Of a stretch of 64,000 nt of DNA, positions 1 to 64,000 are shown piece by piece. A model generated the notes under the pieces. It worked only from the letters and a program-made list of their open reading frames with translations, ran no database searches and was not told the origin of the DNA. The stretch's first letter is position 1. Every line of letters starts with the position of its first letter. Made by a program: the position numbers and the translations under genes. The stretch comes from Cucumis sativus (lineage: Eukaryota; Streptophyta; Magnoliopsida; Cucurbitales; Cucurbitaceae): contig NC_026659.2 in assembly GCF_000004075.3 (NCBI RefSeq), positions 24,136,272 to 24,200,271 of the forward strand. The letters run 5' to 3'.

Positions 1-3000
1 TAACCTCCGGCCTTGCCTCCTCCGCCTTCCTTCTCTTTCCTCCCATATGGCCTCGCAATCCCACTTCTAATTTTCCCTCAATTTCTCACCGCTCCCAACC
101 ACGTCGGGTTTCTTTCTTTTGCTCCATTGTCCCCTCCACTTCCTCCGGTGAAATTCCCGTTCTCTCCGACTGTTTTGGGTAACTTTCTATTCCGTTCCCT
201 TCTATTACTCATGAGCATCCGTGCTGTTTGGTTACAATCTTACCTCTTCGCGTTTTGTTTCCCAGTTCACGAGAGGATGATCGTGAAGTCTCTGTGGCAG
301 GTTTGTGTTCCTTCATTGTCTCTTTTTTCTCCTGACACTGTTGTCAATTTCATTGAAGAATGCGAATTCGTAATCTCGTCTTAATTATTTTAAGCTTATT
401 TCATTTGAGGGAATGTGAAGTTGAACCACTTTTTGACTATATGATCGTTTGCTTATAGTGCGGGTTCAAGTTGGCTCCGATTTATGTGCAATACCATGAG
501 AATTGGGTTTTGTTAGAAATAGTAAAATACTGCTGGTTGTTCAAGATACAAGCTCTCGAAAGGGAGTGAAATCAAAACAAAATTCCCAAATAAAGAACAA
601 AGCTATGTCAGTGACTGTACAAAAAATACAAAATTGGAGAGCTAAATTCCTATGCTCTTGACAGGATTGAGGATCCTAAGATTTAGGGTATTGATGGGTC
701 CCTAAAGTTTATAGTTAGTATAGTACAAAGAAAACTTCATTTCGATGGCGTTTGTTCCACTTGGTGTTCAAACAGTTGATGGCTTAATGTAGCACGCTGG
801 AATGGAATATAATACACCTATGGAGTCACCAACTTGAGAGCAAGTAGCGAAGACTTAGATATTGTTTATTTTATTTTTAGAAACAATATTTTAATAAAAA
901 GAAACCAGCTTTCATTGAGGGGGAAAAAATACAGAAGGGTTTACAAAATGGACAGCCCAACAAAAAGAGCCAAATCAAGCTAACCTAAGTTGGTCACGGT
1001 CGGAGGGGATACAGTAGCTTTGATTGATAGTTTTAGGAATGTGTCACAGTATTAGATGGATATTCTCCCTCCTAGTTCTAGGTCCTCCAGTTTGGTAATT
1101 ATGTGATAAATTTTTTTTTTCTTCTGTTGGATTAGCTTGCTAATAGAAAGTTGGAAATATAATTCTGTATTTCTCCTATACTTTATAGTTTTGGCATTAG
1201 GAAACCATTTCTTTAAAATCATATTTTGTCACTCAGGAGGAATAGTAGCATTAGGAAAATTTGATGCTCTCCACGTTGGTCATCGAGAGCTTGCAATTCA
1301 AGCATCAATGGTTGGATCTCCATTTCTATTGTCATTTGTTGGAATTGCTGAAGTACTCGGTTGGGAACCTAGGTAAGGACAATTTGTTTTCTTTGTTTAC
1401 TTTATTATTTGTTTCATCATGATCGGTAGGAAAATCACATCTGACTATTGATGCAGTAGGAATAAGATATTATGGTCAAATTCTTAATCTATTAGAATTA
1501 GGATTAGTTTCTTTTATTTATTAGGATTAGAATTAGTTTCTTTTATTAATTAGGTTTAAGATTAGTTTCTTTTATTAATTAGGATTAGGATTAGTTTGCT
1601 ATAAATAGAGTACTTCTCTTCTTGTATTGACAACTTTTAGAAACATTATTAAAATTCTCTCATTTGGTTTACATCGATTGTGCCCTTACAAAATAGAATT
1701 TTATGCCGTTTTGATTGTTTTCTAAGGTTCTGACATATTCCACAACTTTATGCGACTTCCCACATTTTCCTGTGGAAGGTTTCCTTTTGGTACCAAAAGA
1801 ATCTGTACGAATGTCTGATCCTCCATTTTTTTTGCTTCAGTATAACATGAATGATTCAGATTGAGTTTCCAACTTGCCCATGGAATTCTTGCAAGTTATA
1901 AGGATGTTGTTATAATCCCATAATGTGAAGTTGGTGGTTTTGGGTGATGTGAAACTCACAGTATTTTCTCCTAAAAAGGATCCAGTTAGGGGACATGAAC
2001 AATTAATCTCAATGGACTGGGAGTTTAGTTGGGTTCTCTTTATAAGAATTTGGATGATCGATTCTCTTCTGGAGTGTAACCATAACTCTTGTTCAGTTGT
2101 AGTTAGTGGACAGGTCCAGAAACATATTCATTAGCTCCTGATAATTTTAAATTCTAATATCTTGTGGTAGCCATCCCTTTTTCATTAAGTCTTGATGGCT
2201 GGCAACAATTAGGTGCAGCCAACAGCAGAAAGATAGCAAGGCACTCCAATATTATGGTTGGCTATTAGCAATCTCCAACAAAGAATGGAGGAAAGATTTG
2301 GGGTCACTGCTCAAGGCATCCAACATAGTTTAACAGCAAATGAGCAATTAGTTGTTCGTGTTCGAGGATACAAGTTTGCAGAAGGGAACAAAAATAAAAA
2401 GAAATAAAGAAAACAGGAGAATATTGCATGAACGGATGGTTAAAAAGAAACAAGAACAAAATTTTTTAAATGAAAAAAACCAAATCCTTTTCTACTGTAA
2501 ACCATCTAGCTACCATCATGAGAGAATCAGGATGAGCCTTTGGAGACTTCTGCAGACTGCAAGAATCTTAATTCCTGGTAATGTTTGTACTTTGTACAGG
2601 TTCCAACTAGCAATTGAGCAACTAGTTACTAATCCCAAAGGGAAATCCTGCTCGGGAAAAGAAATGGATTCCCGTGAGGAATAATTGGAGGAGACACCAC
2701 ATTTGACTGAAAATGTACATTCTATGGAAAATAACTCTGCTAAAGCAGAGATTTTGGAGAGATTCTAAAAGCGGTGATGATTTGGAGGAAATCTTTAGTC
2801 AGGGGTATCAAAACTATAGATCCTTCTCTTTACTGTTTTAACATTCAAGTTTCTTTTAAATGAAACAAAGTTTCACTGTACCTGGATTAACACATCCCAT
2901 TCACCTGTATTTGCGTCTGGTCTCTGGTCTCTCTTACCAATACACTCGAATTTCAGGAAATCAAGTATCAGTGTGGTATCCTGTATCCGCTGTTTCTTTT

Positions 3001-4035
3001 TGTAATTGTTTGTAGAACAATGAAAATTCGTCTGAGAAACATCTGATAGTTTGCTAAAATGTTTTATTCTGTTTCTCTACCTGTTTTAGGTAGGCAAATA
3101 ATGGGAATATGAATACCATCTGTTATGTTCTCAGAGGATTTGTCATGAAGATGTTGAGTTTATTCAGTTGCTGATCTCTAACCCTTCCTTTGTTCTCAAC
3201 AAGTGCTAAGAATTATACTCTAGGAGTTAATTATTTATCTGTTAGTTAAATTGAACAGGGCTCCCATAGTTGCTCAATGTGATAGGCAGCGAGTTCTTTC
3301 CTCATGGGCACCATACTGCCAAAACTCAGCTCCATCAGAATATCGGATTCAATTTTCAAGCGTCCGTTATCTAACTCCACGAGAATTTGTTGAAAAATTA
3401 TCAAAGGAGCTTCGTGTTTGTGGAGTTGTGGCAGGTAAGTGGACTTAAAAAGTGTTGTGCAAGTTTTTATTAATAAAGTACTCTGTTTGGAGTAAAATGT
3501 AATTGTTTTGAGGTTTCAATTGACGATGATGGCAGGGGAAAGCTATAGGTTTGGATATAAGGCAGCAGGTGATGCAGCAGAGCTGGTGAAACTGTGTGAG
3601 GAATATGGGATAAGTGCTTATATTATAAAATCTGTGATGGATAGAAACCAAAAAGTTGTTAATTCTGCCAATTCAAAGGAGAGAGGACAAGTGTCTTCTA
3701 CTCGGGTTCGCCATGCACTTTCCAAAGGAGATATGAAATATGTTTCTGAGCTTTTAGGCCGCAGGCATCGTCTTATTTTGATGGCCGAAGGCCTAGAAGG
3801 ATTTAGCAATAGCAATAACAGAGTGTCAGCCCCAAGATCATGTTTATTAAATTTAGCCCCAAAAGAAGGTCTCTATAATAATTGTTTTGTCTGTACAACT
3901 GATGAGAACCTAATTCCGTGCCGGGTAGCTATCGACTCCACTCATGTTCACATAGAAATGGATGATATAGGTACAAGCCATCTTGTAGGAACACAAGACC
4001 GCGTCAATGTTGAATTTGGCGATGAAGTAGTATGA
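1..4035 (+). CDS. RIBF1: FAD synthetase, chloroplast type (RIBF1/RIBF2-like), 5' partial
   Basis: Probable plastid FMN adenylyltransferase making FAD from FMN and ATP. I assemble five exons: <1-178, 266-300, 1237-1372, 3259-3434 and 3536-4035. All junctions are GT-AG and keep frame, giving 340 visible residues. The first exon is Ser/Pro/Arg rich like a transit peptide and has no in-frame Met, so the start lies left of the window. The nucleotidyltransferase signature [13 protein letters not shown] is in exon 3, [10 protein letters not shown] and SSTRVRHAL are in exon 5. These match the bacterial RibF adenylyltransferase half; no riboflavin kinase domain follows, as in plant RIBF proteins. The 35-base second exon is easy to miss and restores the segment [13 protein letters not shown]. 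Intron 3 (1373-3258) holds transposon relics. RIBF1 versus RIBF2 cannot be decided from sequence alone; gene order favours RIBF1. Confidence 0.9.
839..1010. repeat. Possible non-LTR retrotransposon 3'-end relic (antisense) in RIBF intron 2
   Basis: Intron 2 (301-1236) contains a stretch starting near CTTTCATTGAGG, followed by A-rich sequence and short motifs such as AGCCCAACAAAAAGAGCC. It resembles, from memory, antisense LINE 3' ends common in plant introns. A related-looking stretch occurs at 36215-36345. No coding domain is visible. Family assignment is inference. Confidence 0.3.
1445..1672 (+). mobile_element. Probable LTR fragment or solo LTR in RIBF intron 3
   Basis: Four degenerate tandem units of about 29 bases (core ATTAGTTTCTTTTATTAATT) fill 1490-1600. 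A TATA-like GCTATAAATAGAG follows, then CTTCTTGTATTG and TTAAAATTCTCTCATTTGG. This repeat-TATA-polyadenylation order is typical of short plant Copia LTRs. No gag or pol reading frame and no second LTR were recognised, so it is a solo or truncated element. Confidence 0.5.
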
Positions 4036-6108
4036 TTGTGTTGGATTTCACCTCCTTTTATTTTTCTAGAGACAAAAGGAATTCCTTGATGACCTCTCTT
4101 ATATTCACATACTGAAATGTCTAGATCCCTTGGACTTATCAGCGAGATTCATAATTTTTCTTGCAAAGATATGTGGAGCTAATCTGGTGATTCAATTCGA
4201 GGGTGTTTCAGCAATAATGTTCTAAATATATGCAGACATGAAACACGGTTTCACGGGCTGATGTGGATAATGCAATCATTTACAGCTGGGTTCAGTGAAG
4301 TTTTACAACTTATTTTTGGCAGGAACAGTTTAGTAGTTTCCTTCAGCTATCTGACACATTCAAATGACCCATTTTTTTTTTCCAAGTATGTATTAACTAG
4401 AGCTCATTGTTTGCAAAGTATTTATTATGTTTATGTCTTCTTGTACATTTATCTGGAAACAAAGAATTCAAAAGGCATCGTTTTCTGTTGGAATTATACA
4501 GGATATCAATAATTTGTTTTGGAACAAATAGCTTAATAGAATTTTCTTTTGTCAACAATTCCAAAGTTGCTTAGATCCTTTTTACTTGATTCTTGAAATG
4601 TAAGACAGGTAGAACTGTAGCCATGTTTGCCCATGTGCTCTTAAATTTCTTGGTTCCCTTCTTCACTAACCATTTTAAACTTTGCTTGTTTCTCTGTTTT
4701 CTTCTCTTCAGCCAACTTTCTGAGTTAGTCAAATCCGTTATCGCTTATTTGATAATTTTTTGGACTGATTTCTCTACTTATTTCATTTTAAAGGTTTTGG
4801 AGCTGAATCTTCATCACCCAATCTTTCACCCTTTACTTGCTTTCCACTTTAATCAAAATGCTTTCTTCATGAAAATAAAAGATGAACAGAACCTTCCCTT
4901 TATAATTACACTGTATACACTCAATATTTTTAATACCTATTTAGAAACTAATATCGTCTCGTCTGGTTTGGACAATCATTTTGTGGTTAACATTGGTGGA
5001 CTAATTATAAGGGAAAATAGTTGTGGGGTTCGAGATTTATGATTGTTTGTGGGAAATTTGAACGAAGTTCACATATTATGGTATTTCATTAACCAACAAG
5101 AACTTTTGTGAAATTTGAAAGAAAATGATCAAATCTTTAAAGACACTATCCCGATTAAATATTTAAAGAACTTAATTTTTTCATACACCTGTTTGATGAA
5201 TGATTGACTCAAAAATGGTTTAAATGGTAGATGGTGATGTATCGATCAAGAAGGAATTGTTTGATTAATGAACTAAACTTTTATTATTGATTGTGACCAT
5301 CCTTATTATCTAAAGGTGCTCAAAATAATTACCAAAATAGGAGTTTTGAGTCTAATTCAAATTTTGAACGTTAAATAACCCTTTCCCTCCCTCAAACACA
5401 CCATGGTGAGGATTTAGGAAGATTAGGAAAAGGATTATGGTCAAAACAATGGAGTTTTCAGTTTTAAGGATTAGAGTTAAATAACCCTACGAACTATCTA
5501 TTTATCTTTTCATAATCCTACAAATTCCTACTTATCTTTTTATAACCTTATAAATTTTCCTACTTCATTTGATACTACACTCATAACTCTTTCCTCAAAC
5601 ACATGTTATAAAAATACCATAATTATAACCTTTCCTCCAAATGCATATTATCATAATACTACAACATAGTTTTTTCCCGAACACATATTATCATAAACAC
5701 TAACATCTATATTCCTTCTCCCAAACACATATTACCATAACACTACCAATCAAAACTATAACTTCAAACACATATTATCATAACACTAGAATGATTATAA
5801 TCTTAGGATTATCATAATTATTTTTTCTTACACAGTCATTCCCTCCCCCAAACACAATATTTTAAATTTTGGTTGCGAGAAGAGAAGGGTATTTGTGTAA
5901 CTTTCAGGTAAATAGGATTAGGTGATAGCTACCTATTAGCAACTTAACATTCTTTAGAGATTCCTTGGCTTTATCTCTACGATGTCAACTTAGGAACAAA
6001 ATTGGGGTTTTTTCTTTTCTTTTTCTATTTAACCCTAATCCCTAATTTCCCTCTCTTCATTCCCTTCTTCCAAATTGCCTCTTCATTTTCTTACAATTTT
6101 TTTTGGAT
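4036..6108. other. Intergenic region between RIBF and the F-box/LRR gene
   Basis: Contains the RIBF 3' UTR and then AT-rich DNA. A 149-codon open frame at 4593-5042 has no recognisable domain and is rejected as a gene. A degenerate tandem repeat occupies 5580-5805. A telo-box-like AACCCTAATCCCTAA at about 6032 followed by a CT-rich leader just before the next ATG is typical of promoters of broadly expressed plant genes. Confidence 0.6.
5580..5870. repeat. Degenerate minisatellite-like tandem repeat
   Basis: The phrase AAACACATATTATCATAACA, with variants and C/T-rich spacers such as TTCCTCCC, recurs about five times at spacings of roughly 40 to 55 bases (near 5600, 5637, 5681, 5722 and 5767). 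An outlying partial copy lies at about 5850. Copies are diverged, so the array is old. A palindromic GATTATAATCTTAGGATTATCATAATTA-like stretch near 5790-5820 suggests a nested or related DNA transposon end. Confidence 0.55.
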
Positions 6109-7772
6109 ATGGCTTCCGTTGATTCGCCATTGGAACTCGGGTCCGACTCAGGTGTAGTTTCTGTCTGTATCAATGATATTCTGACCGACGATGAGCTCCG
6201 ATCCATTCTGGATAAGATTGGCAGGGACAAAGATAAGGAGATTTTTGGGTTAGTTTGCAAGAGATGGTTGCGAGTTCAAAGCAACGAGAGGAAGAAGCTC
6301 TCAGCTCGGGCGGGTCCTCACCTGCTTCGCAAAATGGCCTCCAGGTTCTCACGTCTATTGGAATTGGATCTCTCTCAGTCTACTTCTCGATCTTTTTATC
6401 CGGGTGTTACTGATTCTGATCTTACTGTCGTCGCTAATGGTTTTCAGTACTTGATAGTCCTCAATCTTCAATACTGCAAAAGTAATTCACTTTCACCAAC
6501 TTTTTATGTTTCTGCTTCAGCAATAATGTTTGTGTTCGATAAGTTTTACATTTTGGGTTTTGAAGTAGACATTTAGTTAGATGAGTTTTAGGAGATTTGA
6601 AGAAATAAGACAAGGGTCGGTTTTGTTTTAAGTTCTTATTGAACTTAGTCCGATGAGTTAGTTGGATTTATGCATTTTTATGATGAATTTCGCTAGAGAA
6701 ATTAGTTTACACTGTCTCTGCAATGAGTAAGATTGTGGTATGAATATGTAGATGCAATAATCTATTCAAGTACTTAAAATTTGGTTAAAAAACGACTTGG
6801 TAAAGTTGGTTTGGTATATTTCTTTTTGATTCGTATGTTCGATTGATGTCTTGATTGTTCTTTTCATCTATGTTTGCAGGCATAAGTGATTCTGGATTAG
6901 CGGCAATCGGAAGTGGTCTTTCTAAACTACAGTCGTTAGACGTGTCCTATTGCAGGAAGTTGACTGACAAGGGATTCTCAGCTGTTGCAGAAGGATGTCG
7001 CGACATAAGAAACTTGAATCTCGCCGGCTGCAAACTGGTTACGGATGGACTATTGAAAACTCTTTCTAAAAACTGTCACAGTTTAGAAGAATTGGGTCTA
7101 CATGGCTGCACTAATATAACTGACTCAGGATTAAGAGAACTTGTCAAAGGGTGTCAGAAGATTGAGATTTTAGATGTTAATAAATGCAGCAATGTTGGGG
7201 ACGTTGGTGTATCTAGCGTTTCGAAGGCGTGTTCATCCTCTCTTAAGACGTTTAAGTTGTTGGATTGCTATAAAATTAAAGATGACTCCATCTTGTCACT
7301 GGCTGAGTTCTGCAATAATCTTGAGACTCTTATTATAGGTGGATGTAGGGACATCTCTGATGAATCTATTCAAAAGCTTGCACTGGCATGTAAAAGTAAT
7401 CTCAGAACTTTGCGTATGGACTGGTGTTTGAACATAACTGACTCTTCATTAAGCTGCATATTCACCCACTGTAGCAATCTGGAGGCTCTTGACATCGGTT
7501 GCTGTGAAGAGGTGACGGATGCCGCTTTCCATAGTTTGGGAAGTGATGGTATTGAGGTGAATTTGAAGGTTTTGAAGATTAGTAACTGCCCGAAGATAAC
7601 ATTAGCCACAATAAGTATTCTTGTAGACAGTTGTAATTCTCTTGAATATCTGGATGTGAGGTCTTGCCCTCATATTACCAAGGCTGGATGTGATGAGGCT
7701 GGATTGCAGTTTCCTGCATCTTGCAAAGTGAATTTTGCGGGAAGTTTATGTGAACCTGATCTTTATCTTTGA
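6109..7772 (+). CDS. F-box/LRR (RNI-like) protein, At5g23340-like
   Basis: Two exons, 6109-6481 and 6880-7772, joined by a GT-AG intron in frame, give 421 residues. I chose the ATG at 6109; the preceding in-frame codons are not ATG. Residues about 20-70 form a divergent F-box-like segment (ILTDDELRSILDKI, FGLVCKRWLRVQS). The rest is a run of about eleven cysteine-containing LRRs of the AMN1/FBL type, with cores such as LQSLDVSYCRKLTDKG and LETLIIGGCRDISDES. Such proteins usually act as substrate receptors of SCF ubiquitin ligases, but the F-box is weak and the substrate is unknown. It resembles Arabidopsis At5g23340 from memory, which also lies next to RIBF1. Upstream telo-box-like sequence suggests broad expression (inference). 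Confidence 0.9.
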
Positions 7773-9236
7773 GACCTAATATCAGCAATCTTGCAACAAT
7801 TTATCCCCGAGTCTTTCAGGAAGCATTTTTCGATTGCTTCATAGGGTATGCAACCTTCAGTCACAAATCCTGTTTATAAGCATTGTAATGTTACCTTTTG
7901 GAGGAATACCATCATAATTTATAGTGTAGAGTTTGCACGTAGATCGTTGATGTACATTTCATTTGCCTTTTCTTCTTCTCTCTTCTTTCAACATTATTCA
8001 TATGTTGGAAATTTGTTGCCATAGGTTGGATATTAATAATATTGTTTGTCGTTATTGTACAAATCTGTCGCTCTCGACCATCTGAATTATGATGATTTAT
8101 TTCTAAAGAATTAAGCTTGGTTTCTTTTGCTTGATCCTCACTTGAAGAGGTCTTTTTAACTTCTCTGAAGCGGGAAAATTTTAGGTTAGGAACTTCTTCA
8201 TATTACTTCCATTTATTTATTACTTTCTTTAGTGGTAGCATTTAGTGATAATGTGTCGTCTATGAAGTAAAGCTAATGTACCATTTGATGAAGTGTCAAA
8301 GTATGAATGATAGAAGTGTGCATACCACGATAGTACAAAAAATCTTTCCTTATGAACCTACGCAGATGTCAAAATGGTCTACAAGATTCTTGAAGTTTCT
8401 TGAGCAAAATGAAGAGCTTTCTTCAAAACCATTCCTAGGAAAGGTAAAACCAACCAATTCATATTATGCCTGACGATTCAGTTATTTTAGTAAATGAGTT
8501 GCACAATTGATAATATTTAAAAGTAAAAGATCAGTACAGGCACCTCGTGACCATGGGTCTATGTCCGATGAGGTTGTAGGAGCTTCATACATCGAAAAAT
8601 CAAAGTGTCACTCAGTCCCTAGAAATGAGATCTCGCGAAATTTCTTTGGGGACTTTCATGAGTTTATCGTTTAAAGGAAAACAATCAGTTGCACAAACTA
8701 GCATTCAACATTCCCATGGTTCAAAGCACCTTGGTTGGTGTATCTGCATAATTATAATATATGCTTTTTTTGTTGCTTTAGTGTGAATGAGTTGTGTATT
8801 TTATCATAATAGTGTAGGATTGATCCAATCTTAATCTTAAGAAGCATGGATACGAGATACGAATACGACATGAAACGGATACTGCGACATACTATATTTT
8901 AAAAATTAAAATTTAGGACACGACATGACAAGAATATTCATTTTTAAAATTTTTATAGTAAAAGAAAATTCATAGCAAATGAATTTATGTATTTATATAC
9001 TTAGCTTGATGTATTTCACACTAAAAAATTATTACTATTCTCATAAATGTTTATTTAGTCTACTCAAGCGTGTTCTATACAAGCGTCCAATAAGTGTGCA
9101 CCAAGTGTCAGAAGTATCCAAGTGTCCGACATGGACACACTAGCCCAATTAAAGTGTTTGTGCTTCATAGATGATCAAACTAAACGGAGTTAAAAATATC
9201 TGATCCCCTGGTATGAGTTAAGAGTTGTCATAACCT
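7773..9236. other. Intergenic region with a probable dispersed repeat
   Basis: The 3' UTR of the F-box/LRR gene probably ends near 7900-8050. The segment 8830-9175 is rich in short phrases like GACACGACATGACA and AAGTGTCCGACATGGACAC, a style I know from dispersed plant repeats; class unknown. A 65-codon frame at 8276-8473 has no recognisable domain. Confidence 0.45.
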
Positions 9237-10247
9237 TTACAATGTCTTGAACTTTCCTGGACAACACTTTCTTTGGGCCTCTTCAGGCCAATCTTCTGAA
9301 TCCACAGAGACACCATTTTGTATGAACTTAAAAGCTTTCTCATGATTCAAAAAACCCATAAACCAGAAGTCAAAATCATCCACAGTCACCACTTGAATGT
9401 ATTTCTTTGCTGGATTGTTTACATTGTTTCTTTGGTTAACTCTCTTCACTTTGTTCACGGGGATCATAACCTGATGGGATAAACAATATTATAGAAAACA
9501 ACAACTTGGTTAGCAACCAGGAAGAAAGAGACATAGTGAGGGCAATTGTCAAATGTAAATGTTGTAAGAAAGGAAATATTAATTACTTTGTAAAATATTT
9601 TGCCAATTTCTCCATGTGGAGAAGAAATGATGATTGGTCTGTCACTGCAGAAAGCAACTACATGGGTGGAAACAAAGATGAGACCTGCTATAGGACCTGC
9701 TGTTGTTGACAAATAACAATGTGCAGAATTCAATAACTTGTCTCCGTGTTCGAGATTGAACATCTTGTGGAATATATTCTCACTTCCTCCAAACTGTAAA
9801 AGTTTTGTCCCCAACCACAGCTTCCCCTTCACCGTTTTGGCTATGTTCGGCGACAGTTTAACTGCATGTCATCATTCCATTGCAACCGTCAAGCATTTTT
9901 AATCCCTCGAATCAAGTATATTTATACATTGTTATCAATGCAGGAAGAATCAAGGCCAATCTCTATCTACGTGGGAAGAGATAAATAGTGCTTTCGGTTT
10001 CTCTAGTTGAATCATGTTTAGATCGACGGAGGGATTTCGAGATATTATGCATTGGATTTATAGAAAACAAGACGAGAAACAGAAGTTTCTAGAAAACAAA
10101 GAGGACAATTCAATCCAATCCATCATTTCATGATCATAGTCAGACAGGAAAGAAGAAGAAAGCAATTTATGTTTACCATGTTCAAGGATTCCATTAACAA
10201 AGCTGTAACCTCTTCTTCCAAGCTCTCTGATCATTGAACTTGATGAC
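9237..10247 (-). CDS. GEM-like GRAM-domain protein A (divergent, N-terminus short or unresolved)
   Basis: Member of the GEM/ABA-responsive GRAM family, thought to act at membranes or in hormone and cell-fate responses; exact role unknown. Exons: 10247-10177 (ATG at 10234), 9861-9587 and 9470-9237, GT-AG and in frame, giving 188 residues from that ATG. GRAM landmarks are YLSTTAGPIAG, STHVVAFCSD, the TVDDFDFWFMGFLN end, and a basal VKGKLWLG stretch. It lacks the first exon seen in genes B to E (the MKTTIQEH start). Upstream frames hit stops, so either translation begins at 10234 or a farther exon joins at 10247. The C-terminus carries about 20 extra residues rich in charged residues and Cys. 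Its conserved upstream elements are not visible, so it is the most diverged member of the cluster. Confidence 0.75.
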
Positions 10248-10270
10248 CTACAGACAACAAGCTTCTTTCT

Positions 10271-10274
<4 letters not shown>

Positions 10275-10304
<30 letters not shown>
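10275..10304. repeat. GA microsatellite
   Basis: About 30 bases of GA dinucleotide repeat directly upstream of the first supported exon of gene A. Confidence 0.95.
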
Positions 10305-10309
<5 letters not shown>

Positions 10310-11559
10310 CATTGGATATTAAAGAAAACAAACAAAATCTTGGGGTCTCATTCATAGAATCAAAGTGACAAATAATGACGGAAAACATGAGAGAAACAAA
10401 ACGTTTTGTTTTTTTTCTTCTTTTGGTTTTGGTTTCATTACGTGGATTACAGTCATGAAGATGTTGGAATTCTCATTGTTGATTTTGTAACATTCAAATA
10501 AAAAAAAAAAAAAAATCATTCAACCTGTCTGTAGTTTTGAATGAGGTGTGAGTGAATAGGATAGCATCTTATACAACAGAAAGAGCGACAACAAAACTCA
10601 CAAACAAAAATAATTCAATTATAGAATGAATTGTTGGATGATATGAAATACACCAGTTACGTTACCTATTAACAACCAAAACGAGCAACTCGATTGACAT
10701 ATAATGTGATCAAAAAGTTCAGTAATTCGAATTTTCCTAAAAAAAGCTAGAAAACCAATACCTACTAGAGATTTAAAGCTTATCTATATTTTTATTTACG
10801 AAAAGTTGATATATACTCCTTATGGTTGAGATTATATCCATTAGAAATACTAAACTAATAATTGTGTATCCATCTACATCTTTTGTTGGAATTTTATTTT
10901 AAAATATAGTTGATATGTAATCTTTACATGCATAAACACATGTAAATGAAGAGAGATGCAAGAATATCAAATGGGTAGAAGTAGGGTTCAATTGTTTGGT
11001 TATTTTTCTTGCTACTTTGCTAAGTTTTGAAAGAATTATATATAATTTTATTTAGGTTAGGTCCCTAACAATCGATATAAAGTGATTGATTCCTAAAAAG
11101 TTTAAGGTTTTAATTGATATTTTTTTCATTTTTGTTGCTAATTTTATAAACTAAATTATTATAATTGAAATTCTACTCGTTTTGACCGTACCTTCTAATT
11201 AATGTCTTAGAGATCTTTTTAATTAGGTTTCATACCGGTTTGAAAATAGGATACTCGAGAATAATACTATGTTTGAGAATGAAAGATGATTGTATTTGAT
11301 TATGGGTGAAAAATGGTATGAGAAATTATTTATGGACAAAAGATAGGTTTGAATTTAATTATGAAATTGAGGCATGAAAGTCTGATGTAATTTCAATAGG
11401 TTAATTAATTAAACAATAAATACTATTCCATATATCGATAAAAATTAATTAATTACAATCCATAGTAATTTTAAATATAAAAACTTGAAAATGGAGTAAT
11501 TAAAATTAACTCATTAATACATACTTCATCATGTTTGTAATTAATTAAGTTTAGGGAAA

Positions 11560-12630
11560 TGGGATGGATATCACTTTAAAAATATAATATAGCAATTTTA
11601 ACACATTCTTTTACAATTTTGCAAATGTGATTAATTTTTTATTTTTCCATTAAACTACTATTTAATGACTTATTTATCTTCCTCGTTTTACCGTCCTCCT
11701 CTTCTTTCACTTTTTAAGGTCCTAATTATTTTTTTATTCTTATACTATAAATATTATTTATTCTTTGTCTAAATCTTAATTTTAAAATATCAATAGTACA
11801 ATAATTGCAATATGAAATATAATATAATGGTTATTGATCGGAGTAATTTAACTTTATTTGTGATTTTTTTTTTTTACTTTCTTCGATGTGTATTTTGAGT
11901 TGAATCTGATTTCAAATGATTTTGTTTTATTTTTTTACATTAATTTTCTGGTTTTACTTTATCTCAGTTTCGTATATCAGTATTGTCATATACTTATATT
12001 ATATGTATTAGTTGATTAATATACTTATTACGTGATTTTCATTTTTTCAAATTTTATGCAATTCATTAGAGTATTATTAAGTATATGAGTGATATAACTC
12101 AGTGTATCATTATCAAGTATATCAATAATATATTGTTAAAGCATATCAGTAAAGTGAATCATTATCAAGTATATGAATCAAGTTTATAAATGTATATCAA
12201 TAATATATCAATTGTATAAATAGGACTTCAAGCATATCAAATGTATTTAATCAATCAATTGTATTAGTGAAGAAGACTAAATGTATTTGCAATATATCAG
12301 GTGTATCAAACATATTTTAGTAGTGTTTTAGGTGTGTATCAAAAGGTATCGAGTGTATCAAAGAGCATCAGGTGCATCAAGTGTATCAATCAAATGTACC
12401 GGGTGTATCAAGAAGTATCATGTATATTAAGAGATGTATTAAGTGTATCAGACGTGTATAAGATGTATTAAATGTATATTAATAACGAGGGCATTTGTGA
12501 CATTCTATCTCTTGATGTGTGGGCTGAACTTCGTTTTTGCCATTTTCACAAATAATAAAATGTGTGTGCTATAGACTTAATTATTATAACTTATTTTGCT
12601 ATTTTTGGAAGTGACCTATGTTTAAGATAA
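11560..12630. mobile_element. Probable non-autonomous Mutator-like DNA element with internal tandem array
   Basis: The left end (about 11567, ATGGATATCACTTTAAAAAT then ATAGCAATTTT) is a degenerate reverse complement of the right end (about 12590-12622, TTGCTATTTTTGGAAGTGAC). No transposase frame lies between. Inside, about 12060-12480, is a degenerate array of roughly 10-base GTGTATCAAG-like units. Target duplication is not clear. Confidence 0.45.
12060..12480 (+). repeat. Degenerate short tandem array, unit about GTGTATCAAG
   Basis: TATCA recurs more than twenty times at 8 to 20 base spacing, often as GTGTATCA, AAGTATCA or CATATCA. The units are most regular between 12295 and 12430. The array is read in one orientation and has no long open frame. 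Confidence 0.7.
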
Positions 12631-13334
12631 GTAATTTTAAATTCATATAATTGATATGAGAAAATATATTTTAATAACAAATGTATTATGAAAGAGTGAA
12701 AAATGAGATAAAAATATGATATATAAATAAATAATACCAAAAAAGTTTTATAAATATGATAGATTGATAATGAATGAAGTACTCTAAATTAATTGCATTA
12801 AATAATTAGGTGAGTATAAATAATCAATAATGATTATATATATTCCTAATAAAAAGATCAAATTAAAATTAATTTTTATAAATAATTGCTTGATTATAAA
12901 AACAATAACATAATCAATTATTATTTCTAAAAAAATTGAACTTTTACTAATTAAATATATTTAAGATATTTGTTAGAGAAATTAAAAAAACTAATTAATT
13001 AATAATTTGTGTAAAAATGTAATTGAATATACTAATAAATTTTTATTCTAAAAATAAGTTAAAGTAAAAATTTCAAAAGATTATTATTAATTTATTAAAA
13101 GATATTAAATTAATATTAATTTATTAACTATATTCTCGATTAAATTATATATCAAATGAAAAATAGATGAAAAGGGGTAAAAAGAAAACCCACTATTTTG
13201 AAAAGGGACGAAAGAAAAAATTATTGTTAGTAGAAAATAAAGATGTCTGTGAATAACTTATTTTTGTAGAAGAAAGGTTAAAGACATATGATTGTGCTCA
13301 TTTCCCCATGAAAAAAACCCTAATATAAATATTA

Positions 13335-13525
13335 CTGGAGAATTATAAAAAATAACAAATTTAACAAAATATTTACTATATATATATAGTAAAATTTCAG
13401 ATTCTATCACTAATGAATATTGATAAACAGTGATAAATAAAATCTAAAATTTTACTATAACTTAAGTTTATAAATATTTTAATTTATTTTTTTATTTTTA
13501 AAAACAGCTCGATACTATTTTTAAA
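13335..13525. mobile_element. MITE-like relic
   Basis: Imperfect terminal inversion between AAAAAATAACAAATTTAACA at the left and an ATTTATTTTTTTATTTTTAA-type right end. The interior carries ATTCTATCACTAATGAATAT and GATAAACAGTGATAAA phrases that I associate with an abundant cucurbit MITE family. No coding capacity. Confidence 0.45.
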
Positions 13526-16500
13526 AATACCTTAAAACTAATTAATAAACATTGTGATATTCCAAATGTTTTAAAGTTTTTTCATTCAATAGGATAAAAT
13601 AATTATTTCAAATCTTTAACTTTCCATAAAAAAGTCTTTTCTTCTCTTTTTAAAAACAATTAATTAACGAACATAAGATGTTTTGATTAATATTCCAAGA
13701 AATAATAAATATTTTTTTAAAATGATCAATATCTTTTAAATTAGTTTAACATTGTAAATATTAGAGCTACGTAAGAAATTGCATAAAAAATGTGAAAACT
13801 ACTCTAAATTATAAAACTTCTAAAAATATTTATAAACCTAACGAAATATTATAGTTTATTTGTTATAGAACCTCCAACATAAATATACTGTGATATTTTA
13901 CTTCATTATTGTAAATAATTTAGTTTGTTTTGCTATATTTAAAGATAACCTTAATAAGTAATAAAATAGAAAAAATGAATAATCATCCCATAAGTTTAAA
14001 AATAAATAGGTCATATTATAAAATATAATTATATATAATAAACATAGATATGTATAATGTTACCAATTAATTATTATTAATTCTATATATACCACAATTA
14101 AGATCGATTGTCTTCTCTATTTCGTATATTCTCAATTATTCTCCGTGTTGCTTATTTGTTACCATTTCATAATAGGTTGCATGTTGCATTGTGCATTACT
14201 TTTCACCGGTATATTATACTTTAGGGCTAAACAAAGCACAAAAAAACGAATATTCGTGATTAAACCAACGAGCAATTTACTTTTTTTTTACGTGATTATA
14301 AAACTTTTGAGATTAGTATTAATTTATTACAAAATATATTCACAAAAAGGCATAATAATTTAATTTAATAGTTCTTCACGTGTGTTAATTCGTGGATGAA
14401 AAATAAACTAAATTAAAGTCTTATACTTATCCTCACACAAAAGCAAATTAACCCTTAACCTTTTAGAATGGGTCATGATTCAATAAAGTTCATTCCTAAA
14501 AAAAGTATATGAATAGTTTTAATAAATTATGGATAGATTAATAGAAAATTAAAGAGAACACATCAACTTTTAACTTAGTTTGAAATTAATGGGTGAGAGA
14601 AAGTGGTTAACAAAGCCTTTATTCATACCTTTTAGATAAAATTAAACACATTATTCTTGCCGCCTTTAGATATTTAATCGACAAATTAAAGAGTTATTCA
14701 TTTTAAGTTGGTTGTTTGTCAAATAAAAAAGTAAATTATGTTTTTAGATATACTTAGTTAAAGCTTAATCTTGACTTTAAACTATCTATCGTATGCTTGT
14801 TAACGCTAACATTGGACTTAGGAAGTTGCTCTTCTATTTGCTTTGTAAGTACCTTTTATTTAATTAGTTCACACATATCTATATCTATATCTTATATACA
14901 TATATATGAAGTGATTATAAGAAAGATCAATTCTAAAATGTCGAAAAGTTTTTTATTTTTGGCTAATATAGCGCCTAAGATTTGATAGTGTTAATCCTAA
15001 AAGTTAGTCCATGTATAAAATTCAAACCCTAAGTTTATCTAGTCAAGAACAATAAATCTATATTCAAATCAATGCATGTCAAATGTAATTAGATTTACTT
15101 CTCTCAATTAGGACTAGGACTTTATATTATACCAACTCTAGCTAGTCTTGCATGTAATTAGATAATAAGAAATATATATATATTTAGATTATTCTTTTGC
15201 ATGCTAATTAGAGAAAGGTAACAGTACAACATGGCCTAATTAACTTCATATATATATATACATATATAGGTCCCAATGTCGTAGAACCTTGTAATTGAAA
15301 AGAAAAGATAAAAATGTTAAAGAAAAACATAATGTAATAAGGTAATTGGTGAGGAGAGATCACTTGTTATAAAGAAAAATAAAAAAAAAAGAAGAAAAAA
15401 AAACCATTCTTCTCTGATATAAAGCTTTATATGTGGAGATCAGAGTCAGAAATAATCTTTTATATATACATATATATAAATATTAAAAAATGTATGTAGC
15501 TTCCTTTGTATCATTCAATTAAAATCAAGGCTGAGGTGTGACTGAGAAGGCAAAGATAGGGTCCAAGCTGCTTCTGCCTTAAGGCATAAGAAAAGATAAA
15601 ACGAAAAACAAAAGCTAAAATCAAGAAAAAGGGCCTATTTGAATTTTAACCTTTAATTAATTAAGAGTTATTAATTTATTAATGGAAGAAAAAAACCTAG
15701 TGCTTTTTTATGCTTAGTGGATTTCCACATCAAATTAATCCCTTTTCCCACCTCACCTCCCAATAATAATATAACTTTTTTCCACTGTGTAAATTCAATT
15801 ACATATTTGAAACATATATATATGCATGCATTGCATGGTTTTCATGGAGCTTCTTGTTAGCATATCAATGCATAATATTATTCATAAACCACAAAAAAGA
15901 ATTAGGAAGGAAACTTCTTGTTTCCTTTTTCCCATTTCTTTCCAAAAATGATGTTTGAGATCAAAATGGAAAGGTTTGATGGAGACTTAATTAGGGGTTG
16001 TGGTAAAAAGCTAATGTAATTGATTTAATATTTCTATTGTATTTGTTTTCAACATTTAGTTACAAATTTAAAGATGAAAATTATTATAAATATATAAATT
16101 ATATATACACATAAACTTTAATTAAAATGGTTAACAAACCAAAAACGAGATTATTCGGTTTAGTTTTAAATGTAACTATAATTTCATCGATATTTTTACG
16201 TTTGATATCGTCAAGAGAAGTGATTAATCTCGACTATAATCATTGTGTCTAAACATCGTTATTATGTAGAGATAAATTCTATTTGTAAAATTAACATCTC
16301 AAAATTTTGTTTAACATAAATATTTTAAACCTTCAATGTTGTAACTTCAAAATCAATAATATTTAAATTTGTTTGGTATGTAAAAATTTGTTTTTATTTT
16401 GAGCATGTCACATCAATTTTAGCTTGCAGAAAAATCATTTTAGATTGACCTGTTTATACACATCTTTACCTAAAATGTTGGCTTGATTTGCAATGATTGC

Positions 16501-17074
16501 CCTTTTCTAATTACTTAATTATTTTTTGTATTGGTAAGACATAAAATTTTTGTATTGTAAATTTAATTTGTACTACAAATATATATATAGCATACAAAAA
16601 TCAAAATAATGTATTTCTAGCAATAATTTTTTCCAACCATAATCTACTATCTATTTTCTAATCAAATTACAAATATTAGATTGTGTGAATCTATCATTAG
16701 ATCACTTAAACTAATTTTTGGTAATATTCATAGAATTAATTTTCATTATTCATTCATAATTATGACTATGGTATTTGAGAGAAAAAAAGTGTATTTTGGA
16801 ATAATAATATAATAAAATTAAGAATAAAATAGAATTTTTGTCATTAAACATAGAATTTGTACAAAACTTTCAACTTTTGTTGACATTTCATCTTATGATG
16901 ATCCTCAACTTCCACTCCACACATCTCAATACAATAATCTATTTTATAAGTTGGATTTTTTGAAGACAAATTTAAAATAATATTGAATTTGCTTCAAAAA
17001 AATTGTGCTAATTAAATTTACCACGTTATACATATCTTCAATTACCAAATAATTAATAATCGTTTTCTTTTTCT

Positions 17075-18089
17075 CTAAGCTTGAGAAGAAAGTGCTTCTT
17101 GAAGACAATTGAATGACTTGTGATAGTTCAAAAATCCCATGAACCAAAACTCATAGTTGTCCACTGTCACTATCTCCATATACTTCTCCGATGGATTCTT
17201 CACATTTTCACTTTGGAAAACTCTTGTTATTTTCCCTAGGGGAATTGTAACCTGAAAGAAATACATTTATTTTTGGAAACATTAGTATATGAGGGAAAAA
17301 AAAGAGAACTAAATTAAATTGAAAAAGAAGAAGGGGTTTAAATTTAATTACTTTATAGTGAATTCTGATATGATCTCCATTTGGGGAAGCGATTTTGATG
17401 GATTTGTCACTACAAAAAGCAATTTTATGAGTGGAAATGAAGAGAAGACCAGGTAAAGGACCAGCTGTTGTTGATAAATAGCATTGTGAAACCTTCAAAA
17501 GCTTCTCTTCTTCGCTCATTGAAAATAATTTCTTGTAGATTTTCCTTACCCCACCAACTCTCAATATTCTTGCTCCTAAGCTCAACTTTCCCTTCACTGT
17601 TTCTGATATCTTGGCTCCTAATTTCACTGCAAAATTAAACCTCAAAATCATCACAAATACGCTCTGTAAACATCGTCTTAGTTTCATGTGGCATGATCAA
17701 GTTCAAATTTTAAATTCAAATTGTAGATGAAAAGATTCTTGAATTGATATAAAAGACTTACCGTGTTCTCGAAGCGCATGAATGATATTATCTGTTTTTT
17801 TTCCATTTTTATTGAGTCTATTCAAGATACAATCCTTTCCATTATCTGCAACAATAATTCAAAAACCAAATCATTCAGCAAACTAATATTCAAACATTCA
17901 ACAACTTTTAACAACAGTACTTTTTCCTTCTTCTTATAAGGTCTTACATTTCTTAATTGATTGAGATCCATCGTCTGAAGAAGATATATGGAGATATTTT
18001 GAGGGATCACCCAACAATCTAGCTCTTGCAAGACCCAATGACTTCATTTGAATTCCAAGAACAATTTGCTCTTGAATTGTAGTCTTCAT
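17075..18089 (-). CDS. GEM-like GRAM-domain protein B
   Basis: Four exons, 18089-17948, 17845-17762, 17626-17352 and 17251-17075, all GT-AG and in frame, give 225 residues. The start ATG opens MKTTIQEQIVLG, matching the start of C, D and E. Exon 3 encodes the basic VKGKLSLGARIL segment and the GRAM core (YLSTTAGPLPG, STHKIAFCSDKS); exon 4 completes the GRAM domain (TVDNYEFWFMGFLNY). Exon 3 differs from that of C and E at a single synonymous base in 275, whereas exon 2 differs at about ten of 84 and exon 4 is strongly diverged, pointing to exon-limited gene conversion. A reverse-strand TATA-like CTCTTAAATA lies about 115 bases upstream. Function is inferred only from the family: Arabidopsis members respond to ABA and stress. 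Confidence 0.9.
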
Positions 18090-18200
18090 TTTTCTTTCAA
18101 ATCGAAGAAGAAAAAATATTAAGCAGAGAGAAAATAACTCGAGAGAGAGAGAGAGAGTAGGTTTGTGAATTTGTGTTGGGATGAAGGAACTGAGTTGATG

Positions 18201-18210
18201 TATTTAAGAG
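18201..18210 (-). promoter_or_regulatory. TATA-like core promoter of gene B
   Basis: CTCTTAAATA on the minus strand, at the position equivalent to CCTTTAAATA in D and E and TTTTATAAATACA in C, roughly 90 to 120 bases before each ATG. Confidence 0.5.
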
Positions 18211-18281
18211 AGGAAGAAGTCTGAAGAAGTTTGAAGAAGGGTGGCTTTTAGTGTTATGAAGCTTTTTACTTTTGATTTGTC

Positions 18282-18312
18282 TGACTCATCTCTTGCTCAT
18301 CATCAACTATAT
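18282..18312 (-). promoter_or_regulatory. Conserved upstream element 1 of gene B
   Basis: Plus-strand TGACTCATCTCTTGCTCATC followed by ATCAACT. The same TGAGTCA/CATCTCT/CTCATCATCAAC order occurs before C, D and E. TGAGTCA fits a bZIP (GCN4/AP-1 type) site; the factor is unknown. Confidence 0.5.
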
Positions 18313-18421
18313 CAGACAAGGAAACCAATATTTTAGATAAACATATTTAAAAAGATTTCCCTTTTTTATTTTTATTTTTATTGTATTTTATTTATTTATT
18401 TCCTTGTGAAGAAAACTCAAC

Positions 18422-18460
18422 AAAACCAACTAAACATCAACTGTCTATGATCATTTCAGA
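18422..18460 (-). promoter_or_regulatory. Conserved upstream element 2 of gene B
   Basis: Contains AAAACCAACTAAACATCAAC then TGATCATTTC. The block is shared with C, D and E at a similar distance upstream. CCAACTAA and CAACTG resemble MYB-type sites. Confidence 0.5.
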
Positions 18461-18463
18461 AAG

Positions 18464-18464
<1 letters not shown>

Positions 18465-18521
<57 letters not shown>
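18465..18521. repeat. AT microsatellite
   Basis: About 57 bases of uninterrupted TA repeat just beyond upstream element 2 of gene B; likely length-polymorphic. Confidence 0.95.
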
Positions 18522-18525
<4 letters not shown>

Positions 18526-19351
18526 TATAAAAGCAATCAATGGCTTAAAGCATAAGAATTGGGATTTGTTTGAACAACAATATATACTTTTCAACCCATT
18601 TTTTCCCCAAAGTTTGGTTTTTAAAAATTGGTTTGTTTATTTAGTTTTCTTTTTCTAAGTTTCATGTTTATTTTCTATGTTTAAGGTCTTTACACTTTGA
18701 AAGTGTATTTCTGATTTATTTTTTTTTCAAAAAATTATTTTGAATTTATTAAAGTTTTAGAAGTTCTAGGGTTAAGGGTTTTTTTAGTACTTAGTGGGGG
18801 ATTATTTCTAACAACACAAACCCTCTTGGAATATATATGTATATCAATTAAAGTTGTAGTTTGTTTGGCATTTGTGTTCTAAACATTTGGATGAATGTAT
18901 TATTTTTCTACTAGCCAATATATCTATACTTATGTAGTATTTAGATAACTGATACACATGTGACTTGAACACATGTCAATGTACCATGTACGTATATACA
19001 ATAAAGTTTGGTGATCAAAGAGTCATACTAAAGTTGTAATTGAGCAATAACTTTATAATTTATAAATCTAAATGTATTATGCAAACTGTAAATTCACAAT
19101 TGTAATAACGATTTTGTGTATCCCTAGTTAACCAACCATTTGATATTGAAACACACAAGGAAGAAGAAGAAAAATAAGGTTTAAGAAAAATATAGGTTTT
19201 GACAAATATATATATATATATATGAACAAAACTAATCATGATCATTGCTTACATAAACAAATTCAAATTGCGATGTTATGTAAGCAATGATCATGGATTG
19301 CATTTCCTATTTTTTCCCTTCATCATAAGGAAAAGTTTGGTTATATATGTG

Positions 19352-19800
19352 ATGATATCATATGCAACTTTGAGAGCTGGCAGATGGAAGCTTTAATTTT
19401 TTATGTCACCCATAAAGATTTTGATCATAAGATTTATTTTAATTTTAAAGATAATATATGGGGAAAATTGAAATAATTCAAAAGAGAGAGAGAGAGAGAG
19501 AGAGAGAGATTAACTAAAGGCAATGGATGAGTCAAATGAACCACCAAATCACATGCCTTTGTCAAAACTTTTCTTTAAGGATATAATAGATATACACATT
19601 GTGTGTTTTGTGTGAAAGTGGTTGCCCATTACGTCAACTTTTATAATTCACCTTCTATTCTATTATCTCTGCTGCTTCTGCCTTTGTCTCTTCCATGCAT
19701 TGGGCTGCCACCACTCAAAGGGATAGAGCCTCCAAAATTAATTCCCCACCCTTCTTGGCGGTGGTGTGGATGTTTTTCAATTCAACGACCAATATATTAA
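19352..19800. repeat. Conserved intergenic block, copy 1
   Basis: Shares ordered similarity with 29500-29990 and, in part, 25545-25830: an AACTTTGAGAGCTGGCA phrase, an ATGGATGAGTCAAAT phrase, ATCACATGC, then CTCTGCTGCTTCTGCCTTTG and a GGTGGTG segment. Part of the segment duplications that made the GEM-like cluster, or a retained noncoding element. Confidence 0.55.
19483..19509. repeat. GA microsatellite
   Basis: Thirteen GA units within the conserved intergenic block. Confidence 0.95.
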
Positions 19801-20567
19801 ATCATCAATGAACTAAGAAAATTAAGGTCTTGATTTGTAATTCATTGTTTTGTTCTTTTCTCTTTTGAAACTTAAGTTTCTGTATATCTGTTGGAGTTGC
19901 TGAAAGCAAGGTCCAAAGCCTACAAGCTGTGGACCAAGCCGCCATAAGGTACTTAGCGGAGGCATAGGAATAATTCAATACTTCCCAGAACAGAAATGTT
20001 GGTGCATTACAAATTTGGGTCAATTAGATGAATATATACCATTGAAAAATAATCGAGTTAGGTTTATATTGACATTTTATAACAACCTTAAGCATCAGAA
20101 ACATTACTGACACCCACCGTCATACATGAAATTATAATGCATGCTGAAAGACAAACCTATAAATAACCTCATTCGACCTCCCAAAAAAAGAAGAGTAAGT
20201 AGTCACTAAAGGAGAGACCTAACCTTATTTATTTAATCGTGTGCGCGTTTAGCTAAATTAGTAGTCACTTGTATATTATACGACTATCTTAAGTATCAAA
20301 GTGTAATAAGTTCAGTGCCACTCCAATGTAAGAATCTCTTATATATAGATTAACTCGAAGAATATCCCGACTAAACAAAGAAGAGATGCAGGTTTGTTAC
20401 GTTGGTTAAAACGATCAAAAATCGTATCCACACCCAAACTTGATGCACCCTAAATTTGAGCACCAACAAAATACACATCACATTTCATCTTTTAAGTTCT
20501 TTGCTTCGTTTTTTATTTCTACCCATGTTTCTTTTTAATACCCATAATGTGTCAAACCCACCCATTT

Positions 20568-20571
<4 letters not shown>

Positions 20572-20607
<36 letters not shown>
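20572..20607. repeat. AT microsatellite
   Basis: Eighteen TA units. Confidence 0.95.
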
Positions 20608-20609
<2 letters not shown>

Positions 20610-22950
20610 ACAAGTCAATAAATCACCCTTCAGTATTATATCTCAAAAATCAAAACACTTTCCTCACTTATCGGTTTTGATTTACCTCGAGTTCAAAACC
20701 TCTTATTTTAATATCATGTTAATCAAATCAAAATTATCAATAAAATAAAATACTTAAGTTTGTGGATTAAGATAAATTAATATTATTTTCATATCAAATA
20801 CTCTAACCCTCTCTATGTCCTCTCATCATCAAGCAAAAACATGCCAAATCTAACAAAATTTTGAACAATTAGTATAATAATCTCAGTTTTTTCGAACACG
20901 GTAATATATTACTAAAATTTGTATTTTTTGTTTTTTTTAAAATTAAGCCCATGATATTACTTTCATCCATGTTTTTTAAATTTGGTTGAGAATACTCGGC
21001 CTTTGTATTTAAGAAATATGCAAATTAATGCAAAGTATGAAAAAGAAATAGACTTCATTTTCAACAACATCATAATAATAAAAGAAACAAAATGGTTACC
21101 AAATAAGACCTAAATTTATTATTTATTCTACACTTAAGTTTTACTTTGAGCAATAGACCCCACTAATAATATAAGCCACCGATAGACTTATATCATTCAT
21201 ATAATAATGAATAGATTTTTTTTTTGAAAGAAATACATAAAATTAATATTTCATTTAATTATTGCCAAATTATATTCTCTGTGTCAAGTGAGTAATATTC
21301 TTTTATTTTTCTTTTTTTAAAAAGTATCTTTTGATATTTTGGTTTCTGTGTGATTAATTAGGTAATTAAATACACAAATATTGGTAGAACATGCATCTAA
21401 GACACATTAAGAACATGAAAATAATAATAAAAAAAAAATAAAGGGAAAGCAAAAACCCATATTTTGTTTGGTTGAATTTAATCATCAATCATCAATCGCC
21501 GACATGCATGGAAGTGGGGCTCTGTCCATGCAAATGCATGCATATTATTTCTTTCTTTTATTTCTACCCATTATCCCTTATCTTATATTAGAGAGATTAT
21601 ATGATCTACCGACTTTATAAAATCTCGATTGTTCGTTTTTTTCGTATATTTATTGAAAAACTTTATCTTACGAATTCAATACTCCAAACACAAATTAGTT
21701 TCTAACATCAACGTATCAAACTCTAGATTTCATAACTCAATTGAATGTTGTTTGAAAATTTTAGTAAATTAGATTATTAATCGTCACAAAAGTGGATATG
21801 CCTCAAAATTCAAAGCTTAAAATATCAATATCGATATAAAAGTCTTAATTTTATGAAAAGTATCACATGATAATATTGAAAAAATACCATCTTGTGAAAT
21901 AAAATTTTATAAGACAAAAAAAAAAAAAGTTTAAATTTGAAATTAATATATTTATTGCATATTATATTTATTTTTATATTTAATTTATAGATTTCTTATG
22001 ACATTAATGAAATTATTGACTCATATTTTTTTTGGTTGATATCAGCTGTGTAGAAATGTGAATGAAAACTCTACACTGATATGAAACTTATAAGGCTCTT
22101 CAAATGTAGATTAAAAATTTGTATATGTTTAATAGTTACTAAAGATATAAATTTAAAGTAATTTTTTTAACTCATACCTTTAAAGTAATTTTTTTTAACT
22201 CAATTGATATTTATATGTAAGACAGATCAACACATAGATATGTTGTTCAAATCTACAATCTTAAATCATTTTTTTCAATTTAAAAGGTAACTCATTTTTT
22301 TCAATTTAAAAGGTAGAGTTAGGATTCCTTTTTCCCTTTCTAAAGTAAGGATTTTGTGAGATTTTATATCTTTTAATTTCATAAGGTGGTTTGAACCTTT
22401 TGAGGGCATCACACCTTTTTGCCAACGAAGAATTGATAAAGAAAGATTACCTAAAACAATAAAATTAATTAAATAAATTAGTCAAATCAACCACCAAAAT
22501 CTCACTTCCTAAAGTATTGATATAATTAATGATATGTGTTAAGGAGGTGTCCACCAAATAAAAATGTTTAGACGTACTATAGACTCAATGTATCATTTTT
22601 AAAAAATAATATAATTAATTATATACGTGTACCTATAACTTTAGAATTCGAAAAATAGATTAAACTATAACTTTAGAATTCAAAAAATAGATTAAATTAT
22701 AAATGGGTATATAGTCTATGTATTTATAGATCCACTAAACTAACAATCAAATTGGAAGATACACAAATAAATAAACAATTGAAGGGATGAATGATCAAAT
22801 TATCAACTCAAGAGATGATCAAGTGAGTGTCAACAACCATGAAATCAGAAATTTCTGCAGGTTGATAAGGGATTTTCAAACAAACCCATTGTTATACTTA
22901 AAAGCCCCATTGGATGCTTTTTAAATTTTTTTAAAAATGGAACATATAAC

Positions 22951-22999
22951 TTTGTGAAATGGTCAGAAAACAGTTGATGATTAGTTGGTTTTGTTAAGC
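22951..22999 (+). promoter_or_regulatory. Conserved upstream element 2 of gene C
   Basis: Reverse orientation of the B, D and E block: GAAATGGTCA, CAGTTGATGATTAGTTGGTT, TTGTTAAGC. Its orientation relative to the gene is the same as in the other copies, so it moved together with the gene. Confidence 0.5.
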
Positions 23000-23100
23000 T
23001 TTTTTATGAAGAGAGAAAAGAATAAAAGGGAAATCCTAATTAAGTTTAATTAACCTAAAACATGCATGGGGTTTCCTTTATATATGCTTATTCAATACAA

Positions 23101-23134
23101 GTTGATGTTGAGGCAGAGATGACTCATAGCTGAC
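23101..23134 (+). promoter_or_regulatory. Conserved upstream element 1 of gene C
   Basis: GTTGATGTTGAGGCAGAGAT followed by GACTCATAGCTGACC; reverse complement of the element before E, D and B. Lies about 165 bases before the ATG. Confidence 0.5.
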
Positions 23135-23193
23135 CAGATTAAAAAGCAAAAGCTATTTTGATTTTATATTCACATACCAAACTTCTTCTTTCC

Positions 23194-23207
23194 CTTTTAT
23201 AAATACA
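23194..23207 (+). promoter_or_regulatory. TATA box of gene C
   Basis: CCTTTTATAAATACAT about 95 bases before the ATG, followed by TTAACTC and a leader containing CTCTCT runs. Confidence 0.6.
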
Positions 23208-23294
23208 TTAACTCTCATAATTCAATCATCCCACCAAAACTCACACCCTAAATCTCTCTAATTTTCTATCTTTTCTTTTGATTTGAAAGAAAAA

Positions 23295-24273
23295 ATGAAA
23301 ACTACAATTCAAGAACATATGTTGGGATTTCAAATGTCATTGGCTCTGTCACGAGCTAGATCTTTGGGTCATTCTTCAAAGCATCTTCATGTATCTTCTT
23401 CAGACGATAGAATATCTCAATCGTCTATAAAAAAATGTAAGAGCTATATATATATATATAAGAACATAAAACGATTTCTTTTTATTTTGGTTGAATATAT
23501 ATAAAATAGTTTGCTAACTAAATTTGGTTTTTGAGTTGCTTGTAGATAATGGAAAAGATTGTATCTTGAAAAGGCTAAACAAAAATGGAAAGAAAACGGA
23601 CAATATCATTCATGCACTCCGAGAACATGGTAAGTCTTCTTTTATAGATATCACCGATCTAGTAGTACATTATGCAAAGTGTAATTAATTTTGATGATTT
23701 GAGGTTGAATTTTGCAGTGAAATTAGGAGCCAAGATATCAGAAACAGTGAAGGGAAAGTTGAGCTTAGGAGCAAGAATATTGAGAGTTGGTGGGGTAAGG
23801 AAAATCTACAAGAAATTATTTTCAATGAGCGAAGAAGAGAAGCTTTTGAAGGTTTCACAATGCTATTTATCAACAACAGCTGGTCCTTTACCTGGTCTTC
23901 TCTTCATTTCCACTCATAAAATTGCTTTTTGTAGTGATAAATCCATCAAAATCGCTTCCCCAAATGGAGATCATATCAGAATTCACTATAAAGTAAGTCT
24001 CTAATTTATATATATATACACACTCAAATACCTGATCAGTTTTTAATTTGGTTAATTAAAATTTTCATTAGTACTGATGAAGGTTAATTAATGTTTGCAT
24101 TACAGGTTGTGATTCCAAAGGAGAAGGTGATGAGAGTAAATGAAAGCGAGAATGTAAAGAAAACATCAGAAAGATACATACAAATAGAGACATTGGATAA
24201 CTTTGAATTTTGGTTTATGGGATTTCTAAATTATCAATCAACTTTCAACTCTCTTCAGGAAGTAGCTAGATGA
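23295..24273 (+). CDS. GEM-like GRAM-domain protein C
   Basis: Exons 23295-23436, 23546-23629, 23718-23992 and 24106-24273, GT-AG and in frame, give 222 residues. The start is the ATG opening MKTTIQEHMLGFQMSLAL; the frame reads on upstream without another ATG. Exon 2 gives DNIIHALREH, exon 3 the basic VKGKLSLGAR stretch and GRAM core, exon 4 the end WFMGFLNYQSTFNSLQEVAR. It is the only plus-strand member of the cluster. From exon 2 through exon 4, including introns 2 and 3, it is nearly identical to gene E, with exon 3 identical, while exon 1 differs at about 17 of 142 bases and the last codons differ. Family role: GRAM proteins bind phosphoinositides or membrane partners; Arabidopsis GEM-like members are ABA and stress responsive. 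Confidence 0.92.
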
Positions 24274-26187
24274 TGGGAAATTATATGTGTATATATAGAA
24301 ATATTGAGTTTTTGTATATTCTAATTCAATCTAATGAGAAAATTCAATCCTTTTTTCTCTTGAAATATTTTTGAATCCTGTCAAGTGTCGAATAATAGTT
24401 TAATTTAGCATATTGTTTAAGTTTAGTCAAATTTGATGAAATTAAAAGGTTAGAGAAGATTTTATTCTTTCATAGGGTAAACTGAGTTCAATAGTTTCTC
24501 TTATATATAAAGGTGTGTTTGGAGCAAGAATAACTATCTTTAAGACTATAATAATTCATACGATCTTGAGATGTTAAATACTATTTTTTTTACTTCCAAT
24601 TAGCTACAACTAACCCCTATTTCAAAGCTTTTATTTTCTGTCATAATTTTTATTATTCTACATTTATAATTATTTTTATCTTCAGCTAGAATATTTACTA
24701 TTTCTTTCTGATTTCATACTAAAATAATTCACAACCCAACTTAAAATAACCTATAGGACTATAATAACCAACTTCTTGCTCTAAATGCCCTAAAAAAATA
24801 ATTAACTTTAGAATATAGTATTATATATGGACGGAGAAGACTAAATTGTTTCTAGTACAGACCAAACCAAAAGTGTATCTTATGTTTCAAAGAGATGGTG
24901 TGAGTTATTCACGTTTTATTTGATATGGTTTAGAGAGAAAAATTGAAAGCTAAGTATATGTAATGGTAATAAAGTATATCAATGTAATTCCATAGAATCA
25001 TTATGTTTGGATAATGGTAGATGAAAAAACACATAAGCCAAAATGAAGGAACAAGAAAATTATTGAAGATGCAAAAAGGCCCATAACATGAGTGATTCAA
25101 TACATTTAGTTTCCTATATATATATCCACTCATCTTGGTACTTCTTTTTTTATCAAACAAAATTAAACTAGTTTCTGCATGTAAAGTGATGATATCAAAA
25201 CATACGTCTAGATCCTTATATATATAATCTTAAACAAACAAACAAAAAAAGAGAGAATGATTTTGCTATATATATATGTTGAAAAATGAGATTTAAAATA
25301 TAACATGTGATATATGGATTTATATTAAACGATGATGATCGGAGCATACCAATAAAGGGCTATGGAGAGACAAACAAACTTTGTTTTATCCCAGCTAAAA
25401 TATCCATCGAAGTAACACACCTTTAAGAAAAGAAAGATAGAAAAAGATTACCAAACATAATTTTGTTACGTCTTCTTTCAAAAAAATTAAAATATAATCA
25501 ACTTTCCTTATCTCTATGTTTCAATCAAAATTCCCAAGTTATTATCTGTCACAGCACTGATCTAAAGAAAAATTATAAAGTATATGCATCACATACAATA
25601 ACTTTAGAGCTGGCAAACTTTATTACTTTCTGTATATGGTCAGCAATGATATATTAAGAGATTTTGAATAATGAGGAAAAAGAAAAGAAAAGAAAAGAAC
25701 AGTGGATGAGTCAAAATAAAAGGCCAAATCTCATTATATGTTTTTTGTCGAAATTACATTCTAAAAAGGGGAATATATATATATGAAAGTGCTTTGGGAA
25801 TAATGTCAAAATTCCAACTTCTTTCCTAGGTGATGTTTAGAAGGTTTATATATATAGTCCAGTTCGTGTTTGGTATTTAAAAACGTAAGAATAGATTCAA
25901 TATATTCTAATATCAACTACCATATTGTGATAATTGTTTGTGGAGTTATAGTATTTGCAGAAGTTATCACATCCTCAAGGCGCAAATGCATGATTTAATA
26001 CAACAAATATAATGGGTCATACTATTGTTCGTGGTGAATCATTTGACCTTGGAAAAAGGAGTAGGTTGTGGGTAGAAACGAAGTTATTAGTATTTTGAAA
26101 AAGAATTCAGTGAGTTAACTGACACACAGTGTTTTCATTTTAATTAAGTTAATGAGAAATGTTAATCACTTGTTTACGACTATGCAG
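24274..26187. other. Intergenic region after gene C
   Basis: AT-rich, without a supported gene. Contains copy 2 of the conserved intergenic block (25545-25830), which lies in the same orientation as the copies upstream of B and D although gene C is inverted. Confidence 0.55.
25545..25830. repeat. Conserved intergenic block, copy 2
   Basis: Shares CACAGCACTGATC, ATGCATCACATACAATAAC, TTTAGAGCTGGCAAACTTTA, GTGGATGAGTCAAAAT, ACATTCTAAAAAGGGGA and AAAGTGCTTTGGGAATAATG with 29500-29840, in the same order and orientation. Confidence 0.7.
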
Positions 26188-26985
26188 GAAACAGATGCAG
26201 TTAGAGCCATGAAGTTGGAGTACTTATCCAACGACTTATCACCAACATCAATTGATGCACAAGCATTTAGAAATATTAAAAATCTTAAATTGCTTATCCT
26301 TAGAAATATAACATTTTCTTCAGGTATGTTTGAGTATAGTCTTAATAAGTTCAAGTGGATTTTATCTAGATTTGGAATTAAATTTTTGGTGAAAGATGGG
26401 CTTGTTGGACTAGACATGCAGCATTCTTGCATCAAACATTTGGGGAATAGATTTGAGGTAAATTAAAGTTGGTAGTTTGTGAGCCAGATTTTTCCAGAAA
26501 TATTATTTATTATGACGTACTTTCTTTTTTCATACTGTGTTTAGAATTGTGAAGGGTTAAAGCATGTTGATCTCAGTTACTGTGAGCTAGCTCTTGGAGG
26601 ACATTCCCTACTTATCTGCTGCAGTAAACCTTGAGTATTTGTATCTAAGAGGGTGCGTAAGTTTAAAAATGATTCACGAGTCTGTTGCTTCTCTTAACAA
26701 GTTTATAATCTTAGACCTTGAGGGTTGTGTTAATCTTGAAAAGCTTCCTAGCTACATCAGGTTAAAATATCTTGATTCGTTCTGTCTTTCGGGCTGCCGT
26801 AAACTTCAACGAGTTCCAGAATTTGATGAAAACATGAAATCTCTAACAAGGATGATTTTAGACTATACTGCCCATAGAGGAGTTACCTGCATCGATTGAA
26901 CATCTTGCTAAGCTTGAGTTTTTAAGCCTGATAGGTTGTGCAAACCTCTTAGCTCTTCCAAGTGATTTTTTTTTGTTCGTTACAT
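26188..26985 (+). pseudogene. TIR-NBS-LRR (TMV resistance protein N-like) LRR fragment, broken
   Basis: Only the LRR-side portion of a plant NLR is present. The fragment starts at a splice-acceptor-like site (TATGCAG) with TDAVRAMKLEYLSNDLSP and IDAQAFRNIKNLKLLILRN. It then has a probable intron 26459-26545, then LKHVDLSYCEL, a frameshift near 26585, LEYLYLRGCVSLKMIHESVA and ILDLEGCVNLEKLP. A second frameshift near 26870 precedes IEELPASIEHLAKLEF. Neither TIR nor NB-ARC is nearby. The style is close to cucurbit TNL genes as I remember them. Two frame breaks and the missing domains make it a non-functional relic inserted between GEM-like genes C and D. Confidence 0.8.
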
Positions 26986-27265
26986 AGTCTTGTGCAACTC
27001 GACATTCCTTGTCCAATAATTACCCAACAAATATTCCTTTTTTCTCTCACCAATTTGCATTATGATTTAAACTTTAGGCAAATATGGATGAGCAGCCCAT
27101 ATATGTAGAGAAAAAAATAAAATGGAGTTAATTTTCTCATTAGAGAGATTGAATTTAATAAATGATATGTACAAACTAACCACTGTTCTATTCTTCAAGA
27201 TATACAAACATATCTCTTCATCAGCAAGAAGCCAATGAGTATATATATATATAAACAAAAAACAA

Positions 27266-28318
27266 TCAAAGTTTTGTTTTTACTAACACTTCAAGAGAAT
27301 TGAAAATTGATTGATAATTATTTAATAATCCCATAAACCAAAACTCAAGGTTGTCCACTGTCACTATTTGTATATATTTTTCTGAATCTGTCTTAACATT
27401 CTTCTGATCACTTTCATTTACTCCCATCACCTTCTCCATTGGAATCACAACCTATAAAAATTAATTAACCTTCATCATTAATAATTATATATATCTTAAT
27501 TCATATATAACATATATAGATATATAGATATCATAATAGACTTATAATAATTAAAGATGCTTACTTTATAGTGAATTCTAACATAATCATTATCTCCATT
27601 TGGGGGAGAGAGTACTGTGATGGATTTGGCGCTGCAAAAAGCAATTTTGTGAGTGGAAAGGAAGAGAAGGCCACCCAAAGGTCCAGCCGTTGTTGATAAG
27701 TAACATTGTGAAACCTTCAAAAGCTTCTCTTCTTCATTCATTGGAAATAATTTCTTGTACATTTTTCTCATCCCACCAACTCTTAAAGTTCTTCCTCCTA
27801 AACCCAACTTTCCCTTTATTTTTTCTGATATCTTACCTCCTAATTTCACTGCAAAATTCAAACCTCAAAATCATCACAATTACGCTCTATAATGTTCCAA
27901 ATCATCACAACTACTAACATAGGATAGTTTTCATTCAAAGTAATTGGGCACATGTCAAATTCCAATTCAAATTATTTTGGACGAAAAAGACTCGAATTTT
28001 TAAAGAAGACTTACCATGTTCTTGGAGTGCATGAATGATATCGTCTAACATGTCTGTTTTTCCTTCATTTTTGTTGAGTCTATTCAAGATCCAATCTTTT
28101 CCATTACCTGTACAACAATTTAAAGACCAAATTAGTTAGCAAAAACTATTTAAAAAAACTCTTAGTCTTCAATCTTAATCTCGTTTACCTTTCTTAAGAG
28201 ATCCATTGTTTGAAGAAGATATGTCAAGATGCTTCGAGGAATGGCCCAAATATCTAGCTTTTGCTAGAGCCAATGTCATCTGAAATTCTAGCATATGTTC
28301 TTGAATCGTAGTTTTCAT
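27266..28318 (-). CDS. GEM-like GRAM-domain protein D
   Basis: Exons 28318-28189, 28107-28015, 27848-27565 and 27451-27266, GT-AG and in frame, give 230 residues starting MKTTIQEHMLEFQMTLAL. Compared with B, C and E, exon 2 has three extra codons (within KTDMLDDIIHAL), exon 3 has three extra codons (SPPNGDNDYVRIHYK) and exon 1 is shorter. GRAM landmarks are YLSTTAGPLGG, STHKIAFCSAKS and TVDNLEFWFMGLLNN, ending in VKTKL. Unlike B, C and E its exon 3 is not homogenised, so it is useful as the unconverted reference copy. The upstream region has the shared TATA-like site (28426-28434) and both conserved elements. Confidence 0.9.
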
Positions 28319-28423
28319 TTTTCTTTACAAATGGAAGAAAAGATAGAAATAATTTTGAGATGTTTTAGAGATTTAAGTATGTATGGAGCTTTGGATTTGG
28401 TGGGATGATTGAATTGAGTTATT

Positions 28424-28436
28424 GTATTTAAAGGGA
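28424..28436 (-). promoter_or_regulatory. TATA-like core promoter of gene D
   Basis: Minus-strand CCCTTTAAATACAATAACTC, about 110 bases before the ATG; matches C and E. Confidence 0.55.
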
Positions 28437-28490
28437 TTATAATATATATATATATAAAACTGCTTTTGCTTTTTAATATATTTGTTGGCA

Positions 28491-28527
28491 ATGAGTCATC
28501 TCTGACTCTCTGCCTCATCATCAACTG
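28491..28527 (-). promoter_or_regulatory. Conserved upstream element 1 of gene D
   Basis: ATGAGTCATCTCTGACTCTC then TGCCTCATCATCAACTG. Compared with C and E it carries an extra CTCTGACT-like insertion, giving a second TGACTC half site. Confidence 0.55.
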
Positions 28528-28632
28528 TACTATATTGAAGAACAAAAAGTAGTTAACCCCATTGCATATGTTTGGATAAATAAATAAACTAAGGATTTCG
28601 CATTTTATTTTTCTTTTTCCCTCTTTAAGAAA

Positions 28633-28665
28633 GCTTAACAAAACCAACTAATCATCAACTGTTTT
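28633..28665 (-). promoter_or_regulatory. Conserved upstream element 2 of gene D
   Basis: GCTTAACAAAACCAACTAAT followed by CATCAACTG; the cleanest copy of the shared block. Confidence 0.55.
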
Positions 28666-29499
28666 TAATATAATTGTGACCAATACCATAAAGTTATGTT
28701 TCATTTGAAAAAGAAAAAGAGAATTTAAAGCTAGCAGACAATGGCTTAAAGTATAAGAAGGGATTTGGGTTAGAAATCCCTCTTCATGCAGCCCATTTCA
28801 AAAAGTTTTGATTTTGTAACTTTAATAAAATTTAAAGGGTATATATGTTTGGGCAGACAGGAGCCTAGCTCGAATTTAGAATTTAGAGTTGTTTTGGACA
28901 CAATATCATACCGTTTAGAATATATGAAAAACTTTCTACATACATATCTATAGATTATTGCATGCATGTAATTAATAGACGAACATATACAAACGTGTAG
29001 ATTTGTGTTCAAGCTATAACCCAAAGGATCTAGCATATGGATATAAGATCTAAGTTGTCTTATCTTGGTGATACATGTAGATACAACTCACATTCTAAAA
29101 TGTAAGTTAAAAAAAACTAAAACTAAAAGATTTAAACAAAAATGTAAGTTCTCCACTTTAATTACTACTAAAAAGAATTCTTTTAGTGTTTTATTATATA
29201 GTGTCTCGTCTCGTATATAAAATTTTTAGATTCGTCACTGTTTTCATATATAAAAAAAACAAAGTGTAGTTTTCTCCGTACTTGTTTCGAAAGTAAAAGA
29301 GGAATTTTGTTTATTGTTAGACTATAAACAACTTAAGAATCGGAAGTAATTTGAGGAGAAAGATGTAATTATTATATTGATCAATCCACACAGTAAAGTA
29401 AAAGTTTCTTCGAATAATGATATCAAACCATAGCTTTCTGAACAAATTAAAATATATAATGGACTTGCCTTATCTAATCCAATCAAAATTATCAAGTTA

Positions 29500-29990
29500 T
29501 ATGTCACAGCACTGATCATAAATTCATTCATTCCTTTTTCTTCCTTGCATCATAAGGAAAATTAAATTAAATTAAACTATGTATATATATATATATATAT
29601 GATATAATGCATCACATGCAATAACTTTAGAGTTGGCAAAATAACGCTTTATTACTTTATGTAATGTCAGCAAAGTTAATTTTCTTAAGAAATGAGGGAA
29701 AAAGAAAAAAGACAGATACAAAAGATTACATATGGATGAGTACTCAAATAAATCACCAAGTCTCACATGCTTTTATCAAAAATAACATTCTAAAGGGATA
29801 TATTTGTGTGAAAAGTGCTTTGGGAATCTAATGTCAAATTTTGTCACAAACATATACCTTCTTCCTATGACTCTCTGCTGCTTCTGCTCTTTGTCTTCAA
29901 TGGCTGCACCACCATAGAGAAGATGAGCCACTAATTCCAAACCTTCTGGGTGGTGAATAGTGTTTTTCATTTTAATAACAACCCATCATT
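29500..29990. repeat. Conserved intergenic block, copy 3
   Basis: The fullest copy: CACAGCACTGATC, GCATCACATGCAATAAC, TTTAGAGTTGGCAAA, TGGATGAGTACTC, AACATTCTAAAGGGATAT, AGTGCTTTGGGAAT, CTCTGCTGCTTCTGCTCTTT, GGCTGCACCACCAT and TGGGTGGTGAATAGTGTTTT. A second GGGTGGTGAATAGTGTTTTC occurs at about 30036-30055. Confidence 0.7.
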
Positions 29991-31238
29991 CATTTAAGTA
30001 TAACATTAGTGACAGTGGACAACCTTGAGTTTTGGGTGGTGAATAGTGTTTTCCGTGAATGTCTATATCTCTTTTTACTACAACATTAGGGTATGGTTTT
30101 CTTTTAACCCTATTTTGATTTCAAGGAAAAGAGTATATATCAATTGATATGAAATCAACTATTCATTTAAAGAAAGATGGAAAATCTAAACAACAAACAA
30201 TTCAAATCATATATATTTTAATTATTTGGTTCACTCAAATTAACAAGTGATGAATTACGTTCCGGAAGAGAATGAAATTTCATGTAATACATATAACGTA
30301 CTTAAATAATTTGAAACGTTAGATAATTGATTCAAGATATTCTTACATCAAAACTACTTACTTGGCTAAGTTCCATGGGCATGGGCTTATGTTCTTATAT
30401 TGTTTAATTAAATTGGCTTACTAAATTTAGCTAATTCATACTCTTGTTATTGGTGATGTAAACTTTACTGTGATAATTCTGGTATGTTTCTATCCCCATT
30501 CAGCTAATTTTCTTAGGGGCGTTTGGTCTGTGTAGTTGAGTTATGAAATATTTATCGTTACGAATATTTTATCCAAAGTGTTTCTGATTTCAATAATCTA
30601 TTACAGTTGAGATATATTAGTGTTTCCATATATACTACCATTGGACCTCAAAGTAAACACAATTTGATGTTCAATAATTTCACCGTGGCACGATCGTTAA
30701 CCGCCTTCGACTCAATTTGTTTGTGGCATGAACCATTAAACAACTTCTGACTCAACGTTGCCATTATAAAGGTTTGGAAAATTGATGTCCGATTTAAATG
30801 TTAATATGACGTGCGTGTGTCACTTTGTTTGTAACTGTGAGTTTCTGTGTATTCAAAGGTTCTATTGATTCAAACTGTTTGATGTTATCAGAATTGATAT
30901 CTTTTCCCAACATTTTTTTTCAGAAAGATATAAATGGGTTTGGAGGTGCACTGAATCAGACGCTGGTAGCACCCTCTCATCATATATCCCAACTTTTTCC
31001 AGCATTTGTTTATAAAAATATAAAAAACCCACGTACGACTCGGAAACTCAAAAGAGATGAACAATATAGAGACATTAAAGATGATGTAGAGCAAATAAAA
31101 TGGAGTAATTTTTTCATTGGAGATTAAGTTAATAGTAATATGTACAAATGAATTGATCGCAGTTTTATGCTTCAAATATACATACATATTTCTCGCTATC
31201 ATTAAGCCATGAAAAAAAAACACTCAATTGTCTTCTCT

Positions 31239-32185
31239 CTACCACTGTAGAGAGTTGAAAGTTGATTGATAATTTAGAAATCCCATAAACCAAAATTCAA
31301 AGTTATCCAATGTCTCTATTTGTATGTATCTTTCTGATGTTTTCTTTACATTCTCGCTTTCATTTACTCTCATCACCTTCTCCTTTGGAATCACAACCTG
31401 TAATGCAAACATTAATTAACCTTCATCAGTACTAATGAAAATTTTAATTAACCAAATTAAAAACTGATAAGGTATATTAGTGTATATATATATATAAATT
31501 AGAGACTTACTTTATAGTGAATTCTGATATGATCTCCATTTGGGGAAGCGATTTTGATGGATTTATCACTACAAAAAGCAATTTTATGAGTGGAAATGAA
31601 GAGAAGACCAGGTAAAGGACCAGCTGTTGTTGATAAATAGCATTGTGAAACCTTCAAAAGCTTCTCTTCTTCGCTCATTGAAAATAATTTCTTGTAGATT
31701 TTCCTTACCCCACCAACTCTCAATATTCTTGCTCCTAAGCTCAACTTTCCCTTCACTGTTTCTGATATCTTGGCTCCTAATTTCACTGCAAAATTCAGCC
31801 TCAAATCATCAAAATTAATTACACTTTGCATAATGTACCAGATCGATGATATCTATAAAAAAAAGACTTACCATGTTCTCGGAGCGCATGAATGATATTG
31901 TCCGTTTTCTTTCCATTTTTGTTTAGCCTATCCAAGATACAATCTTTTCCATTATCTACAAGTAACTCAAAAACCAAATTTAGTTAGCAAACTATTTTAT
32001 ATATATTCAACCAAAATGAAATATTTTTTTTTTTCTTCACTCTTACATTTTTTAATTGACGATTGAAATCCATCATCTGAAGAAGATAAATGAAGACGAT
32101 TCGAAGGATGACTCAAATATCTAGCCCGTGACAAAGCCAATGACATTGGAAATCCCAACATATGTTCTTGAATTGTAGTTTTCAT
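31239..32185 (-). CDS. GEM-like GRAM-domain protein E
   Basis: Exons 32185-32047, 31955-31872, 31785-31511 and 31397-31239, GT-AG and in frame, give 218 residues starting MKTTIQEHMLGFPMSLAL. Exon 3 is identical to gene C over 275 bases and exon 4 is identical until the codon before the final QW-stop, where C continues with EVAR. Introns 2 and 3 are also almost identical to C. Exon 1 is about 12% different from C, so the shared tract is a patch and not the whole gene. The stop is a TAG directly after FNSLQW, making this copy four residues shorter than C. It keeps the GRAM core (YLSTTAGPLPG, LDNFEFWFMGFLNY). Confidence 0.9.
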
Positions 32186-32293
32186 TTTTTTTCGAACCAA
32201 AATAAAAGATATAGATAGAAAATGTAGATAGCTAGAGATTTAGAAAGGTAGAATAATGTGGATTTGGGTAGGATTGATTGAATTGAGTTAATG

Positions 32294-32307
32294 GTATATT
32301 TAAAGGG
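32294..32307 (-). promoter_or_regulatory. TATA-like core promoter of gene E
   Basis: Minus-strand CCCTTTAAATATACCATTAA, about 115 bases before the ATG. Confidence 0.55.
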
Positions 32308-32403
32308 AAGAAGAAGATGTTTGGTATACATATATCTATTAAAAGAGAGATGATCACGATAGGATTGATAAACTTAACATTTAACTTTTGCTTTTAATTC
32401 GTG

Positions 32404-32436
32404 AGCTATGAGTCATCTCTGCCTCACCATCAACTT
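32404..32436 (-). promoter_or_regulatory. Conserved upstream element 1 of gene E
   Basis: AGCTATGAGTCATCTCTGCC then TCACCATCAAC; nearly the exact reverse complement of the element before C. Confidence 0.55.
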
Positions 32437-32500
32437 TACTATACTACTATTGAAGGATTTAATTCTCCTTTTTGTTCCTTTTTTTTTTTCAAAAATGGCT

Positions 32501-32543
32501 TTAACAAAACCAACTAAAATCATCAACTTTTGTGACCATTTCA
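32501..32543 (-). promoter_or_regulatory. Conserved upstream element 2 of gene E
   Basis: TTAACAAAACCAACTAAAAT then CATCAACTTTTGTGACCATT. Confidence 0.55.
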
Positions 32544-33344
32544 TTTCATAATAAAAAAATAAAAACAAAAGCAGCCAATGGCCTAAAGTAAAAGAATATA
32601 ATGGGATTTGTTTGGAAATCCCCTTTCATGCATGCCTCATTTTAAAAAAGTTGTGCTTTTATGACTTTATAATAAAACTTATCGGGTAATATCATGTATA
32701 TATGTCGGTCATCTCACATGGCCTAAAATTGATGTAATTAAACTCGAATTATATATATATAATATTCATTGCTATGATATTTCTTTAATAAATTAGACGA
32801 GGTGGGTTCAAGTTAAAAATGAATGATACCAACTTGTTTTTAAAAATAACTCTTTAGAAAAGCTTTTGATGATCCATGCATGCATTGATGCATATTTTCT
32901 TTTTGACCGACAATTATTCTATCATATAATACGTTATCCTAAGAGTAGGGTTACCCATTGCTTCTTCTTTTTTTTTCTCTCTCTTTACTATATCATGATA
33001 AAGTGAGTGATCTTGTGTGATTTTTTATAACTTTTTTCTGAGGTGGCTTCTTTGCTTTATGATGCCAACACACATATTTTTGTAAGCAAAGAGAAAGCAA
33101 ACGAGTCAAATCGACGAGCAAATCACATGTTCTCATATTTCCATATCATCATTTAAATATTTATATATATGTTTAGTTAAGACCCTGATCTCTATATATA
33201 ATTGTAATATAGACCCTGATCTCTGTATAAGATAGAATAATTCTCATCCAATGATTGTAATATAGTAAAACTTCAATAGTATTTAGAAAAAGAAGCACTA
33301 AAGTTTCGTTTCAAAACAATGGTCTCCAATGCCATAAGCAAAGC

Positions 33345-33422
33345 CATGCATGATCAGCGCTTTCCTTCTAATCTTTTACTCACTCAATTTCTTAATGGTA
33401 AACAGCAATCTTTCCCATTATC
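33345..33422 (-). pseudogene. Possible relic of a GEM-like exon 2
   Basis: On the minus strand CTGATAATGGGAAAGATTG closely matches the acceptor side of GEM-like exon 2 (ATAATGGAAAAGATTG after a G). The middle is unrecognisable, and ATCATGCATGGCTTTG resembles the end of the exon (ATCATTCATGCACTCCG). There is an in-frame stop. Short match, so weak. Confidence 0.3.
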
Positions 33423-35081
33423 AGCAAGTTTCACATCAAACCCATCAAGTCTATTTGTCAATAATTATAATATTCAACAAAAGAAAAATAAATGCTAATG
33501 TTATTTTTTTCATTCACTCATTTGAATAACCACATTGTTTTTCATTGATTTGGAGCCATTATATTCTTCCACCATATCAACTAAAAATGGGGAGACAATA
33601 TGGAATAAAACATGATGGGATATTTTTAAATGCAGCAGAAAAAAATTATATATTTTAAAAAAGGCATTGGGAAAATGGGTGTTGATTTTGAGTAGTTGCT
33701 TTTGACATAAAAAAGGCAGCATATTATATAAACAAATCAAATCACACAAATATGTTAGGTTCAAATTGTCATGCATCATATCCTCAAAAAGTTCAACTAC
33801 ACATCACTGGAATTTTCACCTTCGTTTACCATTTTCTTTTGTTTGGATGGGTTGATCTCGTTGATCCGATTGTCATGTATCAGGGTCTTTTCCAAAGCTC
33901 TTGGTTGAAAAAGTACAATATTACAAATAGAATTTAACCTTTAATTTGACGAGGGTGTATTAAAGACTTCCTTTTGGGTAATGTGAATAGTAATTCTGTG
34001 GCACTCAGTTGTCACTTTCATGATAATTTGACTTCAAAATCACCCTCCAAACATATTTTGATTTGCTTAATAATTTTTTTCTTAATGATTAGTTGATTTC
34101 TTTAGTTCTTTTGTTGTTTACCTCCATAGTTTCATTTAATTTCTTCAGTTCCAATAAAGTTAGAATTCAGTTTTTATGGATTCGATAAACATTTCATAAT
34201 ATAGTTTGTCATATGAGATATTTAGGAGATTTTTATCGAATCATTGAACCTAAAGTCTAATTATTAATCATTATAACTAAATTCTAACTTTTTCTAAACC
34301 ACATAAAATAAATTTATTTAGGTTATTTCCACTTTCTTCCCACAAACAATATCTCACTGTTTGTGTGATCACAGGGGACATACAGAGCAGGCTGGTTAGC
34401 CACCGATTTCTTCTTTTTTTTTTCCACCAAGAATATGAGCAAAACCAAAAATAAAGAAACATATCACATGTAAAAAGTCATTATTTGAATTTGGTTCCTT
34501 TTTTCCTCCCTCTTTTTTAAGATCATATATACCCAACTTTACCTTCTCAAATTCTCTCCACTTTTTCCTCAAGTTGGTTGCATTCACAATTCAATCTTGA
34601 TGGAATCATTAAGGACTCCCTGCCCTACAAATAGACAGTTCCTAATGACATTTTCTCAATTTTATCATTAATCGTTCAATGAACCTTGCAAAACTTGAAA
34701 GAAATCAAATCAAATCAAATCAAACTATAATCCAATATGTTGGAGAAGAACATAACATTGAACTAAAAAGATTTAAGAATCCCCTACATCATTCCTGAAG
34801 GTGCTTTTCTTAGTAACAACTGAACTTCATCATAACAAGTAAATACAAACAGACAGAAGGGAAAGTCAATGCTTTCTTTCCCATTTCCTTCACAAATTTT
34901 GTAATCCTTATGAGCTCAATTAAAGAATTAAAGCATCCAATTGAACAAAGCAGCATCATAATATAAGTTGTTATATTATTCAGCAAATGTTCTATGAGAC
35001 CAAAACAATAGCATAAGACCACTCTTCAGACAAGTTATGCCAAAACAAAAAACATTACCTAACACCAAATGCTTGAGAGAT

Positions 35082-38000
35082 TTAATATGTTATGGGGCTC
35101 ATGTTTACTGGTGGTCTAGTGGCCAGTGAGCTAACTGAATATGCCATATGTGCTGGGGGAGGAGTATTAACCGCAATCGGAGTGCCAACTGCTGAAACAA
35201 AGGGCCCTCCTACTGGCTGCCCTACAGTTGGAGCACCGTATATCCCGACACCAAACGATCCAATAGGTGGTTGAGGAGGCTGTTTGGTTGATTTGTTGGT
35301 AGATCCTCCTCCTCCTCCTCCATAACTATTTGCTTCACCAGTAATTGGACCTTGTGGTGCAGATACATCTCCATTATCAACGCTGGTAATATCGTGGATG
35401 CTTGACCGTCTTCTGTCTTTGTTCATCGAGTTTAGACGAATGAAATACTTTTGTGCATGGCTTGCCACTTGAGTGGGTGTTCTCGACACCACAAAGTTCC
35501 GGGAGATACTTCGCCAATCTCCTTTTCCATATTTATCCAAACCAAGAAGAAATAGCCTGCTTGGTAACAAATGCTAAATGTAAGACCTTGTTATGATCCC
35601 ATAAATCTTATGATTTGCGATTTATGGTAAGACAATTGTATCATAAACCATGCAAATATACCAATTGTGAAAAAACAAACATAGGCCTAACAGAAACTAG
35701 TGCGCATGATAAGATATCGAACAAGCATAAGCCTAACATCTTGTGGAAACTGCAATGTTTTTATCTTTATATAAGGGTGCATATAAATCACCGCCTTAAG
35801 AATTTTTTTTTTTTTTTTTTTTTGTTGCGCTTGGAGTGCTTTTGGAGTGCTTTAGTCGTGTACTTCTGTACTGTAACTATATTCCATTTATGAATGAACC
35901 CAACAGAATTTCTCAGGGGAGTCTGAACAATTATATCTCAATGTGATTGACTCAAAACTCTGAGCAATTAGACTATCTAATGACTTTGTATTGTATCTAA
36001 AAAAAAGACATCCAAACTATGGGAGAGGCACCTTCTCATCCCAACAAAGCACATGTTCTGCACGTGATATTTACTTGAGCAACACTACTTTGCCATCTTG
36101 TACTCCAGGAAACCACACATGAACTATCTCCAGGTTCTAATTGGAAGAAAAACATTGCATATGGCATATCCATTCTTCAAGTTGAAGGCAACCTCAATAG
36201 GAAATGATAAACCGAACTTTAATTGAGAGAAAAAAAAAGCAAAAGATTAGAAGGACATATGAAAAGGAGCCCACAAAGACCCCTCCCACAAAAGAAGGAA
36301 AGATAAAGAAAGGGCCTCCGATGAAGCAAAATAATACCTAAAGGTAGTTACAGCTAATGAAGTATCATGATGAGACAGTAGAAGATTCAGCAACTACGAC
36401 AGCCCCTCCTTCCTCAAGTGGAACTGTCAATTAAAGAGTTACTCCAAATGTTGCTAAAATATCACATCCAAGAGTATAATAACTCAGTTATAATCTTACA
36501 CTAGTCTCAGTTTGTGTTCACATAAGGCCCCTTATAACTCACGATTAAGATATCACCACACATAAGAGACAACCAAAGGGTTAGATCCACCTTCAAGAGG
36601 TGGGTAGCCTTAACCGTATGTGTTAACAGGAAAGCCCGAAGGCTGTTCCCGACCCTGTCAGGGGAGATGCCAACCATCTCTCCTTTAATCGAACACTAGA
36701 CAACCAAAGGGTTGATAATCAAAGAAAAATGTCCAATATTTACAACGCTTTGATAGTGAAAGATGAAGAAACTGGCGGTTAAAAAAGTAATGCAACTTGT
36801 GAAGTACAACATATTATCAGGAGATAGAGTTAAGAGCTGTAGCTATGAAGTACAACATACTATTGTGAAGTACAACATATTATTAGGAGATGGTCTAACA
36901 AGAGGAATGGAAGTGCTGAGAAGGTATATCAAAACCCACTGTGATGTGTCTAAAACGAACATGACCAGTTATTGTATCTCATTCTCAGAACTCAAGAACA
37001 CAATTGTACAACCAATCCAATTCAAAAATGTCAAACTTGTCGTATCTCATCCTCAAGAAGTTCAAACTAAAGAACAGAAGTTCAAACTAAAGAACAAAAA
37101 TGTCATACTTCGCCAATCTCTGCCCCATTTCCATTACAATCAGTAACTGTAACAAGTGCAATAGAACAGAGAGTTGGAACTTGGATGCATTTTATCAGCA
37201 ATATGGAAACACTAAGTCTGTAGTTGGATTGACATTAATAGAACAGAGAAAGTAACAAAACAATTGAGCAGAAATTCATGTCTTCGAAACTGAAATATAA
37301 TAATAAGAGGTTCCATACAAGAAATGGCCCCTCTATTTAATGGTAATAAAAGAGAAAATGACCTCCTAAACATTAGACTTAATGGCTTCCCATAATGACG
37401 TCAGTAAGCACTGTAACAAAATCCAAGTAGGGAAACAGTTATCATTTGTTGATTACAAAGAAATTAAGAGTACAGCTATTAATCAGTTTGGATTGGCATC
37501 CATATATTGAAAGCACCACGATTCAGAGCTTCGTACAGAAATACCAAAATTGTTGACTAACTTTACAAAAATCATGTGAAAGGAATAAACGGGAAAAATA
37601 AATAGTGATACATGATTCAAGACAACATCAACACATATAAGATAATGAAGAGAGATGAATTAGCAGCCTATTTGGGCATGTTATATATATAAAAGAAAAA
37701 TAATGACTATTCTTATTATTAATTAAGAAAAAGTTGAACTTACCTCACCTTAGACACTTGAGAAAATCTATTTGTCAACAGAAGTAAGAAAATAGACCCA
37801 AAGACCAAAGGTTTACCTGTGCTCATCCTCTGTCCATGCAGTCCCCTTTCTACGCTCTTGATCTGATCTTGGAGCTTTACTTCCGAAACGAGATTCACTA
37901 TTGTCCAGCCCATGGTAGTCTCCCTTGTTTCCACTTCCCTCTTCACTAGCATGACTTGGAGACCCATCCGAAGAAAAACTATAGGAGGGCAGAGGAATGA

Positions 38001-38202
38001 ATCCAGATTCAATTTGGTTAACATCATCAACCAACAGCTCGTAATGATCTTTGACCTCTTCTAAAGTTTTTCCAGGTACGTCAACCGCAATTTTCTCCCA
38101 ACGATCTGAAGCATCCTCTGGATAAGTGGCTAGAGCATTCTCAAATGCCTTGTCTTGTTCTCGACTCCAAATCGAGCTCTTGCTCTCTTTATCCACTGTC
38201 AT
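35082..38202 (-). CDS. Two-repeat MYB-like transcription factor, SRM1/DIVARICATA type
   Basis: Nuclear DNA-binding regulator. Two exons, 38202-37817 and 35556-35082, separated by a 2.26 kb GT-AG intron, give 286 residues. Residues about 8-60 form the first SANT/MYB repeat ([41 protein letters not shown]). Residues about 117-170 form the second repeat ([30 protein letters not shown]) ending in the diagnostic SHAQKYF motif, followed by [12 protein letters not shown]. The intron splits the second repeat after DEHR. The tail is rich in Pro, Gly, Ser and Val with a six-glycine run. It resembles Arabidopsis At5g08520 (SRM1, salt-related MYB) from memory. Targets usually carry an I-box-like TATCCA/GATAAG site (family knowledge). 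Confidence 0.92.
35803..35823. repeat. Poly-T tract in MYB intron
   Basis: Twenty-one T in a row in the large intron. On the coding (minus) strand this is poly-A. Confidence 0.9.
36215..36345. mobile_element. Probable LINE 3'-end relic in MYB intron
   Basis: TTTAATTGAGAGAAAAAAAA followed by GGAGCCCACAAAGACCCCTC, CCACAAAAGAAGG, AAGAAAGGGCCTCC and GCAAAATAATACC. This succession matches, from memory, antisense plant LINE 3' ends. No coding frame. Confidence 0.45.
36567..36713. mobile_element. Insert of about 115 bases between 16-base direct repeats
   Basis: AGACAACCAAAGGGTT occurs at 36567-36582 and again at 36698-36713. The sequence between is much more GC-rich than the surrounding intron and contains a small hairpin (AGCCCGAAGGCT). 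This looks like a short retroposed insertion with a target-site duplication; source not recognised. Confidence 0.5.
36796..36895. repeat. Short tandem duplications in MYB intron
   Basis: GAAGTACAACATA occurs three times (about 36801, 36847 and 36866), twice as GTGAAGTACAACATATTAT with AGGAGAT after it. TTCAAACTAAAGAACA is also duplicated at about 37061 and 37081. Local slippage or duplication. Confidence 0.7.
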
Positions 38203-41148
38203 CTAGCCTTGTGTTTATTCTCCAAATTTTCCCACAAGAGAGAACAGGAAAATCTATGAAGGTCTTGTATGATCTAAAATCCATGGCAAGAGAGATGCTT
38301 TAGGAAATAGGGCTTTAAATGGACAAATAAAACACTGTTCAGTTGAATCCAGTTTCACCTATAATAATAATGATGGAGCTCAGAAAAAACATGTGAAGAT
38401 TTCAAAAGCAATTTTCTCCATAGCTCAAAAGCTAGATTCAGGTGAAGCCAACCTATCAATGAATAAAAAGAACAGAGTTAGCCAGAGAATGACTGCCTGC
38501 ATGAAAAAAAACTGAAAATCCATAGTAAAAAGAGCAAATGTATCAATTTTCAAAAGAAAGCAAAAGATAGAATTGAATGGGCGAATCATTTCAAATGAGA
38601 ATTTCATCTCCTGATGATGAAATCTGAAAAGGACAGCATATACCAAACAAGGATGAATCCAGAAATCTACAGGGTAGAAGAGAGTCTACGATTTCAATAC
38701 TAAACAAACGAGCAAAGAAAAACCCAATTATCATCTTTCCAGTTGACAAGAACGGCTTATACGGTCCAAACCATAAAACTCAAATCTCTACAATATGATT
38801 TCAACTTTTATGAACCTAAGACAACAACAGGCAAAAGCCAAAACCCGACTACCTCCTTATGCTCTGCCTTCTTCTACTGCTCAAATAGTAAAACCATTTT
38901 ACAAGCAGCTTACATTTCATTGCGAGGTAAGATTTGGAATAAGTAGAAAGAGAAAAAGATGCAAAGTTGAGATGAAAAAGCATCCCTTCAGAGCATAGAT
39001 TCTAGGTATCAAAACGAAAAGAAAAAATGAAACCCATGTGCTTTTACAATTTTCTAATTAAAAGAAGAGCCAAGTAAAACTACACTAACAACTCTTTCAA
39101 TGAAGAACAGCCAGAAATGATAGAGAACAGCTCCTGGTTTTTTCAACCCCTTGATTGATGACAAAACCCTCAAAGTCCTCCCTTCTTACTTTTCAAATAT
39201 CAATTATAGTGATAGTTAAAGCAATACACTAAACACACACGAAAATGCCAAGCGGAATTATTACCAACCCAACACAACTTTCAGCACCATAATCCACAGC
39301 CACAAACAATTAAAGAACAAAAAGGCCAAATCTAGTTACAGAATTACAAAGAGACCCTAAATGGGTAAGAATCAAAACTTTCACTTTTGTTTTTCTACTT
39401 CCTCTCAGCCATAGAATCATACCCAGAAAAAGTTGAAGGAAAAAAAAAAAAGAAACAAGTTGATTTCTAAAAGTAGGACGAATTCAAATAAAGCAAGGGA
39501 GGGATTCAAATGCAAAATAACATAGATGGGGTTGAAAATGGGGCCCTGATTTAGTAGATTTTTACAAGGTAGGTGGAGAAATTATAAGCAACGATGATGG
39601 GTTTTACTAAACTTTCAAAAAGGGGGACTCTGATGGGTCTTAGGTCCCATGCCCAACAACTAATTACTGTAAATAAGACAACTGAGAGAGACAGAAACTT
39701 CAAGCAAACCTTTTATCGGTCTCAAAAAGACACAGAATCTGCAAATCTTTATGAACATATGAACAAGAAATCCATGAAAGAAGCAACAGAGAAGAACAGA
39801 GGAACTGAAATCTGAAGGGTTCCTCTTGATTTCTTTGCTTGTAAACCAACTAAATGGAAACGGTGACGGAAGCGGGGAAATGGGTAACTGTAAAGCAGTT
39901 GCATAGCAGAAAATAAGAGAGTGCCAAATCCAAATTCTTCTCATATTGGCTTTCATGATTTGAATTGATATTCCCAATCTCATAAAAACAAGATTACAAA
40001 AAGAGGGTATTGTTGAATATATATATATATATATTTAAACTTTGTAAGCAAGAGAATTGTTACGATTAAGAGAAATTGTGGCGGAAAATGAAGATGGTTG
40101 GGTTTTGTCTGCAGAATTTGTTTAGGAATATCGGATTTTTTAATAAGATAATATACTATAGATTCTGCTTTGATAGAGAATTTGAAATTTTGAGAACTAA
40201 GGAATGTAATGAAATAGTAGATTTAGAAGAAATTTGATTAACAAATGCATTTGATACTCAAAATTTTGTAATATTAATTCACATCATTTTTTTAATTGTA
40301 TTTTAAAATATTTTATTTTGTTTATTATAATTCTACGTTTTGTTGAGAATTATACGATTTAAATTGCAAAAATTATACAAAATTTGAAACCTTTCTTTTT
40401 TTTCAATTTTGGTTGACGTCATAGTCTTTATTTTTTAAATTTAGAAAATATTGCACTCTTAGATCTCAAAACCAAAAAGAAAAAAAAAACACAACTTTTC
40501 ACGAAATATTTCTATTTATAAAATTTTCCATTGATTGCATTTATATAATATGTATAAATAAAATTAATTTATGTTTAATATTTGTAAACAAATGCTCGTC
40601 AGTCCCAATCAACCAAAGTTCAAATCTTACTCTGAATATTATATGTCATGAATGATTGTTGAAGTTTTAAAAAGAACCAATAACTCTACTAATTCGAATG
40701 AGTTGGATTAAATATTATATTTGAAATTTGAATGATTATAGGGCATTTTCCACTAATTCTTTACATTGAAACCGAACCGGATCAATCCAAATTTTTTGTT
40801 TGGGTTGGTCATAATTTTCCTTCAATCCAAACTTAAAATATTTTGATAAAAAAACAACCAATATATATCTTGAAAAATCAAAACCATAAAAACAGTTAAC
40901 GTAGAAAATTTCAATCTCAACTAAAATCTCAAGATCTGCTGATATTTATACTAGCAACCTTTGTTGCTTATAATCTTATATATAGTTTGGCTTCCAACTG
41001 TTCAATGTTCTTGGCTTGATTTGCTCCCCTTCTAAGAACATAATTAATCTCTAACTATCAAACTGATAATATAATAAAAATCATAATCACATTTGATTCA
41101 TCCTATAACCTCCATTGATCAAACTTGAAGCTTTTCATTTTCCCAAAA
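38203..41148. other. MYB upstream region and intergenic DNA
   Basis: 38203 to about 40000 probably contains the MYB 5' UTR, possibly with a leader intron, and promoter; no start site can be fixed. Open frames here (38743, 39594 and 39660 minus) have no recognisable domain. 40100-41100 is AT-rich intergenic DNA before the EF-hand gene. Confidence 0.5.
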
Positions 41149-43778
41149 ATGGGGAAATTTTCAGTTCTCATTTACATTTCAATCTTTTCCCTTCTTCTAA
41201 TCCTAATATCTCAAACTCCAACAACCCGCCCCCGTCACCGCCGCCTCCGCCTCCGCTCCAACTTCACCTTCAATCCCCCCCTCCTCCGCCACCAACACGA
41301 CCACTACATCTCCTTCGACCCTCTCATTTCTGACATTGAGCTCCGCCGTGAGGACGACGAATGGCATAAGCAGTCCCTCAAAAATCTCGCCGCCCATGAT
41401 TCTCATCCTGAGTGGGAAGAGTTCATCAACGATGAGGACAGGTTTAATGTCACCGAAAGATTGTTTTGGATTTTTCCCAAAATTGATGTGGATCCTTCTG
41501 ATGGGTTTGTGTCGGCGGAGGAACTGACTCGCTGGAACTTGCAGCAAGCCATGAATGAAGCTTTGTATCGGACTGAAAGGGAATTCCAATCTCATGATGA
41601 TAATCGTGATGGGTTTGTTTCCTTTGCTGAGTATGAACCCCCCAGTTGGGTTCTTTCTGCCGGTAAATCTTCCTCTTCTTTCTAATCACTTGTCAATTTG
41701 ATTTCACTTTGATTTTAAGAGCCCCTGCTGATTAATGTGTTCTTGTTTGGTGAATTTGTGTTTTAGTATCTTTTGTACTTTAGACTATTCTATCTGATAT
41801 GACACGTTTGTTTCCCAATGGCATTTATGATTTCTTTTTGTTTAATACAAGTGGGTAGTGGCAAGTGGGTGGGGACAAACACCTTTGAATTTATCGAGGG
41901 TATATGGTTTAATAAGCTGGACCTTGCGGAGGTTGTAATATTAACTTATTAATGCTTTACTTTACCAGTCTTTGAAGCAGGAAGTTACCTTTTTAGCTAA
42001 GACAAATATGGTTAATGTTTTTGTATATGGTTCTATGACATAATTTATGAATTCTCCAATAGGTTCCTAAAACAGTTTTTGGCTCATAAAGCTTCAACCT
42101 AAGTTTGTGTCATTGGTGGTTTATGTGTTTAATATGGTTGGTTTTTGGTTTTTCTTTTTTGAGATAGTGTAATAAAATTTGTTGAATTTCTGGGTTGATG
42201 AGTTATCTTGTGTTTTTATGTGGGTTCATGACTTTTTGTATTAAGAAAGTACATACCCTGTATTTGATTTCTGAGTTTACGAAGCCTAAAACTTTACCAT
42301 ATGATATGAAGATAGGATTCATAAGCTTGAATTTTCGTTACTTCGATTATGTTAACTTTAAGAATATAACTCTTTCATAGTCTAAAACAAGCAATCCATA
42401 GTTTTACATAGGCTTGCTTTGATAAACACCCTTAAATTGCTTCTTCTTCTCATAGAAGATTTTTAAAGATTCCAACGGTGTTGTTTATGTTACACATTCT
42501 GCTTTTTAATTTCCAACTGTTTATCAGGTAATGGTTCTTTTGGCTATGATATTGGCTGGTGGAATGAGGAGCACTTCAATGCATCAGATGCAGATGGGGA
42601 TGGAGTTTTGGATCTAAATGAATTTAATGAGTAAGCTTCAAAAGTTTCACCATCTCTCTTTTGTCCCAACCTCTCACATCATCTGAAAATGCTAAGAAAA
42701 AGTTCTGTCATTTTTTATCACTCAATTGTCAATTCTTATACCATTGTACGATCTACTTGTTTTCAGCTTCTTGCATCCTGCTGACAGCAAGAGCACGAAG
42801 CTGCTTCTATGGTTATGTGCAGATGTAGTAAGGTAAATGGATTCCTTAAGCCTTCGGAGCTTATTACCGAGATAGTTAAACATAACGAGCACTTTACATG
42901 AACTTAAATGTACAAAGATTCTAACACTTGTTCCAATCTTCTTTGTGTTGAAACCTTCTGTTGTATTTAAAGTTAGTACTGATAATCTTACAAGATCATT
43001 CTACTGACCACTCACTTTATAATGTTACCTATCAGGGAAAGAGATAACGACAAAGATGGAAAGCTCAATTTCAGTGAGTTTTTCCCTAAAGTTTTAGACT
43101 TAGTAAGAAGAGTGGATGAAGACTACAATTCATCAAATTGGGAGGACGAAGAACCGGAGGCACTGGCAAAAAAGATGTTCTTGGAGCTCGACAAAGACTC
43201 TGATGGGTAAAAGTAAAACATTATTCCCATATATGTCTTTCTGTTGTAAATAATTCACTCTCTAAACATTATATTGTTCTTCCCCCTTACAGGTACCTTT
43301 CAACAACTGAAATGTTGCCTATAATTGGAAAAATCCATCCATCGGAGGCTTATTATGCAAAACAACAAGCAGAATACATCATCTCTCAGGTACTTTTGGA
43401 TGATAAAACATGGTTTCCGCTTTTATTGTTGCATCGTAAATGTCTTACAACCCAAAGGGGTTAAACAATTCACAAAGTTTTGAACCGAAAAAATGTTCTA
43501 TATTTCTGGTAATAAGAAAGTATTCTGCGGGATTACTGTGAACTTGTTATAGGAAGTATTAATCTTCATGTTCTAGATTCTCAGGATCACACGATGAATG
43601 ATTTCCATAGTTTTGAGGGCCTTAAACAGATAATTGATGTCATGAATTGCAGGCAGATAGTGATGATGATGGACTCCTAACCTTGAACGATATGATCGAG
43701 AACCCATCTGTGTTCTATAGCTCTGTTTTTACTGAAGACGAGATGGATTATTATCCATACCACGATGAATTTCGTTAG
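41149..43778 (+). CDS. Calumenin/reticulocalbin-like EF-hand protein of the secretory pathway
   Basis: Six exons, 41149-41662, 42528-42630, 42767-42832, 43036-43206, 43293-43389 and 43653-43778, GT-AG and in frame, give 358 residues. The ATG opens MGKFSVLIYISIFSLLLILI, a signal peptide or signal anchor, followed by an Arg-rich stretch. Six EF-hand-like loops follow: near 113 (DVDPSDGFVSAEE), 150 (DDNRDGFVSFAEY), 192 (DADGDGVLDLNEF), 230 (DNDKDGKLNFSEF), 280 (DKDSDGYLSTTE) and 319 (DSDDDGLLTLND). The spacing is that of the CREC family, which buffers Ca2+ or chaperones proteins in the ER/Golgi lumen. The C-terminus is YHDEFR, an HDEL-like retrieval signal with an added Arg and Phe instead of Leu, so retention is uncertain. 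It resembles Arabidopsis At4g27790 from memory. Confidence 0.92.
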
Positions 43779-46057
43779 ATGGATACAGTAAGAACAACTA
43801 CGACATTTACTTGTAATCTATATTTCTTTCATCCTCTTGATATCTTTTTCTTAATTCACTATTCACAATTTCTTTCTTTGCTTGCAGGTTATTTAAAGAA
43901 AAAAAAGATTATGGGAGAAAAGAAAACGACGTTGAGAAAGCTTGAGAATTATCAAGAGATTGATCTTCACAAAATATTAGTTAGAGGTGATTTGCTTTCT
44001 TGTTTGTAGCTTAATTAGTTTTATTCTGGCCCTAGCATAGTGTCGGTTTTAATTTCTTGAGTCAGGTTTGATAATCATTTGGTTTTTGAAAATTAAGTCT
44101 ATTCCTTCAATCCGTCCATAGTTTATATTTTTCTTGATTAAAACAGTTGCATGCAAACAAGTTTTTAAAAAGACATCCTTTTGTTTTCTTAACTTTGATT
44201 TTTTTTAAATAAAACATAATTTAGAGGTAGTGAGATTTGTGGTGTTTATAAGCTTAATTTTCAAAACCTATAAACTAAAAACCAAATGACTATCAAACAA
44301 GGTCTAGCTTTGTTCCTCTTAGGTTAGAGTCCATCTTCATGTGTTGGAAAGGCATTTGTCCTTTTTTTTTTTTAATTTTAGTTTCTTTTCCCCATTCATT
44401 TGGGAATAGATTGTAGATATTTTGATTTTATTGAAGTAATTGCTTCTAAATTATTTATTCTTTTCCCTCCACTTCTTATTTGAGCTCTAACAAATGCGCT
44501 ATCAATAACTCACGAACTTGTTTATAAAAGTTACATTTGAAACCATATCATTTCTCAGGCAACGAGTTCAACTAATCAGAAAAATTATCCTCTCAATAAT
44601 AGGATTGAGACTCGTCTACACCATCTTATGCCACTAACTTGACCAAAGTAAGCATCTCTTCCTTCTTAGTCAATATCATTTACACAGTTCAACACTACAA
44701 ACGACAACTACACCTTTAGAGTCACACCCTGAAATTCGAAATACCTAAAGTTACCAAAGAGAATATTCTCATTCACGTTCTCTATGGATGGAGACCTTCA
44801 AAATTTTCCTTGCGGTTAATTTCTATGATAGAAAGATGAAAAGTAGGAGTATGAAAAAGTGCCTTTCTTTCAAGATGAGGGCACATCATTTGAGAATTTG
44901 AATGTGCATCTCATGAATTTGGAAGCTTTTGAAATCATCACACATACACACAAAGTCAAAAGGATCAAAAAAGAAACTCATATAAAGTTAATAAATACAA
45001 CACAGCACCCAAAACCCTTCTCAGACATTGTCTGTCCTTTTGGACTAATACATTTTACAAAATGACAAAACCTAAAATTCTCCTGTCTATTGTTTCCATT
45101 CCTCTTTGTTTCTCACACCCTCTTTATTTGCTTCTCTAATTATAGGCATTAAAACAAATTTAGAAAAATAGGATTATAGAAGATCTATCTATAGAGCGGT
45201 TGAATTATACATATGTGATACAAGGAACAATGGTTGGCCATGATGCCAAACACAGATTTTGATACGAGTAGAAAGCTGATAGTGAAGATAAATGTCACGT
45301 ACAAGAGTTGGAAAAAGTCTAACCTAAGTTGTATGACCCCATCCATGGAAAGTGACCCAAAGAAGGCCCACTCCATGTGAGTTGGCTAAGGTAGATGAAG
45401 TAACTCATGTAAGTCGATCAGATGAGGTGAACCACTAGGGTCAGGGATGGATAAGGATGTGATCCACATGTAAGTCCACCAAAGCATAAATCAATAAGTG
45501 TGGATCACCCTAACAGATATTGAACCTCATTGATTTCACGACCCTTTCTTATCTTTTCACTTTGAGCATCTTGAGAATCCATATACTAGATCTTTGGCTT
45601 AGATCTTCAGTATAATATGATATTGCCCATTTTAGATATAAGTCTTTACGTAGCTTTGCTTTTGGACTTACGCGGAAGTGAATCTCTATCTCCTAACAAA
45701 TGTGAAGTTTGGTTTCCTCCATACTTGGCATTTATAACCGTGGAACGTAACAAAAACAACTAGCTAAACTACCCATCAAAATTAATCGAACAACGACACA
45801 AATAATTAACCAAAAGATAGTCCAACAAAGAAAATAACCAATATAATTTTACCTCAAGATGGACACATTATCATATTGAAGTAATATATACGAACAAGTA
45901 ATCACCTATCTCTTAACGTGTGAATTACAAGGTATGATTTGTTAGTAATAATTAATAAATCGCATAAAAAGTACATAAATTTACAACATGAAATTTTAAT
46001 CTTGACAAGAATTTGAATGTGAATGGAAAAGATATATATCTTAAAACATTTGTGGTA

Positions 46058-46093
<36 letters not shown>

Positions 46094-46821
46094 GTGTTTT
46101 GTTGTGATGTAGTTAACATAAATAGTGAAGCAAAAGAGAGGAATTTAAGCCCTCGTGATACCTTCACATGTCCAAAGTCCTATAATAGTGCTTCAATATA
46201 AAGTCAATCATTTAAATGGGCCACTGTTGCTCTTGTGACACTACCTACCAAACATATGTACCATAACTCATCAGTCATCACACATACAATCACACTATTA
46301 TAAAACCCCTATATATTCTCTTTTACGAAAAATCAATATGTTATTCACCTACCATCATAAATCTCAATTTAGAGAATTGTAATTCATTTGATCATAAAGA
46401 GTAAACCACTCGAAATACTACCTTCAAAAAATAAATTTTACATACTTAACTCATCTTTACTACTAATTATAAGCTAAGCTTACTTATTGACTTGTGTTTA
46501 TTTAGTGATTAAGTGCTCTTTAGTATAAATTGGTAATTCTATCAAAGACAACCATATATAAATATAAATGTAAATCGTGTTTAATGAAACCAAGTTGGTT
46601 AGTATATAAAATGAAAACATAAGACTTTATAGATTGGAAGTAGAATAGATTTTATTACATTTGGAAATAAGAAAAATAGTACACTCATAGAAACTATATA
46701 GCTGTACTAAATGGGAAGTAAATAATTTACATGTGATCTATCTATTAGCTTTAAAACAAAAATTAATAATGTGATTAACAAAAACTATATTCCAAATTCC
46801 TTAATTATATAATTTGCAGAT
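43779..46821. other. Intergenic region between EF-hand and aspartic protease genes
   Basis: EF-hand 3' UTR, then AT-rich DNA without a supported gene. A TG/TA microsatellite lies at 46054-46093. The stretch 45370-45530 is less AT-rich and holds duplicated phrases (ACTCATGTAAGTCGATC, CACATGTAAGTCCACC) that could be an old retroelement piece; not identified. Confidence 0.5.
46054..46093. repeat. Compound TG/TA microsatellite
   Basis: A short TG run passes into about 14 TA units. Confidence 0.9.
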
Positions 46822-49511
46822 TTAGCAAATATTTGGGCCAAATCCAACGAACCCATTAGCCCCATCGAATGAAATTTGAATTCCTTCTTGCTGGATGTTT
46901 CCGATTATAGAAAGCCCTGACGGCGACGGAGCAAACGCCAAGCAAAACGTTCCGCCGCCGTCTACTGGAATCAAAAAGTTCCTCGCTGGCAATGTCAGAA
47001 CCGGTCCATCGGAGAAGTAAAACGACACCGTGGGCACTCGCACTGACTCAAACCCGTTGAGATCGTAACACGTGTCGAAGATCGAAACGCCAGGCGCTCG
47101 TGGGAGGTTGCTGGTTTGGGCTGTGAACGAATCACGGAACGCTACGTAGGCCGCAGTCGGAAAACGTGTCACGGCGGTACCAGTGTCCATTACAACACCG
47201 TTGGTACCGTACTCAGTGAGTTGAAACGTTTCTTCTGGTACTGAAACTCGAACACCGCCAACACCGATCCCGGCGAGTCCGATGTAGTAGAAGCTTGGAG
47301 CGCGTGGGTTTCGAATTAGGGAGATCCATGTGGCGCCAACTGGCAATGCTCCACGGCCGAATTCTAACGCTCCGGTTGAGCCAGTGCCTCGGCTCACTAA
47401 ACAATAGCTGAATGCTCCCCCGGTTTGACCACCTAGTTGGCCGATGAAGGACATTGACCCTCCACCGAGTCCGAGTAAACCCGCGGCACCTATGAACATT
47501 CCTTGGTTTGTATGACCACACCCAATTGCCACATCACGAATCATCACCTAATCAGATTAAAAAATACCAAAAATTAAGGATTAAACTTTTTAAACTTAAC
47601 TCACTTTGAGCTGAGCATCGATTACTCGAAACCAATTTTCCAATAAGATTGTCCTCTAGCCGATTAAGACGATTTAGTTAGTGTTCAATTCGACTTGAGT
47701 CTAAATTCTAGTAAAATAGTTAGCCAAATTCTACTTTAAAAAATGCATTTTAAGTTTTCAAAATTTGAAGAAATATTCTAAAGCTTAATTTTTAAAAACT
47801 AAATATTACCATTACCTTCAATTTTCGCATTTGTATCCAATAGATAATTTACATTTTCTAAAACTCATATCTATTAAAAATTAAATTGCAAAGTTCATAC
47901 AACTTTGAAACCATAAATCTTATTTTCTATTTTCATATAGAACTAGTTTGAAAGAAAATTCAAATATATTATAGATTTATTGATATATTAAACACAAAAA
48001 TCTAATGAAAAATCAGTGACTTACCCAAAATATATCTATCAATTACAAAATTAATAGATTAGAATTTATAGACAAAATTTAAAGTTAATTTATTTTTTAA
48101 AAACAAAATTATTTACTTAAATGATCTTTAAACACAAACTTAAATTTGAACTTCTTCACGTGAAAACTTTATGTATCATTTTTTCCTTCTTTGTAGTGGT
48201 TGGATGATTGCGTCACATGAAAAATTTTTTAGAAAAAGAATAAAAAGATTAAATTAGACCTTTAATTTTCCTTTTTTAAAAAAGGAAAAAAGCATTTTAA
48301 AGGTTTCTAACTTTACAAAAAATATTTTAAATACTCCTTCCTTAATTTGAAGTGCATAACACACATACTATTTCTTTTTTAAAGTTTCTACTCATCTCTT
48401 CCACACAAAATTAATGAATATACTTATTTCTTCACTTACAAACTTAAATATCTATCACCTTTAAAAATCAAAGAGGTGTGTGACTGTTACTTTATAGTTA
48501 GAGTTCTAATTATAATAATTAACTTACATAATCATACACTATATCACAACCTACATGCTCTAAACACTCTATCATATACCAAACTTGTGAGACATTATTA
48601 TTAATATCAATATGCTTAAACTACCACATTAATTAACTTAATGCTCTAATATTTAAGTTTTAAGCTAAGTTTTTGAGTTAAATTGCTTACTTGGCCGACG
48701 GTGAGAGTTTCGAGAGCGAGAGTGCCTTTAGTGTAAGACCCGTCCCCATAAGACACTTCATACCGACATCGTCCGGCGTTACATCCGGTGTTCTCAAGGC
48801 GGTCGCAAACGTCGGAGCCACAAGAGACGCCGGCGAAGGAGGAGGAGTCAGCCGGATCGAAAACCGGGTCGGATTGTTGGTAGCATCGGCTACAAGGTTT
48901 ACATTGAACCCACACAATATCACTGCCGGAATCAATCACCATATATTGATTCCTCGGCGGGCTTCCAACTCCGATCCGAACAAAGTATTCTCCACTCCCC
49001 GCTTCCATTCCTATTTCCAAATCCAATTTAATCATATATAAAACATTTCAAGAAGATAATAAACACATTGGATTTTAAAGGGTGTTTTTTAAAAATAATT
49101 TTCCTTGCCTGAAATGACATCCGTGGCAAAATTAGCCACCTTGTAACGGCTATCTTTCACGGCGGCGGGGGCGCCGTGGGACAGGCGGCGGACGAGGGTG
49201 GCGACTCTTATGGCGTCTCTTTTCATGCGGTCGTTGAACCCACGACGGTGACCATGGACATGGGACAGTTTATCCCTATGGAGAAGGTTGAGTTTAAATG
49301 TATTATTGTCGGATTTATAACCGGAAACTTGCCGGTGACCGTCGGAGAAATTAAGAGCGTGTAGAATTTGACCGTCATTGAAGTCCAACTTGGTAGCTTT
49401 AACATTAAGGTATTGAAACTTTGTTGAAGAAGACAGACGAGCGGCAGCCGCGGCGCCGACGATGACAACAAGAAGGAAGAGAAGAGAAGAGAAGAGTTGT
49501 TTAAAGAACAT
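46822..49511 (-). CDS. Pepsin-like aspartic protease, ASPG2 type
   Basis: Secreted or endomembrane A1-family protease. Exons 49511-49109, 49010-48691 and 47547-46822 give 482 residues. Residues 1-25 are a signal peptide (MFFKQLFSSLLFLLVVIVGA), followed by a propeptide with a basic region (HRRGFNDRMKRDAIRVA). The N-lobe active site is DSGS at about 161 (MVIDSGSDIVWVQCKPC) and the C-lobe site is DTGT at about 362 (VVMDTGTAVTRF). Ser at the second position of the first triad is typical of the nucellin/ASPG branch. The Cys-rich CKPCSRCYQQSDPVFDPADS insert also fits. Introns: 1,143 bases between exons 2 and 3 (GT-AG) and 98 bases between exons 1 and 2 with a GC donor. It resembles Arabidopsis ASPG2 (At3g20015); ASPG1 promotes ABA-linked drought avoidance in guard cells (family knowledge). 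Confidence 0.92.
47548..48690 (-). other. Large intron of the aspartic protease gene
   Basis: AT-rich intron with no recognisable nested element. Confidence 0.7.
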
Positions 49512-52500
49512 GGTTTAAAATTTTTTGGGGTTTAGAAAATCAGAATGGGACCTTTTGAAAGTTGAGGATTTGGGTTCTATATTTGAGGGACAAGATGGAA
49601 GTAATTAATAAGAGAATTTATTTGGGTTTTACATTTGAAGATGTAAATTTTGAAAAAGATCAAAAAGAGAGAAAGAGAGATGTAAATATATAATTGTAGG
49701 GTCCTTTGTATTTTTTTTGTGAAATAATGTTTTGGAGTTTATAGAGAAATATTTGAGTAGGAATTGTCTTGTGTTTGTTCAATTATTTGCTTTTATTTGT
49801 CTTTGCATTGAAAAGAAAGAGAAAGAGTGAGGGAGTGGGTTTTGGTGTGTGTTGTATTGTATTTGTATATATTAATTCCATTTCAAGATATGATTGTTGT
49901 CTATTTGTTTTTTAGGACCTGCTTCTAACTGTCATTATTTTTTGTTACGTTTGAATGTTTTAAACTTGATATTTTAATTTACACAAGAGAATTTTTCTTC
50001 CATTCAAATATAAAAAAAAATCAAAATGAAGGTAGCAAATGACGAATGAAAGACGTGTCATGTTAACTTACCATTAGAGCTAAAAATATTAGAGTTGAAA
50101 TGTTTAATAAACACTAAATGCAACAAACCTTCTATCTTGAAATAAAATGTGTGCATATATATATCAAAATAAAAAATAAAGTGTTACCTTTTCTATATTT
50201 CCTTTCATGAAAAGATATTTATGCACAAAGTTGATTTTCCTTTTCTCACTTCAATCTAAATCTATGGGTGTGTGCAAATCTTTGCCTTTTTGTTTAGAGA
50301 GTTAAATAAACTATCATACCCTATTCAAATTACACTAATTTCATATCTTAACTGAATGAATCAATATTTCTATTATATATCATAAAGAAAATTATAAGCA
50401 AGATCGTTTAAATATAAATAATACATATTTAAAATAGATTAATAAATATTATATTATATGTTTATTAATTTATAAATATTTATGAACATTAATAAGATTT
50501 CAAAATTTCTATCCTCTTAAATATTGATACAATAATATCGACTATCATATGATTATATCATATTATTCCAAATTAAGATTCATTTACATTTCTTTTCTTT
50601 TGTAAATATTGCTCTAATATTATGGTCCAATTAACCATTTTTGACATTTTATCACAATTCTTCCAGAAAACATTAATCTAACTCTAAATGTAAATGTGTT
50701 TTCTGTTAAATTTTTGTACAAGTGATTTTGACGTAAATTAAAATGTGGAAAATAGTGGAGTTTTATATATATAAAAATAATATTGGTAAAAGAAATAAAT
50801 AATAAATAATAAATAAACAAACAGAGAGAAAAAAAAAAAAGGAACAATAAAACAAAACAAAAATAATGGAATATTGTTGAAATTATGATAACTTTTCTTT
50901 GATTATTAAACTTAATTAATTATTCTTTGTCAGCATGTACAAAAGCAGCAATACATGTAATTAAAAAGAAAACATTACTTCTTTCTCAAAACTAAAAATT
51001 ACTTAATTAATAGATTATCTAGAAGCCCCCACCTTTTTCCTTCTTTAATCAATCTTTTTAGTTAAGTTTAAGTCGAGATTTGAATATCTAAATATAGAAA
51101 AATCATTTCGTTAAAATTATTTAAACTAATTTAAATTTGACAAATATTTTATTAAAAATTAAATCGAATGTTTCGAACTTTTAAGATTTTCTTAAGTAGG
51201 AAAAGAAAAACAGTGATATAAATACTCCTCCCTAAGAAATAATAGGACTTAAAAGAAACCAATGACAAATAAAATCAATCTTTTTATCTTTTCAACAGTG
51301 TTAAAATAAATATTTTGAGATATTGTTTGATACGTTGAGTTGTGATAGGATATATGGAGTTTATATGTCTACAAAGTTTATTTATCTGTGTTTCGTACGT
51401 ATCATATGTTAGGGGTATCTCGTGCAACTTTTTTAAAATATTAAATAACATGTTTCTTATACGTATTTTTGTTTTAAAAACTTTTTATTCAATAATTGAA
51501 TAGAATATATATGAATGGCATTTTTCTTTTGTTTTTAAAAGTTTTTTCTGTTCATTATCGTCAAAGGAGATTGTCCGAGGCGAAAATTAGTCATTGAAGT
51601 TGGATGATGTGTAAAAAAAAGGTAATTACCAATGGTGGTTGATGAGTGAGTCTATTGGAAACAGTAGGAAAAATGGAGAGTTGGGATGAGTTGTTGGTAT
51701 ATCTCATGTTGGTGTGTCAAACACTCTCTCGTGATTTCATAATTTTTAAAATAAAACTAATTAAAACCTAATTTAAAAATTTGTTAATAAAATTATGTAA
51801 GAAAAAGAAAGGAAAATATTGCCTAAAAACTCTAAATTAATAATTAAATAAACTGAAATTTTAAAACTAAAAAAAGAAAGGAAGGAAAAAAAAAACTTAT
51901 TGATGTATAAAAACTTTTCTTCCCAAAACTAAATATCCTAACATTTTCCATTAGTGTTAAGGCACTTAGTACACATTTTAGTTAAAGAGAGTAATAAGGA
52001 GAAATCCAAAACCTTATCTTATCTTTGCCTTTTTTCTCCTCTAGTCTTTCTTTACTTTATTTTTTAAATGATACCTAATTCTATGATAATTAAAAATATA
52101 TATATGCTTTTTTCAAGAAAAGAAAATATTAACAATAGATATCAACTCAAACACATTCTCTCTCAAATAAAACTATTTAATAAGACAATGACTTGGAGTA
52201 GTATATGCAAGTAATTAATATCAACTAGTTAATTAAGATGTTAATTAATCATTTTTTATTTAAAGATCTTATCTTAACTGAACTTAGCTCTAATCTTAAG
52301 ATTTACGGTAGAAAGAATATGTTAATTGAGTTACGTTCATGATTGTCGTTAATTAATCATTTAAAATAAAACGAATTATAAATTTATTTTACCAAATAAT
52401 TGCAAATAGATAGTTGTATCTTTTAAAAAATTGTATAAGACGATACGTAGTCATGATAAATAGTGAAAGTGAATTTTGCTCAACGATAATTATAATACAT

Positions 52501-54083
52501 TTATTAATGTTGAAAGTTTGATCTAATTCGTCCGCCTATTAGAAAACTAATCGTTGTAAATGATCTTTTTTTCCATGAGAGCATATTGATTTGTTTTTTT
52601 TCTAACGAGTTTTATATTTTTAGTCATGAAACAACAAGAAAAAAATTATATCAGGATAACAAAATCAAATCATTCAAAAAAGAGAGAGTATTCTTTTCCA
52701 CGTTGAGTGATACAATTATCGCAATAACGCTTCACATAATTAGAAGGAGAAACATGTATCTTAAAACTCAAACTCAATCACAACGTTCTTTTATGAACCT
52801 TATTGAATCAATATATATTATTATTCATGTGGTATAGGCAGTAGGTAGTAATGGTAGCTATAGTATCAAATTATTAAATGTAATGTTCTAATTTCATAAA
52901 GGGAACAAAAAAAGTTCGAAAAGTTTGTAATTATTGCCTTGCTTTTGATCCTTCTGTCCTCAAAGTGCTTTGTTACTAAGACATGTTTAGACACATTTAA
53001 TATATATAGTTTAACATTTTTATATTATAACTTGTTTTGTTCCAAAAAAAAATATAACCTAAAACTTGTTTTCATCTCTCTTTTTTTTCAAGCTAGAAAT
53101 ATAAGATTTTGAATCATATTTTATATATGAAAATTTAAAAAAATGTACATACGTATGATAAATTATAGATTAAAATGTTCGTGAAAAAGTTAATAGCAAG
53201 ATTACGAAGAAATAATTATTTTTCAAAAACTAATTCATGAAGTTTAAAGGGGTTTTTTTTATATAAAAAAAAAAGTTAGTTATAAAATTTATATTGATGA
53301 ATGAAATGACATAAATAAAAGAATTAAAAGAAACATAAAAAGGAGATGAATTAAAAAGTGTGATTGGGGTTAGTTGAAGGTGAGGTAGGCTTTTAGGAGA
53401 AGAATGTGAAATTAAAATAAATGACCTAAGCATATAGGGTAGCCAAAATCAACTCCCCTAATGTGTTATCTTAATTATCATTATTTTTTTTTCTAACCTA
53501 ATTTAATTCTAATGATTAAAATATTGTTAAATCGATCAAATTATCTAATTTCTAACGATACGCTCTTATTGTTTGATCTTTTTAGTACGATAGAAATAAG
53601 AGATTTGAATCATAGAGATTTTAGTAGATAAAATTCTTACTTTTTAATTCGTGTTACTAATTTTAAGTTTTAAGTTTTTAATATTTTGGTCAAAGTAAAT
53701 AAGAGTTTTATCCTCGAATTTCGAAGTTAAAAAGTAACGAGTTATAATTTTCATACCAATCTTTAAAATTTGTACATTTTAATCTAATATGCAATAATTT
53801 ATTTCTTCTTTTTAGTTTCGGTGACAATTACTACCTCGAAAATGTTTAGAGATCCAACAAACATTTTTGATATTATGGTTTATTTTAAAAAATTATCTAA
53901 ATATAAGAAAAATAATACTTGTCAAATAAAAATAGAAATTTATTTTAAATGGCCAAACTTCTAAATTTTATTTTAATCTATCGTAATAAATTGATAAATT
54001 TTGTGATATTTTGTAAATATATATTTTTTTTGTCTGAATTTGAATTTAAAAATATAGGCAAAGAATATGTAATTAATAAATGG

Positions 54084-54205
54084 ATATTTTTAAAAATAGC
54101 AAAATAAATTAAAATATTTATAAACTATAACTTATTTTACACATCGGTTATAGAATTTGATAAAAGTCGTAAATATTTTGTAAAATTTACTATTTTTTTA
54201 AAATT
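54084..54205. mobile_element. MITE-like relic
   Basis: Left TTTTTAAAAATAGCAAAATA with AATATTTATAAA, right TAAATATTTTGTAAAATTTA and CTATTTTTTTAAAA. The ends are roughly inverted copies of each other, as in the relic at 13335-13525. Confidence 0.5.
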
Positions 54206-56189
54206 TTGCTTCAATTTCCGCATATAATATATAAATAAAAAAAAAGTGTCACGCGTGCGTGAGAGGAGAGAGAAATGTGCATATCCAATTCATTTTCCAA
54301 ATAGTTGGTGGCCACTTTTTTTAATTCATTATTTATTCACAATGTAACATAACATACCCATCTCTCTCTCTCTCTAAATATAAAATTAGTTTCTCAAGTT
54401 TAAATTTTAGGTTAAAAAATAGTATCAAACAAATTAGTCACTCAAATTTAGATTAAATTTTAAAAAATATTATTGAATTTTCAAAAGTAATTTTAAATTT
54501 TAAAAAAAATCACCTCAAATACTTATTATAGCCCAAATTTTAAGGGATGTGTCATCCAATAACAATGAAAATAAACAAAATTTTAACATGAGAGTGAAGA
54601 TTAAAATTTGCATTAGTAAAATAATGTAAGAGAGAGAGAGAGTGGCATGGATATATTAAATACAAAATAAAGATATGCTTTATTAAAATATTACAATGGA
54701 CACAAGAACAAAGAAAGGAAGCTATAAGAATTAAAGGACTACTTCTAACTAACACAACCTTTTACATCAAATTTAGTGCCTCCATATTTTAAATATATAT
54801 ATATTTAGATTTGTAAAAGCGAAAAAGTTTTCATTACTTTTAACTAATTAATATCTTATTAATCCTAACCATTTATTTTTAGTCTATGATTGTCGTTATA
54901 ATTATACTGACAAACTTTTAATATTAACAATCGTGCTCTTAAGCTTTTAAAAGTATAAAATTAGGTTCACAAATGATGATAATTATATAAAATTTAGGGT
55001 TTAGTTTTAAAATTTGGAAAAGTACGAGGACTTAATTTCTAATTGTAAAAGTTAAAAGGTATATAAATACAACGTATTTTAAGAGTAGTTTTTTAAATTT
55101 GTCCTTCATTTTTCTTTTAATTGATAACCGAATAAAAAATTTGCTATGTTAACTTACAATTTATTTCAAAATTAAAGATTTGATCTACTTATTTCCACCT
55201 ACGAATTTAGTATAGACGAGCCCTTCAAATCTATGCTCTTGTATATCATCAGTGTTTCGTGCTAAAATTATAATCTAGATTCATGCCAATTTAGGTTCAA
55301 GTCTCCTTTCTTTTCTATATATACATATATTATTTAAATAATTTTTTAAAAATATATAAAAGAATGACCGATTTTATGGACTTTTTTATTTTGTTATACG
55401 GAACGTACATACATATTTTGATTTTCATAAAATTTAAATAATAATGATAATAATAATAATAATTTGTGTGATGGCCACTTAGAATGTTGTGGATTTTAAT
55501 GGTAGATGGTATGAATTATTGTAGATTAAAATAAAAGATATTGGAAGAGCAATATTTAATAGATTAATTAAAGACGACAAAACCAAACAATTTTGGTAGG
55601 ATTATAATTATGTATTTAAATATTAATCTTAGTGGAACATTGTGATTAATGTCATAAACAAATTAAAAATGCACGAGTGCTGCCTATTACTATTACTTAA
55701 TTAACTACTAATAATTGCACAATTATTACAACTAAAAGCTTCACTTTTCTTTTTTATATATATATTATTGTAATATTTAACATTAAATTTTAATATTTAA
55801 TATGACAGTTTTCAAATTAATCTTTTTTATGCTAAAAAAAAAAAGAAAAAAATTGATATAAACATTTGTAGAAACTTATGAATTATGTGGCTCAATCTTG
55901 TTTATTCTTTCTACATTTCTCTTACAACAAAAAAGAAAGCTTTCCACATCCTTACAAATGATTTATAGGATTTGAATATCCTCCTGAATTGATTACACTT
56001 TAATAAGACTTATTGAATTAAAATTACTAAGAATCTCGAGATATTATAAGGACGTCGGTAAGTAGTCAAGATATGTTTTAGATAAGTTATATCTATTTGT
56101 TCTATATAGACCGCTGGCAAACTACAACAATTATCTCAATATAATATAACGACAAATTAATTTTGGTGAAAACTGCAAAAAAAAAAAAA

Positions 56190-56340
56190 AAATTGATATT
56201 TTTAGTGTTCGAGTCAGGTTACGCACATCTCGACTAATCTCACGGAACACTCACTTGACCCTACAACATTTGGGTGTCAAGAAAATTAGTATGAAATTAA
56301 TTATTAGGTAGGTGGCCACTATGAATCGTGAAAACTGCAA
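56190..56340. repeat. Dispersed plant repeat fragment
   Basis: GTTCGAGTCAGGTTACGCAC, CATCTCGACTAATCTCACGG, ACATTTGGGTGTCAAGAAAA and TAGGTAGGTGGCCACTATGA follow in order. I remember this succession as a common repeated block in plant intergenic DNA; its class is unknown to me. Confidence 0.35.
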
Positions 56341-56685
56341 TTTTAAATTACTCGACCTTTGTAAAAATACTTTGATGCAATAAATTTTTAAATTTTGTTT
56401 AGACTCAATCTAATCTAATTGTTCAGGTTATAAGTTTTTCAACCCAAATAATTATCGTTAAAAGATGAACTCAATTCAACCCACAACTACAAAAACATGT
56501 AAGTTGAATTAGTTCCAATCACTAATCATATTTTATAGGTTAATCAAAAGCTTAACTTGATCGACATAATATAGGTATTTAAAAAGTTCAATGACTCAAA
56601 AAAATCGGATCAATTCACAGTTTGAATTGGGTTATCAATTCTTTTGATTCAGACTGCATTCAAGAGCATTAAAATCTTATGGATT

Positions 56686-56703
56686 AGGGTTTAGGGTTTA
56701 GTT
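56686..56703 (+). repeat. Telomere-like motif
   Basis: TTAGGGTTTAGGGTTTAG, two and a half plant telomere units in AT-rich intergenic DNA. Too short to be an interstitial telomere array by itself. Confidence 0.6.
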
Positions 56704-56934
56704 TAATAATTCATGCGTTCGCCAAAGTAACTCAAACCATCCTGAACTTATTATTACTTTTTAAAAATATATTTTTCTACTTACATGATATTATAATATA
56801 TAGAAAGAAAATTTCCATAATGTAAAGTTATTTCATAATTGGTATTGAGTCATCGACATTATTCAAAATTCAATATAGAAAAATTATTTTATTTTATTTA
56901 ATTTTATTTAATTTTAGGACAAAAATGTAACTTA

Positions 56935-57410
56935 TGGGATAGTTGCAAATATAGCAATTAGATTCAAAATAATTAAGTATATAATAATATTTTTTTAAAA
57001 TTACAAATATAGCAAAATCTATTACTTAAAAGAGATAACTTAGACTTTCCTTTATTACGACAATGGAATAATTGAACTTCTTCCTCTTCCTCTACTCCAA
57101 CGGAGCGGTGGGGTTCCTCTCCTTTCTCTTTTCTAAATGGGAGGGAGAGCAGGCTCTTACGAAGGAGACTTAGGGGAAGCATATTCACCCGTACCAATCC
57201 CCTACTCGGTAAAGCCCAACTCTTTTATCTTAGCTTTTTTTCTAGTCCTACGAACAAGATTGGAAAGATAACTGCCCTCTCGGGATTGCAGCTTTATAGT
57301 AAAGCTCAACCATTTTGCTTTCTATTACTCAAGCTAGACCGTTTTACTTTCTATTACTTGCAACGAGTCCAGATTTTGCTATATTTGTAAATTTTATAAA
57401 ATGTAAGTAT
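56935..57410. mobile_element. TIR-bounded element with foreign-looking internal sequence
   Basis: TTACAAATATAGCAAAATCT at 57000-57019 is the exact reverse complement of AGATTTTGCTATATTTGTAA at 57371-57390. Outside these, TAAGTATATA occurs on both sides (56973 and 57404). A second GTTGCAAATATAGCAATTAG at 56942 suggests a longer, degenerate terminus. The 350 bases inside are clearly richer in GC, with runs like CTCCAACGGAGCGGTGGGGT and CTACGAACAAGATTGGAAAG, unlike the flanks. The ends look like a Mutator-type MITE; the cargo may be captured, possibly organellar, sequence (inference). Confidence 0.5.
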
Positions 57411-59967
57411 ATACTTAATTATTATTCAAAAAATTGTCATTAATTAAAAGTATTTGGATTAAAAAAAATATTTAAACCCAACCCAAACCAACAAATCCTA
57501 GAGTACAACCCAATCCAATCCAACCCGTGCCTATTTGAAGATTTGTAACTTAAGAGGTAACCGAGCTGGGCTCCTTGATATTTTCCAAACTCAATCGTAC
57601 TCTGACCCCGTAATGGGCCAACCTCACAGCCCACAGCCGTAATGGACATTCGACAAATTCATTTTCCATTTCTTCTTCTACAGAAAATACTTTTTTTTCG
57701 TTTTATTTTAAACTTATTTTCTAAATTTCAAATTCTTACCCATTTCACTTTTAATTCCTACATTTCAATATTTCTACTTTTAATAATCTTCATTTTTCAT
57801 TTAAACATTCATTTTAATAGACATTAATACTAATAATAAAATTAAAGTTGAGGTTAAATCTCGAGAAGACTACAATTTCAAATGGTAAAATAATAGCATT
57901 TTGAAATATATATATATAAAAAAATACTCCGTAAATAAACGGACAAATTTTAAATTTCATGGATCAAATAAATATAATTTATTTCTTTAAAAACGCTACT
58001 TTTAGTTCCTAAATTTTCAACAACCTTTCATTCATATCTTTATTATAATAAAGAAAAGTATCTATGAATTCAATTATAATAAATAAATAAATAACATTTT
58101 TTGCTTCATACCTTTATTTCCATCTTCTTCTTGAATTATCACAAATTTAAAAAATAAATAAAGTGAATATTTTCTTTCGAATTCATTCTTAAAAACTCAA
58201 AATTTTGAAATCTTAAAAACTAAACTCATCTATCACTATCGAGATTCGGAGACTGACTAGCTCTATGCACTTTTAAGAAATAAAAACTACAATTCTAAAT
58301 AAACGATATAAATTAACATTTACTTATAATCTTTTACTACAATAATTTTTGTACTTTTATGTGATTCATGTGATTCAATCAGAATCGAAGTTTTAAATGA
58401 CATATCTATTGTATTTAGAGAATATAACCAAATTAAAAATTTTGTATCTATAATTTTAATCGTAATAGAATTTAGTTTTTATGATAAAATAGTTGTTCTA
58501 AACTAATATGATCTTCAAAATATACAGTGATGTGAATAAAGGAAGGTTGGTTTTTTAAAGTTTAATTTTTTTACAAGGCTCACTTACCGTCGAATTAATA
58601 TATATTTTTCAATTGGGTTTGGTTGAATCTAAACCTATCACTTTTATCTTTTGGGAGGAGTTTTTTCATGTTACCTCCCGATTTTCTTTGAGTTTTGACT
58701 GACTTATTAATTGTGGTCGTCACTCTCAACAAAATGCTTTTCTATGATATATATTGTATCAATAAATTAGTTGAGGATCATTTTTGAACACGAGACTCCT
58801 GGCTGAGAGAGGATTTGAACTTAAGCACGTAGAAAAACGGTGGCTAAATTATGAGCTTAATTAGTTCCAAACTTTCAATTTTTCTTTATCTATATGCCCT
58901 TTAGACTTTAAAAATAATGTCTAATTGATATATTTAACTTTCATGAATTCAATTAATATCAAATAGGTAGCTCTTAGTTTCTATGTTTTCAATTTTATAT
59001 TTATCAAATCTCTAAGACCTCGTTTGGTAATCATTTCATCTTTCATGTTTTGGGTTTTGAAAATTTAACCTTAGATGGAGAAACAAATAATTTAGAGTTC
59101 AATATCGATATTATTTTTTTATATCAACTATGGATGTTTTAATCAACCCTCGGAAAAGGGTTTGGAAGGATATGTATAGATTGAAAAGAATGTAGAGTTG
59201 CTTTCATAATGCAAGAATACAGAAATAATACCAAATGATCAAATGTAGAGAGCATAACTAATTAAATTATGTGTTAAATCATGTGGCAATAATCAATGCT
59301 TTGTAATCTTTCCCCAAAAAAAAGTAGAATAATAACAATTAACCTTATTTTCATTCCAATGTATTTAGTGTTACGTACAATTAAAATATGTAACATTTTT
59401 ATATGTTTCGAAAACATTAATGTGTGAATATTATAAATATTACTCATAAAAATATCGAAGAAATCTTGATGTAAAATGTCATATAGACATATCATTCAAA
59501 CAAATACTTAAACTAACGAAAAATATGAGATTAAGCAATAAAAAAACCAATATAAAAATTTGCATGGTTCATTATTATTACATATACATGTTTACAAGTA
59601 GAGAAAGTTGTTTATTACTATAGAATATATAATTCAAAATACGAGCAACGATGTGTCTAGGAGTTAAAAAATTAATACGAGTTTAAAATATAAAGAATAT
59701 AAAAAAAATGTTAAATACATAAATAACATAAAGACCTTCGAATGAAAAATTGTATACCATAGAACAAATTAAGTTAGAATGAAAGTAGCTTTCAAAGAAT
59801 ACATGAAAAAACCGAACCCCAAGAACTAATTAACTATTCATATCTCTCTCTTTCCGACTGATGCCATCTTCTTAATTACCCCTTCTCCTTTTCTTTCCCA
59901 TAATTTCTCTGAAAAAATCCTCCAAAGAAATTAAACCTTTTTCTTTTCAGTTTCGTGTGGCTGGGAA

Positions 59968-60144
59968 ATGTCGGTGGTGGGCAGGAAGAGGAAGATCGGA
60001 AGGTTCTTCCGCCTTGTGAGGGCGGAGATCCGGCGGCAGATGGCGGCAAGGTCCCAAAAGAAAAAGCACCTCAGTTTCCACTATGACCCTTTCAGTTATT
60101 CTTTGAACTTCGACAATGGCAATTTTGGCTTCTTTTGTTCATGA
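59968..60144 (+). CDS. Small basic plant protein, 58 residues, function unknown
   Basis: A single-exon frame with ATG at 59968 and TGA at 60142. The N-terminal half is strongly basic (MSVVGRKRKIGRFFRLVRAE, then IRRQMAARSQKKKH) and could be a nuclear-targeting or membrane-binding helix. The C-terminal half reads LSFHYDPFSYSLNFDNG and ends FGFFCS. I remember a YDPxSYxLNFD ending from many short plant proteins of unknown function. The coding stretch is much more GC-rich than the flanks, and it is preceded by a CT-rich leader with TTTTTCTTTTCAG, which could be a 5' UTR intron acceptor. No neighbour within 8 kb. Coding status is fairly likely; function is not known. Confidence 0.72.
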   Translation: MSVVGRKRKIGRFFRLVRAEIRRQMAARSQKKKHLSFHYDPFSYSLNFDNGNFGFFCS

Positions 60145-61593
60145 GTTAATCAAACGTAATTTTTAACATTCTCTCTTTCATATATAGAATTATTACTGAA
60201 TTATGATTGGAACGAAGGTCTTTCCTGTTGGTTATATATATATTTATAAGCTTAACCTAATGTAATATGAAAATAATGAGAGATCAGAAGTATTTATATA
60301 TCCTCTTAATAGTGACCGTGTGGTTATATATATGTTTTAGTTTGGATGTGGGAATGGAGAGGATAGAAGTCGTACTATTGATCCTCATGTGAATACATTT
60401 ATATCATGATCCAATATCTTATTTGATAACAAAAGGGCTATAGCCTGTATACATGGTCATCCCAAACGCTATACTTAAATATCGTTTGTTTTGTGTTTCA
60501 TTACTTTTCTTTCACCTTCTTAGACTTTCCTTTTAAAGAATGAACATTGCGATAATAGAGATGACATCATCATATTAGAATGATACACAAGATCATGTTA
60601 ATGTGATAAGTTAACAAAATGGGACAGTGAGTTGTGACGTAAGCAAAATGTTACAAATCATACTTTTATGAGAAGTGTGAGTCATCAATCGTAAACACAC
60701 TTCTAAGATAGTCATATCTACAAAAATTTCGAGAATCGAAACATGAACTTTTGAAATGACATTATTAAAATGCCTTTTTTTTTTTTTTTGTTAGAATATT
60801 TAATATGATTGTGTGTATTGTATTATATTGTGTTGTGTTTATTTTACTTTAGGTTCATTTTCAATATATCTAAAAGTTTATTGAACTTAATTATTTAGCC
60901 TTGTGAGTACTTAAGAATGTATTTCATAGTTGGATGAAAAAAATACGTAACAGTATGTTATTTGTCTTTCTCTCAAAGCTTCTCACATATTTTCTATTTC
61001 TTCCTAAAAAATGTGAAGTTAAATTGATTTGTTTTTAGAGAAGAGGGAGAAAAAAAAGGGTAGAAAGAGATAAAAGAGGAAGGTAAATACATTAGAGTTT
61101 CAACCAAGCTTACATACGGGAAGAAGATTAAGATCTTAAATACTTTAACGTAACATAAAAAAAGTACAATAATATATATTATATACTCTTAACAAAACTA
61201 ATAACAAACAAGAAAATGTTATCACTTTTATATAGGTTTCTTATTCTCTAGGCGTCACTCGCTCCGTGTAACACCTCTTGTCTCCTTATACCTAAATGAA
61301 CTAACGAAAATTGCATTAGAACTCTTAGCTTTTAATGAAAATGCTCTCTCTTTTCTCCTTCTTTTGTTCAAGTATTTTTCTATTTCATATTTCCTCTCTT
61401 GTTCCTCCATTTTCTTTTAAATGCTTATCATTGTAGATTAGTGAGTGTTAATATGTCATCTTCAGATAAATTATAATATAGAAAGGAGCAAGCTTAAGCT
61501 TAAGAATTAGTGACATTAAGATTGGAGTCATTTTTTTTAAATGATTGAAAAAAAATATGTACATTACTAAATTTATAACAACAAAGACTTGAT

Positions 61594-61595
<2 letters not shown>

Positions 61596-61625
<30 letters not shown>
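61596..61625. repeat. Poly-T tract
   Basis: Thirty consecutive T; possibly the poly-A tail of an antisense retroposed sequence, but no body is recognised. Confidence 0.9.
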
Positions 61626-61627
<2 letters not shown>

Positions 61628-62885
61628 AATTTAAATTAAATGGAAATTGTTTGAAAGATTAAAAGTATATATTAATGCAAATTATATTGACTTTTTCTGA
61701 ATTAGATGCAAACAAGTTAATAATCAAACTTTTAAAGTTCAAAAAGATATTTTCGAAACAAAGTATTAAAAAAATTTATAAAATAATTAATAATTTTCCC
61801 ATCAAAATAAGCATAGTTTAAGTTTTGATTCACTCCATCTATACATTAATACCATACATTTGGAAGAATAAAAGGAAAAATGAAAAGTAAAGAAGCATTG
61901 GGCTCATTGTCAAGAAGAAAAGGAAATGGTTCCGACTACTTAACATTTTCATTGGGCTTATGTGAAGGTGGAAGCCCATTTCCCAACATATGGGCCCATC
62001 TTAAATTTCTATGGCCCAAATTCCTCCCACCGTTTTGTTTTGTTTTGTCCCCAAAGTAGATGTGAATTGCTTTTCAAAACAAACAATAAACTTATTTTTT
62101 CCTTCTCTTTTCACAATTAAAATATGATATTTCTTTTAATAAATTCGACTTAACATTTCAAATATAATTAAAAATTTAATGTATAGTTAAGGTTGGTTTG
62201 ATTGAATTAAGAATAAAATGTTTTTTAATAAACTCATTTCTTTTAAACTATTTTTCTTAAAAATTGTTTAAAATATACTTAAAAAGTCATCTTTAAACTA
62301 CTTTTTCTTTCTTCCAATTTTCCTTTGAAAAAAAATCAAATTTAAAAGTTCCAAAAACAATCTTAAAGAGTCGTAATTAAAGTAATTATTATTTCATTCT
62401 TTAAATTGATAAATCTGAAAGAGGTGGCAAATCATTTGATTGATTAGTCTTAGTGTAGTTGAAGAATTTCTTACTTATAGTTGGGTTAGTTTTTAAAAAC
62501 GGATTAGTGTAATTCTAATGATCGTTAGTTACATTTAGTGATGTTTGTAAAAAGAAATAAAAGAGTGCAAGTTGATATTTACTAAAAGAAAAAAGAAAAT
62601 TCAAATGGAAAGAAATGTATTTATTGGGCAATGAATCTAATAAAGCTTTTACAAACTTTGAAAATAGAGCATCACTCTATCTATATTTATGATATTTAAA
62701 TTATGTATTACAATAGATTAAATTTGATTAGGTAGTAAAGTTTGAAGAGGGAACGGTTATGTGATGAAAGTATATTTATGTTAATAAGAAGAAGAAGAAG
62801 AATTTAGTTTATATGTATTCTTAGGGTAGTACACAAAATATGAATAAGTGAACAAAGATAAGTTAACTATATAATCAAATCAACG

Positions 62886-62911
62886 AGAAGATGAAGAAGA
62901 AGAAGAAGAAA
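62886..62911. repeat. GAA-rich microsatellite
   Basis: GAAGATGAAGAAGAAGAAGA-type repeat in the presumed downstream region of the LRR gene; a second short GAA run is at 62787-62800. Confidence 0.85.
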
Positions 62912-63051
62912 ATAAGAAAAACATTAAACTTATTAATGTATATAAAGGAGCAGATCAGCTCCTCAACGCCATGGCAGGGCTCAATTGAGACGATGAGCCA
63001 CAATAAACAAGCAATTCTTGTAATGGGGCAGTTGTTTTTTCGTCTTTCTTT

Positions 63052-64000
63052 TCACTGATTCGTCTTCTTTTTCGATTCTTGTGATTCTCTACAGGGCGGC
63101 AATGGCGTCCCACAAAGGCACAGATTATGGGCATAAGCGGCGGCCGGAAACACATTAAACGGCCTCCCTTGTGGGATTTTCCCACACAATCTATTCGCTC
63201 TGAAGTTCGCATGTCGAAGCCGTCCGATTGCCAACAAGGTGTTTGGTATTTTTCCTGTGAGAGAATTAATGGAGATATCAAGCCATTGGAGCTTCACCAT
63301 TGATCCAATACTCATCGGGATAGTTCCTTGTATTTGATTTCTTGAAATATCTAACTTTAGTAACTCTCCCAGGTTCGAGATTGAGCTTGGAATGTGGCCG
63401 GTGATTTTGTTTGATCCTATGTTGAGGACCTTCAATCCCAAGCCAGAGTTTAACTCTGGAATGATGCCGGTAATTTGATTCTTTGATACATCAATTTCCT
63501 CTAGAAATCCACTGGTTTTGCTGTTTAAGATGTTTGAGAGTGACCCAGAAATTTGATTTGAGTGAAGATCGAGAGAGGAGAGAACATTTGGCAATTTGAG
63601 TTCTGCGAGGTTAAATTTCAGCTGGTTGTTTGAGAGCTTCAGTTTTTGCAGGCTTGACATGTTTGTCAAGAAACTTGAAGTCCTATCAATGAAGTGATTG
63701 TCTGAGAAGTCTATGGAGGTTATAGAATCAGGTTTTCTGAAGGTGGGGAGAGCTCCCTTGAGGCCACACCCAGCAAGATGCACTTCTGAGAGTTGCTTGT
63801 TTCTGATCCAAGCAGGAACTGTCTCAAAAATGAAGTTGTTATAAGAGAGATCTATTGTCAAAAGTGAAGGGATATTACTTGAAAGAAGGGTTGGCAATGG
63901 ATCTGACAGCCCATTTCTTGATAAGTTAAGGTTCCATAGATTCTGAAGCTTTGAAATGGAAGCTGGTATCTGACCTCCAAGTTGATTGCCACTGAGAGAG
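63052..64000 (-). CDS. Extracellular LRR protein, DRT100/FLOR1-like, 5' partial
   Basis: The frame is open from the right edge to the stop at 63052; about 315 residues are visible. It consists of plant-type LRRs with LxxLxLSxNxLxGxIP spacing, for example LSGNQLGGQIPASISKLQNL, LDISRNQIQGTIPMSIGSM and LDISINSLTGKIPNTL. It ends in a cysteine-paired C-terminal cap (NRLCGKIPQGRPFNVFPAAA, LCLCGTPLPPC) and a short KKK-rich tail. There is no transmembrane segment or kinase domain, so it is a secreted or wall-associated LRR protein, like the DRT100/polygalacturonase-inhibitor-like group and Arabidopsis At1g33590 or At2g26380 from memory. It is not a complete receptor kinase. The N-terminal signal peptide lies outside the window. 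Confidence 0.88.
   Translation of the reverse strand, partial: SLSGNQLGGQIPASISKLQNLWNLNLSRNGLSDPLPTLLSSNIPSLLTIDLSYNNFIFETVPAWIRNKQLSEVHLAGCGLKGALPTFRKPDSITSIDFSDNHFIDRTSSFLTNMSSLQKLKLSNNQLKFNLAELKLPNVLSSLDLHSNQISGSLSNILNSKTSGFLEEIDVSKNQITGIIPELNSGLGLKVLNIGSNKITGHIPSSISNLGELLKLDISRNQIQGTIPMSIGSMVKLQWLDISINSLTGKIPNTLLAIGRLRHANFRANRLCGKIPQGRPFNVFPAAAYAHNLCLCGTPLPPCRESQESKKKTNQ

Follow-up and report, generated by a model that had tools for sequence, protein, structure and literature searches.

Exon 3 of a cucumber GRAM-domain gene was probably copied in a recent interlocus gene conversion

Exon 3 of gene B, a member of a cluster of four-exon genes in Cucumis sativus, is nearly identical to exon 3 of its cluster neighbours C and E, whereas the other exons of B have diverged strongly from theirs. 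In our view this pattern very probably originated in a recent interlocus (non-allelic) conversion involving B and the lineage of C/E, by which exon 3 was copied in a tract of about 250–290 bp. What we observe is an identity tract, the position of its ends, a switch in the grouping of the genes, a sister gene (D) that stayed unconverted, and two tracts that differ in shape; from these we infer the repair of a break, as well as a direction, an order of events and an age.

Results

The gene cluster

The window, by which we mean the whole stretch of 64,000 nucleotides analysed, covers 24.14–24.20 Mb of its contig, and the genome searched comprised 226.6 Mb in 88 contigs. Genes B, C, D and E lie clustered in the window, and each has a complete reading frame with exact splice junctions (Table 1); in B, exon 3 is bordered by AG and GT, and the four-exon open reading frame is uninterrupted. 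A fifth, distant copy, gene A, occupies approximately 9.2–10.3 kb of the window, and a pair of paralogues, F and G, is located on the same contig, 8 Mb from the cluster. A Pfam scan of the B and C proteins identified one GRAM domain in each, scoring 58.1 bits in B (residues 107–222) and 59 bits in C (cut-off, 23.6). Exon 3 encodes only about the N-terminal half of this domain (profile positions 4–47); an earlier note on this DNA had spoken of the "GRAM core".

Table 1 Genes of the cluster and the two tracts (positions in the window)
Feature	Position	Strand	Exons or extent	Remark
Gene A, exons 3–4 region	9237–9862	−		Distant paralogue, not converted
Gene B	17075–18089	−	18089–17948, 17845–17762, 17626–17352, 17251–17075	Splice model
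Gene B exon 3	17352–17626	−	275 bp	Probable converted tract; splice model, 1/275 versus C and E
Largest B/C/E identity tract	17348–17636	−	289 bp	First B–C mismatches at 17637 and 17347
Smallest tract extent	17367–17614	−		Outermost of the 46 sites at which D differs from B=C=E
Gene C	23295–24273	+	23295–23436, 23546–23629, 23718–23992, 24106–24273	Candidate donor
Gene D	27266–28318	−	Exon 3, 27848–27565	Unconverted sister, internal control
C/E tract, shown in E	31249–31838	−	Final 53 bp of intron 2 through exon 4 base 149	
Gene E	31239–32185	−	32185–32047, 31955–31872, 31785–31511, 31397–31239	Candidate donor

Silent identity is confined to exon 3

The earlier note had reported that exon 3 of B differs from that of C and E by a single synonymous base in 275, and this is what we found: at position 17406, B has GAC and both C and E have GAT, each encoding Asp. 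Exon 3 of C and that of E are identical (0/275), and the amino acids encoded by the exon are the same in all three genes. By contrast, B and C differ at 26 of 136 positions in exon 1 (19%), 11 of 84 in exon 2 (13%) and 57 of 168 in exon 4 (34%), and at 29/100, 30/88 and 32/84 positions in introns 1, 2 and 3 (29%, 34% and 38%). With 10 of 84 differences between B and E, the count of "about ten" given previously for exon 2 holds for both comparisons. Its descriptions of exon 4 as clearly different and of intron 3 as unrelated just past the donor also stand, B and C/E having only GTAA in common before the first mismatch.

We then compared synonymous divergence exon by exon, one of the checks that had been proposed. 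For B and C, dS in exons 1–4 was 0.64, 1.31, 0.017 and saturated, respectively; the 0.017 of exon 3 compares with 1.29 when the remaining exons are pooled (Fisher P = 2e-15); for B and E, the corresponding values were 0.017 and 1.46 (P = 7e-16). Both pairs thus have near-zero divergence in exon 3 only. If the level of synonymous divergence outside exon 3 is taken as the expectation, the binomial probability of at most one synonymous difference in exon 3 is 4e-24 for B–C and 7e-26 for B–E. At 49 silent polymorphic sites where the encoded amino acid does not vary among the four genes, B agrees with C at 13 of 13 sites in exon 3 and at 4 of 36 elsewhere, whereas the agreement of C with D (0/13 versus 20/36) and of B with D (0/13 versus 13/36) is absent from exon 3 and present outside it.

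A GENECONV-like permutation, the other check proposed, was carried out on 937 gap-free columns, 323 of them polymorphic, with 20,000 shuffles. The longest concordant runs of B with C and of B with E each comprised 31 polymorphic sites, all in exon 3, and exceeded the runs in every shuffle, the longest of which reached 15 sites for B–C and 13 for B–E (P at the floor of 5e-5). This test is somewhat liberal, as rates vary along the gene, and it also flagged a D–E run (P = 5e-5) and a short B–D run (P = 0.008). The comparison of silent sites exon by exon is independent of the permutation. The B–D run is located at 17713–17721, in the middle of B intron 2, and the D–E run at 18109–18149, aligned to the 5′ flank of B. 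These short runs may represent older small exchanges, or uneven rates.

In a genome-wide DNA search with exon 3, six places were scored, namely B, C, E and D and two further paralogues; D showed 84% identity and the two paralogues 76–77%, and none of the six scored matches beyond B, C and E was near-identical.

Genome assembly is known to be error-prone where tandem copies contain near-identical exons, and a fault in the consensus or in read mapping could in principle have transferred exon 3 of C or E into B. However, the base of B at 17406 matches A, D, F and G but not C/E, and whole-genome searches with B and with B intron 2 each returned one place of full identity. The splice sites and the reading frame of B are intact, and the window contains no N. 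We therefore consider an assembly error quite unlikely.

Gene D as an internal control

Exon 3 of D differs from that of B, C and E at 38–39 of 275 aligned bases, with dS of 0.48–0.51, and the codon alignment of the exon contains 46 sites at which D differs from B=C=E. This gene bears on the possibility that exon 3 is fixed by extreme purifying selection or by a hidden nucleotide function, such as a regulatory element or an overlapping RNA. The identity of the encoded amino acids in B, C and E would be in keeping with such a constraint. Since exon 3 of D varies at silent sites, however, nucleotide constraint fails to explain the identity, and the exon differs by 25–28% in F and G as well. We rejected this explanation as extremely improbable; the previous argument that purifying selection cannot account for identical silent sites is borne out by D. 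We also considered whether long-standing conversion had left a GC bias and rejected this, as the GC content of exon 3 (0.36–0.37) and its GC3 (0.32–0.33) are equal in B, C, E and the unconverted D.

Outgroup trees were built from exons 3 and 4. The nucleotide tree of exon 4 joined C, E and D with 100% support and placed B outside, whereas that of exon 3 placed B with C/E (support 78%); the protein tree of exon 3 gave no resolution because the sequences are identical. Grouping of B with C/E, rather than of C/E with D, is found in exon 3 only. In exon 1 alone, B, C/E and D are about equally far apart. Exon 4 of B (17075–17251) is 33–35% different from that of C, D and E and 32–34% different from that of F and G, whereas in its exons 1 and 2 the gene is 12–21% different from C, D and E. 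B may be a patchwork produced by two or more older exchanges.

The tract ends lie close to the exon borders

The tract ends fall within 17614–17637 and 17347–17367, two intervals of about 20 bp that both include an exon border. At the edges, B, C and E have 10 bases of intron 2 and 4 bases of intron 3 in common. Just outside the tract, the end of B intron 2 is D-like and unlike C/E, and B has therefore kept its own intron to within about ten bases of the exon. Insertion of the exon by a non-homologous route was rejected, as the splice sites and frame are exact and informative C/E intron bases are lacking in B.

Such ends raise the question of whether B exon 3 was rewritten from spliced C/E RNA or cDNA, so that the exon borders themselves set the limits of the tract. 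Both ends lie within about 20 bp of an exon border and B has no informative C/E intron base, as this explanation predicts, but with introns so diverged a genomic donor should give almost identical ends. The bases at the edges, which D has as well, are uninformative and fit a genomic and an RNA donor equally. The usual marks of RNA- or cDNA-templated conversion are intron loss and copying across joined exons. Neither is found in B, in which all three introns are present and the neighbouring exons 2 and 4 were not copied. An RNA template is thus, in our estimate, an improbable source; if it were true, it would amount to exon-by-exon editing of a plant gene family without loss of introns.

The length of matching sequence suggests why the tract of a genomic conversion would be exon-shaped. 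We compared perfect words segment by segment, using D as an unconverted stand-in: the longest in exon 3 between C and D is 32 bp, whereas those between B and C outside exon 3 are at most 17 bp (intron 2, 10 bp; intron 3, 8 bp). The mismatch between B and C in intron 3 is 38%, compared with a mean of 49% and a lowest value of 43% in 20 shuffles; in introns 1 and 2 it is 29% and 34%, compared with shuffle means of 48% and 50% and lowest shuffles of 28% and 34%. The last approximately 30 bases of intron 2 can still be aligned between B and C, so that homology fades before exon 3 and does not stop abruptly. Exon 3 is also the longest exon. As it forms the longest and best-matching island and the introns are mostly without homology, an exon-bounded tract is expected, and no special process is needed for its shape. 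The view that a tract whose ends nearly coincide with an exon is unusual is accordingly weak.

A second exchange, between C and E

C and E have in common a tract of a different shape (Table 1), with 5 substitutions in 590 bp, four of which lie within 16 bp near a TA repeat. As its limits were chosen after inspection, the P value of 1e-13 obtained for it is only descriptive. Outside the tract, C and E differ at 15 of 139 positions in exon 1 and 16 of 91 in intron 1. Their synonymous differences number 0 in exon 3 against 9.5 in 75.5 sites elsewhere (Fisher P = 0.002). We considered whether this tract, too, is limited to the exon and rejected the idea, because identity resumes after the four differences by the TA repeat, early in intron 3, and extends to base 149 of exon 4. 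The four clustered differences are located at 31469–31484 in E and 24019–24034 in C. Where the tract stops, the last codons (31239–31250 and 24255–24273) give ...SLQW in E and ...SLQEVAR in C. The 3′ flank of E aligns somewhat better with D than with C.

At least two exchanges have covered exon 3, that of B with C/E and that of C with E, and the latter pair lacks silent differences in the exon. These facts would suit a selection-favoured, recurrent homogenisation of the first GRAM half across the cluster; the earlier note had suggested, from the exon-shaped ends, a repeated homogenisation of the GRAM core. However, the C/E exchange also takes in the greater part of intron 3 and of exon 4; in codon alignments, C and D differ as much in exon 3 (17.2%) as in exon 4 (17.0%), and F and G, which likewise bear no sign of conversion, differ by 23.4% in exon 3 and 20.2% in exon 4. 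A, which is remote, and D are untouched, and among the paralogues compared in this genome exon 3 is alike in B, C and E only. Two exchanges that both cover exon 3 are expected from its better homology, and recurrence is not something that one genome can show. We therefore regard recurrent homogenisation as rather unlikely: the note's proposal of an exon-limited conversion of B exon 3 is supported, while its step from exon-shaped ends to a repeatedly homogenised GRAM core is weak.

Direction, order and age of the conversion

For the conversion between B and the C/E lineage, we envisage the repair of a break in one copy with a linked sister as the template. Pairing would have started in exon 3, where the longest matching stretches are, and the exchange would have halted on both sides, where the diverged introns offered little further homology. 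A separate exchange would have homogenised C and E over a stretch that starts late in intron 2 and finishes shortly before exon 4 ends.

Copying from C/E into B is the more likely direction. The synonymous difference between B and D is 0.35 in exon 3 and 0.49 elsewhere, and the exon-3 value is nearer to that between C and D elsewhere (0.34), which favours C/E as the donor, with a bootstrap P of 0.06 that is not significant. At 17406, the base of B is that of A, D, F and G, while H differs, and C/E look derived; copying from the present-day C/E would therefore need a later change common to C and E. The simplest order is that the exchange of B with C or E came first, followed by the change to T and then by the exchange between C and E, although a back-change in B at this position would also do.

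B as the donor could also fit. Among the 46 exon-3 sites at which D is different, B/C/E are outgroup-like at 19 and D at 4, with 23 ambiguous, and the branch lengths in exon 3 are 0.023 for B/C/E and 0.187 for D. In exon 4 the contrast is weaker, with branches of 0.075 for C/E and 0.162 for D, although the C–D comparison there leans likewise, 13 to 6 with 9 ambiguous. The slow branch means that exon 3 of B/C/E has changed little, which makes donation by B possible.

Silent changes in exon 3 amount to 1 in 60.7 sites. At silent substitution rates of 1.5e-8 to 7e-9, the conversion would be about 0.5–1.2 million years old, with limits of 0.01–6.6 million years.

Discussion

The conversion proposed here is a natural example, and a clean one, of a tract that halts at the loss of homology and has both of its ends mapped to about 20 bp. 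A further implication is that dS values and trees computed over whole genes in such tandem families mix different histories: B would seem young if judged by exon 3, and old if judged by exon 4.

Passages of a review on Caenorhabditis paralogues (PMC3966223) state that interlocus conversion has mostly been reported in exons, and that introns diverge faster, may miss the homology threshold and thereby impede conversion. The cases treated in those passages resemble ours in having a short exon tract and linked copies in the same or opposing orientation. They differ from it in that our genes are of a plant, the ends bracket one exon to about 20 bp, and the background dS is about 1.3.

In mammals, the mosaic pairs BMP8A/B, DDX19A/B and TUBG1/2, in the portion of PMC2720389 that describes them, likewise have exons of which part are concerted and part divergent, but their converted fragments span introns too; the filter given there demanded two consecutive exons plus their intron. 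Exons 26a and 26b of Nav1.4 in toxic newts, in the account excerpted from PMC8476164, offer a parallel of single-exon conversion between linked copies, detected with GENECONV, although those tracts are 56–77 bp long and lie in duplicated terminal exons. The same account ties conversion in Taricha to adaptive change.

The primate L/M opsin genes, as outlined in part of PMC3213168, also combine tandem-gene conversion with a different behaviour of exons and introns. Their pattern is the opposite of ours: the introns are homogenised and the central exons are held different by selection. For the primate ADH1 genes, an extract of PMC3409193 indicates that conversions need not follow exon borders.

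As to the identity of the genes, those that come nearest are the GEM-like GRAM-domain genes of plants. B resembles these in having a single GRAM domain in the C-terminal part of the protein, but differs from them in that the domain is recombinant, its first half being C/E-like and its second half its own; the B protein would thus be a natural recombinant of two GRAM-domain halves. Among the matches listed for titles on the GRAM domain in cucumber or Cucumis, or on GEM-like genes, the cluster is unnamed. Between C and D, next to a frame at 26119–26463 that has no such match, lies an LRR-like open frame at 26591–26899 with four weak Pfam LRR matches, all below the cut-off; it may be a piece of an LRR of the resistance-gene type.
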